Assembly (NCBI GenBank): GCA_031291725.1
Contig: JARLIM010000035.1
Span: forward strand, 62,001-126,000
DNA length: 64,000 bases
Direction of reading: 5' to 3'
DNA from: Acetobacteraceae bacterium
GTDB taxonomy: Bacteria > Pseudomonadota > Alphaproteobacteria > Acetobacterales > Acetobacteraceae
Within the stretch, counting starts at the first letter, position 1. Each line of letters starts with the position of its first letter. This document shows, piece after piece, positions 1 through 64,000 of this stretch. Below the pieces are notes generated by a model. The model was given only the letters and a program-made list of their open reading frames with translations, was not told the DNA's origin and did no database searches. The translations under genes were made by a program, and so were the position numbers.

Positions 1-144
1 TGGCTGATTGCGAATCGCCTCGGCCAATAGCACCCGCAGCAAGCCGGTGCCGATGGCCACTTTCGAACGCACCCCCAGCCGATCCCGCGAAATCCGCAAG
101 GATTGGAACAACAGGGCCGCATGGGGAAGACTGGTCTGGCTCAT
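1..144 (-). CDS. partial hypothetical protein (MSQTSLPHAALLFQSLRISRDRLGVRSKVAIGTGLLRVLL...), truncated by window edge
   Basis: Open frame on minus strand from ATG at 144 to window edge; no family recognised. Confidence 0.4.
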   Translation of the reverse strand, partial: MSQTSLPHAALLFQSLRISRDRLGVRSKVAIGTGLLRVLLAEAIRNQP

Positions 145-444
145 CGTGGCTCACCTTCACAAGGTCCGATGGGCAGAGTGAGCCACCCCGGAAAATCCAC
201 TGTGACAGAGCGCGCAATTCAGCGCCAACGTCGCACAATCGAATCGTGAACCGCCTTGTTACATGACAAGAGCCGCCGCCTCGCTTGCCGCGCTGTTGTC
301 TGGCTGTCATGTTGCGGCGCGATGTGTGTGATTGTCTGAGGCTTCGCCGATGACGCTGGCGACAAGCGTCGTGCAGACGATCCCGCTGCGTCCGGACAAG
401 GAGTGGGTGATGCCAAGTTTGGCGGAAAGCGCGAGGGTGTTCGG

Positions 445-1326
445 ATGAGCGTTCTGGTTCTTGGTGGCAGCGGGCAGGTGGCACGTGCTCTGATGGCGCA
501 GGGCGACGATGTGCCGTTGGTGCTGCGCGGCAGGCCCGCGCTGGATTTCGACGCCCCAGACCAGATCCCGGCGCTGCTGACGGACATCAAGCCGCGCCTG
601 ATCCTCAATGCGGCAGCCTATACGGCGGTGGATAAGGCCGAGAATGAGCCGGAAGCGGCGGATCGGGCGAACCATCTCGGCCCTCGATTGCTGGCGGCGT
701 ATGCGGCGGCACACGGCATTCCACTGCTCCATATCTCCACCGATTACGTCTTCGACGGCAGCAAGCGCGGCCCGTATGTCGAGGAAGACGCAACCGGCCC
801 AACCGGCGTGTATGGCGCGTCAAAGCTGGCCGGTGAGCACGCGGTGCTGGCCTCCGGCGCACAGGCGATCATTCTGCGCACCGCCTGGGTGTACGCCGCC
901 GAGGGCAAGAATTTCGTGCGCACCATGCTGGGCGCGGCGCAGCGAGTGCCGAAATTGCGCGTGGTGGCGGATCAGATCGGCAACCCAAGCTGCGCGGACG
1001 ATCTGGCCGCGGCGATGCTCGCCATCACGCGGCGGATTTTGGCCGAGGGCTTCCAGCCGGAATTCGGCGGCGTCTTTCACGCCTCGGGCACGGGGGCGAC
1101 ATCCTGGTATCACTTCGCCGTCGAAATCTTCCGCCTCGCCGCAGCCCATGGCCGTCCGATGCCCGAAGTGGAACCGATCGCCACCGCCGACTACCCCACT
1201 CCCGCCAAACGCCCGGCAAATTCACAGTTGGATTGCGGGAAGTTGGAACGGGTGTTCGGGTTGGCGTTGCCGAGGTGGCAGAAAAGCCTGGCACGGGTGG
1301 TCGATAAGGTGTGTGCGGCCCCATAG
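445..1326 (+). CDS. rfbD: dTDP-4-dehydrorhamnose reductase (RmlD/RfbD family SDR)
   Basis: MSVLVLGGSGQVARAL Rossmann start, STDYVFDG, YGxSKLAGE motifs; internal ATG at 445 preferred over 403. Confidence 0.9.
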   Translation: MSVLVLGGSGQVARALMAQGDDVPLVLRGRPALDFDAPDQIPALLTDIKPRLILNAAAYTAVDKAENEPEAADRANHLGPRLLAAYAAAHGIPLLHISTDYVFDGSKRGPYVEEDATGPTGVYGASKLAGEHAVLASGAQAIILRTAWVYAAEGKNFVRTMLGAAQRVPKLRVVADQIGNPSCADDLAAAMLAITRRILAEGFQPEFGGVFHASGTGATSWYHFAVEIFRLAAAHGRPMPEVEPIATADYPTPAKRPANSQLDCGKLERVFGLALPRWQKSLARVVDKVCAAP

Positions 1327-1344
1327 GGCGGTTGTGAACCCGCC

Positions 1345-1989
1345 CTATGCCTGCGTAACCCCACACGCAGCCAACGCCGCCCGCATATGGGGCGGGGGGG
1401 GGGCAATGGCAGAAACCGGGCTGTCCGGCAGCGCCAATGCGCGGGAGAGCAGATGCAACCCGCCCGACGCCGCGCCGTAGAGCGCATCGCCCACCATCGG
1501 CCAGCCCAAATGCGCGCAATGCACGCGCAATTGATGGGTGCGGCCGGTCTTGGGGGTCAGTGCCAACCACGTCCGGCCATCGCCGCGCCCGAGCACCTGC
1601 CACAACGTCACCGCCGCCTGCCCGTCGCGGCGCACCGCCATGCGCCAGCCGCGCCCGTCGGTGATCTTGGCCAGGGGGGCGGAGATCTCGCCGAAATCCT
1701 GCGCAGGCCCACCCTCCACCACCGCCCAATAGGTCTTCGCCACCCGGCCCTCGGCAAAGGCCACCTGTGCCGCGATCAGCGCCTGTTTGCGCAAGGCAAC
1801 CAGCAGACAGCCGGATGTGTCGGCATCCAGTCGATGCACCAGCCAGGGGCCGTCGCGGCGTTTGCTCAGGCTGGGGAGGTCATCTTCCACACTCGGCCCA
1901 CCGCCCGGCCCGGCATGCACCTTCAGCCCGGCAGGTTTGTTGAGCACCACATAATGCGTATCCGCATAGAGAAGGGGCAGGTCTATCAC
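1345..1989 (-). CDS. RluA-family RNA pseudouridine synthase
   Basis: VLNKPAGLKVH, HRLDADTSGCLLVA, GRTHQLRVH motifs. Confidence 0.92.
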   Translation of the reverse strand: MIDLPLLYADTHYVVLNKPAGLKVHAGPGGGPSVEDDLPSLSKRRDGPWLVHRLDADTSGCLLVALRKQALIAAQVAFAEGRVAKTYWAVVEGGPAQDFGEISAPLAKITDGRGWRMAVRRDGQAAVTLWQVLGRGDGRTWLALTPKTGRTHQLRVHCAHLGWPMVGDALYGAASGGLHLLSRALALPDSPVSAIAPPPPHMRAALAACGVTQA

Positions 1990-2033
1990 AGAGGGACATT
2001 GACAGCAGCGCCGCGTCGGCGGAAGGCAGCTTG

Positions 2034-2750
2034 ATGAACACCGACACGATTTGCGGCCTCAACGCCGTCACCGCCCTGTTCCGCCACCGCCCCGAAGCGG
2101 TCGAGCGGCTGTTCTACACCGAAGAGATGAAGCCGATCGTCGGCCCCTGGTGTCACAACCTTGCCGCGCAGCGCAAACCCTACCGCATGCTCGGCGTGGA
2201 GGAGATGAACGCCGCCGCCTATACCACCCATCACGGTGGCATCGCGGCGGTGGCAAAGTCCCGCTACATCCCGATTCTCGACCTCAACGCCATTCCCAAA
2301 CATCAGTTCCTGCTGATCCTGGACGGCATCGGCAACCCGCATAATCTGGGGGCGATTGCCCGCTCGGCGGCATTCTTCGGCGTCAAGGCCATGCTGATCG
2401 GCGAAGGCCCCGGCCATGCGCTGCCCTCCGATGCCGCCTATCGTGTGGCCGAGGGCGGGTTGGAGATGCTCGACATCTATCGCACCCGCGCGCTGCCGCA
2501 GGCCATCGAGGCGATGCGCAAACATTACCGCACGGTTGCCACCGCCATCGGGCCGGACACTGCCAGCATGACCGATCTGCCGCATGACCGCCCGATTGCG
2601 CTCGTGCTCGGCAACGAGGAAACCGGGGTCGCCCCCGACGTGCTCGCCGTCTGCCGCCGCCGCGTGCAGATCGTGGGTGCGGGCAAGGTGCAGAGCCTCA
2701 ACGTCGCCCAAGCCGCCGCCGTGCTGCTGTCGCATCTGGCGATGACGTAA
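2034..2750 (+). CDS. TrmH/SpoU family RNA methyltransferase
   Basis: ILDGIGNPHNLGAIARSAAFFGV, LGNEETGV, QSLNVAQAAAVLL motifs. Confidence 0.9.
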   Translation: MNTDTICGLNAVTALFRHRPEAVERLFYTEEMKPIVGPWCHNLAAQRKPYRMLGVEEMNAAAYTTHHGGIAAVAKSRYIPILDLNAIPKHQFLLILDGIGNPHNLGAIARSAAFFGVKAMLIGEGPGHALPSDAAYRVAEGGLEMLDIYRTRALPQAIEAMRKHYRTVATAIGPDTASMTDLPHDRPIALVLGNEETGVAPDVLAVCRRRVQIVGAGKVQSLNVAQAAAVLLSHLAMT

Positions 2751-2751
2751 T

Positions 2752-3744
2752 CTACCCCACAATGCCCCAGAATTTGGCAATCTCATGCGCCGCTGAAATG
2801 CCGGTATCCAGCGCCGTCGGGTAGACATGCCCCGCCATGTCGAGTTCCCACAGCTCAACCTGCGGCGCCGCAGTCCCGCCCCACAGCGTGTGATGCATCC
2901 CCGCCCCCACCGGCTTGGTGACGGATTGGCCGAGCCCATGCAGGGCGGCGAATTGTGTCGCCACGTCCCGCCCGTTCGAGGAAGCAACCACCGGGTCGAT
3001 CAAACCGTGCCAAATCGAGACGCGCGGATAGGTGCCCAGATACAGCGGCGGCCCCAGACGGCGGGCGAGGCCGGCCCATTCCATCGGGTCATGCGCCGAT
3101 CCCCGCCCAGCCATGCGCGACATCGCGGTGACGACATTCCCAGCAGCCCCCGCCGGCAGCCCAGCCACCACCGCCCCGCCCGCGAACACATCAGGATAGG
3201 CTGCCAACAACGCCGCCGTCATCGCACCGCCGGCGGACAGACCGGTGACAAAGACGCGCTTCGGATCGCCACGGGTCTGATGCAGAACGGCGCCAACCAT
3301 CTCGACGACGGATTGCACCTCACCATGACCGCGCTTGATGTCGCCTGGGCGAAACCAATTGAAACAGGTCTGCGGGTTGTTCGCCTCCGTCTGCCCCGGC
3401 ATCAGCAGCGCGAAATTATGCCGCGCAGCGAGGTAGCGCCAGCCGGATTGCGTTGCAAAATCCTCGGCTTGCTGGCCACATCCATGCAGAAGCACCACCA
3501 GCGGCGCACCGGCTGGCAGATGGTGCGGCAGGTAGGTGTGCAGTTCCAAGCCGCCAGGATTGATCAGCCCCTGTAAACTGCTCCGCGCGATCTCGGATGG
3601 CGTTTCAACGACCGGCGATGGCATCGCATGCGGCATTGGCTCGACCATCAACCGCGACACCTCCTGCAATAATCGCTGAGTCTGCCGCCGGAACCATGTC
3701 TGCCCGTCCACCATCAATAACAGCCTTTTGCAGTGCAGCATCAC
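2752..3744 (-). CDS. PHB depolymerase-family esterase (extracellular-type, LpqC-like)
   Basis: PLVVLLHGCGQ, FVTGLSAGGAMT lipase box, C-terminal H region. Confidence 0.85.
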   Translation of the reverse strand: MMLHCKRLLLMVDGQTWFRRQTQRLLQEVSRLMVEPMPHAMPSPVVETPSEIARSSLQGLINPGGLELHTYLPHHLPAGAPLVVLLHGCGQQAEDFATQSGWRYLAARHNFALLMPGQTEANNPQTCFNWFRPGDIKRGHGEVQSVVEMVGAVLHQTRGDPKRVFVTGLSAGGAMTAALLAAYPDVFAGGAVVAGLPAGAAGNVVTAMSRMAGRGSAHDPMEWAGLARRLGPPLYLGTYPRVSIWHGLIDPVVASSNGRDVATQFAALHGLGQSVTKPVGAGMHHTLWGGTAAPQVELWELDMAGHVYPTALDTGISAAHEIAKFWGIVG

Positions 3745-3962
3745 TTTGACACATGCCGTGTCGTGAACGAAGGGGCAGCAATTTTTATACAGAAATCATC
3801 ACCGGCGCAGCATCACATAATTGTTTATCATTTGATACTCACGGCAGGTTTGACAAAGCGCTGCTTCACAAGATTGTGGGTGGCGCTAATGTCATCAAAC
3901 CGCAGACGATGCGACATCAGAAGCGCGCTAAGCGCCTGTGCGTGACGTGAGGAGACTTGTCG

Positions 3963-4190
3963 ATGCCTACCACCCATTCCACCGGTCCGGCCCAGCCGAA
4001 GACCGAAGCGGTGCGTGCGTTGATGGCGCGCCTGAAAGATCCCGCATTGCTCGCCGATCTGCTGTTCCTGGAACGCTGGGAAGCCGAGCCTGCCCATGGT
4101 GCGGGCAGTGTGATGCGCGTGGCACAGATTCGTCGCGCATTGCCAGATCTGGCCGCAGCCGTCCGGGCGGAGATCGCTCACGCGCGTTGA
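3963..4190 (+). CDS. small hypothetical protein, 75 aa
   Basis: ORF with GAGGAG-like RBS upstream of ATG 3963; no recognised family. Confidence 0.5.
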   Translation: MPTTHSTGPAQPKTEAVRALMARLKDPALLADLLFLERWEAEPAHGAGSVMRVAQIRRALPDLAAAVRAEIAHAR

Positions 4191-4270
4191 TTTTGCTTTT
4201 CCGGTCGGGCAGCAGTTGCCCGGCCCCTGCTGGTCTGGCAAATCAGTCAGGTCCGCAGAAGGGAAGCAAA

Positions 4271-4984
4271 ATGGCGATCAATAAGGTCTATCCCGACGCT
4301 GCCAGCGCACTCGCTGGCGTTGTTCATGACGGCATGCTGGTAATGTCCGGGGGCTTCGGCCTATGCGGCATTCCCTCCGTGCTGATCGAGGCGCTGCGAG
4401 AGACTGGGGTGAAAGACCTCACCGTCGTCTCCAACAACGCCGGCATTGACGATGCAGGTCTCGGGCTGCTGCTGCAGACACGGCAGATCAAAAAGATGAT
4501 CAGCTCCTACGTTGGCGAAAACGCCACCTTCGCCAAGCAGTATCTGGCGGGCGAGTTGGAGATTGAATTCAACCCGCAAGGCACGCTGGCCGAGCGCATC
4601 CGCGCGGGTGGCGCCGGCATTCCGGCCTTCTTCACCAAGACCGGCGTGGGCACCCAGATTGCCGAGGGCAAGGAAGTGCGTGAATTCGACGGGCATAAAT
4701 ACGTCATGGAGCGCGGCATCTTCGCCGATCTCGCCATCGTGCATGCCTGGAAAGCCGACACCGAGGGCAATCTGGTGTTCCGCAAAACGGCGCGCAACTT
4801 CAACCCGATGATGGCAACGGCGGCCAAGACGACCATCGTGCAGGTGGAACATCTGGTGCCGACCGGCGAGATCGACCCGGATCACATCCACACGCCGGGC
4901 ATTTTCGTCAATCGCATCGTGCATGTGCCCCATCTGGAAAAGCGGATCGAGCAGCGCACCGTCACCAAGCGGGCTGCGGCCTGA
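4271..4984 (+). CDS. scoA: 3-oxoacid CoA-transferase subunit A
   Basis: [18 protein letters not shown]..., [15 protein letters not shown]; followed by subunit B. Confidence 0.92.
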
Positions 4985-5000
4985 GCGGAGGAAGAACAAC

Positions 5001-5651
5001 ATGCCCTGGACCCGTGACGAAATGGCGGCCCGCGCCGCCCGCGAACTGGAAGACGGCTTTTACGTCAATCTCGGCATCGGCATCCCAACGCTGGTGGCCA
5101 ACTACGTGCCCGACGGCATTCAGGTGCAGTTGCAGAGCGAGAACGGCATGCTCGGCATCGGCCCCTTCCCGCTGGAAGGCACCGAGGATGCCGATCTGAT
5201 CAATGCCGGCAAGCAGACCGTCTCTGAACTGCCGACGACGAGCTTCTTCGACAGCGCCAGCAGCTTCGCCATGGTGCGCGGCGGCCATATCAACCTGTCC
5301 ATCCTGGGCGCGCTCCAGGTGGCGGAGAATGGCGATCTGGCGAACTGGATGATCCCCGGCAAGATGGTCAAGGGGATGGGCGGTGCGATGGATCTGGTGG
5401 CCGGTGTCAAGCGCGTGATCGTGCTGATGGAACACACCGCTGGCGGCAAGCCCAAGCTGCTCAAAGCCTGCACCCTGCCGCTGACCGGCCAGGGCGTGGT
5501 CGATACGGTGATCACCGAACTGGGCGTGTTCAAGATCGCACATGACGGCGTGATGCTGCTCGAACTCGCACCGGGCGTGACGGTTGAGGACGTGCGTGAG
5601 AAGACCGAAGCGACGGTGCACGTCGCTCCGGGCGTTCAACAGGCGGCATAA
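5001..5651 (+). CDS. scoB: 3-oxoacid CoA-transferase subunit B
   Basis: [27 protein letters not shown] motif. Confidence 0.92.
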
Positions 5652-5661
5652 ACGCCGCCAT

Positions 5662-5748
5662 CGTCATTGCGAGCATAACGAAGCAACCCATCGATATTCA
5701 GCCAATGGCGCGATGGGTTGCTTCGTCACGGCGCTCCTCGCAATGACG
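5662..5748. repeat. REP/MITE-like palindromic intergenic repeat, copy 1
   Basis: cgtcattgcgagc...gaagcaacccatcg / cgatgggttgcttcg...gctcctcgcaatgacg inverted termini; related copies at 10727, 12826 and 26845. Confidence 0.85.
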
Positions 5749-5780
5749 AACAACTCTATGTTTTATCTCTTGTTTTTATC

Positions 5781-7610
5781 CTACACGTGCCGCAGCACCG
5801 CCTGCCGCCACGCCCGCAGTTCTTCCAGTCCGGTGGACAAGGCCAGCGCGAAGCCGATGAAAATCTCGCTCTCGGCCCCTTCACGCAGCTCCAGCGCAAT
5901 CCGTGCCGGACGCAACAGGCCGAACGCATTGGCCTGAGCGGCAATCTCACCCGCCCGCGCCACCTCCGCCGCACCGGATGCGCCCGCCCGCAACGAGGCG
6001 ATCAGTTCCGCCGATTGCACCACGAAGCTATCGATCGCCTGCGCCAAAGCCGCATCCTCTTGCCCTTCAGCGCGACGGGTGGCGAGCAGGGCGTCGAGCA
6101 TAGCGGGGTCAAAGCGACGATTTTCCTGCGCCAGCGGCACCGCATTGCGCCCGGCTCCCACCGCCTGTGTGCCGGCCGCCAGCACCGCCGCATTGGCCGT
6201 CAGCGCCTGTCCGATGGCTTCAAGCAGCTTGGCGGCTGATATCGGCTTGCTCGCCACCGCATTCATCCCGGCCTCACGACAGGCGGTCAGATCTTCCGGC
6301 TGAGTGTTGGCCGTCAGCCCCACCACGGGAATCAGCGCCATCGGCGTTGGCAATGCGCGAATGCGGCGCGTGGCTTCCAGCCCGTCCATGCCGGGCATCA
6401 TCATGTCCATCAGCACAAGATCGAAGGAGTCATGCTGGGTTGCCATCACCGCCTCATGGCCGTCATCAACGGCAACGACGGTGTGGCCATGCCGTTCGAG
6501 CACGCGGCTGGCAACGACGCGGTTGGTGGCGTTGTCATCGGCGATCAGAATGCGCAGCGGCGGCAAGGCCGCATGTTCCGCTGCCTCGGGCGCGGGCGGC
6601 GGTGGCGGTGGCACCTCGTTGCTCTGCAGACGATCACTCGCACGACGGGCGGAGAGAAGTGCGGTGAAGCGAAATATGCTGCCCCGCCCTGGCATGCTCT
6701 CCACAGTGACGTCACCGCCCATCATCCGCACCAATTCGCGTGAGATCGCCAATCCCAACCCGCTGCCGCCGAAGCGGCGGGACGTGGAACTGTCGGCCTG
6801 CTCGAAGGCGTTGAACAAACGCGCCTGAGCCTCGGCGGAAATGCCGATCCCGGTATCGGCCACACTGAATTCGATGCGCACCAACGCGCCGTCATCCTCG
6901 ATCATCCGCACGCCCACCGCCACCGATCCGACATCGGTGAATTTCAGCGCGTTGCCGACCAGATTGAGCAGCACCTGCCGCAATCGCGACGGATCCCCCG
7001 CCGCGCGCAGTGGCAAATCCGGGGCGAAATCGATGCTCAGCGCCAGCCCCTTCTTGCGCGCCTGCACCTGCAACAATTCAACCGAATTGCGCACCAGCCC
7101 GCGCAGATCGAACGCCGTGCGCTCCAATTCCATCCGCCCGGCATCGATGCGGGAGAAATCGAGGATGTCATTGACCAGTTGCAGCAAGGCCTGACCGCTA
7201 TTGGCGATAATGCCCAGCGAATCGCGCTCATCCGGGCCGATGCGCGTGCCGGTCGGCAATTCCTGCAGCAGCCCGACCATGCCGAGAATGCCGTTCAACG
7301 GGGTACGAATCTCGTGGCTCATCACCGCCAGGAAGTCCGAACGCGACCGCCCGGCGCGCGCTGCGGCCTCTTTCGCCGCGGCGACATCACGGGCAAGCGT
7401 CACCTCTGCCCGCAGATCGGAGACGATCTCAATCTCCCCACCATCGGGCAGTTTGACGGTTCGGGTGCGGCGCAGGGCTGAATCCAGCCCTGCCAGTTCT
7501 TCGGCCAGTGCATTGCTCTGCCGCACCTGCCCCTGAGCATCGCGCAGAATGATGCCTTCCGGCAGTGCCGCCATCAGCGCGGCTAGAAAATCCTCAGCGG
7601 CGACCGACAT
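5781..7610 (-). CDS. hybrid sensor histidine kinase/response regulator with C-terminal Hpt-like domain
   Basis: [16 protein letters not shown]-box, N/G boxes, [13 protein letters not shown] receiver. Confidence 0.92.
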
Positions 7611-7711
7611 TTGCTGCGAAGCTCCCTCGCCTCAGGCCGCAACCTCCAACATGATGAAGGGCGTGCCGAAGGATCGCAGCTTCGGCAAGAAAAATCGAAA
7701 CACGAAATGTC

Positions 7712-8473
7712 ATGGGGAAGCGGATGTTCGATCTTACAGGCCGGGTGGCGTTGATCACAGGCGGCAATGGCGGGCTGGGGCTCGGCATGGCCAAGGGTTT
7801 GCAGCAGGCCGGTGCCCGCGTGGCCATCGCCGGACGCAACCGCGCCAAGGCCGAATCGGCATTGGCCGAACTTGGGCCGGAAGCAATCTTTCTGGAAACC
7901 GACCTCGCCGATCAGGCCACCTGCCATCGATTGGTGGACGAATGCGCCCGCCAATTGGGCGGCCTGCACATTCTGATCAACAATGCCGGCATCGCCGTGC
8001 GCAAGGCGCCGCAGGATTTCACCGAAGCCGAATGGCGCAGCGTGATGGCGGTCAATGTCGATGCCGCCTTCTACGCCAGCCAGGCTGCGCATAAGCATAT
8101 GAAGTCGGCCGGTGGCGGCAAGGTGATCAATATCGGCTCGGTGATGTCCGTCACCGCCAACCCCTATGCCGCCCCTTACGCCACCTCGAAGGCGGCGATC
8201 ATGAACATGTCCAAGGCCCTTGCGGTGGCGTGGGCCAGCGACAACATCCAGGTCAATGCCATCCTGCCCGGCTGGATCGATTCGGAGTTGACCGTGAGCG
8301 CACGCGCCCAAGTGCCCGGACTGCATGACGCCATTCTCGCCCGCGTGCCGGCAGGTCGCTGGGGCAGCCCGCGCGATCTGGCGGGAACGGCGGTCTTCCT
8401 CGCCTCCGCCGCCTCGGATTTCGTCACCGGGGCCTCGCTGATCGTCGATGGCGGCTATCTGGCGCGTGCCTGA
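7712..8473 (+). CDS. SDR family NAD(P)-dependent oxidoreductase
   Basis: ITGGNGGLGLGMA, NNAG, YxxxK; start could be 7712 or 7724. Confidence 0.9.
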   Translation: MGKRMFDLTGRVALITGGNGGLGLGMAKGLQQAGARVAIAGRNRAKAESALAELGPEAIFLETDLADQATCHRLVDECARQLGGLHILINNAGIAVRKAPQDFTEAEWRSVMAVNVDAAFYASQAAHKHMKSAGGGKVINIGSVMSVTANPYAAPYATSKAAIMNMSKALAVAWASDNIQVNAILPGWIDSELTVSARAQVPGLHDAILARVPAGRWGSPRDLAGTAVFLASAASDFVTGASLIVDGGYLARA

Positions 8474-9603
8474 TGAGCCTGCCTGATCCGCGCATCCGGC
8501 CGGTCTATGTGTGGAGCGACATTTATCGTGGCTCCACCTATGGCCCGAAACACCCGCTGGCCATCCCGCGGGTGTCGAGCTGCACCGATCTGATCCGCGC
8601 CCTGGGCTGGCTTGACCCGAAATTTTGCGTCGAAGCGCCGATGGCCACCATCGAGCAACTCGCCCGCTTCCATGACCGCGACTACCTCGCCGCCCTGCAA
8701 CAGGCTGAATTGACACAGGAAGTCTCAGCGGAGGTGCGCGCTCGGCATCGGATCGGGGCGGAGGGCAATCCGGTCTATCGCGAAATCTTCAGCCGTCCGG
8801 CCACCTCGGCGGGGGGAACGATGCTCGCCGCCCGCCTGCTCGCCCAGGGCGGCGTGGTGCATTGCCCCGGCGGCGGCACCCATCATGGCCGCAAGGATCG
8901 GGCGAGCGGCTTTTGCTATCTCAACGATCCGGTGCTGGCCATGCTGCAATGGCTCGATCTCGGTTTGGAGCGCATCGTCTATCTCGACCTCGATGCCCAT
9001 CATGGCGACGGCGTGCAGGACGCCTTTGCCGATGAGGGGCGTGTGCTCACCATCTCCATCCACGAAGCCGGACGCTGGCCCGGCACCGGGCTTGCCACCG
9101 ACCGTGCAGGCGGGGCGGCGCGCAATCTGCCGGTGCCGCCGGGGTTCAACGACAGCGAGCTGCGCTATCTGCTGCGCGAGACGGTGCTGCCGATGATCCA
9201 CGCCTTCCGCCCGCAGGCGATCTTTCTGCAAACCGGCGCCGATTCGCTGGAGGAAGACCCGCTGGCCAGGCTCTCACTGTCCAACAACGCCTATTGGGAG
9301 GCGGTGCGCGCCGTGCGCCGTCTGGCGCCGCGTCTGCTGGTGGTCGGCGGTGGCGGCTATAACCCGTATACGGTGGCGCGCTGCTGGGCGGGCATCTGGG
9401 CCAGCCTGAATGATGTCGCCATCCCCGACCATTTGCCGCGAGAGGCCGAGACAGTGCTGCGTGGTTTGGTCTACAACCGCGCCGCCGGTCGCAATCCGCC
9501 GCCGCACTGGTTCACCACGTTGCGCGATTCGCCGCGTGAGGGTTCGGTGCGGGCGGAGATTGCCGTGCTGGCGGATCTGTTTCGAGACGAGGTTTTCGCA
9601 TGA
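8473..9603 (+). CDS. histone deacetylase family protein (AcuC/deacetylase superfamily)
   Basis: GGGTHHGRKDRASGFCYLNDPVLA, YLDLDAHHGDGVQDAF motifs. Confidence 0.9.
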   Translation: MSLPDPRIRPVYVWSDIYRGSTYGPKHPLAIPRVSSCTDLIRALGWLDPKFCVEAPMATIEQLARFHDRDYLAALQQAELTQEVSAEVRARHRIGAEGNPVYREIFSRPATSAGGTMLAARLLAQGGVVHCPGGGTHHGRKDRASGFCYLNDPVLAMLQWLDLGLERIVYLDLDAHHGDGVQDAFADEGRVLTISIHEAGRWPGTGLATDRAGGAARNLPVPPGFNDSELRYLLRETVLPMIHAFRPQAIFLQTGADSLEEDPLARLSLSNNAYWEAVRAVRRLAPRLLVVGGGGYNPYTVARCWAGIWASLNDVAIPDHLPREAETVLRGLVYNRAAGRNPPPHWFTTLRDSPREGSVRAEIAVLADLFRDEVFA

Positions 9604-10085
9604 CCCTTCGCCGCTCGCTGCTCGCCTTCGCCGTGCTCGCCTTCGTGCTCCCGGCCCGTGCCGATGAAGCCAACCCCACCGAGGCCCAGCCCAAACTGCC
9701 CACCGAGAAACTGACCATCACCACACGTGATGGCCGCGTGCATGAATTCGACGTCGAGATGGCGACGACTCGCGATCAGCAGACTATCGGCTTGATGTTC
9801 CGCAAAAGCGTCCCCGAAGGCACCGGCATGCTGTTCGACTGGGGTGGCCTGCGCACCAGCGATATGTGGATGCGCAACACCCTCGCCTCGCTGGACATGC
9901 TGTTCATCGATCCGGACGGAAAAGTGCATCATATCGCGGAAAATGCGGTGCCGCAGAGCCTGGCGGTGATCTCCAGCGGCGGCGAGGTGCGCGGCACGTT
10001 GGAGTTGGGCGCGGGTACGGTGGAGAAGCTCGATATCCATGTGGGTGACGTCGTGCGTCAGCGCATTTTCGGCAATGCACCATAA
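9600..10085 (+). CDS. DUF192 domain-containing secreted protein
   Basis: Signal peptide; TRDQQTIGLMFRKSVPEGTGMLFDW...MWMRNTLASLDMLFID. Confidence 0.88.
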   Translation: MTLRRSLLAFAVLAFVLPARADEANPTEAQPKLPTEKLTITTRDGRVHEFDVEMATTRDQQTIGLMFRKSVPEGTGMLFDWGGLRTSDMWMRNTLASLDMLFIDPDGKVHHIAENAVPQSLAVISSGGEVRGTLELGAGTVEKLDIHVGDVVRQRIFGNAP

Positions 10086-10139
10086 TCTGCGAGTATCGCT
10101 TGCAACATGGCGCGCGGAAAACTAGGTTGCGCCGGCAGT

Positions 10140-10216
10140 CGGGGTGTGGCGCAGCCTGGTAGCGCATCTGCTTTGGGAGCAGAGGGCCGGAGGTTCGAAT
10201 CCTCTCGCCCCGACCA
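10140..10216 (+). tRNA. tRNA-Pro (anticodon TGG)
   Basis: CGGGGTG acceptor pairs with CGCCCCG, anticodon loop CTTTGGGAG, GGTTCGAATCC T-arm, encoded CCA. Confidence 0.96.
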
Positions 10217-10236
10217 CTTTGCGAAGGATTGGTTCG

Positions 10237-10545
10237 ATGGCATCTCGCGCGCGCATCTACCTCAAGCCGAAGAACGCGATGCAGTCCGGCGCCGCTGGGC
10301 GTGACTGGATGCTGGAATTCGAACCCTCCGAAAAGCGCCGTGCGGACCCGTTGATGGGCTGGATCGGCAGCGGCGACACGCTCGGTCAGTTGCGCATGCA
10401 CTTCGCCACCAAGGAAGAAGCAATTGCCTATGCCGAGCGCGAGGGCATTGCCTATGATCTGGAAATCCCACGCGAACGCCGTGTGAAGCCGAAATCCTAT
10501 TCCGACAATTTCAAATTTGGCCGCGCTGAAAACTGGACTCACTGA
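10237..10545 (+). CDS. ETC complex I subunit (NDUFS4-like) family protein
   Basis: ARIYLKPKNAMQSG...W.LEF...PLMGWIGSGDT...ATKEEAIAYAEREG...SDNF. Confidence 0.92.
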   Translation: MASRARIYLKPKNAMQSGAAGRDWMLEFEPSEKRRADPLMGWIGSGDTLGQLRMHFATKEEAIAYAEREGIAYDLEIPRERRVKPKSYSDNFKFGRAENWTH

Positions 10546-10557
10546 TCGCGCCAACCT

Positions 10558-10634
10558 GCGCCCTTAGCTCAGTTGGATAGAGCAACAGCCTTCTAAGCTG
10601 TGGGTCGGTGGTTCGAATCCACCAGGGCGCGCCA
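10558..10634 (+). tRNA. tRNA-Arg (anticodon TCT)
   Basis: GCGCCCT/AGGGCGC acceptor stem, loop CTTCTAA, GGTTCGAATCC, encoded CCA. Confidence 0.96.
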
Positions 10635-10726
10635 ATTTGAAGCCTGCCACTGTGTGTGACGTGACACAGAAATCAGCAATCGTCTGCGCTAAGGCATGAC
10701 GATTGAGGGTTGACCCAGCATCCCCC

Positions 10727-10780
10727 CGTCATTGCGCGCGCAGCGCAGCAATCCATCGCGGTGAAGCCAACATGGCAATG
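10727..10780. repeat. degenerate REP/MITE-like repeat copy (left end best conserved)
   Basis: cgtcattgcgcgcgcagcgcagcaatccatcgcgg ... ggcaatga. Confidence 0.55.
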
Positions 10781-10888
10781 AATTGCGGCACTTCCTGCCA
10801 CAATGGCGCCGTGGGCGATCGGATTCAAAATCATATTTCTCAGTCACCCGACAGCCACGCCAACCGCCCCGGCGACGGCAGTCATCCC

Positions 10889-11569
10889 CTAACCCGTCAT
10901 CCCAACCCGGCACAGCGCCGAGGTGCGCTGATAATGCGCCATCAGGGCGGCCACGGCGGCATCGACGTCGCCTGCAATCGCATGCCGCGCAATCGCATCA
11001 TGTTCAGAGATTTCATCGCGCGGTTCGGTGGCGTGGAATTGCGCCAATTGGCGATAGAGATAGGCGTGATCGGCCAATTGCCCGCAGAACTCCAACAGCC
11101 AATGCGAGCGGCAATTGGCGATCAGCGCGCGATGGAAGGCGCGGTGCAGCACCTCCCATTGCGGATTCGCCTCATCGCCCGCCTCGTTGCGTCGCGCCGT
11201 GCGGTTGAGACGGTGCAGGGTGAGCACCACCTCCTCCTCCCACGCCGCATCCCGATGCGCGATGCTCTCCCGCAGGGCGCGCTCCTCCAACCAACAGCGC
11301 GTGCGGGTCAGTTCCTCCAGATCGGCCAGCGTGACCATGCGGGCGTAAAACCCGCGCTGATCATGACGATCGAGCAGACGTTCCGCGGCAAGACGATTCA
11401 ATGCCTCGCGCACCGGCGACGCTCCCACGCCATATTGCGCGGCCAGCCACTCCACCCGCAGCTTGCTGCCGGGCGGCAGGGCACCGCGCAGCAGATCGTC
11501 ACGCAGGCGCGCATAGACGCTGGTGGCAAGCGTGGTGGCGGGTTCGATAGGGGTGGGGGTGGGTTTCAT
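10889..11569 (-). CDS. GntR family transcriptional regulator (FadR-C/FCD type)
   Basis: LRDDLLRGALPPGSKLRVEWLAAQYGVGASPVREALNRLAAERLL wHTH; all-alpha C-terminal domain; start at 11569 preferred. Confidence 0.9.
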   Translation of the reverse strand: MKPTPTPIEPATTLATSVYARLRDDLLRGALPPGSKLRVEWLAAQYGVGASPVREALNRLAAERLLDRHDQRGFYARMVTLADLEELTRTRCWLEERALRESIAHRDAAWEEEVVLTLHRLNRTARRNEAGDEANPQWEVLHRAFHRALIANCRSHWLLEFCGQLADHAYLYRQLAQFHATEPRDEISEHDAIARHAIAGDVDAAVAALMAHYQRTSALCRVGMTG

Positions 11570-12792
11570 CCGGTATAGCGCAAAATCGAGAGGCCTGCAT
11601 TGGTGTCGGTCACGTACAGCAAGCCGTCGCAATCCACCAGCACGTCACAGCTTTGTGTCACCGCCACCGCACCGGCGCGGATATCGACCAGTTTGGTGGG
11701 AGCCGCCGGCACCGCATGCGCCACGTCGCGCGGCTGGAACGGGTTGCTGATGTCGAACGCCCGAACGCCGGCATTGTGCCATGTGGCGAAGATCAGGGTT
11801 TCGCTCTGGAAGGTGCCGGGGCGATTCTCATGCAGATTATGCGGGCCGAATTTGCCGCCAACAGCGCAGTAATCGCGCTCGCCGGGCTGCGGCAAGGTTG
11901 CGAACGGCACCGGGTTATCCGGCGCATGAACATCGAAAATCCACGTATGGGCAAGGCCGTTGGCACAGGCATTCGACGTCGCTTCATCGGCCAGCAGACA
12001 CAACCCGCGTCCCGGCAGCGGCAATGGCGTGTGCGAGCCTCCGGCGAAAGGCGGCGAGAGCAGACGGTGCGCCACCAGTTTGGGGGCCACCGGGTCGCTG
12101 AGGTCATGCACCGAAAATCCACCATCGCGCCACGCGGCATAGCCGTATTGTCCGGCCTGAATCATGTGATGCAGCGCCCAGCGCTTGCCCGGCATCGCCT
12201 GGGTTTCCTCATGGCCCGCGCGATGCATGCCCGGCAGATGCCATGTGCCCGCGAGTGTCGGTTGCGTCGGGTCGGCGACATCGAAGATCGCCAGAATATG
12301 GTCGCTGTAGCCATCGAAATGGCAAGACGCATAGGCGTAGCGCCCGCCCGTCCACCAGATGCGATGCAGGCCGATGCCCTCCACCGGGCAGAAGCCGATC
12401 TCACGCGGGGCGGCGGGCGTGGCGAGATCGAAGATGCGCAACCCGGCGGTGAAATTGCGCTGCCGCTTGGTGAAGCTGTCGGCAAGCGACTGGGTGAAAT
12501 ACTGGTCTTGCGACTGATATTGCTGCATCGCCCAGATATTGGCCGAGTTCGTCACCAACATCAGCCCGTCCGCCACCTGAAGATGATGCGAGCGGGTGTT
12601 GGCCGGGCAGGCGATGAAATTCACCGGCGCGGGCGCACGCGGATTGCGCACATCCACCACCGTGATGCCGTCGGAAAACATGTGGCCGATATAAAGATGG
12701 CCCGCATGCAACATCACCTGCACCCCATCCGGCCGCCCTCCCTGATCGGAGTGGCTGACGAATGCGATGTTGGGGGAATGGGATTGCAGCAT
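11566..12792 (-). CDS. LVIVD repeat-containing protein (beta-propeller-like)
   Basis: Repeated LxIFDVADPTQP / VVDVRNPRAP / VHDLSDPVAP units; ATGA overlap with GntR gene. Confidence 0.75.
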   Translation of the reverse strand: MLQSHSPNIAFVSHSDQGGRPDGVQVMLHAGHLYIGHMFSDGITVVDVRNPRAPAPVNFIACPANTRSHHLQVADGLMLVTNSANIWAMQQYQSQDQYFTQSLADSFTKRQRNFTAGLRIFDLATPAAPREIGFCPVEGIGLHRIWWTGGRYAYASCHFDGYSDHILAIFDVADPTQPTLAGTWHLPGMHRAGHEETQAMPGKRWALHHMIQAGQYGYAAWRDGGFSVHDLSDPVAPKLVAHRLLSPPFAGGSHTPLPLPGRGLCLLADEATSNACANGLAHTWIFDVHAPDNPVPFATLPQPGERDYCAVGGKFGPHNLHENRPGTFQSETLIFATWHNAGVRAFDISNPFQPRDVAHAVPAAPTKLVDIRAGAVAVTQSCDVLVDCDGLLYVTDTNAGLSILRYTG

Positions 12793-12825
12793 GTTCGATC
12801 CAAATCCTGATCAGTGAACCCCGAC

Positions 12826-12918
12826 CGTCATAGCGAGAAGCCGAAGGCGACGAAGCAACGCAGGAATCGGTTGGTGACATTCCGGGATTGCTGCGTCGCT
12901 TCGCGCCGCCCACTGACG
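12826..12918. repeat. REP/MITE-like repeat, divergent copy
   Basis: cgtcatagcgagaagccgaaggcgacgaagcaac ... ggattgctgcgtcgcttcgc. Confidence 0.6.
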
Positions 12919-12925
12919 CGGCGTG

Positions 12926-14050
12926 TTACTTCACGCCCCAAATCGCCTTGTAGTGATCGCGATAGCCGTTATCCGGATCGAAGCGGTTATTGGCGCCGCC
13001 ATCCTTCATCACGTTGTCCTTCGTGACCAGATGCACCGACGTGACGTAACCGCTCCAAGGGGCGGCGTTGAAAGCGCGGTTGAGTTCGTCAATCGCCATC
13101 CAGCCTTGCAGGTTCAGCGGCTCCGGAACCGTCGCCACCTGATAATTGCCCTCCTTGATGCGACCATAGGCCGACACCGAGCCGTCACCGCCCGAAACCA
13201 GGAACGGTGGGCCACCGGCTGGCGCGTTGGCGGCGCGCAGGGCGGGCAGCGCGAAGTCGAAATACAGATCGTTGATCGCCAGCATCCACGTCAGCTGCCC
13301 GGAGAAGCGCTGCATCAGCGAGGCGGTCAGCGGGGTGACGCGGGTGGAGGTTTCCACAATCGGGATCACGTCAAACGACAGCACCTTGCACTCCGCACAG
13401 CTTTCCACGCGCGCGCGCATCAGATCGCCCTTGGTGCGGCCGATCAGCGTCTCGGAATTGCGCATCACCGCCACCTGGGCCTTACCGCCAGACTGCACGA
13501 TGGCGTAGTCGGCCGCCATTGTGGCGATCTGGTCGGGCGGCGTGGTGATATTGGCCACCAATGCCGGGCTCTCCATCGGGCCGGGCTTCGGGCTGGAATG
13601 CCAACCCACCACCTTGATGCCCAGCTCAATCGCCTTCTCGATGGTTGTCTTCTGCCCCAGCGCGTCGATGGTGCCGAGGATGATGCCATCCGGGCGCAGC
13701 GCCAGCGCCTGACCGATGGCCGCTGTCTGCTGCGGCACCGAGCCCTGACCGTCGATCACCTTGACGTTCCAACCGATGGCCTTGGCCGCCTCGACCACGC
13801 CGTTGGAGACACCGAGGGCGCCGCCATTGCGCTGATCGGCGGAGATGTAGATCACCGTCTTACCGGCAGCAGCCTTCGGTCCGGTCGTCGGTCCCTCCCA
13901 CGTGGAGGCCGGAGCGGTGGCCTTGGCGATTTTGGCGCGCAGTTCCTCCATGCCTGGCAATGGGCCGGTGGTGACGGTTTGGGCGAAGGCGGGCAGAGCC
14001 AGGGCGGTGGCGAGTGCCACGGCACCGATGCCGGATGCAAAGCGTTTCAT
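12926..14050 (-). CDS. sugar-type ABC transporter substrate-binding protein (Peripla_BP_4)
   Basis: Signal peptide; VIYISADQRNGG..., QQTAAIGQALALRPDGIILG; adjacent permease and ATPase. Confidence 0.88.
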   Translation of the reverse strand: MKRFASGIGAVALATALALPAFAQTVTTGPLPGMEELRAKIAKATAPASTWEGPTTGPKAAAGKTVIYISADQRNGGALGVSNGVVEAAKAIGWNVKVIDGQGSVPQQTAAIGQALALRPDGIILGTIDALGQKTTIEKAIELGIKVVGWHSSPKPGPMESPALVANITTPPDQIATMAADYAIVQSGGKAQVAVMRNSETLIGRTKGDLMRARVESCAECKVLSFDVIPIVETSTRVTPLTASLMQRFSGQLTWMLAINDLYFDFALPALRAANAPAGGPPFLVSGGDGSVSAYGRIKEGNYQVATVPEPLNLQGWMAIDELNRAFNAAPWSGYVTSVHLVTKDNVMKDGGANNRFDPDNGYRDHYKAIWGVK

Positions 14051-14061
14051 GCGGTTTCTCC

Positions 14062-15093
14062 CTAAGATCCGGCCGTTTCGGCCTTGGTGTTGGTCTCACG
14101 CACTGCCTGCGCCGCATCGCGCGACGCCCGCAATCGCCGTCTTGAAGCCCAGCCCGCCATGCCAACGGCCACGATCAGCGTCGCCCCGTTGAACAATGGC
14201 TCAACATAAAACGCGCCCCCCAGCTGCTCGATGCCGGAGATGCCGACCGCCAGGATCAGCACCGCCACCACCGTGCCCCAGACATTGACCCGCCCAGGTT
14301 TCACCGTCGTCGCCCCCAGCAGCGCGCCCACGAAGGCGGGCAGCAGAAACTCCTGCCCCACATTCGATTGCCCCACCTGAATGCGCGCGGCCAGCACCAG
14401 CGAGGCCACCGCCGTGATCAGGCCAGAGACCATGAAGGCGCCGATCACCATCCGGTCCACCCGAATGCCCGTCAGCTCCGCCGTGCGCTCATTGGCCCCG
14501 ATCACGTAGAGATAGCGGCCCACCGGCAGATATTCGAAAACGATCCACATCCCGAACGCCAGCACGATCACCAGACAGGCCGGCAACGGAATGCCGAGCA
14601 GGCGGATATGGTCCAGCGCCACGAAGGCCTTCGGCAATTCGCCGATAATCTGCTCACCGCCGGTGTACCAACCGGCCAAACCATAGGCCAACGTGCCCAC
14701 GCCCAGGGTTGCGATGAAGCTATCGATCTTCGCCTTGCGCACCAGCAGACCGTTGATGAACCCCATGCACAACCCGCAGGCCAGGATGATCAACACCACC
14801 AGCCCCCATGGCAGCCCGGCATTGACGATCAGGCCGATGGCAAGAGAGTGCAGCAAACTGACGCCGAAGCCGGTCGAGAGGTCGAACTGATTGGCGGAAA
14901 TCACCACCATTTCGGCCAATGCCAGGAAGGCGATCACCGCCTTGTCGGACAGGATGGATTGCACCGTCAGCATGGTGGGGAAGGTGCGCGGCATCAGGAA
15001 GGAGAACAGCACAATCAGCGCCACTGTCAGCAGCAGCAACGCATGCGTCGAAACCAGATGAAAAAGGCCGCCCTTGCGCGTGGTGTCAGACAT
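14062..15093 (-). CDS. sugar ABC transporter permease (RbsC-like)
   Basis: Multiple TM segments; GINGLLVRKAKIDSFIATLG-like EAA region; start at 15093 (MSDTTRKGG). Confidence 0.88.
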   Translation of the reverse strand: MSDTTRKGGLFHLVSTHALLLLTVALIVLFSFLMPRTFPTMLTVQSILSDKAVIAFLALAEMVVISANQFDLSTGFGVSLLHSLAIGLIVNAGLPWGLVVLIILACGLCMGFINGLLVRKAKIDSFIATLGVGTLAYGLAGWYTGGEQIIGELPKAFVALDHIRLLGIPLPACLVIVLAFGMWIVFEYLPVGRYLYVIGANERTAELTGIRVDRMVIGAFMVSGLITAVASLVLAARIQVGQSNVGQEFLLPAFVGALLGATTVKPGRVNVWGTVVAVLILAVGISGIEQLGGAFYVEPLFNGATLIVAVGMAGWASRRRLRASRDAAQAVRETNTKAETAGS

Positions 15094-16630
15094 GAAGTGC
15101 AGCTCCTTCGTCCGCTGGCACACCCGCGCCGCCGACATGTTCCAGCAGGTTCGAGACGCTGAGTTCAGCGCCGTGCAACTCGGTCGCCACCCGTCCCCGG
15201 TCGAAAATCAGACAGCGTTGGCAGAGGGCGGCGATTTCTTCGAGGTCGGACGAGACGACGATCACCGCCCCGCCCTGTGCCGCTTGACGGTCGAGCAGCG
15301 CGTAGATGTCCGATTTCGCGCCGACATCCACGCCCATCGTCGGCTCCTCCAGCACCAGCACGCGGCGGGATTGGCCAAGCCAGCGGGCGATCACCACTTT
15401 CTGCTGATTGCCGCCGGAGAAGGTGTGAATGGCCGGCTCCGTCACCAACGGCTTCGCCCCCACATCGCGCAGACGCGACAGGGCCTGGACCGCCTCCTTC
15501 GCCTCTGACAGCGGCGCATACCAACGCCTGCCTTCCACCAGTGGGTTGACGAACAGATTTTCGCGGATCGCCAATGGCAGCGCCACGCTTTCCTCGGTGC
15601 GTTTGGAGGAGACGAATGCGATACCATCCTCCACCGCATCGGCGGGTGTGGGATGGATCGCGGCGATGTTGCCCACGATCTTTTCGCCCGCCACCTGCGC
15701 CTCGATGCCGCAAATCGCCCGCCCGATGGAATCCTGCCCTGCCCCGCGCAGCCCGGCAAAGCCCACGATCTCGCCCGGGCGGATCTCGATATCCACCGGC
15801 CCGGCCTCGGCCGTGGCAAACCCCTTCAGCCGCAACACGGGGGCCCCGTCGCGGATCACCACGCGCGTCGGCGGATGCGCCGGCACGCGGCCGACGATCA
15901 GGCTGACAAGTTCGCGCGGCGTGGTATCGCGGATATTCAACGTCGCCACCCGCGCGCCATCGCGCATCACTGTTACCCGGTCGGCGATGCGGAAGATTTC
16001 ATCCAGCCGGTGCGAGACATACACCATCCCCCGCCCCTGCCGCCGCAGCCGATCCAACACCGTGAACAACCGCCCCACCTCGGCCTCCGGCAGCGAGGCC
16101 GTCGGCTCGTCCAACACCACCGCATCGGCCTGCGTGGCCAAGGCACGGGCAATGGCGACGATGGATTTGTCCGTGCGGCTGAGATCGGCGATGCGGGTAT
16201 CGGGGGCAATGGGGCAGTCGATCAACGCCAACGCCGCCTGCGCACGGGCATTGGCGGCGTTCCAGTCGATCAGCCCACGATGGCGCGGAAATCCGGTGGC
16301 GAGGGCGATATTCTCCGCCACACTCATCCATTCCACCAACCCGAGATCCTGATGCACATAGGCCACCGGCAGCCGGTCGGACATCGGGTCGACCGCATTG
16401 CCGTCAATGCGTACCTCGCCCGCATCCATCGGATGCACGCCCGCCAGCACCTTGATCAGCGTGGATTTGCCCGCACCATTGCCGCCGAGAAGTGCATGCA
16501 CCTCACCGGGGCGAACGTCGAAATCGACATCGGCCACCGCCCGGGTGCCACCAAAACTTTTCACGATCCCGCGCATCGAAACGATGGGCGGATTCGGAGG
16601 CTGATTCTTGTCGCTGCCGATAGCTGCCAC
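15086..16630 (-). CDS. sugar ABC transporter ATP-binding protein (RbsA/MglA-like, two ABC domains)
   Basis: LLGGNGAGKSTLIKVLAG Walker A, second ABC half with HTFSGGNQQKVVIARWL. Confidence 0.93.
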   Translation of the reverse strand: MAAIGSDKNQPPNPPIVSMRGIVKSFGGTRAVADVDFDVRPGEVHALLGGNGAGKSTLIKVLAGVHPMDAGEVRIDGNAVDPMSDRLPVAYVHQDLGLVEWMSVAENIALATGFPRHRGLIDWNAANARAQAALALIDCPIAPDTRIADLSRTDKSIVAIARALATQADAVVLDEPTASLPEAEVGRLFTVLDRLRRQGRGMVYVSHRLDEIFRIADRVTVMRDGARVATLNIRDTTPRELVSLIVGRVPAHPPTRVVIRDGAPVLRLKGFATAEAGPVDIEIRPGEIVGFAGLRGAGQDSIGRAICGIEAQVAGEKIVGNIAAIHPTPADAVEDGIAFVSSKRTEESVALPLAIRENLFVNPLVEGRRWYAPLSEAKEAVQALSRLRDVGAKPLVTEPAIHTFSGGNQQKVVIARWLGQSRRVLVLEEPTMGVDVGAKSDIYALLDRQAAQGGAVIVVSSDLEEIAALCQRCLIFDRGRVATELHGAELSVSNLLEHVGGAGVPADEGAALHV

Positions 16631-16730
16631 GGCGCGCTTCCTCGTTTTTTCGGAAGCCTATCAATCCTGCCTCGGGCACACAATGAAATATCGACAAATT
16701 TTTCTCGACAGAATTTTTATCGAGATTTCC

Positions 16731-17564
16731 TCAATGGAATGGGAAGCCCAATGCAGCCAGCGCCCCGCGCATGATCTCGCGCCCGTTCAACCCGCGCATC
16801 GTTCCGATCCGCTCGATCATCCGCGCCACCCAGCCCGAGGGCGGCAGGCCCACTTGGCGCTGATGGGCGGTGAAGCGTTCGTCATAGAGCGCGATTCCGG
16901 CGGCTTCCTGGCTGATGTCGTAACGTTCGTGATGCAGCACCACCGATTGCGGCAAACGCGGGCGGATTTCGGACGGGCGCGCCGGATCGGGCCAGCCGAT
17001 GCACAGGCCGAATACCGGGAAGCATTGCGCCGGCAGCCCCAAAGCCTCGGCCACCGCCTGCGGCTTGTTGCGCAGCGCGCCGAGATAGCAGGTGCCCAGC
17101 CCGAGCGATTCCGCCGCAACCGTGGCATTTTGTGCCGCCAAGGCCGCGTCGATCATCGCCACCATTGCCATTTCGGTATAGGGCAGCGTGATCATCTCCC
17201 GCCCCTGCGCGGCGCCGATCCGCTCACTGCGCGACAGATCGGCGAGCCAGACCAGCACCAGCGGCGCTTGCTTGACATGCGCCTGATCGTTGGCCCAGGC
17301 GGAAAAATTCGCCCGCATCGCAGCATCCGTCACCGCGATCACCGACCACGTTTGCATGTTCGATGACGTCGCCGCCGATTGGGCGGCAGCCACCAACGTT
17401 TCCACCACGCCCTCGGGGATCGGCCGATCGGTGAAAGCGCGCACGCTGCGATGGCGCATCAAGGTGGCAAGCGTGGCGTTCCAATGACCGAAATCCGGCA
17501 TCGCCGCCCCGTAGCGGGCGAACATGGCATCGGCGGCTTCGGTATTGGTGTGACAATCGGCCAT
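16731..17564 (-). CDS. nitroreductase family protein
   Basis: RHRSVRAFTDRPIPE, AAQSAATSSNMQTWSVIAV, LGTCYLGALRNKP. Confidence 0.92.
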   Translation of the reverse strand: MADCHTNTEAADAMFARYGAAMPDFGHWNATLATLMRHRSVRAFTDRPIPEGVVETLVAAAQSAATSSNMQTWSVIAVTDAAMRANFSAWANDQAHVKQAPLVLVWLADLSRSERIGAAQGREMITLPYTEMAMVAMIDAALAAQNATVAAESLGLGTCYLGALRNKPQAVAEALGLPAQCFPVFGLCIGWPDPARPSEIRPRLPQSVVLHHERYDISQEAAGIALYDERFTAHQRQVGLPPSGWVARMIERIGTMRGLNGREIMRGALAALGFPFH

Positions 17565-17580
17565 CAGGGAAGGCTCCGGC

Positions 17581-18459
17581 TCAACGTTTATGCGCGCTCA
17601 TCGCTTCAAGCACGGCGCAGACAGCGGCGGTATCCTCGGCACCATGCCCCTGCGCCTGCGCCGCCGCATAGATCGGGATGGTGGCGCTGAAGGTGGGGGT
17701 GGGCACGCCGAGCTGCGTGGCGAAATGGCCGATCACGTCCATGTCCTTCTGCCAGATGTCGATCTTCATCGTCGCCGGCAGATATTCGTTGCGCGCCATC
17801 ATCGGCGCACGCAATTCCCAGATCCGCGAATTGCCCGCCCCCCCGGCGATCAACTCGTTGATCTGCTGCGGATCAAGCCCCGCCTTCATCCCCAGCACCA
17901 TCGCCTCGGCGGTGGCAACGTTGTTGATGGCCACCAGCAGATTGGCCACGTATTTCATCTTGGTGCCGTTGCTGTAGGCACCCACATTGTGCACCGCGCG
18001 GGTGAAGGCGGCATAGAAGGGCCGCAGCGCCTCGATGCTGTCGTGATCGCCCGAGGCATAGATCACCAAATCCTTCGCCGCCGCCTGCGAGCCGGTGCCG
18101 CTGATCGGGCAATCCAGCGGCTCGTGCCCTGCGGCCTTGAGCGTGTCGTGGAAGAACATCTTGTCCGGCAGCGCCAGCGTGCTCGCCTCGATCACCACAC
18201 GGCGCGGGGCACCCGATTCGGCAATCGCGGTCGCGGTGGCGGCGCACGCCTTGGCCGAGGGCAGCGAGGTGAGCAGGATTTCCGCCCCCTTGGCCACATC
18301 GGCCACTGTCGCACACGGCACCACGCCATCGGCGGCCAGTTCGGCCAAACGCGCGGCACTGGTGTCGAAGCCCAGCACGTTCCAACCGGCGGCAACCAGA
18401 TTGCGGGCCATCGCCCCGCCCATGATCCCGAGACCGATGATTCCAACCGTTGCGGACAT
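17581..18459 (-). CDS. NAD(P)-dependent 3-hydroxyisobutyrate dehydrogenase-family oxidoreductase
   Basis: VGIIGLGIMGGAMARNLVAAG; start at 18459. Confidence 0.9.
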   Translation of the reverse strand: MSATVGIIGLGIMGGAMARNLVAAGWNVLGFDTSAARLAELAADGVVPCATVADVAKGAEILLTSLPSAKACAATATAIAESGAPRRVVIEASTLALPDKMFFHDTLKAAGHEPLDCPISGTGSQAAAKDLVIYASGDHDSIEALRPFYAAFTRAVHNVGAYSNGTKMKYVANLLVAINNVATAEAMVLGMKAGLDPQQINELIAGGAGNSRIWELRAPMMARNEYLPATMKIDIWQKDMDVIGHFATQLGVPTPTFSATIPIYAAAQAQGHGAEDTAAVCAVLEAMSAHKR

Positions 18460-18541
18460 GTGATCCCCCCTTGGCTTTTTATCGGTTGATATCATATTCT
18501 GTCGGCAAGAGCGCCACAAGACGTCGTTGAGGGAGAGTTCG

Positions 18542-19429
18542 ATGCGCATTGCCATGATCGGTCTGGGCAAGATGGGCAGCGCGATGGCGCAGCGCCTGAT
18601 GGAATGCGGTCATCATCTGGTGGTCTGGAACCGCTCGCCGGAGAAGGCCACCGCTTTGGTGGCCGCCGGTGCCACGCTTGCCACCTCGGCGCGGGCGGCG
18701 GTGCAGGACAGCGAGGTGGCAATCTCCTCGCTCTTCGATGCCAGCGTGCTCACCGCCGTCTATCTCGGCGAGGGCGGGCTGACCTCCGGTCCACTTGATG
18801 GCAAACTGCTGATTGAAATGAGCACCGTGCGTCCCAATGTGCAACGGGAGCTGGCGGCAGCGGTCGAGGCCCGGGGGGGTGCTATGATCGATTGCCCGGT
18901 CGGCGGCACCACCGGCCCGGCAAAGCAGGGAAAACTGCTTGGCCTGGTCGGTGGCGACGCAGCCGACGTGGCGCGCGCCATGCCGATTTTGGAACAACTC
19001 TGCCGTCGCGTTGAGCATATCGGCCCGCACGGGGCAGGCTCGGCGATGAAGCTGGCGATCAATCTGCCGCTGGCCGTCTATTGGCAGGCGATGGGTGAGG
19101 CGATGGCGCTGGTGCGCGATCTTGGCAAAGACACCAGCTGGATGATCGACCTGTTCTGCGACACCTCGGGGGCCGCCAATGCCCTCAAAGCCCGTGGCCC
19201 GGCGGTGGCGGCGGCGCTGGCGGGCGGCGATGGCGGCATGGCGACGTTTGATCTCGGCGGGATCGCCAAAGATCTCAGCCTGATGGTCGCCGAAGCCCGC
19301 GACAAAGGCTTCGACGTGCCGGTCGCCGCGGCGGCACAGGCGGTCTACGATCAGGCGGTTGCCGACGGCTACGCCACCAAGGACACGTGTTGGGTGCCCA
19401 GTTACTGGGCTCGAAAAGGAGACGCATAA
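18542..19429 (+). CDS. NAD(P)-dependent 3-hydroxyisobutyrate dehydrogenase-family oxidoreductase (second paralogue)
   Basis: IAMIGLGKMGSAMAQRLMECGH...VWNRSPEK. Confidence 0.9.
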   Translation: MRIAMIGLGKMGSAMAQRLMECGHHLVVWNRSPEKATALVAAGATLATSARAAVQDSEVAISSLFDASVLTAVYLGEGGLTSGPLDGKLLIEMSTVRPNVQRELAAAVEARGGAMIDCPVGGTTGPAKQGKLLGLVGGDAADVARAMPILEQLCRRVEHIGPHGAGSAMKLAINLPLAVYWQAMGEAMALVRDLGKDTSWMIDLFCDTSGAANALKARGPAVAAALAGGDGGMATFDLGGIAKDLSLMVAEARDKGFDVPVAAAAQAVYDQAVADGYATKDTCWVPSYWARKGDA

Positions 19430-19870
19430 ATGTCGCAGACCAAACTGACCGCCGCCTTGTGCGAACAGATCGCCACAATCGCCTTGCAGGAAGGCCGCAG
19501 CCGCAACCTCGCCCCGCTGGTGGTGGCGGTGCTGGATGCCGGGGGGCATCTGATGAACTTCAAACGTGAGGACAATGCCGGAATCCTGCGCTTTGACATC
19601 GCGTTCGGCAAAGCCTGGGGCTCGCTTGGCATGGGCTTCGGCTCACGCGAATTCCTCGCCCGCACCCAGATGAACCCCACCTTCGTCGCAGCCCTGGCCA
19701 CCGCCAGCGGTGGGCGCGTGATCCCGGTGCCGGGCGGCGTGCTGATCAAGGACGCTGATGGCAGCGTGCTGGGCGCCGTTGGCATCTCGGGCGACGTGTC
19801 CGATCAGGATGAAGCCTGCTGTGTCGCCGGCATCGAAGCGGCAGGGTTCGCGGCACAGATCGGCGCCTGA
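19430..19870 (+). CDS. GlcG/HbpS family heme-binding-like protein
   Basis: APLVVAVLDAGGHLMNFKRED..., GGVLIKDADGSVLGAVGISG. Confidence 0.9.
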   Translation: MSQTKLTAALCEQIATIALQEGRSRNLAPLVVAVLDAGGHLMNFKREDNAGILRFDIAFGKAWGSLGMGFGSREFLARTQMNPTFVAALATASGGRVIPVPGGVLIKDADGSVLGAVGISGDVSDQDEACCVAGIEAAGFAAQIGA

Positions 19871-19998
19871 CGTGACAGGGCGGGGTCATACCTGCCCATC
19901 ACCAAGAGTGATGCCCCAAAGCAGAACTCATTATGTGCGCTCTTGTTTATCGCTTGCTAAGTTAGCGCAGCCGTAATCAACAAGAATGGGGGGCTTCC

Positions 19999-21102
19999 AT
20001 GAACCTAGGCTTCTTCACCATGCCGATCCATCCGATCGACAAGGATTGGCGCAAATGTCTGCATGAAGACCGTGAAGCGTTCATCTTGGCCGATCAGCTC
20101 GGTTTCACCGAAGGGTATTGCGGTGAGCACACCACCGATGCGGCGGAGAACATCTCGTCTTGCGTGGTGTTCATGGCCTCCCTCGTCGGCCATGTGAAGA
20201 ACATGCGCCTGGGCACCGGCACGGTGAACATGCCCAACACCCACCCGGCCCGCGTGGCCGCCGAAGTGGCGATGCTGGATCACATGCTGGATGGCAAATT
20301 CAATTTCGGCATCTCGCCGGGCGGTCTGCCGTCGGACGCCGAGGTGTTCGGCACATTGGATAACGACCGTCTGGAAATGTTTGTCGAAGGCATCGATCAG
20401 GTGCTGGAAATCTGGCGTTCCGAGCCGCCCTATAACATCCGCGGCAAATACTGGAACATCACCACCGAGCGCACGATGATCCCTGAAATCGGCCAGGGCG
20501 TGTTGCCCAAGCCGTTGCAGCGCCCGCACCCGCCGATCATCGGCACGGTTGTCGCCCCGTTCTCCAAGGGCGTCACCCTGGCCGCCAAGCGTGGGTGGGA
20601 TCCGATTTCGGCCAACTTCCTGCTGCCACAATGGGTGGCCTCGCATTGGCCGATGTATGCCGATGGCTGCAAACAGGGCGGTCGTCCGGCGCTGCGGGCC
20701 AATTGGCGTGTGGCCAAAAGCATCTTCATCGCCGATGACGAAGCCACCGCGAAGGAATACGCAACCGGCGCGAAAAGCCCGTATCGCTTCTACTTCAACC
20801 AACTCGTCACCAAGATGAAAAAGGCCGGTCGCGGCGAGTTGTTCAAGCGTGACCGCTCTGAGCCCGATGATGTGGTCACCACCCAGCGCGCGCTGGATGA
20901 TTGCGTGATCTACGGCACACCGTCTCAGGTGGTCGATAAATTGGAAGCCTTCCGCGATCAGGTCGGCGATTTCGGCACGCTGCTCTATGCCGGTCATGAC
21001 TGGGCCGATGTGGATCTGGCCAGGCGCTCGATGGTGCTGCTTGCCGAGAAGGTGCAGCCGAAGCTGCGTCCGCTGATGGAGATGCCGCAGGCAGCGGAAT
21101 AA
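19999..21102 (+). CDS. LLM-class flavin-dependent oxidoreductase
   Basis: F420/FMN luciferase-like fold: ADQLGFTEGYCGEHTTD, NTHPARVAAEVAMLDHMLDGKFNFGISPGG. Confidence 0.9.
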   Translation: MNLGFFTMPIHPIDKDWRKCLHEDREAFILADQLGFTEGYCGEHTTDAAENISSCVVFMASLVGHVKNMRLGTGTVNMPNTHPARVAAEVAMLDHMLDGKFNFGISPGGLPSDAEVFGTLDNDRLEMFVEGIDQVLEIWRSEPPYNIRGKYWNITTERTMIPEIGQGVLPKPLQRPHPPIIGTVVAPFSKGVTLAAKRGWDPISANFLLPQWVASHWPMYADGCKQGGRPALRANWRVAKSIFIADDEATAKEYATGAKSPYRFYFNQLVTKMKKAGRGELFKRDRSEPDDVVTTQRALDDCVIYGTPSQVVDKLEAFRDQVGDFGTLLYAGHDWADVDLARRSMVLLAEKVQPKLRPLMEMPQAAE

Positions 21103-21234
21103 AATCAGTGCCGACCCGACGCGGGTGCTGGCGCGTCGGGTCCGGCTTTGGTTAACTGACGAACGATCCGGGCCAAGCCGGACAAGTAAGAACCGATCAA
21201 AGTCCAATCGCAACGAACCCTGGGGAGGCGTTCC

Positions 21235-22482
21235 ATGTTCACACTCTCGCGCCGTGACGTATTCAAGACTGGTATCGGCGTCTCCGCCCTGGCGCTCACC
21301 GGGCGTGCCGTTCGTGCGGACGAACCGCTGCGCATCGGCTTCCTGACCGTCAAAACCGGACCGCTGGCGGCCGGCGGCATTCAGATGGAACAGGGGATGC
21401 TGACCTGGCTGAAGCTGAACAACAACAAAATCGGCGGACGCACCGTCGAACTGATGGTCGCCGACACCAACGGTGTGCCCGCCACCACCCGCACCAAGAC
21501 GGCCGAATTGGTTGAGCGTCAAAAGGCGCATCTGCTCATCGGCCCGCTCGCCGCCTTCGAGGCGCTCGCGGTGGCGGATTATACCGAGTCGCATCACATG
21601 CCCACGATGGGGCTGGCCGCGTTCGACGAGGGGACGCAGAAGGGCGCGCAGAAATATTTCGCCCGCCCCACCGCCTCGGCCGGGCAGGCGAGCCACGCAA
21701 TGGCGGCCTATTGTTATTCCGAACTCAAAATGCGCCGCATGGCGGTCATCGCCGACGATTTCGCCTATGGCCATCAGCAGACCAGCGCCTTCCTGCGGGT
21801 GTTCGAGGATATGGGCGGCAAGATCGTGCAGAAGATTTTGCCGCCGCTGAACGCACCGGATTACGGCACCTATATCTCGCAGATCAAAACCGATCTGGAC
21901 GGCATCTTCATGGGCTTTGCCGGCTCGAACGGCTTCCGCTTCACCAAGGCCTTCTTCGAATATGGCCTGGGCGGCAAGATCCCGCTCACCGGCGGTCTGA
22001 CCGCGATGGATGAGGCGATCCTGCAGCAGACCGGTGAGGATGCGGTGGGCATCATGACCGCGAACTATTACTCCGCCGCCTATGACAACGCCGCCAACAA
22101 GGCGTTCGTGGCGCAGATGAACAAGGATTATAAGGCCGATCCGGGCTATTACGCCTCCGGCCCGGCGATCTGCGGCGCGGTGCTCGATGCCGCCATCACC
22201 AAGCTTGGCGGCAAGGTCGATGATCCCGATCTGCTGATCAACACCATCCGCTCCAACGTGGTGGAAAACACCATTCGCGGCCCGGTGAAATTCGACGCCT
22301 ACGGTCAGGCCATCGGCAACATCTATATCCGCAAGGTCGAACGCAAGGCTGGCCACAACGTCAACACCGTCATCAAGACCTATGAGAATGTCAGCCAGTT
22401 CTGGACCTATGATCCGGTGGAATTCATGAAGAACCCGACCTATTCGCGCGATTGGCCGGTCGCCAAGAACCTGGAAAACTGA
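21235..22482 (+). CDS. branched-chain amino acid-type ABC transporter substrate-binding protein
   Basis: Tat-like signal, LRIGFLTVKTGPLAAGG, followed by LivHMGF homologues. Confidence 0.9.
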   Translation: MFTLSRRDVFKTGIGVSALALTGRAVRADEPLRIGFLTVKTGPLAAGGIQMEQGMLTWLKLNNNKIGGRTVELMVADTNGVPATTRTKTAELVERQKAHLLIGPLAAFEALAVADYTESHHMPTMGLAAFDEGTQKGAQKYFARPTASAGQASHAMAAYCYSELKMRRMAVIADDFAYGHQQTSAFLRVFEDMGGKIVQKILPPLNAPDYGTYISQIKTDLDGIFMGFAGSNGFRFTKAFFEYGLGGKIPLTGGLTAMDEAILQQTGEDAVGIMTANYYSAAYDNAANKAFVAQMNKDYKADPGYYASGPAICGAVLDAAITKLGGKVDDPDLLINTIRSNVVENTIRGPVKFDAYGQAIGNIYIRKVERKAGHNVNTVIKTYENVSQFWTYDPVEFMKNPTYSRDWPVAKNLEN

Positions 22483-22485
22483 CAC

Positions 22486-23346
22486 GTGCAGTTCTGGATC
22501 ATCCAGACGCTGAACAGCCTCGCGATGGGCGGGTTGTTGTTTCTGCTCTCGGCCGGATTTTCGTTGATCTTCGGCCTGATGCGGATCCCCAACCTCGCTC
22601 ATGGCGGCCTGTTTATGCTCGGGGCCTATGTGGGCGCGATGTGCATGCAGTGGGGTGTGCCGTTCTGGCTGGCGGCGATTGCCGCGGGGCTGGCGGTGGG
22701 CGCGCTGGGCACCGTGCTGGAGGGGGGGCTGCTGCGCCGGATGGCGGGCAATGAACAGGGGCAGGTGCTGATCACGCTTGGCATCTCCTTCATCATTGCC
22801 GATCTCTGCCTGCTCACCTGGGGGGGCGATCCGGTGCCGTTGGACGCGCCACGCATGCTGCGTCCGCCGGTGTTCCTGGCAGGCTTCGCTTTTCCCGGCT
22901 ATCGGCTGGCCGTGCTGGCCTTCGCGCTCATCGTCGCCCTCGGCCTGTGGCTGTTGCTGGAGCGCACACGATTGGGGGCGATGATCCGTGCCGGTGTGGA
23001 TGACCGCCTGATGGCGCGCAGCGTGGGCATTCGCGTCTCACGGCTGTTCTCGGCGGTGTTCTTCCTCGGTGCGTTCCTGGCCGGGCTCGGCGGCGTGATC
23101 GGCGGGCCGATCCTGTCGGCCTATCCCGGCCTGGACACCGACATGCTGCCACTGGCCTTGGTGGTGGTGATCCTGGGCGGCGTGGGCTCGCTGCCCGGTG
23201 CCTTGGTGGGGAGTTTCCTGGTGGGGATTATCTACAATTTCGGCACCGCGCTGTTCCCGGATTTCGCCTACGTGATCCTGTTCCTGCCGATGGTGGTGAT
23301 GCTGGTGGTCAAACCCAGCGGATTGTTCGGGCGGGTGACACGATGA
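22486..23346 (+). CDS. branched-chain amino acid ABC transporter permease (LivH-like)
   Basis: LNSLAMGGLLFLLSAGFSLIFGLMRIPNLAHGGLFMLGAY. Confidence 0.92.
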   Translation: MQFWIIQTLNSLAMGGLLFLLSAGFSLIFGLMRIPNLAHGGLFMLGAYVGAMCMQWGVPFWLAAIAAGLAVGALGTVLEGGLLRRMAGNEQGQVLITLGISFIIADLCLLTWGGDPVPLDAPRMLRPPVFLAGFAFPGYRLAVLAFALIVALGLWLLLERTRLGAMIRAGVDDRLMARSVGIRVSRLFSAVFFLGAFLAGLGGVIGGPILSAYPGLDTDMLPLALVVVILGGVGSLPGALVGSFLVGIIYNFGTALFPDFAYVILFLPMVVMLVVKPSGLFGRVTR

Positions 23347-24290
23347 CATTGCGTGGTTCACGTTTCTGGGCGTTGATGAGCCTGTTCCTCATCGCCCTGC
23401 CCTTCGCGCTGCCAAGCGATTACTATCTTGGCATCGCCACCCATGCCCTCGTTTTGGCCATCCTGGCATTGAGCCTGGACATCCTGATCGGCCAGGGTGG
23501 CATGACATCGCTTGGCCATGCGGTCTATCTCGGCCTGCCTGCTTATGCGGCGGCCTGGACAATGCAGAACGCCAACTGGCCGCCGGAACTCGCCATCCCC
23601 TTCGCCATCGCAATGGGCACCGCCGTCAGCGCGCTGTTCGCCGTGTTGTCGCTGCGGGCACGCGGTTTGGGTTTCCTGATGATCACCCTGGCCTTGGGGC
23701 AGGTGATGTGGGGGGCGGCCTATCGTTGGGTGGGGCTGACGGGGGGCGATAACGGCATCCGCATCCCGGTGCGCCCACCCGTGCTGGGAATCGACATCAG
23801 CTCGGTGCGCTCCTTCTACGTGGTGGTGGCTCTGGCGCTGATGGTGGCGCTGGTGTGCATCTGGCATCTGGAGCGCTCTCCCTTCGGCGCCTGCCTGCGC
23901 GGCACCAAGGATCAGCCGAAGCGGATGAACATGCTCGGTCATGATGTCTGGTCGATCCGCTTCCTCGCTTTCGTCTTTGCGGGCTTCTGGGGCTCGATTG
24001 CCGGCGTGTTGTATGTGTTCGACTATCTCTACGTCTCCCCCTCCTCGCTCTCGCTGCCGCAATCGGCGGAGGCGCTGTTGATGGTGGTCCTCGGCGGGGC
24101 GGGCACGCTGACCGGGCCGGTGGTGGGCGCGATCATCATCACGGTGATCAAAACAGTGGTCAGTTCCTATGTCGATCGTTGGTATTCGCTGCTGGGGCTG
24201 ACCTTCATCATCGTCGTCTCGGTGATGCCGCGCGGCTTGGTGCCGGGGCTGAAAGCCTGGTTCGCGCCGAAAGAAGGAGGTGCGAGATGA
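23343..24290 (+). CDS. branched-chain amino acid ABC transporter permease (LivM-like)
   Basis: LSLDILIGQGGMTSLGHAVYLGLPAY. Confidence 0.92.
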   Translation: MTLRGSRFWALMSLFLIALPFALPSDYYLGIATHALVLAILALSLDILIGQGGMTSLGHAVYLGLPAYAAAWTMQNANWPPELAIPFAIAMGTAVSALFAVLSLRARGLGFLMITLALGQVMWGAAYRWVGLTGGDNGIRIPVRPPVLGIDISSVRSFYVVVALALMVALVCIWHLERSPFGACLRGTKDQPKRMNMLGHDVWSIRFLAFVFAGFWGSIAGVLYVFDYLYVSPSSLSLPQSAEALLMVVLGGAGTLTGPVVGAIIITVIKTVVSSYVDRWYSLLGLTFIIVVSVMPRGLVPGLKAWFAPKEGGAR

Positions 24291-25030
24291 GCCATTTTGC
24301 CCTCGAAGTGGATGATATCTCCAAGCGCTTCGGCGGTCTGGCCGCCACACGCAATGTCACGCTGCGGGTCAAACCCGGTGAGCGCCGATTGCTGATCGGG
24401 CCGAATGGTGCGGGCAAGACCACGCTGTTCAACCAGATTGCCGGCGATTTTCTGCCCGATAGCGGTGCGATCAGGCTGTTCGGTCAGGAGATGACCCGGC
24501 TGCCCACCAAAAAGCGGGTGCGGATGGGCCTCTCGCGCACCTATCAGATCCTCACTTTGTTCCCCAACGACACGCTGCGCCACAACGTCGCCCTTGCCCT
24601 GCTCGGCACTGAAGGCGGCGGCTGGTCGTGCTGGTCGTCGCTGGCCGCCAAGCGGGACATGATGGCGCGTGCCGATGACGCCCTCGCCGCCGTCGGTCTG
24701 GGCGATGCCGCCGGGCGGGAGGTGGCACAAACCTCCTATGGTGAGCGGCGGCGTCTGGAATTGGCGATGGCCTTGGCGCAAAAGCCGAAAGTGCTGCTGC
24801 TCGACGAACCTTTGGCCGGTCTGTCCGCCGACGAGCGCGAGACGGTGCGCGCCCTGCTGGAACACATCCCGCGCGACGTGACCATCGTGATGATCGAGCA
24901 TGACATGGATGTCGCCCTCGCCTTTGCCGACCAGATCACACTTCTCAATTTCGGTCAGGTGGTGCTGGAAGGCACGCGGGCCGAGGTGATCGCCGATCCG
25001 CGCACGCGGGAGGTTTATCTTGGCCATTGA
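24287..25030 (+). CDS. ABC transporter ATP-binding protein (LivG-like)
   Basis: LIGPNGAGKTTLFNQIAGDF; start ATG 24287 after AGGAGG. Confidence 0.93.
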   Translation: MSHFALEVDDISKRFGGLAATRNVTLRVKPGERRLLIGPNGAGKTTLFNQIAGDFLPDSGAIRLFGQEMTRLPTKKRVRMGLSRTYQILTLFPNDTLRHNVALALLGTEGGGWSCWSSLAAKRDMMARADDALAAVGLGDAAGREVAQTSYGERRRLELAMALAQKPKVLLLDEPLAGLSADERETVRALLEHIPRDVTIVMIEHDMDVALAFADQITLLNFGQVVLEGTRAEVIADPRTREVYLGH

Positions 25031-25724
25031 TGCGCTCACTCTCACCGATATCGACGCCTATTACGGCGACAGCCACGTGCTGCACCGCGTCTCACTCACT
25101 CTGAAACAGGGTGAATTGCTGGCCCTGCTCGGGCGCAATGGGGCGGGCAAAAGCACCACGCTTGCCACCGTCATGGGCTGGCTCAAGCCGCGTCCGGGCC
25201 GTATTTCGGTGTTCGGCGAACAGATCGGCGGATTGTCCCCCGAGGCCATCGTCGCCAAGGGTGTCGCCCTGGTGCCACAGGGACGGCGCATTTTCCCGTC
25301 GCTGAGCGTGCGCGAGAACCTCATCGTCGCTGCCCGAGGCAAGGGGCGCTGGGATATGGAGCGGGTGTTCGACACCTTTCCCCGCCTGCGCGAACGCAAA
25401 TCGCAGGCGGCGGGCTCGCTCTCTGGTGGTGAGCAGCAAATGCTCGCCATCGGTCGCGCCTTGATGAGCAATCCGCGCGTGCTGATGATGGATGAGCCAT
25501 CCGAAGGCCTCGCCCCGCAGATTGTCGCCGAAGTGGGCCGCATCATCGCCGGTTTGCGGGAAGAGGGGCTGTCGATCCTGCTGGTGGAACAGAATCTCGA
25601 CCTCGCCATGTCTTTGGCCAATGACGTGGTCATCCTCAACACCGGCCGCGTCGCAGCCTTCGGCAATGCCGCCGATATCGCCCGCAACCAGGACGTCATC
25701 GACCAGAATCTGGGCGTCTTCTGA
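25020..25724 (+). CDS. ABC transporter ATP-binding protein (LivF-like), TTG start
   Basis: LLGRNGAGKSTTLATVMGW, LSGGEQQMLAIGRALM. Confidence 0.93.
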   Translation: MAIDALTLTDIDAYYGDSHVLHRVSLTLKQGELLALLGRNGAGKSTTLATVMGWLKPRPGRISVFGEQIGGLSPEAIVAKGVALVPQGRRIFPSLSVRENLIVAARGKGRWDMERVFDTFPRLRERKSQAAGSLSGGEQQMLAIGRALMSNPRVLMMDEPSEGLAPQIVAEVGRIIAGLREEGLSILLVEQNLDLAMSLANDVVILNTGRVAAFGNAADIARNQDVIDQNLGVF

Positions 25725-25750
25725 TCCAATCACACGTAAGGACTACACCG

Positions 25751-26815
25751 ATGGAAGAGACCAACCATTACGGCCTGACCTCGGCGCGCGCCCATGGCCG
25801 CCCTGGCCGCGAAACCCGCCCGAAATCCCTCACGGTGGACATGCATTCTCATATCTACCTGCCACACGCCGACGCCTTCGCCGGTCCGCAGGTGGATTTC
25901 AGCACCATCCCGATGGCCAAGTTCAGCACCAACCCAACCCGCGCGCTGAACCGCAAGCAGGATGTCGAGCGCACGCCGAACATGCGTGAGTATGACATTC
26001 GCCTCAAGGACATGGAGCAGGCCGGGATCGACGTGCAGGTGATCATGTCCGCCCCGCAGCAATGCTACACCACCGTCGCACCGGAGGTGGCCGTGAAGGC
26101 GGCAACCATGGTCAATGACGGCATCGCCGAATGGGTATCCAAAATGCCGGACCGCTTCATCCCGCTCGGCTCGGTGCCGATGCAGGAACCGGAAGCCGCC
26201 GTGGCCGAACTGGAGCGCGTGATGGGGCCGCTCGGCTTCAAGGGCGTGCAGATCCTGACCAATATCCATGGCCGCGAGCTTTCAGACCCGATGTTCGCCC
26301 CGTTCTGGGCCGCCGCCGAGCGGCTGGGCGCCGTCGTGCTGCTGCATCCGTTGGGCTTCACCCATGGCGAGCGCCTGTCGGAATTCTACTTCAGCAACGT
26401 CATCGGCAACCCGCTGGAGACCACGATTGCGCTGCATCACCTGATCTTCGGCGGCGTGCTGGAACGGCATCCGAAGCTGAAGCTGGTGGCCGTGCATGGC
26501 GGTGGCTATCTGGCCAGCTATTCCGGCCGCATCGACCACGCCTGGGGCGCGCGCTCGGATTGCCGCGGCACGCTGCCCTTGCCGCCCTCGACCTATCTCA
26601 AGCGGGTGTTCGTCGACAGCGTGGTGTTCACCCCGCATCAATTGGACGCGCTGCTGAAGGTGTTCGGCCCGGATCAGGTGCTGATGGGCACCGACTATCC
26701 GTATGACATGGCCGAAGCCGACCCGATCGGTCATCTGCGCTCGCTGGAAGGGCTGGATGAGAGTGTGGTGCAAAAGCTGGCAGGTGGGAATTCGCAGAAA
26801 CTGTTCGGCATCTGA
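25751..26815 (+). CDS. amidohydrolase family protein (aminocarboxymuconate-semialdehyde decarboxylase-like)
   Basis: VDMHSHIYLPHAD, LLHPLGF, AVHGGGYLASYSGRIDHAW, GTDYPYDM. Confidence 0.9.
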   Translation: MEETNHYGLTSARAHGRPGRETRPKSLTVDMHSHIYLPHADAFAGPQVDFSTIPMAKFSTNPTRALNRKQDVERTPNMREYDIRLKDMEQAGIDVQVIMSAPQQCYTTVAPEVAVKAATMVNDGIAEWVSKMPDRFIPLGSVPMQEPEAAVAELERVMGPLGFKGVQILTNIHGRELSDPMFAPFWAAAERLGAVVLLHPLGFTHGERLSEFYFSNVIGNPLETTIALHHLIFGGVLERHPKLKLVAVHGGGYLASYSGRIDHAWGARSDCRGTLPLPPSTYLKRVFVDSVVFTPHQLDALLKVFGPDQVLMGTDYPYDMAEADPIGHLRSLEGLDESVVQKLAGGNSQKLFGI

Positions 26816-26844
26816 GACGCCGTAGGGCGGGTTTGCTCTTTTTC

Positions 26845-26938
26845 CGTCATTGCGAGCGCCGCGAAGCACCCCATCGCGCCATCGGCCCGGCTTGCGGCGC
26901 GATGGGGTGCTTCCTCGCTTGCGCTCCTGGCAATGACG
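26845..26938. repeat. REP/MITE-like palindromic intergenic repeat, copy 4
   Basis: cgtcattgcgagcgccgcgaagcaccccatcgcgcc ... ggcgcgatggggtgcttcctcg...gcaatgacg. Confidence 0.85.
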
Positions 26939-26975
26939 ACCTCATACATAAGGCTCCGAAACCCACGGAGTCCCG

Positions 26976-27713
26976 ATGGAATGGCAAGCGCCCGGCGTGG
27001 TGCTCGATGTGCGGCCCTATGGCGAGGCAGACGCGATTGCCACGATTCTGACCGAGGAATACGGCGCCCATCGCGGCCTCGCCCGTGGTGCGCAATCCCG
27101 CGGCAAGGCCGCGCTGTGGCAGAAGGGCAATCTCATCCAGGCGCATTGGGTGGGCCGATTGTCCGACCAGCTCGGCAGCTTCTCCGCCGAACTCGTCCAC
27201 CCCGCCGCGGCCCCGATCATGGACGACCCGCTGCTGCTGGCCATCCTCACCTCCTGCTGTGCCGTGGCCGAGGGGGCGTTGATCGAGCGCGAGCCGCAGC
27301 CGGAGGTCTTCGATGGGCTGGTCCATCTGCTCGCCCGCCTACCGCTCGGCCCCGTCATGCTGGCCGACACCATACGCTGGGAACTCCGCCTGCTCGCTGG
27401 GCTGGGCTATGGCTTGGATGTCAAAGCCTGCGCCGTCACCGGGATGAATGAACGCCTCGCCTATGTCTCTCCCCGCACCGGCCGCGCCGTCACCGAGGCG
27501 GCGGCGGGGGTGTGGAAAGAACGCCTGCTGCCTTTGCCCGGCTTTCTTCTCACCGACTCGGTGGGCAATGCGGCAGAATGGGTCGATGGGTTGCGACTGG
27601 CCGGGCACTTCCTGGCGCGTGACGCTTTCGGCCACCACCATCGCCCCTTGCCGCAAGCCCGGCTGGCCCTTTACGACCGCGCTGTACAACTGGCGCTGAA
27701 CGAGACGACATGA
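26976..27713 (+). CDS. recO: DNA repair protein RecO
   Basis: [41 protein letters not shown]. Confidence 0.92.
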
Positions 27714-29932
27714 GCGACGACCTGACCGCAGGCCATATCGAAGACACCAAGCTCTATGACGCGCTGAGCCAGCGTTATCTGGCCTATGCGATGTCCACCA
27801 TCACCTCGCGCTCGCTGCCCGATGTGCGCGATGGGCTCAAGCCGGTGCATCGCCGCATCGTCTATGCGATGCAGTTGCTCAAGCTCGACCCCAATGCCGG
27901 GTTCAAGAAATGCGCGCGCATCGTGGGTGACGTGATGGGTAAATTCCATCCGCATGGCGACAGCTCGATCTATGAGGCGATGGTGCGGCTGGCGCAGGAT
28001 TTCGCCACGCGCTTTCCGGTGGTCGAAGGCCAGGGCAATTTCGGCAATATCGACGGCGATAACCCCGCCGCCATGCGCTACACCGAAAGCCGCCTCACTG
28101 ACGTCGCCAAAGCCTTGCTCGCCGGCATCGATGAAGACGCGGTGGATTTCCGCGCCACCTATGATGGCGAGGAACGCGAGCCTGTCGTCCTGCCCGGCGG
28201 CTTTCCGAATTTGCTCGCCAATGGGGCGGCAGGCATCGCCGTCGGCATGGCCACCTCCATCCCGCCGCACAATGCGGGCGAGGTGTGTTCGGCGGCCATT
28301 CACCTCATCCAACACCCCAACGCCACCACCGCCGATCTGCTCGAACACATGCCCGCGCCGGATTTCCCCACCGGCGGCGTGCTGATGGAAGAAAAGGCGT
28401 CGCTGATCCAGGCTTACGAGACCGGGCGCGGCGGCTTTCGCACGCGGGCGAAATGGGAGGTCGAGAAGGGCAAGATGGGCGTGTGGTCCATCATCGTCAC
28501 CGAAATCCCCTATCAGGTGCAGAAATCCCGGCTGATCGAACAGATCGCCCAGCTGATGGAAGACAAGAAGCTTCCCTTGCTCGGCGACATCCGCGACGAG
28601 AGCACCGATGTCATCCGCCTCGTGCTGGAGCCGAAAAATCGCGGCGTGGAGCCGGAAGTGCTGATGGAAACCCTCTTCCGCGCCACCCCGCTGGAGAGCC
28701 GCTTCCCGCTGAACATGAACGTGCTCACCGCCGACCGCACCCCGCGCGTGCTCGGGCTGAAAGAGGTGCTGCGCCACTGGCTCGACCATCGCCATGAGGT
28801 GCTCATCCGCCGCTCGAACCACCGTCTGGCCGCGATTGAGAAGCGCCTGGAAATCCTCGACGGGTTCATCAAGGTCTATCTCAACCTCGATGAGGTCATC
28901 CGCATCATCCGCTACGAGGATGAGCCGAAAAAGGAACTCATCCGCGTCTTCGACCTCAGCGAGATGCAGGCCGAAGCCATTCTCAACATGCGGCTGCGCA
29001 GCCTGCGCAAGCTGGAGGAGATGGAAATCCGCGAGGAGCACGCCAAACTCACCGCCGAACGCGCGGGTCTGGCCGCCCTGCTGTCCGATGAGGGGCTGCG
29101 CTGGGCGAAGATCACCTCTGAGATCTCGGAAACCCGCGAGAAATTCGGATCTGGCCCACTCGGCAGCCGCCGCACGCTGCTTGGCGATGGTGCCGCCACG
29201 GTGGAAGTCACCATGGATGCCTTCGTCGAGCGCGAGGCGATCACCGTCATTCTGTCCGACAAAGGCTGGCTGCGCGCGGTCAAGGGCGCCGTGGCCGATC
29301 CGTCCGAGCTGAAATTCAAGGAAAGCGACCGGCTGCGCAGCATCGTGGCGTGCGACACCACCGACAAGCTCTGCCTCTTCGCCACCAACGGCAAAGCCTA
29401 CACCCTCAAAGCCGCCGATATTCCGCGCGGGCGCGGCGATGGCCAGAATGTGCGGGTGATCATCGATCTCGGTGATGGTGAGGACGTGGTGCGGCTGTTC
29501 GTGCATCGCGACGGCCAGAAAAAGCTCGTCGCCAGTTCCGCCGGACGCGGATTCCTGATCGCCAGCGACGAACTCTCCGCCGAGAAGCGCACCGGCAAGC
29601 AGATCCTCAACGTCAAACCCGACGAAGAGGCGGTGGCGTGCTGCGATATCGAGGGCGATACCGTCGCCGTGGTGGGGCAGAACCGCAAAATGGTGGTCTT
29701 CCCGCTCAACCAAATCCCCGACATGCAGCGCGGCCAGGGGGTGATCCTGCAACGCTACAAGGATGGCGGCATGAGCGATCTGAAGGTTTTTGTCCTCGCC
29801 GAGGGTCTGAGTTGGAAAACCGGTGACAAAATCCGCACCGAAGCCAAGCTGATGGTCTGGCAGGCCGATCGCGGAAGCCAGGGCAAAATGCTGCCCAACG
29901 GCTTCCCCAAGAGCGGCAAATTCGGCATTTAG
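27710..29932 (+). CDS. parC: DNA topoisomerase IV subunit A
   Basis: [50 protein letters not shown]; 740 aa. Confidence 0.95.
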
Positions 29933-30026
29933 CACGCAAACTAAGGGTTTTTCGCTAGTTGCATTGCAAGCATCACAATTTGTTTACCAGTTGGGAGTGT
30001 GCTACCGATAATACTGGTCAACCGGA

Positions 30027-32636
30027 TTGCAAAACGCAGTGCCTGACATCCAAAGGCAACATCGATCCAATCGGTGGGTGTTGTTAACATTTGTAATTTT
30101 CGGTGTATTGGGGCTTGTTCTGCCAACGGCAGCACAGACACAGAACCAGCGCACGCCCAGTGAGTTACTGCTCGACAAGGCCGAATTCTGGTACGAACAC
30201 GGCCAAGAAAATGTCGCGCTGCAAACCTATCAACGCGTGCTGTCCTTCGATCCGTCCAATATCGATGCCATGATCGGTGCGGCGCGGATGGCGCTGGATG
30301 TGGGCGACACAAACCTCGCCCGCGACTACATTGCCAAACTGCGCAATCTCGCACCGAATGACCCCGCCGTGGCATCCTTGATGGTCACGCAGGGACGCAG
30401 CCCGGAGCAGGTCAGCGCCCTGGCGGCCGCCCGCCACCTTGCCGCCGCCAACCAGCGCAAGGAAGCCATCGCGCGCTACAAGGCGCTTTTCAAGGATGGC
30501 CAGATCCCTGATGACCTTGCCGGAGAGTATTACTTTCTCGTGCTGCAGGAAGTCGAAGACGGCTCAGTGGAGAGCGAGGATATCGTTGATAAAATGACGG
30601 CCATTGCCGCCGCCCATCCGAAAGACCTCAATTACCGCCTCGCCCTCGCCCATTGCCTGGTTCTGCTCGGCGACCATCGCCCCGACGCGATCGATATCTA
30701 CGCCCAACTTGCCCGCAACCCGGCTCTGTCCGTGCGGGTGCGGCCATTGTGGCGTGAGGCGATTTTGTGGTCGGGCATCGATATTCGCGCCCGTGAACAA
30801 TTGCTCGACTACCTCTCGCTCTACCCGTCCGACCCCGATCTGGATGCGGTTCAGGCCAAAATGAAGGCCGACCTGCCCAGTCGGGCGCTGATGGCCGTGC
30901 TGCTCGGCAACACACAGGCTGATGACGGCAAGATCGATGAGGCCGAAGCAACCTACAAACAGGCCATCGCGCTCGATCCGAAGGAAGTGCAGAGCTATGT
31001 GATGATGGCCGTGCTGCTCGCCAAACATGGCCGGATGGCGGAAGCCAAGACCTATGCCCACCACGCCGCGCAGATGATGCCGTCCAACCGGGATCAGATT
31101 TTATCCATCGTGCGCGAAGGCAACGCGATGAGCATCAAGCAGGATCCTGAGGCAATGCGGCAGATCCTGGCGAAATATCACGAGGTTGCCCGGCTTGCCG
31201 ATGCCGGTCAGATCGCCGAGGCAGAGGCGATATTGCGCAAGCTGATGGGGGACACCGAAGACCCTGGCAGCTTGATGATACTCGCCGATTTGCGCCATCG
31301 CGCCGGGGATGACGTGGCGCAGCTCACGCTGCTGCAACGCGCGGTGACATTGGGGCCGACCAACGGCGATGCCCTGCTCGCCCTCAGCGCGGCCCAAGCA
31401 CAACGCGGTCAACTGGACGCCGCGCAAGCAAGCTACGACCGCGCCGCCGCTGTCTTGAACGGCTCGGAGGCCAAGGACAAGCTTCTGATATTGCGGCAGG
31501 TTCACAACGAATTGCTGCGCCAGCAAGCCTTGCGGGAGCCCGATCCGGTCAAGCGGCTGCACATGCTGCAAAACGCTGTCGCCAACGATCCAGACAATCC
31601 CTGGACCCGGCTGGAACTGGCACGCATCCAGGATGATCAGGGCAATCCGCAAGACGCCAGCGCCACCATCGCCCCGGTTCTGCACGCAGCCGACGCCGCC
31701 GACGCGCCGCGCACCACCGCAGGGGGAGAGGCCATTCAGGTGGCGTTCATCTGGACGGATTCCCACAATGCCCGCGAGCAATCGATCCGTCTGGCAACCT
31801 TGCTGCCGGAAGGTAAACGCTCAGCCGCCATGCAGACCGCTTTGGCCAGTGAGGCGTTGCGGCGGCAGGTGGTCAGCGTGCTGGAACATACCGATTCCCT
31901 CCGCCAACTGCGCCTCCTCGCCGCCCAACCCGACCCAGACGGTGTGCGCGGGCTGATCATTGGCAAGGCCGTGCTGCGGGCGCGTGGGGTGGCGGCGATG
32001 CGCACCGTGCTCGCTGACGGGCTCACAGCAACCCCCGGCCCCGCCAATGTCCTTAAAGTCCGTTATGCCGAGTTGCTGGTCGAAAACCATCAATTCGGCG
32101 CCGCCAGCGCCCTGCTCGATGCGGTGGACCCCACAGGTCTGGACGCATTGCAGCGCGAGGAATTCGAGCATAGCGGGGATTTTCTTGCCTCGGCGGAAGT
32201 CGGACAGTGGTTGCAGAAAAAAGATATCGCCCACGCCGAGAAATCCCTCGCCCGCCGCAGCACACGGATTGCCACCAGCACCGCGCTCAAAACCGCCGCC
32301 GCCCGAATTGTGATCGCCCGTGGCAACCCCGCCGCCGCTTTGGCAACCCTGCAGGCGATGCTCGACCACGATCCAACCGACGCCAATATCCGGGGTGCGG
32401 CCATCGATGCGGCGATTGCCAATTCAGACCTCCGCCACGCTGCCGCCCTGGCCGGCGAAGGCATGCGGCTCAACCCCGACAACCCGTTCATCGCCGTGCA
32501 AGCCGCCACCGTCGCCCACCAACTCAACCGGGACGCCGAGGCACTCGATGATCTGCGGCGCGCCCGCGAGTTGCGCATCGACGAATTGACGCAAGACCTA
32601 CCCATCCCGGTCGCCACGCAATCAGCGGTGCGATAG
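30027..32636 (+). CDS. large secreted TPR-repeat protein (resembles BcsC TPR region, no beta-barrel domain)
   Basis: Signal peptide WVLLTFVIFGVLGLVLPTAAQ; many TPR units; TTG start or GTG 30039. Confidence 0.7.
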   Translation: MQNAVPDIQRQHRSNRWVLLTFVIFGVLGLVLPTAAQTQNQRTPSELLLDKAEFWYEHGQENVALQTYQRVLSFDPSNIDAMIGAARMALDVGDTNLARDYIAKLRNLAPNDPAVASLMVTQGRSPEQVSALAAARHLAAANQRKEAIARYKALFKDGQIPDDLAGEYYFLVLQEVEDGSVESEDIVDKMTAIAAAHPKDLNYRLALAHCLVLLGDHRPDAIDIYAQLARNPALSVRVRPLWREAILWSGIDIRAREQLLDYLSLYPSDPDLDAVQAKMKADLPSRALMAVLLGNTQADDGKIDEAEATYKQAIALDPKEVQSYVMMAVLLAKHGRMAEAKTYAHHAAQMMPSNRDQILSIVREGNAMSIKQDPEAMRQILAKYHEVARLADAGQIAEAEAILRKLMGDTEDPGSLMILADLRHRAGDDVAQLTLLQRAVTLGPTNGDALLALSAAQAQRGQLDAAQASYDRAAAVLNGSEAKDKLLILRQVHNELLRQQALREPDPVKRLHMLQNAVANDPDNPWTRLELARIQDDQGNPQDASATIAPVLHAADAADAPRTTAGGEAIQVAFIWTDSHNAREQSIRLATLLPEGKRSAAMQTALASEALRRQVVSVLEHTDSLRQLRLLAAQPDPDGVRGLIIGKAVLRARGVAAMRTVLADGLTATPGPANVLKVRYAELLVENHQFGAASALLDAVDPTGLDALQREEFEHSGDFLASAEVGQWLQKKDIAHAEKSLARRSTRIATSTALKTAAARIVIARGNPAAALATLQAMLDHDPTDANIRGAAIDAAIANSDLRHAAALAGEGMRLNPDNPFIAVQAATVAHQLNRDAEALDDLRRARELRIDELTQDLPIPVATQSAVR

Positions 32637-32644
32637 GGCGCAGC

Positions 32645-34297
32645 TCAGCCCTGTGCGGCGATATCGCGCGCCACCGCCTCCGCCGCCTCGATGCCGTCCA
32701 CGCCTGCCGAAAGAATCCCCCCGGCATACCCCGCCCCTTCACCGGCGGGATACAGCCCATGCGTGTTGCAGCTTTCATAGGTTTTCGGATCGCGGGTGAA
32801 GCGCACCGGGCAGGAGGTGCGGGTCTCCACACCGGTCATCACCGCATCCTCCATGTCATAGCCCGCAATCTGGCGGCCAAAGGCCGGAATCGCCTCACGC
32901 AATGCCGCGATCACGAAATCCGGCAGGCAGCGCGACACATCGGTCGGCGTCACCCCCGGCTGATAGGACGGCACCACGCTGCCCAGTTCCGTGCTCGCCC
33001 GTCCGGCCAGGAAATCGCCCACGCGCTGCGCCGGTGCATGATAGTTCTCACCGCCGGCGACATAGGCCAGGCTCTCCCAATGCCGCTGATATGCCACACC
33101 GGCCAGCAGCCCCTCGCCATAGCCCGCGAAATCCTCCGGTCGCAGATCGACCACCAAGCCGGAATTCGCATTGCGCTCGGCCCGCGAATATTGGCTCATC
33201 CCGTTGGTGACCACCCGCCCGGCTTCCGACGTTGCCGCCACCACCTGACCGCCTGGGCACATACAGAAGCTATAGACCGTCCGCCCAGCGGCCAGCCCCT
33301 CGGTGCAATGATGCACCAGCTTATATTCCGCCGCCCCCAACGCCTGATGCCCGGCAAAGCTGCCCCAGCGGTCGCGGTCGATCAGCGATTGCGGATGCTC
33401 GATGCGCACACCGATGGAAAACGGCTTCTGCTCGGCAAACACCCCACGCGCGGTGAGCATATCGAACGTCTCGCGCGCCGAGTGGCCAATGGCGAGAATG
33501 ACATGGCGGGACAGCAAGTGCGTGCCATCCTCCAGCACCACACCGCGCAATTGCCGTCTGCCATCTGCCGCTTCATCGATCAGCAGATCGGCCACCTTGG
33601 TCTCGAAGCGATATTCACCGCCCAGGGCTTCGATGCTGGCGCGAATGCTCTCCACCATCGTCACCAAGCGGAAGGTGCCGATATGCGGATGCGCCTCGGT
33701 GAGAATATCCTCCGGCGCCCCCGCACGCACGAATTCCTCCAGCACCTTGCGGCCCAGAAAGCGGCGATCCTTGATGCGCGAATACAGCTTGCCGTCGCTG
33801 AACGTGCCCGCGCCGCCCTCGCCGAATTGCACGTTGGACAGCGGGTTCAGATCCGACCGCCGCCACAACCCCCACGTATCCTTCGTCCGCTGCCGCACCG
33901 CGCGGCCACGTTCCAGCACAATCGGGCGAAACCCCGCCTGCGCCAGCACCAACGCCGCCATCAGCCCGCACGGCCCGGCCCCGATCACCAGCGGGCGCTC
34001 GGTCAGATGTGCCGGGGCCTGTGCGGGGAAATGATAGGTCATATCCGGCGTGCGGATGATATCGGCACGCACCAGCAACCGCTCGGAAGCCGCCGCGTCA
34101 TCCAGCTCGACATCGACGGCATAGCTCAGCCGAATGGCCGATTTCCGCCGCGCATCCACCGCGCGTTTGAACACGCTGTAGCGCAGCAAATGTGCCGCCT
34201 CCGCGCCCAAACGGTCACGGATCGCAGCTTCGAGGGTCGCGTCATCGGAGTCGAGCGGCACGCGCAGCTCGGACAGGCGCAGCATGGTATGTGACAT
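32645..34297 (-). CDS. FAD-dependent oxidoreductase (COG2509-type NAD(P)/FAD-dependent protein)
   Basis: PLVIGAGPCGLMAALVLAQAGFRPIVLERG, VQFGEGGAGTFSDGKLYSRIKD. Confidence 0.9.
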   Translation of the reverse strand: MSHTMLRLSELRVPLDSDDATLEAAIRDRLGAEAAHLLRYSVFKRAVDARRKSAIRLSYAVDVELDDAAASERLLVRADIIRTPDMTYHFPAQAPAHLTERPLVIGAGPCGLMAALVLAQAGFRPIVLERGRAVRQRTKDTWGLWRRSDLNPLSNVQFGEGGAGTFSDGKLYSRIKDRRFLGRKVLEEFVRAGAPEDILTEAHPHIGTFRLVTMVESIRASIEALGGEYRFETKVADLLIDEAADGRRQLRGVVLEDGTHLLSRHVILAIGHSARETFDMLTARGVFAEQKPFSIGVRIEHPQSLIDRDRWGSFAGHQALGAAEYKLVHHCTEGLAAGRTVYSFCMCPGGQVVAATSEAGRVVTNGMSQYSRAERNANSGLVVDLRPEDFAGYGEGLLAGVAYQRHWESLAYVAGGENYHAPAQRVGDFLAGRASTELGSVVPSYQPGVTPTDVSRCLPDFVIAALREAIPAFGRQIAGYDMEDAVMTGVETRTSCPVRFTRDPKTYESCNTHGLYPAGEGAGYAGGILSAGVDGIEAAEAVARDIAAQG

Positions 34298-34308
34298 CGC
34301 GGGCAGTC

Positions 34309-35034
34309 TTACGCGCGCGGCGCAGTTTCGCCCATATCGTCATACAGCCCGCGCAATTTGGCGAACCACACGGCGACAATATCGCTGTCCTCCAAAATCT
34401 CGAACCGGCTGACGCAGCGCGCCCACATCAGCGAGCCGCCGAGGATATAGTCGGCGTACGAGGGTTGCTCGCCGCCGAGCCATTCCTGCGCCTTGAGCAC
34501 GATGCGCACCGGCTGCAAGGCACGGCGGAACTCCAGCACCGTCTCATCGCGATTGGCGGTGACATCTTCCAGCTTGCGACCGAACAATGTCTCACGGCTC
34601 TGACGGAAATAGTGCTGATCCTCCGGGCGCAGTATCTTGATGATGTCCGAGACCACCATGCGCGAGAGATACGGATGAATGATGCTGTCCGTCCACGCAT
34701 TGATGAAACGTGCCTCTGCCGTGCTGCCGGAGGGGAAGAGCGGCGGGTGGTCGGAATATTCTTCTTCCAGATAGGTGGCGATCTCGAAGCTCTCATGCAC
34801 CACGCGCTCGCCATCGATCAAAACCGGCACACGCCCCTGGCCAGAGAATTCAATCGCCTGCTTATCGGTGAAGTACCAAGGCAACGTATCGACGGCCAGA
34901 TCCTTGTGCGCCAGAGCAAACCGGATGCGCCAGCAATAAGGGCTGAAGCGCAGGGCGGGGTCGTTTCCGGCCAGTTCGTAGAGCGTGCGGGCCACTGCGT
35001 TTACTCCTGCAGACAATGGGCGATGTGATGTCAT
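34309..35034 (-). CDS. glutathione S-transferase family protein
   Basis: SPYCWRIRFALAHKDL, GRVPVLIDGERVVHESFEIATYLEEEY. Confidence 0.9.
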   Translation of the reverse strand: MTSHRPLSAGVNAVARTLYELAGNDPALRFSPYCWRIRFALAHKDLAVDTLPWYFTDKQAIEFSGQGRVPVLIDGERVVHESFEIATYLEEEYSDHPPLFPSGSTAEARFINAWTDSIIHPYLSRMVVSDIIKILRPEDQHYFRQSRETLFGRKLEDVTANRDETVLEFRRALQPVRIVLKAQEWLGGEQPSYADYILGGSLMWARCVSRFEILEDSDIVAVWFAKLRGLYDDMGETAPRA

Positions 35035-35144
35035 AGCAATTAGACACCCAACGTCGCCAGAGTTCTGCACAAAATCGGGGTGGAATGCACTGACGAACGC
35101 AGAAGCCGATTGCAACGCAGCCCCTGGGCACGATACTGCGTGTC

Positions 35145-35813
35145 ATGAACATCATGGCACCCAAACGGGCGAAAATGCAGGTGGAGGTCGTGCACGATCT
35201 CGTCTGCCCGTGGTGTTACCTTGGCCTGAAGCGGCTGTTGCGCACGCTGGCAAGCCGGCCGGACATTCAGGCCGAACTGATCTGGCGCCCCTTCCTGCTC
35301 AATCCAGACATGCCGCGCGCCGGCATGGCACGGGCGGATTATGTGGCGCGCAAATTCGGCGGCGAGGAACGCGCCAAACGGCTTTACGCCTCGATTGCCG
35401 AAATCGGCATCGCCGAGGGCATTCCCTTCCGCTTCGAGCGCATCCGCCGCACGCCCTCCTCCATCGATGCGCATCGTCTGGTGCGGTGGGCTGATGCGCA
35501 TGGGCGGGGAACGCACATGGTCGAGGCACTCTTCGCCGCCCATTTCTGCGACGGCCGCGACATTGGCGACTGGCAGGTGCTGATCGCCATTGCCGGGGCC
35601 TGCGGTCTGGACGCAATGGCTGCCCATGCCTTTTTGCACTCCGATGCGGAATCAGACGCGATCCACGCCGAAAATCTGCGTGCGCATCGGCTGGGCATTA
35701 ACGGTGTGCCGTGCTTCGTCATCGCCGGGCGCCACGCCATCGCCGGCGCACAGGAACCGGAAGTGATCGCGCGTTTGCTCGATATCGCCGTGGTGGAAAG
35801 TGAAGAGTACTAG
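35145..35813 (+). CDS. DsbA family oxidoreductase (FrnE-like)
   Basis: VEVVHDLVCPWCYLGLKRL, GINGVPCFVIAGRHAIAGAQ. Confidence 0.92.
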   Translation: MNIMAPKRAKMQVEVVHDLVCPWCYLGLKRLLRTLASRPDIQAELIWRPFLLNPDMPRAGMARADYVARKFGGEERAKRLYASIAEIGIAEGIPFRFERIRRTPSSIDAHRLVRWADAHGRGTHMVEALFAAHFCDGRDIGDWQVLIAIAGACGLDAMAAHAFLHSDAESDAIHAENLRAHRLGINGVPCFVIAGRHAIAGAQEPEVIARLLDIAVVESEEY

Positions 35814-36708
35814 GTCCCTGGCGATTGTGAACGGCTTCGGGATGAGCCTGGGAGACTCGATCATCGGGCTTCAGGCTCTCTTTGCCGCCCACCACCTCGG
35901 CCAACTCCCCCGCCCCACGCTGATCCGCCGCACCGATTGCCGCCCGATGGTGCGCGCACTCTATCCGCTGGCGGCCGATTTCGCCGAACTGGAGGATTTG
36001 CCCGCCGGCCTGTCCACCACGCCGCCGCCAGCCTTGCCCGATTCAGTTATCTCAGGATTCGCACGGGTGATCGACATCCGGGATTTTGCCTTCGACCCGG
36101 AATTTCGCGGCGTGGCGATGATCGATTTCTTCCTCCGTCGATTGGGCCTGACGCCGCAGCATATCCCGCCCGCGCTCTGCCGCAATTCCTGGCTCGCCCC
36201 GCGTCTGCGGCCATGCCGGGTGTCGGGATTGCCGCAACACTATGTGCTGTTCTGCCCGCGCGCCTCCATGGCACAGCGCGATGTGCCCACATGGGCGCAA
36301 CGCCGCATCCTCCGCCTGATGCTCGACACACAGAGCCTGCCCGTGGTCACGCAGGGAGATGCAGGTGCCGCATGGGGCGGGCGGGTGATCGCAGCGCCCA
36401 CCCTGGAGCGGATCGACGATCTCTGCGGTCTGGTGGCGCATGCGCGGCGCATCGTCTCCACCGACACCGCCATTCCCCATCTCGCCGATGCCTGGAGCGT
36501 GCCCTGCCACGCCATCTTCACCACCCATCGCCCCGAATGGCGGGTGCGCGACTATCCGCAGTGCAGCACCACCGCCCTGCCGGTGCAGGGATTGCCGGAC
36601 GCGCTGGAATTTCTGCGCTCGGAGGAGGATTTGCAGGCGGTGCAGGCGGCCTGGCATGAGGGATGGCCAGGAATGCAAGCGGATTTGGAACGGTTTCTTT
36701 CGTCTTAA
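35800..36708 (+). CDS. glycosyltransferase family 9-like protein
   Basis: N-terminal GFGMSLGDSIIGLQAL, C-terminal RRIVSTDTAIPHLADAWSVP; exact start uncertain. Confidence 0.6.
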   Translation: MKSTRSLAIVNGFGMSLGDSIIGLQALFAAHHLGQLPRPTLIRRTDCRPMVRALYPLAADFAELEDLPAGLSTTPPPALPDSVISGFARVIDIRDFAFDPEFRGVAMIDFFLRRLGLTPQHIPPALCRNSWLAPRLRPCRVSGLPQHYVLFCPRASMAQRDVPTWAQRRILRLMLDTQSLPVVTQGDAGAAWGGRVIAAPTLERIDDLCGLVAHARRIVSTDTAIPHLADAWSVPCHAIFTTHRPEWRVRDYPQCSTTALPVQGLPDALEFLRSEEDLQAVQAAWHEGWPGMQADLERFLSS

Positions 36709-36755
36709 ACCGCAGGGCGGACGGTGCTGCGCCAATCCGCCCTATGGTCGTCGCC

Positions 36756-37475
36756 TCAATATTTCCGCAGCAATCCCACCAGCCGCCCCTGCACCCGCAC
36801 CCGATCCGCCGGGAAGATCCGCGTCTCGTGCCGTGGATTGGCGGGCTCCAACGCAATCGACGCCCCGCGACGGCGCAGACGCTTCAACGTCACTTCGCCT
36901 TCATCGACCAAGGCCACCACAATCTGCCCGTTATCCGCTGTCTCACCCTTGCGGATCAGCACGGTGTCGCCATCCAGAATGCCGGCTTCGATCATCGAAT
37001 CGCCCGCGACTTCGAGCGCGTAATGCTCGCCGCTGCCCAGCATCGCCACCGGCACCTCAATATGCGCCCCCGAATCCCGCATCGCCTCGATCGGCAGACC
37101 GGCGGCGATGCGGCCATAGAGGGGCAATTGCACCGCGCCGGCTTCCTCGGCCGCTTTGACACCATTGAAGCGGGTGGAGAAATCGCCCTTGATCACATTG
37201 GGCGAGAAAGCCGGGCTGTCTTCATCCTCATCGGGCAGATAGGCCGTCCGACGGCCCAGATCCTCCGGCAGACGCACCACTTCCAACGCCCGCGCCCGAT
37301 GATGCCTGCGCGCCAGGAAGCCGCGCTCCTCCAGGGCAGAGATCAGACGATGAATGCCCGATTTGGATTTGAGGCTGAGCGCCTCCTTCATCTCCTCGAA
37401 ACTGGGAGAGAATCCGGTCTCACGCAGGTGCTTGTCGATGAACAGCAGCAGCTCGTGTTGTTTGCGCGTCAGCAT
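36756..37475 (-). CDS. lexA: LexA repressor
   Basis: [33 protein letters not shown], cleavage/protease region [13 protein letters not shown], Lys region. Confidence 0.96.
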
Positions 37476-37550
37476 GGCCAACCCCCCACCACGGGATTTC
37501 GGCAACGATTTGGTCCGAATCGACGGGAACAAACCGGAAACCTTGCCGAT

Positions 37551-37565
37551 GTTCTATGTTGGTTC
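37551..37565. promoter_or_regulatory. putative LexA (SOS) box GTTC-N7-GTTC
   Basis: GTTCTATGTTGGTTC, about 76 bp upstream of lexA start; matches alphaproteobacterial direct-repeat SOS box. Confidence 0.85.
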
Positions 37566-37695
37566 TCACGCGCCGGTCAAGCAATGTGTGGATAAGTGTC
37601 TGCGACAGAGGAGGAATTCGCTATGAACAGAGTTTCCTGCCAAACCCCTCTTGCACCCTGGCAATGCAGCGGCTAGAGACACGCCCCTGCACGGC

Positions 37696-37770
<75 letters not shown>

Positions 37771-37781
37771 TTTCTGGCAGA

Positions 37782-39413
37782 TCATCCGCGACGCGCCGGG
37801 CCTTCATGGCTCGGCCGCCCCGTCGCCGCCACCATCTCCCGCACCTCGCGCGCAAATTCCGCCACCTGACCGGAGCTGTCGATCTGCATGGCCAGGGCCA
37901 CGTAGCGATCCGGGCGCAGCAGCAACAGCAGCGTGCCGCCTGCCGCGGGCGTCAGCACCGCCAAGCGGCCTTCCACGTCCCGCCCGGCCAGACCAGCCCC
38001 GGCATCGCGCTGCATATTCCAATCGCGCGGCGTGATGGCCAGATGCACCGGGCCGGACAGGCCAGGATCGAGCGCCGCCACCGCGTTGGAGACCGCCTGC
38101 GCCTGATAGCCATAAGCGATGACGGCGAAGTTCTGGCCGATCACATCGTCCATCAGCGCGCGCGCGCCGTCCTGCAGCTCCAGCACGGGCTGCGGCAGCA
38201 TGCGGCCGACAATGCCGTGGGTGATGCCCGCGCTCAGAAAGCCTTTTTGATAGAACGGCTTGGGCTTGTATTTCATCTCCGCGAAATAGGCCTGCACCTG
38301 CGGCAGCACGCGGGCGGCGCGGAAGCCGGTTTGCACCAGCCAGGCTTGCAGCCGTGATTTCGGCATCATCACCCGGCCCATCTTCACCGCCAGCTGAATC
38401 AACGCCCAGGCATGCGCAGGCCGCTCCTCCGCATAGGAGCGCAGCAGCCCAGGCCCGAGGCGACCCTGGACGACCTGCGCCAGTTTCCAGCCAATATTAT
38501 GCGCATCCCGCACCCCGCTGTTCATCCCCTGCCCCGCGAAGGGCGGCGTGAGATGGGCGGCGTCACCGGCGAGGAAGATGCGGTTGCTCGCCCAGCGATC
38601 CACCATGCGGGCATGGAAGGTGTAAGCCTGTTGCCGCACCACCGGGGCATCCCGATCCGGCCCATGCTTGGCGAGCAGATCGCGCACGAAGACATCGGAC
38701 TGCGCCAGCTCGTCCGTCTCGCCATCGCGCAACATGAATTCATAGCGCCGCGTGCCATGCGGCCCCGGCAGGCAGATCGCCGGGCGATCGGGGTTGCACA
38801 GCACCCGCGTCTGTCGAAACCGCTCGACGGTGCTGGCAAGATCGACGATCAGCCAGCGTTGCTGATAAGTCGCCCCGCCCAGCGTGGCGCCGATCACCTT
38901 GCGCAGCATCGACCGCCCGCCATCGCTGCCGACGACATAGCGCACCCGAATGCTGCGCGCCTCGCCCGCCACTGTCAGCAGGCCGAGTGTGACGCCCTCG
39001 GCATCCTCCTCCACCGTCTCACAGGACGTTTCGAACCAGGTCTGCACGCAGGCATAGCGCGCCAAGCCCTGGCGCAGGGTGTTCTCCAGTTTGGGTTGCA
39101 GAAAGGCATTGCGGCGCGGATGGCCGAATTCGCGGGTCTTCGGCTCCACCTTGAGGAAAATCTTGCCGCTGGGTGTGAGGTAATGCGAGCCGTAATCGGG
39201 GGCGATGTCGCGCAGCAACTCCGGCAGCAGGCCCAGGCTCTGCATGGTGCGCAGCGATTCGTCATCGATAGAGACCGCACGCGGCTCGCTCACCGTGCTG
39301 GCATTGCGCTCGATCAGCACGGTGCGCACGCCCGCCGCGCCGAGCAGATTGCACACAGTCAGCCCCGTCGGCCCGGCGCCGACAACAGCGACGTCGACAT
39401 CAAAATCCGTCAT
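37782..39413 (-). CDS. FAD-binding aromatic monooxygenase, 3-(3-hydroxyphenyl)propionate hydroxylase-like
   Basis: VAVVGAGPTGLTVCNLLGAAGVRTVLIERN, GDAAHLTPPFAGQGMNSGVRDAHNIGWKL. Confidence 0.88.
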   Translation of the reverse strand: MTDFDVDVAVVGAGPTGLTVCNLLGAAGVRTVLIERNASTVSEPRAVSIDDESLRTMQSLGLLPELLRDIAPDYGSHYLTPSGKIFLKVEPKTREFGHPRRNAFLQPKLENTLRQGLARYACVQTWFETSCETVEEDAEGVTLGLLTVAGEARSIRVRYVVGSDGGRSMLRKVIGATLGGATYQQRWLIVDLASTVERFRQTRVLCNPDRPAICLPGPHGTRRYEFMLRDGETDELAQSDVFVRDLLAKHGPDRDAPVVRQQAYTFHARMVDRWASNRIFLAGDAAHLTPPFAGQGMNSGVRDAHNIGWKLAQVVQGRLGPGLLRSYAEERPAHAWALIQLAVKMGRVMMPKSRLQAWLVQTGFRAARVLPQVQAYFAEMKYKPKPFYQKGFLSAGITHGIVGRMLPQPVLELQDGARALMDDVIGQNFAVIAYGYQAQAVSNAVAALDPGLSGPVHLAITPRDWNMQRDAGAGLAGRDVEGRLAVLTPAAGGTLLLLLRPDRYVALAMQIDSSGQVAEFAREVREMVAATGRPSHEGPARRG

Positions 39414-39692
39414 GATGGAATTCCAATCCGCTCAGGCGCGCAGGCTGTCAGGCGTGGGTGTCATCGGGCTTTCCCCTTGTTGGGACGATATGGTCGTCGC
39501 ATTTTTCTCATTTTATGGGAATATCCTCGTCGCCCCACGTATGAGAGGCATCGGGCGGCCGCGTTCGGCCAGATGGTTGGCGCGGCGGCGGGCGGGCGTC
39601 AACCGCGGCATAGACGACCGGGCATCTGCGGGCGTAAACCAGCGCGTGCGGGGTGACGGCTGGGGCGAACCAGCCAAGGAATTGAGTGTGCG

Positions 39693-40103
39693 ATGAGTGA
39701 AGCCAACGCCGAGACTGCCCCGAAGCCATCCGCCTATGAGCGCATCGGGGGAGCTGCCGGACTCCGGCGTCTGACCGCGCGTTTCTATCAATTGATGGAC
39801 GAATTGCCGGAAGCCGCTGCCTGCCGCGCCATCCATCAGGAAAGTCTGGCAGGCGCCGAGCAAATGCTGTTCGAATATCTCAGCTTCTGGCTCGGCGGCC
39901 CGCCCCTGTTCACCGAACGCCACGGCCCGCCCATGCTGCGCGCCCGGCATTTGCACGCCCCCATCGGCAATGATGAGACCGTCGGCTGGCTGGTCTGCTT
40001 CCATCGCGCCTGGACCGAGACGGTGGACGACCCCGACCTGGGCAAGGAAATCCTGCCCAGCGTGAACAGCCTCGCTTTGGCGATGCGCAACAAGGAGGGC
40101 TAA
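39693..40103 (+). CDS. group II truncated hemoglobin
   Basis: SAYERIGGAAGLRRLTARFYQLMDELP...FEYLSFWLGGPPLFTERHGPPMLRARH. Confidence 0.88.
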   Translation: MSEANAETAPKPSAYERIGGAAGLRRLTARFYQLMDELPEAAACRAIHQESLAGAEQMLFEYLSFWLGGPPLFTERHGPPMLRARHLHAPIGNDETVGWLVCFHRAWTETVDDPDLGKEILPSVNSLALAMRNKEG

Positions 40104-40128
40104 ATTCACATTTTTAAAATGTGAATTT
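40102..40128. promoter_or_regulatory. perfect 27-bp palindrome (13-1-13), AT-rich; operator or 3' stem
   Basis: AAATTCACATTTT T AAAATGTGAATTT overlapping globin stop codon. Confidence 0.6.
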
Positions 40129-40322
40129 CTCACCGCGTTGGGTGGAAAACCGCAGCGTCATCCACCACGGCCCGGCTTATGGCGAGAAAAGCAGATGTCG
40201 CCCCAACGCCCCCACCCCACAAAACAACGTATTTTCAACATTCTATGAAGTTTTCACCACTTAAAAATGCCTATCGTTAAATTAACACAGTATTTTTTGT
40301 GAAATTTTAATAGACTCCCGAT

Positions 40323-40356
40323 GGAAAATCGTTGAATAGACAATCAACGATTTTCC
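40323..40356 (+). promoter_or_regulatory. 13-bp perfect stem hairpin immediately upstream of cysH
   Basis: GGAAAATCGTTGA-ATAGACAA-TCAACGATTTTCC ending 13 nt before cysH GTG. Confidence 0.7.
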
Positions 40357-40369
40357 TCGGAGCCTGGCC

Positions 40370-41122
40370 GTGCCGTCTCTCACCACACCCGAACATATTG
40401 CTGCCGAGTGGGGCACGCTGTCGCCTGCACAGCGCCTTGTCAGCCTGCGCCGGAATGTCGCCGGGCGGTTGGTGTTCACCACCAGCTTTGGCGCGGAGGA
40501 CCAGGCGCTCACCCACATCATCGCCGACGCGGGACTCGACATCGAACTCGCCACGCTCGACACCGGACGGCTGTTCCCCGAAACCTATGATGTCTGGGCG
40601 GCGACCGAGCTGCGCTATGGCCTGCGCATTCGCGGCTGTTATCCGCAACAATCGGCACTTGCGTCATATGTCGGTGAGCACGGCATCAACGGCTTGCGTG
40701 ACAATGTGCAGGCCCGCAAGGAATGCTGCGCCGTCCGCAAGGTGGAACCGTTGCGCCGGGCATTGCTGGGCGCTGTCGGCTGGATCACCGGCCTGCGGGC
40801 CGACCAATCCGACGCGCGGCAAAGCGTGCCTTGGCTTGCGCGAGACGACGGGTTCGGTCTGCTCAAGGCCAACCCGCTGCGCGATTGGAGCCGCGATCAG
40901 GTGTCGGAATTCCTCGACGCCCATGACGTGCCGCGAAACGTGCTGCACGCGCAGGGCTTCGTCTCCATCGGCTGTGCGCCGTGCACCCGCGCCATCGCGC
41001 CCGGCGAATCCGAGCGCGCCGGGCGGTGGTGGTGGGAGGCGAGTTCAAAAGAATGCGGCCTGCATGTGGGGCCGGATGGCCGCCTGGTGCGCGCCCAGAA
41101 GCAGACGGAGCAAGTGGCATGA
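40370..41122 (+). CDS. cysH: adenylyl-sulfate (APS) reductase, CysH family
   Basis: [23 protein letters not shown] and GCAPC [4Fe-4S] motifs of APS-type reductases; GTG start. Confidence 0.93.
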
Positions 41123-42021
41123 AAATGCTGGGTCATCTGGATCGGCTCGAAGCCGAAAGCATTCACATTCTGCGCGAGGTGGCCGCCACCTGCGATCATC
41201 CGGTGATGTTGTATTCCATCGGCAAGGATTCCAGCGTTCTGCTGCATCTGGCACTCAAGGCGTTCTACCCCACCCCGCTGCCCTTCCCGCTGCTGCATGT
41301 CGATACGACATGGAAATTCCGCGAGATGATCGCCTTCCGCGACCGAAAAGCCGCCGAGCTCGGCTGCGAGTTGATCGTTCACGTCAATCAGGAGGGCGTC
41401 GATCGGGGCATCAACCCGTTCGATTCCGGCTCGCGCCTGCACACCGACGTGATGAAAACCCAGGGCCTGCGTCAGGCGCTGGATCATTACAAATTCGATG
41501 CCGCCATCGGTGGCGCGCGCCGCGATGAGGAAAAATCCCGCGCCAAGGAGCGGGTGTTCTCCCTGCGCTCGGCCGAACATCGCTGGGATCCGAAAAGCCA
41601 GCGCCCGGAGCCGTGGAAGCGGTTCAACACCCGCAAACGCGCGGGCGAGAGCTTCCGCGTCTTTCCGCTGTCCAACTGGACCGAGCAGGATGTGTGGGAC
41701 TACATCGCCCGCGAAGGCATTGAGGTGGTGCCGCTGTATTTCGCCGCCTCCCGCCCGGTGGTGGAGCGTCAAGGCGCGCTGATCATGCGTGACGATGACC
41801 GCATGGTGCTCGCCCCCGGCGAGGTTGTGCAGCACCGCATGGTCCGCTTCCGCACCCTCGGCTGCTATCCGCTGACCGGCGCGATTGAGAGCGAGGCGGC
41901 AACGCTGGACGATATTATCCGCGAAATGCGTGACGCCCATGTGTCTGAGCGCCAAGGCCGCCTGATCGATCATGACGGTGCTGGCTCGATGGAACAGAAG
42001 AAGCAGGAAGGCTATTTCTGA
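41119..42021 (+). CDS. cysD: sulfate adenylyltransferase subunit 2
   Basis: [23 protein letters not shown]-terminal [11 protein letters not shown]. Confidence 0.96.
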
Positions 42022-42022
42022 G

Positions 42023-43633
42023 ATGAACACCGATCTTCTGGAACGCCCGGAATTGCGCGATGCAGCCACCCAGGCCCGCATCCAACCCGCCATCCGCCCC
42101 ACCTCCCTGCTGCGCTTCCTCACCTGCGGCTCAGTCGATGACGGCAAATCCACCCTCATCGGCCGCATGCTGCACGATGCCGGTCTGGTGCCCACCGATC
42201 AGCTCGAAAGCCTGGAGAAGGACAGCCGTCGCTATGGCACCACCGGCGGCGTCGATTATGCGCTGCTGGTCGATGGTCTGGCCGCCGAGCGTGAGCAGGG
42301 CATTACGATTGACGTCGCCTATCGCTATTTCGCCACCTCCAAACGCGCCTTCATCGTCGCCGACACACCGGGTCATCAGCAATACACCCGCAACATGGCA
42401 ACCGGGGCGGCAGGGGCCGATCTGGCGGTGATTCTGGTCGATGCCCGCAAGGGCATTCTGCCGCAGACCCGTCGTCACTCTTTCATCGCGGGCATGCTGC
42501 GCGTGCGCCATCTGGTGCTGGCGGTGAACAAGATGGATCTGGTCGGATTCGACAAGAACAGCTTCGACGCATTGGTGGCCGAATATCGCCGCGCCGTGGA
42601 GCCGTTGGGCTTCGCCTCGATCACCGCCATTCCGCTCTGTGCGCGGGAGGGCGATAATCTGGTGCTGCGGTCGTTGCGCATGCCCTGGTATTCCGGCCCC
42701 ACCCTGCTTGGCCTGCTGGAGACCATCGACGCTGGACAGATTGCCGACACCACCGCTGCCCTGCGCCTGCCGGTGCAGTGGGTGAACCGCCGCTCGGAGA
42801 ATTTCCGCGGCTATGCCGGCACGATCGCGCATGGCTCCATCGCCCCCGGCGACAAAATCCGCGTGCTGCCCTCCGGCCTGCGCGGCACGGTGGCGCGTGT
42901 GGTGACAGCCGATGGCGATCTGCCGCGCGGCATTGCCGGTCAGGCGATCACGTTGACATTGCGCGAGGAGATCGACATTTCACGCGGGGACGTGATTGTG
43001 GGCGAAGCAGACCGGCTCACTGCCACGCGCGAGCTCTCCGCCCGCATCCTGTGGATGGATGAAAAGCCGCTCGATCCGGCAGCCGAATATGAAATCCGCA
43101 TTGGCTGCAACACCGCAAATGCGCGGATTTCCGCTATTCGTCACACAATCGACATCCATTCCTATGCCCCCACCCCCTCAGCCGGACTGGAAGCCAATGG
43201 CATCGGTCTGGTAGAGTTAAAGCTGGATCGGCCAGTGGTGGCCGCCGCTTACGACGAGGATTGCGACCTTGGCGGATTTATTCTGGTCGATAAGCACTCA
43301 AACGCCACGGCAGCCCTCGGCATGGTAACGGAACAGGAAACTGCCGCCCCCGCGGCGTCGGCACCCGCGCTGCGCGAGTGGCATGGTCGCAGCTTGATCA
43401 AGGCCGCCAGCTGGCGCGCCATCGGCTCTATCGACACGTTCATTCTCAGCTGGATTTTCACCGGCCAGGTCAAAACCGCAGGCACCATCGCCTTCACGGA
43501 AGTCTTCACCAAAATCGGCCTGTATTATCTGCACGAACGCGCTTGGGTGATTCTGCCCTGGGGCAAGGTGGGCGGATCGATTGCCGGTGAAGGCTACCTG
43601 GCAGGCGTCATGCGGAAGATCTTCAAAAAATAG
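42023..43633 (+). CDS. cysN: sulfate adenylyltransferase subunit 1 (CysN) with C-terminal DUF2061 domain
   Basis: TCGSVDDGKSTLIGRMLHD, DTPGHQQYTRNMATGA; tail SLIKAASWRAIGSIDTFILSWIFTG...FTKIGLYYLHERAW resembles DUF2061. Confidence 0.93.
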   Translation: MNTDLLERPELRDAATQARIQPAIRPTSLLRFLTCGSVDDGKSTLIGRMLHDAGLVPTDQLESLEKDSRRYGTTGGVDYALLVDGLAAEREQGITIDVAYRYFATSKRAFIVADTPGHQQYTRNMATGAAGADLAVILVDARKGILPQTRRHSFIAGMLRVRHLVLAVNKMDLVGFDKNSFDALVAEYRRAVEPLGFASITAIPLCAREGDNLVLRSLRMPWYSGPTLLGLLETIDAGQIADTTAALRLPVQWVNRRSENFRGYAGTIAHGSIAPGDKIRVLPSGLRGTVARVVTADGDLPRGIAGQAITLTLREEIDISRGDVIVGEADRLTATRELSARILWMDEKPLDPAAEYEIRIGCNTANARISAIRHTIDIHSYAPTPSAGLEANGIGLVELKLDRPVVAAAYDEDCDLGGFILVDKHSNATAALGMVTEQETAAPAASAPALREWHGRSLIKAASWRAIGSIDTFILSWIFTGQVKTAGTIAFTEVFTKIGLYYLHERAWVILPWGKVGGSIAGEGYLAGVMRKIFKK

Positions 43634-43651
43634 GGCGCAAGAACCAAAACC

Positions 43652-43692
43652 GTCCTCTGCCATTCGTGCCGGCAGCACGATCGGCGGAGGAC
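43652..43692 (-). terminator. hairpin between convergent cysN and TauE/SafE genes
   Basis: GTCCTCTGCC ... GGCGGAGGAC stem plus inner TCGTGC/GCACGA; minus strand continues into GTTTTGG. Confidence 0.65.
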
Positions 43693-43699
43693 GCTTGCC

Positions 43700-44437
43700 T
43701 CAAAAATGCCGCACAAGCTCAATCCCAAGCCCGACCATCCCGCCGTAAAAACACCGTCGGAACCATAAAGGTGAAATGCGGCTGCGCACCACGGTGCCGA
43801 TCTGCATGCCGATCAGCGCCGGCAGCACGGCGATGCACGAGGCGATCAGCAATTCCTGGGTCAGCGCATGGCTGCGCAGCAGATCGACGGTCAGACCCAG
43901 CGTGGAGACGGTGAAGGACAGCCCCAGCGCCTGCACCAGATCCTCACGGTCCAACCCATCCAGCCCGGCGAGGTAGGGCACCAGCGGCAGCATGAACAAG
44001 CCGGTGGCCGTCGTCACCACGCCGGTGGCCAGCCCGACCAGTGGGCCGAGCCAGTTTTCCCATCGCGGTTGCACCCGATAGCGCCGTGCCAGCAAACCGA
44101 ACACGCCATAGCTGGCCAGCACAATGCCAAGCCATAGCCGGATCTGCGCGGTGTTGCCGCCCGAGAGCGTGCCACCGCCCAGATACGTGCCAAGCAAAAT
44201 GCAGATCAGCAGCGGCCATAACCGGCGAAACACGCCGCGAAAATTCGGCCCGGCCGCCAATTGCCACACATTGGTCACACTCGACGGCACCACCAAAATC
44301 GCCGCCGCCTGCACCGGAGGCATCACCAGACCGATCAGGCCGACGCCAATAGCGGGCAGCCCCAGGCCGATCACCCCTTTGACAAGGCCCGCCAACAGCA
44401 GCACCAAACTCGGCCACCACGCCTGTGCCAGCGTCAT
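43700..44437 (-). CDS. sulfite exporter TauE/SafE family protein
   Basis: GLVKGVIGLGLPAIGVGLIGLVMPPVQAAAILVVPSSVTNVWQ; polytopic membrane protein. Confidence 0.9.
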   Translation of the reverse strand: MTLAQAWWPSLVLLLAGLVKGVIGLGLPAIGVGLIGLVMPPVQAAAILVVPSSVTNVWQLAAGPNFRGVFRRLWPLLICILLGTYLGGGTLSGGNTAQIRLWLGIVLASYGVFGLLARRYRVQPRWENWLGPLVGLATGVVTTATGLFMLPLVPYLAGLDGLDREDLVQALGLSFTVSTLGLTVDLLRSHALTQELLIASCIAVLPALIGMQIGTVVRSRISPLWFRRCFYGGMVGLGIELVRHF

Positions 44438-44622
44438 TTTGCGCCCCCCCGTATCGGCCGATCATTTTGGCATGTTGATATCGCAGACCACGCCACGTGC
44501 TGCACCTGCGTTCTTGTCTTGAGATTGACGCATTCTTATGAGACATGAATGTCATCCCCCCGCATGGGCGCCCTGCACGCTTTGCACGGAGTCGGCTCTG
44601 CGCGCCTCAAAGGACCACGCCG

Positions 44623-45843
44623 ATGCTCTATGCGATGTATGAGCTGCAACGCGCCTCGCTCGCTCCGATGCGGCTATTGGCCAGTTCCGCCCTGCAAGCG
44701 ATGGATGGGCCGATCAACCCCTATCGCGAAACCGCCATTGGCCGGGTCACCTACGCGGCACTGGACAGCTTTGAACACACCACCCGCGCTTTCGGCAAAC
44801 CGCCCTTCGAACTGCCCTTCACCGAGATTGACGGTCAGCCGATTGAAGTGACGGAAGAGATTGTGTTGGAGAAAACCTGGGGCAATCTGCTGCATTTCAA
44901 GCGCGCGGTGTCGCAGCCCGACGCCCCGAAGGTGCTGCTCGTCGCCCCAATGTCCGGCCATTACGCCACCCTTCTGCGCGGCACCGTGCGGGAATTTCTG
45001 CCCGATCACGATGTCTACATCACCGATTGGAAAGACGCCCGCGAGATCCCGCTTTTCGCGCCGAACTTCGATCTGAACGATTACGTCGATTACGTGATCG
45101 AATTCATCAAGCTGCTTGGCCCGAACGTGCATCTCATCGCCGTCTGCCAGCCCGCCGTGCCGGTGTTTGCGGCCATCTCGCTGATGAACGAGAACGAGCC
45201 GGACGCCGCCCCGCGCTCAATGACGCTCATCGGTGGCCCCATCGACACGCGCGAGGGGGTGACGGAGGTGAATAAATTCGCCAAGAAGCACAATCTGGCG
45301 TGGTTCGAGAACAACGTGGTGCACCGCGTGCCATTCGGCAATCCGGGCTTCATGCGCCGTGTCTATCCGGGTTTCCTGCAACTGGCAGGCTTCATGGCGA
45401 TGAACATGGAGCGCCACATGGATGCCCATCGCCAGATGTTCAATCATCTGGTGCAAGGTGACGGCGAGTCGCTCGATGCCAAGCGGGCCTTCTACACCGA
45501 ATATCGCTCGGTGATGGACCTCTCGGCCGAGTTCTATCTGCAGACGATCAACACCGTCTTCCTGGAACACGAACTGCCGCGCGGGCTGATGCAGCACCGT
45601 GCGCAGACCATCAACCCGGCCGCCATCACCCGCACCGCCCTGCAAACCATCGAAGGCGAGCGCGACGATATCTCCGGCATCGGCCAAACCCGTGCAGCGC
45701 ACACGCTGGCCACCAACCTGCCCGAGGCCATGCGCGAGCATTTCGAGCAGCCCGGCGTGGGCCATTATGGCCTGTTCAACGGCCGCCGCTTCAGCAGCGA
45801 CATCGCCCCGCGCATCAAAGCGTTCATCGCGGCCCATCGCTGA
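44623..45843 (+). CDS. phaZ: intracellular polyhydroxyalkanoate depolymerase
   Basis: MLYAMYELQRASLAPMRLLA, VLLVAPMSGHYATLLRGTVREFLPDHDVYITDWKDAR, ICQPAV-type box (AVCQPAVP). Confidence 0.93.
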   Translation: MLYAMYELQRASLAPMRLLASSALQAMDGPINPYRETAIGRVTYAALDSFEHTTRAFGKPPFELPFTEIDGQPIEVTEEIVLEKTWGNLLHFKRAVSQPDAPKVLLVAPMSGHYATLLRGTVREFLPDHDVYITDWKDAREIPLFAPNFDLNDYVDYVIEFIKLLGPNVHLIAVCQPAVPVFAAISLMNENEPDAAPRSMTLIGGPIDTREGVTEVNKFAKKHNLAWFENNVVHRVPFGNPGFMRRVYPGFLQLAGFMAMNMERHMDAHRQMFNHLVQGDGESLDAKRAFYTEYRSVMDLSAEFYLQTINTVFLEHELPRGLMQHRAQTINPAAITRTALQTIEGERDDISGIGQTRAAHTLATNLPEAMREHFEQPGVGHYGLFNGRRFSSDIAPRIKAFIAAHR

Positions 45844-45920
45844 TTTTCGCTCCTCAACGGCATCGATCCCTGCTCTAATCCCCTGAAACGGCTGCCAAGG
45901 CCGGGTCAGGGAGAGCGTTC

Positions 45921-47558
45921 ATGTTCGGGCTCATGCAGGACAGCCAGTTGCTGATTGCTGGCATCATCCGCCACGCCGCGCGTAATCATGCGCATGCGGA
46001 GGTGGTGTCGAAGAATGTCGATGGCAGCATCCATCGCTACGGCTATCCCGCCCTCGAAGCCCGCGCCCGCCGCCTCGCCCGCGCCCTTGCCCGGCTGAAC
46101 ATCAAAGCCACCGACCGTGTGGGCACGCTGGCCTGGAACGGCTTCCGCCATCTTGAACTCTATTACGGCGTCTCCGGCAGCGGGGCGATCTGCCACACCA
46201 TCAATCCGCGTCTGGCGCCTGCCGACATCGCCTATATCGTCAACGATGCCGGCGATCGGCTGATCTTTGCCGACATCACCTTCGCCCCCTTGCTGGCCGC
46301 CATCGCCGAGCACATCAAGGCGGGCGTGCGCGCCATCGTCTTCATGTGCGATCCGGCGGAGATGCCGCAGATGGCACTGCCAGCGGGCATGGATCTGCTC
46401 TGCTACGAGTCGCTGATGGCGGAGTCGGATGACGATTACGTCTGGCCCAGCTTCGACGAACGCAACGCCGCCTCGCTGTGCTACACCTCCGGCACCACCG
46501 GGCGGCCCAAGGGCGTGCTGTATTCGCATCGCTCAACCGTGTTGCACGCCATGGCCACCAACGTGCCCGATGTCTTCGGTCTGCGCGCGCAGGATCGGGT
46601 GCTGCCGGTGGTGCCGATGTTTCACGTCAATGCCTGGGGCACGCCCTATTCCGCGCCGATGGCCGGTGCCTCGCTGATCATGCCGGGGCGGCATCTGGAT
46701 GGGCCGAGCCTGTCGGCGCTGATCAATCAGGAGCACGTCACCATGTCGGCCGGGGTGCCGACGATCTGGATGGGCCTGCTCGCCCATCTGCGCAGCAGCG
46801 GTGAGCGCATCGACACCGTGCGTCGCCTCGGCGTCGGCGGCTCTGCCTGTCCGCGCATGCTGATGCAGGCCTTCGAGCAGGAATATGGCGTCACCATCGT
46901 GCATGCCTGGGGCATGAGCGAGACCAGCCCGGTCGCCTCCGCCAACGCGCCCACACCCGATTCCCTCACCCTGACCGGGGAAGCGGCGTGGCGGGTGCGT
47001 GACAAGCAGGGGCAGGCTTTGTTCGGCATCGAGATGAAAATCGTCGGCAATGGCGGCATGGAGTTGCCGTGGGATGGGGTGGCCCAGGGCGATTTGCTGG
47101 TGCGCGGCCCATGGGTGGCCAGCGGCTATTGGGGCAATGCCGCCGGCAGCGCCTGCGACGAAGATGGCTGGTTCGCCACCGGAGACGTGGCGACGATCGA
47201 CCCGAGCGGGCGGATGGAGATCACCGACCGCTCAAAGGACGTGATCAAATCCGGTGGCGAGTGGATCAGTTCGATCACATTGGAAAACATCGCCGTTGAA
47301 CATCCGGACGTGATCGAGGCCGCCATCATCGCGGCCCGGCATCCGAAATGGGACGAGCGCCCACTGCTGCTGGTGGTGCCGCGCGCGGGGGCTGAGATCG
47401 TGCCGGAGGAATTGCTCAAAATTTATGAGGGCAAAATTGCCAAATGGTGGCTGCCGGATGCAGTGATCGTGGTGGACGAACTCCCCCACACCGCCACCGG
47501 CAAGCTCCACAAGCTGACATTGCGACAGAAATACCAGGATTGGTTGACGCGGGAGTGA
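45921..47558 (+). CDS. long-chain fatty acid--CoA ligase (AMP-binding)
   Basis: CYTSGTTGRPKGVLYSHRS, GWFATGDVATIDPSGRMEITDRSKDVIKSGGEWISS. Confidence 0.95.
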   Translation: MFGLMQDSQLLIAGIIRHAARNHAHAEVVSKNVDGSIHRYGYPALEARARRLARALARLNIKATDRVGTLAWNGFRHLELYYGVSGSGAICHTINPRLAPADIAYIVNDAGDRLIFADITFAPLLAAIAEHIKAGVRAIVFMCDPAEMPQMALPAGMDLLCYESLMAESDDDYVWPSFDERNAASLCYTSGTTGRPKGVLYSHRSTVLHAMATNVPDVFGLRAQDRVLPVVPMFHVNAWGTPYSAPMAGASLIMPGRHLDGPSLSALINQEHVTMSAGVPTIWMGLLAHLRSSGERIDTVRRLGVGGSACPRMLMQAFEQEYGVTIVHAWGMSETSPVASANAPTPDSLTLTGEAAWRVRDKQGQALFGIEMKIVGNGGMELPWDGVAQGDLLVRGPWVASGYWGNAAGSACDEDGWFATGDVATIDPSGRMEITDRSKDVIKSGGEWISSITLENIAVEHPDVIEAAIIAARHPKWDERPLLLVVPRAGAEIVPEELLKIYEGKIAKWWLPDAVIVVDELPHTATGKLHKLTLRQKYQDWLTRE

Positions 47559-47561
47559 CGT

Positions 47562-48287
47562 TCACACCGGCTCGGTATCCAAAGCATACCCCGCCGCCCG
47601 CACCGTGCGCACCACGTCCAACTCGCCTTCGCCGTTGATCGATTTGCGCAGGCGACGGATGTGAACGTCCACCGTGCGGGGTTCGACATGAATGTCCGCC
47701 CCCCACACCGCATCCAGCAATTCCTCGCGAGAGAACACCCGGCGCGGGTGTTGCAGGAAGAACTCCATCAGACGGAACTCGGTCGGCCCCAGATGCACCG
47801 CCCGGCCATTGCGGCTGACGCGGTGGGTGGACAGATCCATCGTGATATCATGAAACGCCAGCGTGGCCTTGGTCGCCACCGTGTTCGACCGACGCAGCAG
47901 CGCGCGCATGCGGGCGAGCAATGCGTCCATGTTGAACGGCTTGGTGATGTAATCATCCGCCCCGGTGTTCAACCCCCGCACCGCATCCTGATCTTCCGCG
48001 CGGGCGGAGACCATGATCACCGGCAGATCGCGCGTATTCGGACGACGGCGGATTTGGCGGCAAACCTCGATACCGGACATCACCGGCAGCATCCAATCCA
48101 ACAGCACCAAATCGGGCTGCGTCTCGGAAATCCGCGTCAGCGCCTCCTGCCCGTCAGCGGCCTCCTCAACACGAAACCCCTGCTTTTCGAGGTTGTAGCG
48201 CAGCATTGTCGCCAACGCGGCCTCATCCTCAACAACGAGCACCAACGGCTTGGCAAGGCTCGAATGAGCGTCCAACATCGCGCTCAC
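47562..48287 (-). CDS. phoB: phosphate regulon response regulator PhoB
   Basis: VLVVEDEAALATML receiver; winged helix GPTEFRLMEFFLQHPRRVFSREELLDAVWG; in pst-phoU cluster. Confidence 0.93.
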   Translation of the reverse strand: MSAMLDAHSSLAKPLVLVVEDEAALATMLRYNLEKQGFRVEEAADGQEALTRISETQPDLVLLDWMLPVMSGIEVCRQIRRRPNTRDLPVIMVSARAEDQDAVRGLNTGADDYITKPFNMDALLARMRALLRRSNTVATKATLAFHDITMDLSTHRVSRNGRAVHLGPTEFRLMEFFLQHPRRVFSREELLDAVWGADIHVEPRTVDVHIRRLRKSINGEGELDVVRTVRAAGYALDTEPV

Positions 48288-49006
48288 TCCCGACCGGGCC
48301 GCACCACCGCATAGGCCGAGGTATCACCCTTCGGTCGTGCGCTGGTCAGCGGTTCGCCGGTGACGGAGTAATACAGCGTCTCGGCAATGTTGGTGGCGTG
48401 GTCGCCAATGCGTTCAAGGTTCTTGGCGATGAACAGCAGATGCGTGCAGGGCGTGATGTTGCGCGGATCTTCCATCATATAGGTGATCAACTCGCGAAAC
48501 AGCGCATTGTAGATCGCATCAATACGCTCATCGGACCGCCAGACCTCCAACGCCTTTTCGGTGTCAGAGTCGCCCACCGCATCGATGATGCTCTTGAGGT
48601 TTTCCTGCACCAACTCGCCCATATGCGCGAGGCCGGAGAGGGTGAAGGGCAGCGAGAATTGCTGCAGCACCACACTGCGCTTGGCCACGTTGGCCGCGTA
48701 ATCGCCGATGCGTTCCAGATCGCCGGTGATCTTCAGCGCCGAGACAATGCGGCGCAGATCGCCCGCCACTGGCTGACGCAAGGCGAGCAGGCGGATGACG
48801 AATTGTTCCATCTCGCGTTCGGCGGCATCAACCGCCGGGTCAGCCGACACAGCGGCCGTGGCGGCATCGGCGTTGCGGTTGACCACCGCCTCGCAGGCAT
48901 TGACCACCTGAAGCTCCACCATGCCGCCCATTTCGGCGATCTTGGTGCGCAGGCGATTGAGTTCGTTTTCGAAGCTCTTGACGATATGTTCAGCGTCGGA
49001 CGCCAT
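48284..49006 (-). CDS. phoU: phosphate signalling complex protein PhoU
   Basis: FENELNRLRTKIAEMGGMVELQV, RIGDYAANVAKRS, ERIGDHATNIAE. Confidence 0.95.
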   Translation of the reverse strand: MASDAEHIVKSFENELNRLRTKIAEMGGMVELQVVNACEAVVNRNADAATAAVSADPAVDAAEREMEQFVIRLLALRQPVAGDLRRIVSALKITGDLERIGDYAANVAKRSVVLQQFSLPFTLSGLAHMGELVQENLKSIIDAVGDSDTEKALEVWRSDERIDAIYNALFRELITYMMEDPRNITPCTHLLFIAKNLERIGDHATNIAETLYYSVTGEPLTSARPKGDTSAYAVVRPGRE

Positions 49007-49023
49007 GTCGCTCTCCCCTCACC

Positions 49024-49863
49024 TCACCCGAATCGGCCGGTGATGTATTCCTGTGTCCGCTTCTCGCGCGGTGCGGTGAACATCTGCGTGGCAGAGCCCA
49101 CTTCAACCAATTCGCCCAAATAGAAGAACGCCACCTGATCGGCACAACGGGCTGCCTGCTGCATATTGTGCGTAACAATGGCGATGGTGAATTCGCTTTT
49201 CAATTCATCGATCAATTCTTCGATCTTCAAGGTGGAGATCGGATCGAGTGCCGAAGTTGGCTCGTCGAACAGAATCACTTCCGGTCGCACGGCAATGGTG
49301 CGCGCGATGCACAAACGCTGCTGCTGCCCGCCGGACATGCCGCCTGCCGGTGCATTGAGGCGATCCTTCACCTCGCCCCAGAGAGCTGCACGGGTCAGCG
49401 ACCACTCAACGCGCTCATCCATCTGCGATTTGGTCAGCTTCTCGTGCAACTTCACGCCAAAGGCGATGTTGTTGTAGATCGACATCGGAAACGGCGTGGG
49501 TTTCTGGAACACCATGCCGATCTTCGAACGCAGACGGTTCAGGTCCAGGCCGGGGGCGATGATGTTCTGGCCGTCCAGCATCGCCTCGCCCGTGGCACGC
49601 TGGCCGGGATAGAGGTCATACATCCGGTTCAGCACGCGCAGCAGCGTGGATTTGCCGCAGCCGGAGGGGCCGATCATCCCTGTCACCTGCTTGTCGGCAA
49701 GGTTGAGGTTGATCCCCTTCAGCGCCTTGTGGGTGCCGTAGTAGAAATCAAGGTTTTTGATCGCAATGCGTGGCTCATTGGCCACCGCCTGCGAGGTCGG
49801 TGTCATCGCCGCCATGGCGATCGGGGTAGCCTGACCGGATTCAGCCTGATTGGTCGCGCTCAT
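49024..49863 (-). CDS. pstB: phosphate ABC transporter ATP-binding protein PstB
   Basis: [39 protein letters not shown]. Confidence 0.96.
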
Positions 49864-49873
49864 GGTTCGGTCC

Positions 49874-50761
49874 TCAGCCACGTTGCCGCAAAACGACGCG
49901 GGCCAGAATATTTATGAACAAAACACCGAAGGTGATCAGCAATGCGCCGACCCAGGCAAGCTGCACCCAATCTTCAAAGGGGGAGCCTGCATATTGATAG
50001 ATCGTCACCGGCAGGCTGGACATCGGCTCGTTGAGCGCGGTTGACCAATTCAGATTGCCCAGAGACGTGAACAGCAGCGGTGCCGTCTCACCGGCCACGC
50101 GGGCGATGGCCAGCAGCACGCCGGTGGCAATGCCGTTCAGCGCCGCACGGTAGCAGATCAGCACGATGGCCTTCCATTTCGGCGCGCCCAACGCCACCGC
50201 CGCCTCACGCAGCGCCGTTGGGATCAGGGTCAGCATATCCTCGGTGGTGCGCACCACAATCGGGATCACAATCACCGCCAGCGCCGCCACGCCGGCAACA
50301 CCCGAGAAGCCGCCAAAGGGGGCAACCAGCAACTGATAGATGAACAGGCCGATCAGGATCGACGGTGCGGAGAGCAGCACGTCTGAGACGAAGCGCACCA
50401 CATTGCCCAGCCAGGATGTGCGGGCATATTCCGCCAGGAAGGTGCCGACCAGCAAACCAACCGGCGTGCCGATCAGCACGCCCAGCACGGTCTGGATCAG
50501 GCTGCCGACGATTGCATTGAGCAATCCGCCGCCCGATCCGGGGGGTTTGGTGATGTTGGTGAACACCGACCAATGAATGCCGCTGCCGCCGAGATAGAGC
50601 AGCGTGCCCAGGATCGCCAGCAGCAGCACCACCGCGATGCCCGTGGCCAGAAAGCACAGTGACTTTGCAATCAGATTGACCCGGGCGCGCCGCTTGGACA
50701 GGCTCTCTGCAATCTTGTGGCTCTTCTGGATCGGCAGAGAAGCCGTTGTTGTCGTGCTCAT
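49874..50761 (-). CDS. pstA: phosphate ABC transporter permease PstA
   Basis: Polytopic; [36 protein letters not shown]; gene order. Confidence 0.95.
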
Positions 50762-51738
50762 TTCTGCCCCTTAGTGCCCAGCAGCATGCGAGAGATCGCC
50801 AGCACGATGAAAGAGATCACGAACAGCAGGAAACCCAGCGCCAGCAATGAGGACAGCTTGAGGCTGCCTCCCGGCGCTTCAGGAAATTCCAACGCCACGA
50901 TAGAGGCGATGGTGTTGCCCGGCCCGAACAGGCTGGTTGAGATGCGATTGGTGTTGCCGATCACGAATGTGACAGCCATCGTCTCGCCCAGTGCGCGCCC
51001 CAGACCGAGCATGATGCCACCGATCACCGAGGCGCGGGTATAGGGCAGCACGATGGAGCGAACCACTTCCCAGGTGGTGCAGCCCAGCCCATAGGCCGAT
51101 TCCTTGAACATCGGCGGCACGGTCAGAAACACGTCGCGCATCGTCGCCGCAATAAAGGGCAGGATCATCACTGCCAAAATGAAGGCCGAGGTGAAAATAC
51201 CAGTGCCGAATGCCGGCCCTTGAAACAAAAACCCGATACCGGGCAGATCGCCCAGATTGTCGATCAGGAAGGGCTGCACATAATTGCCCATCAGCGGCAC
51301 GATGATGAAAAAGCCCCACATGCCGTAAATAATCGATGGCACGGCAGCGAGCAGTTCAATGGCCGTGCCGAGCGGCGCACGCAGCCAGTTCGGCGCCAGT
51401 TCGGTCAGGAAGAAAGCGCATCCGAAAGCGAGGGGGACGGCGACGAGCAGTGCGATGACGGACGTGATCAGCGTGCCATAGACCGGCACAAGCGCCCCAT
51501 AATTTTCCTGCACCGGGTCCCAATCGGTTTCAAAGATGAAGCCAAGACCGAAATGCCTGAACGCAGGCAAGCCACCGATGAAGAGCGAGACGATAATCGC
51601 GCCCAGCAGCACCAACACAAACAATCCGGCCGCACGGGTGAGCACCGCAAATACGCGATCGCCGACGGATGATCCTCCCGGCGAACTGGCTACAGCATCT
51701 GACACGGCAAACCCCACGATCCGGAGAGCAGACCACAT
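50758..51738 (-). CDS. pstC: phosphate ABC transporter permease PstC (start may be GTG at 51705)
   Basis: [43 protein letters not shown]; gene order. Confidence 0.94.
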
Positions 51739-51744
51739 ACAAAA

Positions 51745-51777
51745 CCAGCGGGGGCAGATGCAATCCGCCCCCGCTGG
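51745..51777 (-). terminator. intercistronic GC-rich hairpin between pstS and pstC
   Basis: CCAGCGGGGGC...GCCCCCGCTGG perfect 11-bp stem; minus strand continues TTTTG. Confidence 0.75.
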
Positions 51778-51793
51778 AATGTCACTTTACAGA

Positions 51794-52804
51794 TCAACCC
51801 TTGATCTGGGCAGCCCAAGCGGCACGGATCGCGTTCTGCACAGCAACCGGAAGCGGCACATAGAGCAGGTCGGTGGCGATCTTGTTGCCGTTGCTGAAGG
51901 ACCAGTCGAACAACTTGGTCACGGCCTTGCTCTGCGCCGGCTCCTTGGCGTCGGTGGGCAGCAGCACGAAGGTGGCCGACTCAATCGGCCAGCTCGCCGC
52001 ACCCGGCTCGTCGTTCAGGTCGATGGCGAAGTTCTGCACAGCCGACCAATCGGCCGAAGAAGCAGCAGCCGAGAAGGCCTCCATCGTCGGCGTGACGAAG
52101 TTGCCTGCCTTGTTGCGCAGCTGGGTGGTGACGAGGTGGTTCTGGAAGGCATAGGCGCTCTCGACGTAGCCGATGCCGCCCTTGACCTGATGCACAGTCG
52201 CCGCAACGCCCTCAGAACCCTTCGCACCGTTGCCAACCGGCCACTTCACGGAGGTGGAGGAGCCAACGGCGGTCTTCCAGTTCGGGTCGATCATCGACAG
52301 ATAATCGGTGAACACGAACGTGGTGCCCGAACCATCGGCGCGATAAACCGGCGCGATGGCGAGGTTGGGCAGGTTCACGCCATGGTTCAGCTCAACCAGC
52401 TTCGGGTCGTTCCACTTGGTGATCTTGCCGAGATAGATTTCAGCCAGGATTTCACCGGTCAGCTTGATCTGGTTGGCTTCGATGCCGGGCAGGTTGACGG
52501 CCATCACCACGCCACCGATGGCGGTCGGGAATTGCAGAAGGTTATGCGCCTTCAGATCGTCCGCCTTCACCGGCATGTCCGACGCGCCGAAATCGACCGT
52601 GCGGTTGTTGATCTGGTTGATGCCGGCGCCCGACCCGATCGACTGATAATTCAGCTTGATGCCGGTCGGCGCCGAGGCGGCTTCCGCCCACTTGCCATAG
52701 ATGGGAGCAGCGAAGCTGGAACCGGCGCCGGTGATCTGCTGGGCTTGCGCACCGAACGAGATGGCGGCCAGAGCAACAGCAATGGCGGAAGATGCGAGTT
52801 TCAT
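51794..52804 (-). CDS. pstS: phosphate ABC transporter substrate-binding protein PstS
   Basis: QITGAGSSFAAPIYGKWAEA, YRADGSGTTFVFTDYLS. Confidence 0.96.
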   Translation of the reverse strand: MKLASSAIAVALAAISFGAQAQQITGAGSSFAAPIYGKWAEAASAPTGIKLNYQSIGSGAGINQINNRTVDFGASDMPVKADDLKAHNLLQFPTAIGGVVMAVNLPGIEANQIKLTGEILAEIYLGKITKWNDPKLVELNHGVNLPNLAIAPVYRADGSGTTFVFTDYLSMIDPNWKTAVGSSTSVKWPVGNGAKGSEGVAATVHQVKGGIGYVESAYAFQNHLVTTQLRNKAGNFVTPTMEAFSAAASSADWSAVQNFAIDLNDEPGAASWPIESATFVLLPTDAKEPAQSKAVTKLFDWSFSNGNKIATDLLYVPLPVAVQNAIRAAWAAQIKG

Positions 52805-52908
52805 AAAACCTCCGTGGGGTCGCTGCCGGGACATCCGACACGCGGGCCAGCCGGGGCGCTTCCCCGGCCGATCAACACGCGGCGGAACCTAGTCTTGCTT
52901 CGCGACTC

Positions 52909-52941
52909 TACGATTGCAGTTTGATGAAGCTTTTATGACAG
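52909..52941 (-). promoter_or_regulatory. putative Pho box, three 11-bp units
   Basis: Minus strand CTGTCATAAAA GCTTCATCAAA CTGCAATCGTA, upstream of pstS; first unit exact CTGTCAT. Confidence 0.8.
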
Positions 52942-52967
52942 TCCACGATCTCATATTCGATGCAACA

Positions 52968-54665
52968 TCAGACCAATTCCAACAGGGCGTCCCGCCCGAG
53001 GCGCTGGCAGAAATTCCCAAATTCCTCAGCGGGTTGACGCCCTGAAGCGAAGGCTTTGAGCAAGGGCGCCAACGCCGCCCCAATGCCTGATTCCGCCACG
53101 CGCTCATGCAGTTTGAATGACAGCCGCGTGCCGACGAAATCACCACCGACGAACAACGCATAAAAGCCCGGCATCCGCCCGACGAGGCCGATATCGCCGG
53201 CATAGGAGCGTGCGCAGCCATTCGGGCAGCCGGTGATGCGCAGGCTGATCCGCTCATTCTCCAGACCGAATTTTGCCAATTCGGCCTCGATTTGCGCCAT
53301 CAACGGACCACGCGCCCGCTCAGCCTCCGTCAACGCCAAACCGCAGGTCGGCAGCGCCGGGCATGCCAGCGTCCAACGCGACAGCGGCGACAGGCTCTCG
53401 GCCGAGACCACACACGCAGCGGCCAAAATACCGTCGATCTCGGCGCGATGGACGATGTCGAGGTTGGAGAGCAGAATGTCCTGTTGGGCTGTCACAATCG
53501 GGTCGGCGCCGAAGCGGCTGACAATCTCCCGCAAGGCGCTGCGCAGCTTCACGCTGCCCGTGTCGGCGATCCGGCCCGACGGCACGGCCACGCCCAGCCA
53601 ATATTTGCCATCGCCCTGCGCATGCCAGCCCAGGATTTCGGGAATTTTGAAGCCCTGCATCGGCAGCGGATCGGCGAGTTCGCGACCATACAGCCGGGCG
53701 AGTTCGGCGCGCGTCCATGCCTCGCCGTGATCCTGCACAACGTACTTCAATCGTGCGCGCTTGCGATCGCCACGATTGCCGTGCTCGCGATGCAGCGACA
53801 CCACGGCCTTGGTCACGGCCAGCAATTCATCCGGCCCGACCGAGGCCAGAATGCTGCCCATGCGTGGGAAGGTATCGGGGCGATTATGCGTCATGCCCAG
53901 GCCGCCACCGACGGCCAGATTATAGCCGATCAACGTCTGGCCATCGAAGACCGGGATGATGCCGAGATCGTTGGTCAGCACGTCGATGGAATTGTCGTCG
54001 GGCGAGGCAATGCCGATCTTGAATTTGCGCGGCAGATAGGTCTCGCCATACAACGGCTCCACCTCTTCGCCGCCGCTGCTGTCTTCATCGAGGAAAATCT
54101 CGTGATAGGCCCGGCTGGCCGGCAGCAATGCCTCACTCAACAGACGCGCATCAGCTTCCAGACGGGCATGCTGCACATCGCGCAGCGGGGCCGGGCTGGT
54201 GGTGACATTGCGCACCACGTCGCCGCAGGCAGCAAGCGTGGTCAGCAGCGTCGCGTTGATGCCGGCAATGGCCGATTTCAAATCGTGCTTTTTAATAACG
54301 TGGAATTGGATCGCCTGACGGGTGGTCAGCCGCAGCGTGGCATTGGCGTAGCGATCAGCCAGACCGTCGAGCGCGAGATATTGCGCCGCCGTCAGCCGCC
54401 CCCCCGGCATGCGCACGCGGCTCATGAAGGAATACTCCTTCTCCAGCCCGGCCTTTTTGCGCGGAGTGGCTGAATCGCGGTCATACTGCTCGTATGTTCC
54501 ATGGAATTTCAGAAGGTTATACCCATCTTCCGAAACCTGATCGCCCGCCGCCGCCAGTTCCTCCGCCAGCGCGCCACGCAGGCGATTGCTGGTCTGTTTG
54601 AGGGTCTCAACCCCGGTCAACTTCACTGGCGGCGCAATCAGGCTCAGACCATCGGGCGGCGTCAT
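52968..54665 (-). CDS. cysI: nitrite/sulfite reductase, assimilatory sulfite reductase hemoprotein type
   Basis: LRLTTRQAIQFHVIKK, RITGCPNGCARSYAGDIGLVG siroheme/Fe4S region. Confidence 0.9.
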   Translation of the reverse strand: MTPPDGLSLIAPPVKLTGVETLKQTSNRLRGALAEELAAAGDQVSEDGYNLLKFHGTYEQYDRDSATPRKKAGLEKEYSFMSRVRMPGGRLTAAQYLALDGLADRYANATLRLTTRQAIQFHVIKKHDLKSAIAGINATLLTTLAACGDVVRNVTTSPAPLRDVQHARLEADARLLSEALLPASRAYHEIFLDEDSSGGEEVEPLYGETYLPRKFKIGIASPDDNSIDVLTNDLGIIPVFDGQTLIGYNLAVGGGLGMTHNRPDTFPRMGSILASVGPDELLAVTKAVVSLHREHGNRGDRKRARLKYVVQDHGEAWTRAELARLYGRELADPLPMQGFKIPEILGWHAQGDGKYWLGVAVPSGRIADTGSVKLRSALREIVSRFGADPIVTAQQDILLSNLDIVHRAEIDGILAAACVVSAESLSPLSRWTLACPALPTCGLALTEAERARGPLMAQIEAELAKFGLENERISLRITGCPNGCARSYAGDIGLVGRMPGFYALFVGGDFVGTRLSFKLHERVAESGIGAALAPLLKAFASGRQPAEEFGNFCQRLGRDALLELV

Positions 54666-54692
54666 CGCATTCTCCAGGCAGAAACAGGCCAA

Positions 54693-54723
54693 AGTTCAAT
54701 TTACATGTTGAACTCGCATGTAA
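54693..54723. promoter_or_regulatory. two overlapping inverted repeats upstream of cysI
   Basis: AGTTCAA-N8-TTGAACT (54693-54714) and TTACATG-N9-CATGTAA (54701-54723). Confidence 0.6.
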
Positions 54724-54767
54724 GGTTCTTATATACCTTTTCAAGAATGTGAAATGGAAATCCTACC

Positions 54768-54896
54768 ATGAGTGCGCAGATCACCGCATATCTCCCCACC
54801 GGCGAACGGATGACGTCGCAGCGTGCCGCCTCGTTCTGGTCGCGCATCCGCGGCTTCCTGGCGCTGGCCAGTGAAGCGGTGTTTTTGGTCGGCTAA
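54768..54896 (+). CDS. candidate small protein, 42 aa (MSAQITAYLPTGERMTSQRAASFWSRIRGFLALASEAVFLVG)
   Basis: Complete ORF divergent from cysI; upstream TTGAAC-18-TATACC promoter-like sequence; no family recognised. Confidence 0.4.
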   Translation: MSAQITAYLPTGERMTSQRAASFWSRIRGFLALASEAVFLVG

Positions 54897-54917
54897 TTTC
54901 GGCGCTGCCGGGCGGGC

Positions 54918-55379
54918 TTAGATCGCGAAGCTAATCGGCTCGTCGCTAGCCCGGCGCAACCCGGCCAGACCGGCGCGCTTGATCAGATCGTCCAGGCTCA
55001 ATTTTTCCAACGCCGCACGCGCCACCGCGTCCAGCTCATCCCAGAGCGGATCGATCACTTTCGTCTGCAATGGGCCAGCCGGGCCATCGCCCGCCTCGCT
55101 CGGCTCGGCTGATCCCAGCGCGACCGCCACCGCCACCACTTCAGACAGCAGAATATCCCGCCTCGGCCGCCCCAGCCGGTAGCCACCGCGTGGGCCGCGC
55201 ACGGAATCGAGCAATTCGGCGCGCGACAAGGCTTGAAGCAATGGCTCCATGCCGCGCCGCGCCAATCCCAGACGCTCGGCAAGGTCGGCGGCACTGACGG
55301 TGCCGGTGCGTCCGGCATGGAAGGCGATGTCCAGCATGATGCTCACCGCCACCATCGCGCGATCACGACGAATCAACAT
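54918..55379 (-). CDS. Rrf2 family transcriptional regulator lacking cysteines
   Basis: AMVAVSIMLDIAFHAG...VSAADLAERLGLARRGMEPLLQALSRAELLDSVRGPRGGYRLGR. Confidence 0.9.
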   Translation of the reverse strand: MLIRRDRAMVAVSIMLDIAFHAGRTGTVSAADLAERLGLARRGMEPLLQALSRAELLDSVRGPRGGYRLGRPRRDILLSEVVAVAVALGSAEPSEAGDGPAGPLQTKVIDPLWDELDAVARAALEKLSLDDLIKRAGLAGLRRASDEPISFAI

Positions 55380-55433
55380 ACGCCCCGTCCCCTCCCCCTA
55401 AACCACGACGCAAGGATGTGGTAATGAGGCCGT

Positions 55434-56423
55434 ATGAGCAAGTCTTCCGCGCACAACGCTGCCGAATTCTCCCCTCCGCCCCCGCGCGGTCGTATCTACA
55501 ACTCCATTTTGGACACGGTGGGCGGCACGCCGCTGGTCCGAATACCCCGCATTTCGGCAGCCGACGGGCTCTGTGCCGATCTGGCGGTCAAGCTGGAATA
55601 TTTCAATCCGCTTGGCTCGGTGAAGGATCGTGTGGGCCTGGCGATGATCAACGCTGCCGAAGCGGCGGGGGAGATCTGGCCGGAACGATCAACCATCGTC
55701 GAGCCGACCTCCGGCAATACCGGCATCGCACTCGCCTTCGTCGCCGCCTCGCGGGGCTATCGGCTGTTGGTGACGATGCCGGAAGGCGCCTCCATCGAGC
55801 GGCGCAAGATGCTGCGGTTGATGGGTGCCTCGGTGGTGCTCACACCGGCGCGCTCCGGAATGGCCGGGGCGATTGCCAAGGCCGAGGAGATCGTCGCCTC
55901 CACACCGGGGGCCTGGATGGCGCGGCAATTCGACAATCCGGCCAACCCGGCGATGCATGAAGCCACCACCGCCGAGGAAATCTGGGTGGACACGGATGGC
56001 CGCGTGGACATCATCGTCGGTGGCGCAGGCACTGGCGGCACCATCACCGGCATCGCCCGCCGCCTCAAGCCACGCAAGCCGGGGCTGCGCATCTGCGTGG
56101 TAGAGCCTGCGGAAAGTGCGGTGCTCTCGGGTGACGAGCCGGGGCCGCACGGCATTCAGGGCATCGGGCCGGGCTTTCTGCCGGAAAATCTCGATATGTC
56201 GCTGGTCGATGAGGTGCTGCGGGTTTCCGAACGCGACGCCATTGCCACGGCGCGGCGCTGTGCCCAGATGGAAGGTCTGCCTGTTGGCATCTCCTCCGGT
56301 GCGGCGCTGCGGGCAGCTCTCGATCTGGCGCGCAACCCGGCCAATGCGGGTCGCCTGATCGTTGCCATCGCGCCATCTTTCGCCGAACGCTATTTGTCCA
56401 CCGCCCTGTTCAACGGCCTTTGA
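55434..56423 (+). CDS. cysK: cysteine synthase A
   Basis: [14 protein letters not shown]-Lys, [26 protein letters not shown]. Confidence 0.95.
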
Positions 56424-56440
56424 TTTTAAAGGATTTTTCA

Positions 56441-57118
56441 GTGGCCACTCTGCAAATTGCCGTCATTCCCGTCACGATCTTCCAGCAGAACTGCGCCATC
56501 GTCTGGGACAAGGACACGCGTGACTGCATGGTTGTCGATCCGGGCGGCGAGCCAGGCCGGATTGTCGATGCGCTCAACCGCTTCGATCTACAGCCGCAAA
56601 TGCTGCTGCTCACCCACGGCCATCTCGACCATGCGGGCGGAGCCAAGGCGCTCAAGGGACTGATCGACGAAAATCGCCTCAAGCAGGGCTTGGCTCCGGC
56701 ACCGCTGGTGGGCCCCGATCAGCGCGATACTTTCCTGCTCGACAACATCGAGTCGCAGGCGCTGGCCTATGGCATGACCGGACTGCGCAATGCCCAGCCG
56801 GACCGCTTCCTGACCGAGGGCGAAGTGATCAGCCTCGGCGGATTGCGATTTGACGTGCTGCACTGCCCAGGCCACACGCCGGGGCATCTGGTGTTTGTGG
56901 AAAAGACCGCCCGCTTCGCATTGGTCGGCGACGTGCTGTTCCGTGGCAGCGTTGGCCGCACCGATTTCCCTTATGGCAGTCATGAGCAATTGCTGGAATC
57001 AATCGAAACCAAGCTGCTGCCGCTGGGCGACGATGTGCAGTTTCTCTGCGGCCACGGCGAAGGCTCATCGATTGGCGTTGAACGCCAGACGAACCCGTTT
57101 CTGAAAGATATGGCGTGA
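56441..57118 (+). CDS. MBL-fold metallo-hydrolase (glyoxalase II-like), GTG start
   Basis: LLTHGHLDHAGGAKAL, HCPGHTPGHLVFVE. Confidence 0.92.
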   Translation: MATLQIAVIPVTIFQQNCAIVWDKDTRDCMVVDPGGEPGRIVDALNRFDLQPQMLLLTHGHLDHAGGAKALKGLIDENRLKQGLAPAPLVGPDQRDTFLLDNIESQALAYGMTGLRNAQPDRFLTEGEVISLGGLRFDVLHCPGHTPGHLVFVEKTARFALVGDVLFRGSVGRTDFPYGSHEQLLESIETKLLPLGDDVQFLCGHGEGSSIGVERQTNPFLKDMA

Positions 57119-57175
57119 CCCTGGGATACGCACCGCAATCGGGCGCTTGGGTGAACCAGCGTCTATGGGGCGGGA

Positions 57176-57250
57176 TGGTGGGCGATACAGGGATTGAACC
57201 TGTGACCTTCCCCGTGTCAGGGGGACGCTCTCCCGCTGAGCTAATCGCCC
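57176..57250 (-). tRNA. tRNA-Val (anticodon GAC)
   Basis: Minus strand GGGCGAT...CTGACAC...GGTTCAATCCC...ATCGCCCACCA. Confidence 0.96.
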
Positions 57251-57314
57251 GCTGGTTCGGCGCTTCTATATCGCCCCCCGCTGGGCCGCAAGTGTTACAG
57301 GATGTCTGTTCGAC

Positions 57315-58217
57315 ATGGCTGGGCGGCCTCAGCGCGTGAACGAAAGGCTTGCGGAATTTGCGCTGGCTGAACTCACGCCCCCCGTGGAGTTGCTCGCCCC
57401 CACAGCCCCACGCGTGCCAGTGCTGTTCACCTCCGCCCATTCTGGACAGATCTACCCATCTGATTTCATTTCAGCTTCCCGGCTCGATCCGGCGGGATTA
57501 CGGCGCAGTGAGGATAGTTTTGTCGATGAATTATTCGATATTGCTCCCCGACTCGGGGCCCCCTTATTGCGCGCCCGCTTCCCTCGCGCGTTCTGCGACC
57601 CCAATCGGGAGAAATGGGAACTCGACCCCGCAATGTTCAGCGAATCGCTGCCGCATTGGGTGAACACCAAAAGTCCGCGCGTGGCGGTGGGCCTGGGCAC
57701 GGTGGCGCGGGTGGTGGCGTCGGGCGACACGATCTACCGCACGAAACTGCGTTTCCCCGAGGTGCAAAGCCGCATCGAGCATTGTTGGCAAAGCTTTCAC
57801 GACGCACTCGCCGCCGAACTCGCCACGATTCGGGCGCGATTCGGCATCGCTGTGCTGATCGATTGCCATTCGATGCCCCGCTCCAGCCAATCCCGCGCCG
57901 ACCGCGCCGATATCGTCATCGGTGATGCGCATGGCACCGCCTGTGCGGCCGAATGGGTGCGTACGGCCGAGGAGCGGCTGCAAAGCCTGGGCTTCCGCAC
58001 CCGGCGCAACGATCCCTATGCCGGCGGCTATATCACCCGCCATTACGGCCGCCCACCCGAGGGCGTGCATGCGATCCAGCTGGAAATCTGCCGCTCGCTC
58101 TACATGAACGAGACGAATTTCACCCGGGCGTCGAATTTCGAGGATGTCCGCAACAGACTCAGCCATTTCGCCACTGATATCGTGCGACATGCCTCCGCGA
58201 TGGCAGGCCAGGCTTAG
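57315..58217 (+). CDS. N-formylglutamate amidohydrolase family protein
   Basis: VPVLFTSAHSGQIYPSDF, LIDCHSMP, GGYITRHYGRPPEGVHAIQLEI. Confidence 0.92.
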   Translation: MAGRPQRVNERLAEFALAELTPPVELLAPTAPRVPVLFTSAHSGQIYPSDFISASRLDPAGLRRSEDSFVDELFDIAPRLGAPLLRARFPRAFCDPNREKWELDPAMFSESLPHWVNTKSPRVAVGLGTVARVVASGDTIYRTKLRFPEVQSRIEHCWQSFHDALAAELATIRARFGIAVLIDCHSMPRSSQSRADRADIVIGDAHGTACAAEWVRTAEERLQSLGFRTRRNDPYAGGYITRHYGRPPEGVHAIQLEICRSLYMNETNFTRASNFEDVRNRLSHFATDIVRHASAMAGQA

Positions 58218-58227
58218 AATTCTGGGC

Positions 58228-58259
58228 AAAAAAAGTGGCGGTGCCCGAGAGCACCGCCA
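58228..58259 (-). terminator. Rho-independent terminator on minus strand
   Basis: TGGCGGTGC-TCTCGG-GCACCGCCA followed by CTTTTTTT on minus strand. Confidence 0.9.
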
Positions 58260-58313
58260 AGTTTAGGGAGGAAACGTCCAAGAAAGCAGCAGTGGCAAAG
58301 CCATCATGCTGCG
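58228..58313 (-). ncRNA. mmgR: small RNA, mmgR/suhB (alpha-r8)-like candidate
   Basis: Minus-strand promoter TTGCAT-N17-TATCTT (58343-58348/58320-58325), TTTCCTCCCT motif, intrinsic terminator; no CDS explains it. Confidence 0.7.
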
Positions 58314-58434
58314 ATGCACAAGATATGTTTCGCCGCTTCGAAATGCAAGAACTTTTTTGCAATGCAGCATAATCGATTTTTGACAGCCCCGCGCAGGGTG
58401 CGTTAACGAATTTTAAAGGTTTTAACGGCAGAGT

Positions 58435-59274
58435 ATGCAAATGCCCTGCTCCGCCCCTCGCTTTCGAACATTGATTTTTCCCCTGGCTTGGGCGCTGTTG
58501 GCCGTTGTTTTTGGACTGATTTTCCCTGCCTGGGCCGATGTAAATTCACCACCAAACCCGAGCAACACCGCCGCGCTCGCCACCCGTGATATCGCAATCC
58601 AGTGCGACATCGCGGCCAACATGGCTGGCCAGATGGCGGGCATTCCCAATCGGGTGATGCAGGCCATAGCCTTGGTGGAAAGTGGCCGTCGCGCCGCAGA
58701 TGGCCGTCTGCATCCCTGGCCGTGGAGCATCAATGTGGAAGGCACGGACCATATATTCGAAAGCCGCGCATCTGCCATTGCCGCCGTGCAGGCATTTCAA
58801 GCGGCGGGATCGCGCTCGATCGATGTCGGTTGCCTGCAGGTGAACCTGCTGCATCACCCGCACGCCTTTGCCTCACTGGAACAGGCATTCGACCCGATGA
58901 CCAATGCGCGCTACGCCGCCCTGTTCCTGCGCGATTTATATGGGCAAACCGGCTCCTGGTCGAAGGCCATCGCCGCCTATCATTCAGCCACTCCCGCCTT
59001 GGGCGATGCCTATCGGCAGAAGGTGATGGCAATGCTCAACGCCAATGGGGGGGCTGGGGAGATTGCCAATGAACCGCTCATCGCCGGGGGGGCAGGAGCC
59101 AGCGGGGTGGGCGGGGCATTGGCGATGCGAATGCCGGGCTGGATGGCCGCCCATGCTCTGGGAACGCGATCAGGCTCGGCGAACGCGCCCATCACCGCCA
59201 CCGGGCGCGGGCTCGATTCCTATCGGCTTCGTGCCATCGCGGGCTGGAGCCGGCTGCCGATGAAGCCGGGGTGA
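58435..59274 (+). CDS. lytic transglycosylase-like (SLT-domain) secreted protein
   Basis: Signal peptide; AQMAGIPNRVMQAIALVESGR...SIDVGCLQVNLLHHPHAFASLEQAFDPMTNARYAALFLRDLY. Confidence 0.85.
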   Translation: MQMPCSAPRFRTLIFPLAWALLAVVFGLIFPAWADVNSPPNPSNTAALATRDIAIQCDIAANMAGQMAGIPNRVMQAIALVESGRRAADGRLHPWPWSINVEGTDHIFESRASAIAAVQAFQAAGSRSIDVGCLQVNLLHHPHAFASLEQAFDPMTNARYAALFLRDLYGQTGSWSKAIAAYHSATPALGDAYRQKVMAMLNANGGAGEIANEPLIAGGAGASGVGGALAMRMPGWMAAHALGTRSGSANAPITATGRGLDSYRLRAIAGWSRLPMKPG

Positions 59275-59339
59275 GACCGTCGCCAACGGCATCGTGCGCC
59301 GATAAACATTGACGTAACCCAGGGCACGGCGCATCAGGC

Positions 59340-59750
59340 GGTCTGCCAGACGGTTGGACGACCGCTGTCGGATGCAAATCCGGTGGAGGAAAGTCCGGGC
59401 TCCACGGAGATACGGTGCCGGTTAACGACCGGCGGGGGCGACCCCAGGGACAGTGCCACAGAAAACAAACCGCCAGGACCGGATCTCCTTCGGGAAAGCC
59501 GCTTCAGGCAAGGGTGAAACGGTGCGGTAAGAGCGCACCGCGCTTCTGGTAACAGCGGCGGCAGGGCAAACCCCACCGGGAGCAAGACCGAATAGGAGCG
59601 GCCGGCGGCTGCGAAAGCAGTGACGCAGGGGCATTTCCGCCCTGTCGCTCGGGTTGGTCGCGCGAGGCGTGCAGCAATGTATGCCCCAGAGGAATGGTCG
59701 TCTCGTGCCTCGGCACGAACAGAACCCGGCTTACAGACCGTCTGGCAATT
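59340..59750 (+). ncRNA. rnpB: RNase P RNA component (bacterial type A)
   Basis: P1 TGCCAGACGG/CCGTCTGGCA, GGAGGAAAGTCCGGGCTCCACGGAGA, ACAGAAAACA, CAGGCAAGGGTGAAACGGTGCGGTAAGAGCGCACCG, CAGAACCCGGCTTACAGACC. Confidence 0.96.
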
Positions 59751-59895
59751 TTCCTCCCAATATCCGCGCCTGCCCCCTCCGAACGGAGTTGCCCCATCTC
59801 GGAAATTCCCTGCCGCGACGTGAATGATTAACCAATTGTGAATGTTGCGTTTTTCTAAATGCACCCCGAGTCGCATGACCAGATTCGCTTTGACG

Positions 59896-59929
59896 CCCAA
59901 ATCTGCCCATGATATCCCATGTCATCCCA
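59896..59929 (-). promoter_or_regulatory. putative MraZ operator, four TGGG repeats at 10-bp period
   Basis: CCCA at 59896, 59906, 59916 and 59926; reverse complement TGGG-N6-TGGG-N6-TGGG-N6-TGGG. Confidence 0.8.
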
Positions 59930-60004
59930 AATCCGGCTGGCCGCGCAGTGCGTCCGACCCGGTTTTGGCGACAGTCGCGCAATGGAAAGGCCCAACAGGG
60001 CAGC

Positions 60005-60463
60005 ATGACCATCTTCATGGGGCACCAACTGAGCCGGCTTGATGCCAAGGGGCGCGTGAGCATCCCTGCCGGTTTCCGCTCGGTGTTGCGTCAACGCTCC
60101 GCTGACGGCGAAACCCCCAGCCTGATTCTGCGCTCGCATCACCAATTCCGCTGCATCGAAGGTTGGGCGACGGCTGACTTGGAAGCCTACAGCGACAAGC
60201 TCGATGCGCTGGATGATTTCAGCAGCGAACTCAACGATCTCACTTTGGTGATGTTCGGCGACGCACAGCCAGTGCCGATCGACAGCGAAGGCCGCATCGT
60301 GGTGCCCGAGCAGTTGTTGCAGCATGCCGGGATCGACAAGGCGCTGTGGTTCGTCGGCACCCGCAAGACCTTCCAAATCTGGGAGCCCGAAGCTCTCGAA
60401 CGCCGCCGCGCCGAAGCGCGCGCCGCTGCCCCACACATCAAACTGCCGGGGGCATCGTCATGA
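60005..60463 (+). CDS. mraZ: transcriptional regulator / division protein MraZ
   Basis: [41 protein letters not shown]. Confidence 0.95.
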
Positions 60464-61398
60464 GTGCGCAAGGTCATATTCCGGTGATGCTGGCCGAAGT
60501 GCTGGAGTATCTCGCCCCGGAAGCTGGAGAGACGCATCTGGACGGCACGTTCGGCGGAGGCGGCTATGCCGCGGCGATCCTGGATCGCGGCACCACGCTC
60601 TACGCCATCGACCGCGACCCCGACGCCATCGCCCGTGGCGCGGCCCTGGCGGCACGCCATCCCGGCAAGTTGCACCTGCTGCATGGCGGCTTCGGCGACA
60701 TGGCCAGCCTGCTCGACAGCGTGGGAATCGGCCAACTGGATGGGGTGGTGCTCGATTTGGGCGTCTCGTCGTACCAAATCGACGATCCCAACCGTGGCTT
60801 CTCATTCAGATTTTCAGGCCCCCTCGATATGAGGATGGGGCAGGATGGGATGTCCGCCGCTGATCTGGTGGCAAGCCTGCCCGAGGCCGAACTGGCCGAC
60901 ACGATCTATCGCTACGGCGAGGAACGTGCCTCGCGCCGGATTGCCAAGGCCATCGTGCTGGCCCGCAGCCAAGCGCCGATCCTGACCACGCTGCAACTGG
61001 CCGAAGTGATCCGCTCGGTGATGCCGAAAAGTAAAACCGGCATGGACCCGGCCACCCGTACCTTCCAGGCGCTGCGCATTCGGGTGAACGACGAACTCGG
61101 CCAGATCGAACGCGCGATGGCGGCGGCGGCGAAGCTGTTGGCGCCGGGCGGGCGCTTGGTGGTGGTGTCGTTCCATTCGCTGGAAGACCGCATCATCAAG
61201 CAATTCATGATCGAAGCCTCTGGCCGCACACCGGCCCCGTCGCGCCACAATCCGGCGAGCCTGCTGGAGCGCGAGTCCCCCGCTTTTCACATGCTGACAA
61301 CGCGTGCCGTGCGCCCCTCCGACGGCGAGTGCGCCACAAATTCGCGCGCCCGCAGTGCCAGGTTGCGCGCTATGCAGAAATTGGCGGAGGCAGTATGA
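60460..61398 (+). CDS. rsmH: 16S rRNA (cytosine1402-N4)-methyltransferase
   Basis: [57 protein letters not shown]. Confidence 0.96.
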
Positions 61399-62207
61399 TC
61401 CGGCGTTTCACCCTGATGTGTCTCATCATCGCCGCCGTGTCAGGTCTGCACCTGTATTCGGTCAAGCGCGATGCGCAGTTGCAGGACCGCGAAATCGTCC
61501 GCCTTACCCATGAGGCCAAGGATGTCCGCGCGCATGCGGCGCTGTTGCATGCGGAGTACGATCTGCTCAGCGACCCGGATCGGCTGAAGGACTTGGCCGG
61601 GCAAGTGCTGAAATTGCAGCCGACCGATCCGAAGCAATATGTCGCCTACGCCGATCTCGACAAGCGCCTGCCCGCCGTCGCCCCGCTGCCCGCCCTGCCC
61701 GCCCCGCCGACACCGCCAGAGGTCAAGGTTGAACCCGCCCCCGCGCCAGAGCCTGCCCCTGCGGCGGGCGAGACGCCGAAGCCGGAATTGGTGGCCAAGG
61801 CACCTGAGCGCCCGGCGATAGAGCCTGGCTCTGACAAAGCGGGCCAATTGGCGCGCGTGATGGCCGCGCTTGATACACCCTCCACACCGGCGCCCAAGCC
61901 CGCACCGGTCATGACAGCGGCCCCGCTGGCCGCCGCACCCGCGCCGAAGCCAGCTCCGAGGCCGGTTGCGGTCGCCGAAACCCGTCCGCCGCAGCCACGC
62001 CCAACCGCCGCCCCAGCTCCGGCATATGCGCCTGTGGCATCACGACCGATGCAAACGGCCGCCAACGCACCGCCACCACGCCCAATGCCGGCAATGGCGC
62101 CGCCGGTGCCTGCCCCCACTCCTTATGTCGGCTCGTCTTTGGGCATGGCGCGGATGCATGCGGCACCAGCACGCTACGTTCCTCCGAATAATGGGGATGA
62201 CCCATGA
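61395..62207 (+). CDS. ftsL: FtsL-like cell division protein with long Pro/Ala-rich C-terminal extension
   Basis: Position between rsmH and ftsI; short TM then coiled coil ...[30 protein letters not shown]. Confidence 0.8.
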
Positions 62208-64000
62208 CGCAGGCACCGAACGCCGCCTCCCCGGCCCGCCGCTTCGGTGCCCCGCGCGCGGCGTCGGTGCCGAAAATCGAGAATGTCCGCGTCACCGCCC
62301 CCGACCTTGCGCGTCGCGCCGTGTTGGAAAAGACGCGCGGTCGGCTGGTGCTGGCGGGCATGTGCTTCGTCGCCCTGTATTTGGCCGTCGATCTGCGGCT
62401 GGCCTGGGTGACGGTGCTGTCTCCGAAACTGCCGAAACCGGCTGAGGTCGAACAGGCACAGATGCCGATGGCAGCGCCGGTGATGAAGGCCGCCGCCCCC
62501 ATCGCCCCCGCAGCAGCCGCCCCCATCGACAGCCCGCATGCCCGTCGCGCGATGATCACCGACCGCAATGGCGAGGTTCTGGCGCTGTCACTGCCCACCG
62601 CCTCGGTGATCGCCGATCCGCGCATGATCCTCGACGCCGCCGATGCGGCACACAAACTGAAATCCGTACTGCCGCAAATTGACGAGCAAGCCACCGCCGC
62701 ACGACTGACGGACCGGACGAAGAAATTCGTCTATATTGAGCGTCAAGTCTCTCCGCGCGATGAGCTGGCGATCAACCGGCTGGGCATTCCCGGCATCGAT
62801 TTCGAGCGCACCGAAAAGCGCCGCTACCCGATGGGCCGCATGGCCGCGCAGATTCTGGGCGGCGTGGATGTGGACAGCCACGGCATTGCCGGCATCGAAA
62901 AGCAGTTCAACGAGCGCCTCGTCAGCGATTCCACGCCGCTGCGTCTGTCCATCGACGTGCGTGCCGAAGCGGTGGTGCGCGAGGAATTGCTGGCCGCGAT
63001 GACCGAATTCCAGGCCGAGGGTGCGGCGGGCATCGTGCTGGATGTGCGCACCGGCGAAGTCATTGCGATGGTCTCGCTGCCCGATTTCGACATCAACGAC
63101 CCGCGTGGCGCAACACCCGACCAGCGCTTCAACCGCGCGGTGACGGGCGATTACGAGCCGGGCAGCACGTTCAAGCTGCAAACCGTCTCGATGGCACTCG
63201 ATTCCGGGTTGGTGCATATTTGGAACGGCTTTGACGCCACCAACCCGATCAAGGTCGGCCGCTTCTCGATCAACGATTTCGAGGGCAAGCATCGCTGGCT
63301 CGCCGTGCCGGAGATCATCGCCTATTCTTCCAACATCGGGGCCGCCCGGATGGCCGAGGCCACCGGCACACTCGCACAGCGTGCCTGGATGGCGAAGATG
63401 GGCATGATGAAGCGCACCGGCATCGAATTGCCGGAAGCCGCCGCCACGCTGTTCCCGCCAGTGTCGAACTGGAAGGAAGCGGCAACGCTGACCATCGGTT
63501 TCGGCCACGGCATCGCCGTCACGCCCCTGCATGTGGTCTCCGCCACCGCGGCGGTGGCCAATGGCGGCGTGAAATTGCGCCCCACCTTGCTCGCCCAACA
63601 AAGCGACGATCTGCGCGCCACCGGCAATCGGGTGATGCAGCAAGGCACGTCGGACATCGTGCGCAAGTTGATGCGACTGGTGGTGACGGACGGTTACGGC
63701 AAGGCCGCCGAAGTGCCGGGCTATTTCGTCGGCGGCAAGACCGGCACGGCGGAGAAAGTGTCTGGGCACGGCTACAACAAGAAATCCAACGTCGCCGCCT
63801 TCATGAGCGTCTTTCCGATGAACGCGCCGCGCTACGCCGTCTACATGATGCTCGATGCCCCGCACGCCAACGCGGCAACGCATGGCTATGCAACGGCTGG
63901 CTGGGTGGCGGCCCCCGCCGCCGGCCGGGTGATCGCCCGCGTGGCGCCGATGCTGGGCCTGCTACCCGAGGTTGACCCGCAAGCCGCCGCCACCCAGGCC
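62204..64000 (+). CDS. ftsI: penicillin-binding protein 3 / FtsI, partial at window edge
   Basis: YEPGSTFKLQTVSMAL (SxxK), YSSNIGAARMA (SxN), GGKTGTAEK (KTG). Confidence 0.95.
   Translation, partial: MTQAPNAASPARRFGAPRAASVPKIENVRVTAPDLARRAVLEKTRGRLVLAGMCFVALYLAVDLRLAWVTVLSPKLPKPAEVEQAQMPMAAPVMKAAAPIAPAAAAPIDSPHARRAMITDRNGEVLALSLPTASVIADPRMILDAADAAHKLKSVLPQIDEQATAARLTDRTKKFVYIERQVSPRDELAINRLGIPGIDFERTEKRRYPMGRMAAQILGGVDVDSHGIAGIEKQFNERLVSDSTPLRLSIDVRAEAVVREELLAAMTEFQAEGAAGIVLDVRTGEVIAMVSLPDFDINDPRGATPDQRFNRAVTGDYEPGSTFKLQTVSMALDSGLVHIWNGFDATNPIKVGRFSINDFEGKHRWLAVPEIIAYSSNIGAARMAEATGTLAQRAWMAKMGMMKRTGIELPEAAATLFPPVSNWKEAATLTIGFGHGIAVTPLHVVSATAAVANGGVKLRPTLLAQQSDDLRATGNRVMQQGTSDIVRKLMRLVVTDGYGKAAEVPGYFVGGKTGTAEKVSGHGYNKKSNVAAFMSVFPMNAPRYAVYMMLDAPHANAATHGYATAGWVAAPAAGRVIARVAPMLGLLPEVDPQAAATQA

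Follow-up and report, generated by a model that had tools for sequence, protein, structure and literature searches.

An alpha-r8 (mmgR/suhB) small RNA gene with two predicted PhaR operators at its promoter in an Acetobacteraceae genome

The sRNA gene and its setting

In the 64-kb stretch of DNA analysed here (the window), the minus strand carries an alpha-r8/mmgR-family sRNA gene at 58228-58312, between a gene of the N-formylglutamate amidohydrolase family (FGase; 57315-58217, PF05013, E = 2.6e-73) and a gene for an SLT-domain lytic transglycosylase (58435-59274, PF01464). Both neighbours are those named in a preliminary description of this DNA and, because both lie on the plus strand, neither uses the sRNA terminator, as had also been stated there. 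According to PMC12559287, the alpha-r8 gene adjoins an FGase gene in most species, and the window copy, with its FGase neighbour, therefore sits at the common locus of the family. Just past the transglycosylase gene lies a class A RNase P RNA (59346-59749, 313 bits).

The promoter consists of a -35 box, TTGCAT (58348-58343), with CTTGC kept in most relatives, and, after a 17-nt spacer, a -10 box, TATCTT (58325-58320), which can likewise be followed in relatives; this is the minus-strand unit that had been proposed from inspection of the sequence. The 5' end, placed from the -10 box, is likely to lie near 58312, giving a predicted transcript of about 85 nt, in good agreement with the earlier estimate of about 86 nt. 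The segment 58315-58228 folds with -35.2 kcal/mol (z = -4.8), and none of 200 shuffles was equally good. The family's short 5' helix and Rho-independent terminator are both present, the terminator covarying and the 5' helix coming from single folds only. The 5' hairpin occupies 58286-58312; similar hairpins of variable sequence can be read in relatives, and its covariation was not recovered by RNAalifold on a MAFFT alignment of 37 sequences. Its left arm, GCAGCA, doubles as part of the PhaR-like site O2 described below. The alpha-r8 core 10-mer TTTCCTCCCT (58265-58274, minus strand), an anti-Shine-Dalgarno-like seed, is invariant in 37 relatives and equals the core given in PMC12559287; the exact family 10-mer, UUUCCUCCCU, is thus found at 58274-58265, where it lies single-stranded. 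The terminator (58228-58259, minus strand), located by a scan and with covarying pairs in the 37 sequences, is a hairpin with a 4-nt loop (58259-58236) followed by T7 (58234-58228), as first described except that the stem has 10 pairs and not 9.

The RF00519 (suhB/mmgR) covariance model, the family already named in the preliminary description, aligns in full to 58294-58221 on the minus strand with 54.5 bits, for a gathering score of 41 and an E-value of 1.9e-8 for the whole window. The Rfam alternatives rpsL_pseudo, sbrA and RybB all scored far under their gathering scores. The promoter and terminator motifs are insufficient alone, because generic scans for both at the locus did no better than shuffles, the terminator scan being at chance level; a simple promoter scan reported no sigma-70 site at the sRNA promoter. 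What takes the sRNA beyond chance is the covariance match, together with the fact that 37 aligned relatives keep the promoter, the 10-mer and the terminator. The idea that this is not an sRNA gene, only a chance promoter with a terminator-like repeat, can draw on those generic scans, but it is in effect refuted by the covariance match, the invariant core, the covarying terminator and the conserved promoter and locus, and we give it practically no credence. By these sequence criteria the locus encodes a genuine small regulatory RNA, an additional member of the known alpha-r8 (mmgR/suhB) family.

Family members were found in 41 of 60 relatives. Across the 37 that were aligned, TCTTGGACGTTTCCTCCCTRAACT is invariant save for one base and is flanked by the variable 5' hairpin and by a terminator with compensatory changes. 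The copies form two groups, type 1 at the FGase locus (FGase beside 23 of 38 copies in Acetobacteraceae) and type 2 at the proS/RNase J locus (proS neighbouring 23, and RNase J 22, of 26 copies). The source genome has two RF00519 copies, the window copy with 54.5 bits and another with 44.5 bits (G000 C10:51543-51633, L002), which is at the proS/RNase J locus and has counterparts in 25 relatives. It has the same core and terminator plan as the window copy but differs in that its 5' part ends CTGCCGTGTGACTGGCG, in lacking PhaR operators and in having a different conserved promoter. The proS/RNase J-locus copies carry their own conserved promoter-like block (GTGGACG ... CAATCTTCACG), which in the source genome's copy is without PhaR sites. 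Five weak RF00519 matches (L105, L108, L111, L112 and L114), below every Rfam gathering score, have GTCTCCCAGACRTGAAGCCTCCCTG in common ahead of a terminator and represent a recurrent element.

Predicted PhaR operators at the promoter

Two predicted PhaR/AniA operators bracket the promoter. O1 (58352-58372, core TGCATTGCA) lies just upstream of the -35 box and, with a score of 27.1, is the best match in the window to a PWM made from 17 efficient EMSA-proven S. meliloti PhaR/AniA sites (PMC12542648), with mmgR held out and a maximum of 31.1; O2 (58304-58324, core TGCATCGCA) lies over -10/+1 and, at 19.6, is third best, while the reversed PWM reaches a maximum of 9.6 over the same 64 kb. The S. 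meliloti sites with EMSA results include the mmgR operator, CAATTGTGCACCGCAGCATTA (PMC12542648, Table 3); the window sequence over -10/+1 is ATCTTGTGCATCGCAGCATGA, and O2 and that proven operator have TTGTGCAYCGCAGCAT in common. The PWM was used because the strict published consensus, WNWD2NYGCRNYGCRNH2WNW, misses O1 and O2 by one flanking W each; taken as a pattern, the strict consensus occurs at 34 places in the source genome, against 13 for the control.

At a threshold of at least 13, for which the background is 31 sites in 174,159 positions, a site is present at 36 of the 38 type-1 promoters in Acetobacteraceae, two copies being without any. O1 was found in 32 of these promoters, O2 in 24 and both in 20, and in the two-site promoters the distance between O1 and O2 is 46-49 bp (exactly 48 in 14 of the 20). 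Among type-2 copies, only 3 of 26 have a PhaR-type site. That O1 belongs to the divergent lytic transglycosylase gene (58435, plus strand) rather than to the sRNA seems very unlikely. O1 does lie 63 bp ahead of the start of that gene, but its spacing to the sRNA promoter is fixed, even in copies without a nearby SLT gene, and an SLT gene stands beside only 21 of the 38 type-1 copies whereas 32 of them have O1.

Public genomes were also scanned for O2 together with the core, which returned at least 117 places; since the query itself contains O2, only O1 counts as evidence there. Among the matches listed, O1 is present at 32 of 41 Acetobacteraceae-named loci, at none of 13 Azospirillum-type loci and at none of 28 from Hyphomicrobiales, and the two-site bracketed promoter is therefore largely an Acetobacteraceae variant; a single predicted PhaR-type site at the sRNA promoter is widespread. 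A literature search, with the primary MmgR papers outside its scope, found no description of a conserved two-operator promoter. The family being already known, the new element is the control region, a conserved promoter whose two predicted operators would make an unusually clear switch.

phaR, PHB genes and other predicted PhaR sites

The source genome contains phaR (G000 C19; PF07879 and PF05233, TIGR01848 152.2 bits), phaC and hfq, and it has two phasins. One of the phasin promoters is bracketed by PhaR-type sites (27.8 and 22.9), as is the sRNA promoter; the PWM gave none for the second phasin. Further PhaR-type sites lie by bdhA (23.7), at zwf and, weakly, at phaR itself (13.1). Within the window, the PHB depolymerase-like esterase that had been noted earlier is borne out (2752-3744, minus strand; NF050058, 274.8 bits), and with a predicted PhaR site at its 5' end (3723-3743, PWM 17.4) it is likely to be a PhaR regulon mate of the sRNA. 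This site overlaps the first codons of the listed esterase ORF, which suggests that the true start is further in. The second-best PhaR-type site of the window (10065-10085, 22.5) falls where a DUF192 gene ends and lies upstream of both a tRNA (10140) and an NDUS4-like gene.

Upstream of hfq there is also a strong PhaR-type site (23.0), 94 bp before the start of the Hfq domain (G000 C21:186263-186283; L122 1764-1784). It was found in all six same-genus genomes tested (G000-G005, scores 12.9-24.0) and in G012, G013 and G017, and was not found in most other genomes examined. A link from PHB to Hfq through this predicted site is possible.

Presence of the sRNA follows that of phaR: both occur in 39 of the 60 relatives, the sRNA only in 2, phaR only in 3 and neither in 16, and in a class-wide sample of 241 genomes the corresponding numbers are 107, 7, 44 and 83, a co-occurrence that is confounded by shared ancestry and genome size. 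At class-wide sRNA promoters a PhaR-type site is present in 20 of 32 phaR+ genomes versus 1 of 7 phaR- genomes (Fisher p = 0.035), the phaR- sample being small (n = 7) and the absence of phaR perhaps reflecting an assembly gap; the downstream control gave 1 of 39. G016, the only family member that has the sRNA but in which phaR was not found, shows no PhaR-type site at the sRNA promoter.

Proposed role of the sRNA

Characterised alpha-r8 sRNAs are few, namely MmgR and the SisA group, and the general role of the family in carbon metabolism is stated as open in PMC12559287. In S. meliloti, mmgR is a repression target of PhaR, which binds it and is itself titrated by PHB; MmgR in turn holds PHB down (PMC12542648, PMC8401924). 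Without MmgR, the levels of phasins and PHB rise there by about 20%. Like MmgR, the window sRNA belongs to RF00519 and has the 10-mer, the terminator and a PhaR operator with TTGTGCAYCGCAGCAT at its promoter, but it differs in how that promoter is laid out: for mmgR, which is known to be under NtrC control, a single PhaR operator is listed, at a distance of 13 nt from the start and reportedly between the -35 and -10 boxes, whereas here two predicted operators bracket the promoter, the second over -10/+1. PMC12559287 describes SisA and SisB-D of Caulobacter crescentus, which resemble the window sRNA in family, in the same 10-mer and in being several copies per genome, with sisA also beside an FGase gene. 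With Hfq, the SisA 10-mer represses an mRNA by pairing directly with it immediately ahead of the start codon; SisA is countered by the sponge CrfA, and its known targets include a TonB-dependent receptor. No common conserved upstream motif is reported for sisA-D, and no link of SisA to PHB was found in the sections of the paper covered here.

It seems probable that the window sRNA belongs to the PHB regulon as an antisense sRNA of the Hfq type under repression by PhaR, acting in trans as a brake on carbon-storage and uptake mRNAs. The PhaR input is well supported by sequence, with binding and repression predicted from it. Without PHB, PhaR bound at both O1 and O2 would flank the promoter and hold the sRNA off; as PHB granules form they would titrate PhaR and the sRNA would come on, induced alongside the genes for phasin, hydroxybutyrate dehydrogenase and PHB-depolymerase-type enzymes. 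UUUCCUCCCU, being exposed, would then base-pair with ribosome-binding sites, with Hfq as the probable platform, and this pairing would lower translation of carbon-storage and uptake mRNAs, so that the sRNA would act as a brake within its own regulon. The expression and targets of the sRNA, the binding of PhaR and of Hfq, and the effect on PHB are all steps that we infer.

The target prediction that the preliminary description had called for did not single out the phasins: by duplex energy with the seed, their ribosome-binding sites rank an unremarkable 40 and 12 of 56, and the seed averages -12.2 kcal/mol where shuffled seeds average -12.3 kcal/mol. Duplex energy thus gives no support to direct repression of the phasins at their Shine-Dalgarno regions and, because the pairing is unremarkable, a PHB output is unsupported in the source genome. 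The earlier suggestion of a role in PHA control, made as speculation from neighbouring genes, is independently backed by the two predicted PhaR operators at the promoter, by their conservation and by the co-occurrence with phaR.

It is quite conceivable that this alpha-r8 sRNA serves general control of carbon and nutrient uptake in the manner of Caulobacter SisA, with PhaR merely the trigger and PHB genes not among the targets. The phasin result fits such a role, as does the case of SisA, which uses the same 10-mer to repress the mRNA of a TonB-dependent receptor as well as others (PMC12559287). However, the PhaR operators and the co-occurrence with phaR tie the timing of the sRNA to PHB, and the S. 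meliloti mutant over-accumulates both PHB and phasins; both points speak against this reading.

It is also quite conceivable that the alpha-r8 sRNA at the Acetobacteraceae FGase locus has become a dedicated output of PHB sensing, its two predicted PhaR operators bracketing the promoter in a mirror of the phasin promoter. In the window's genus, the predicted hfq operator might then let PHB status govern the sRNA and its chaperone alike, while the proS/RNase J copy, freed from PhaR, might answer another signal. As predicted PhaR operators are conserved in many Alphaproteobacteria, rare without phaR and near absent from the paralogue, they offer a direct and testable link between PHB sensing and the alpha-r8 family, and the split of operators between the copies tells which sRNA copy to delete.
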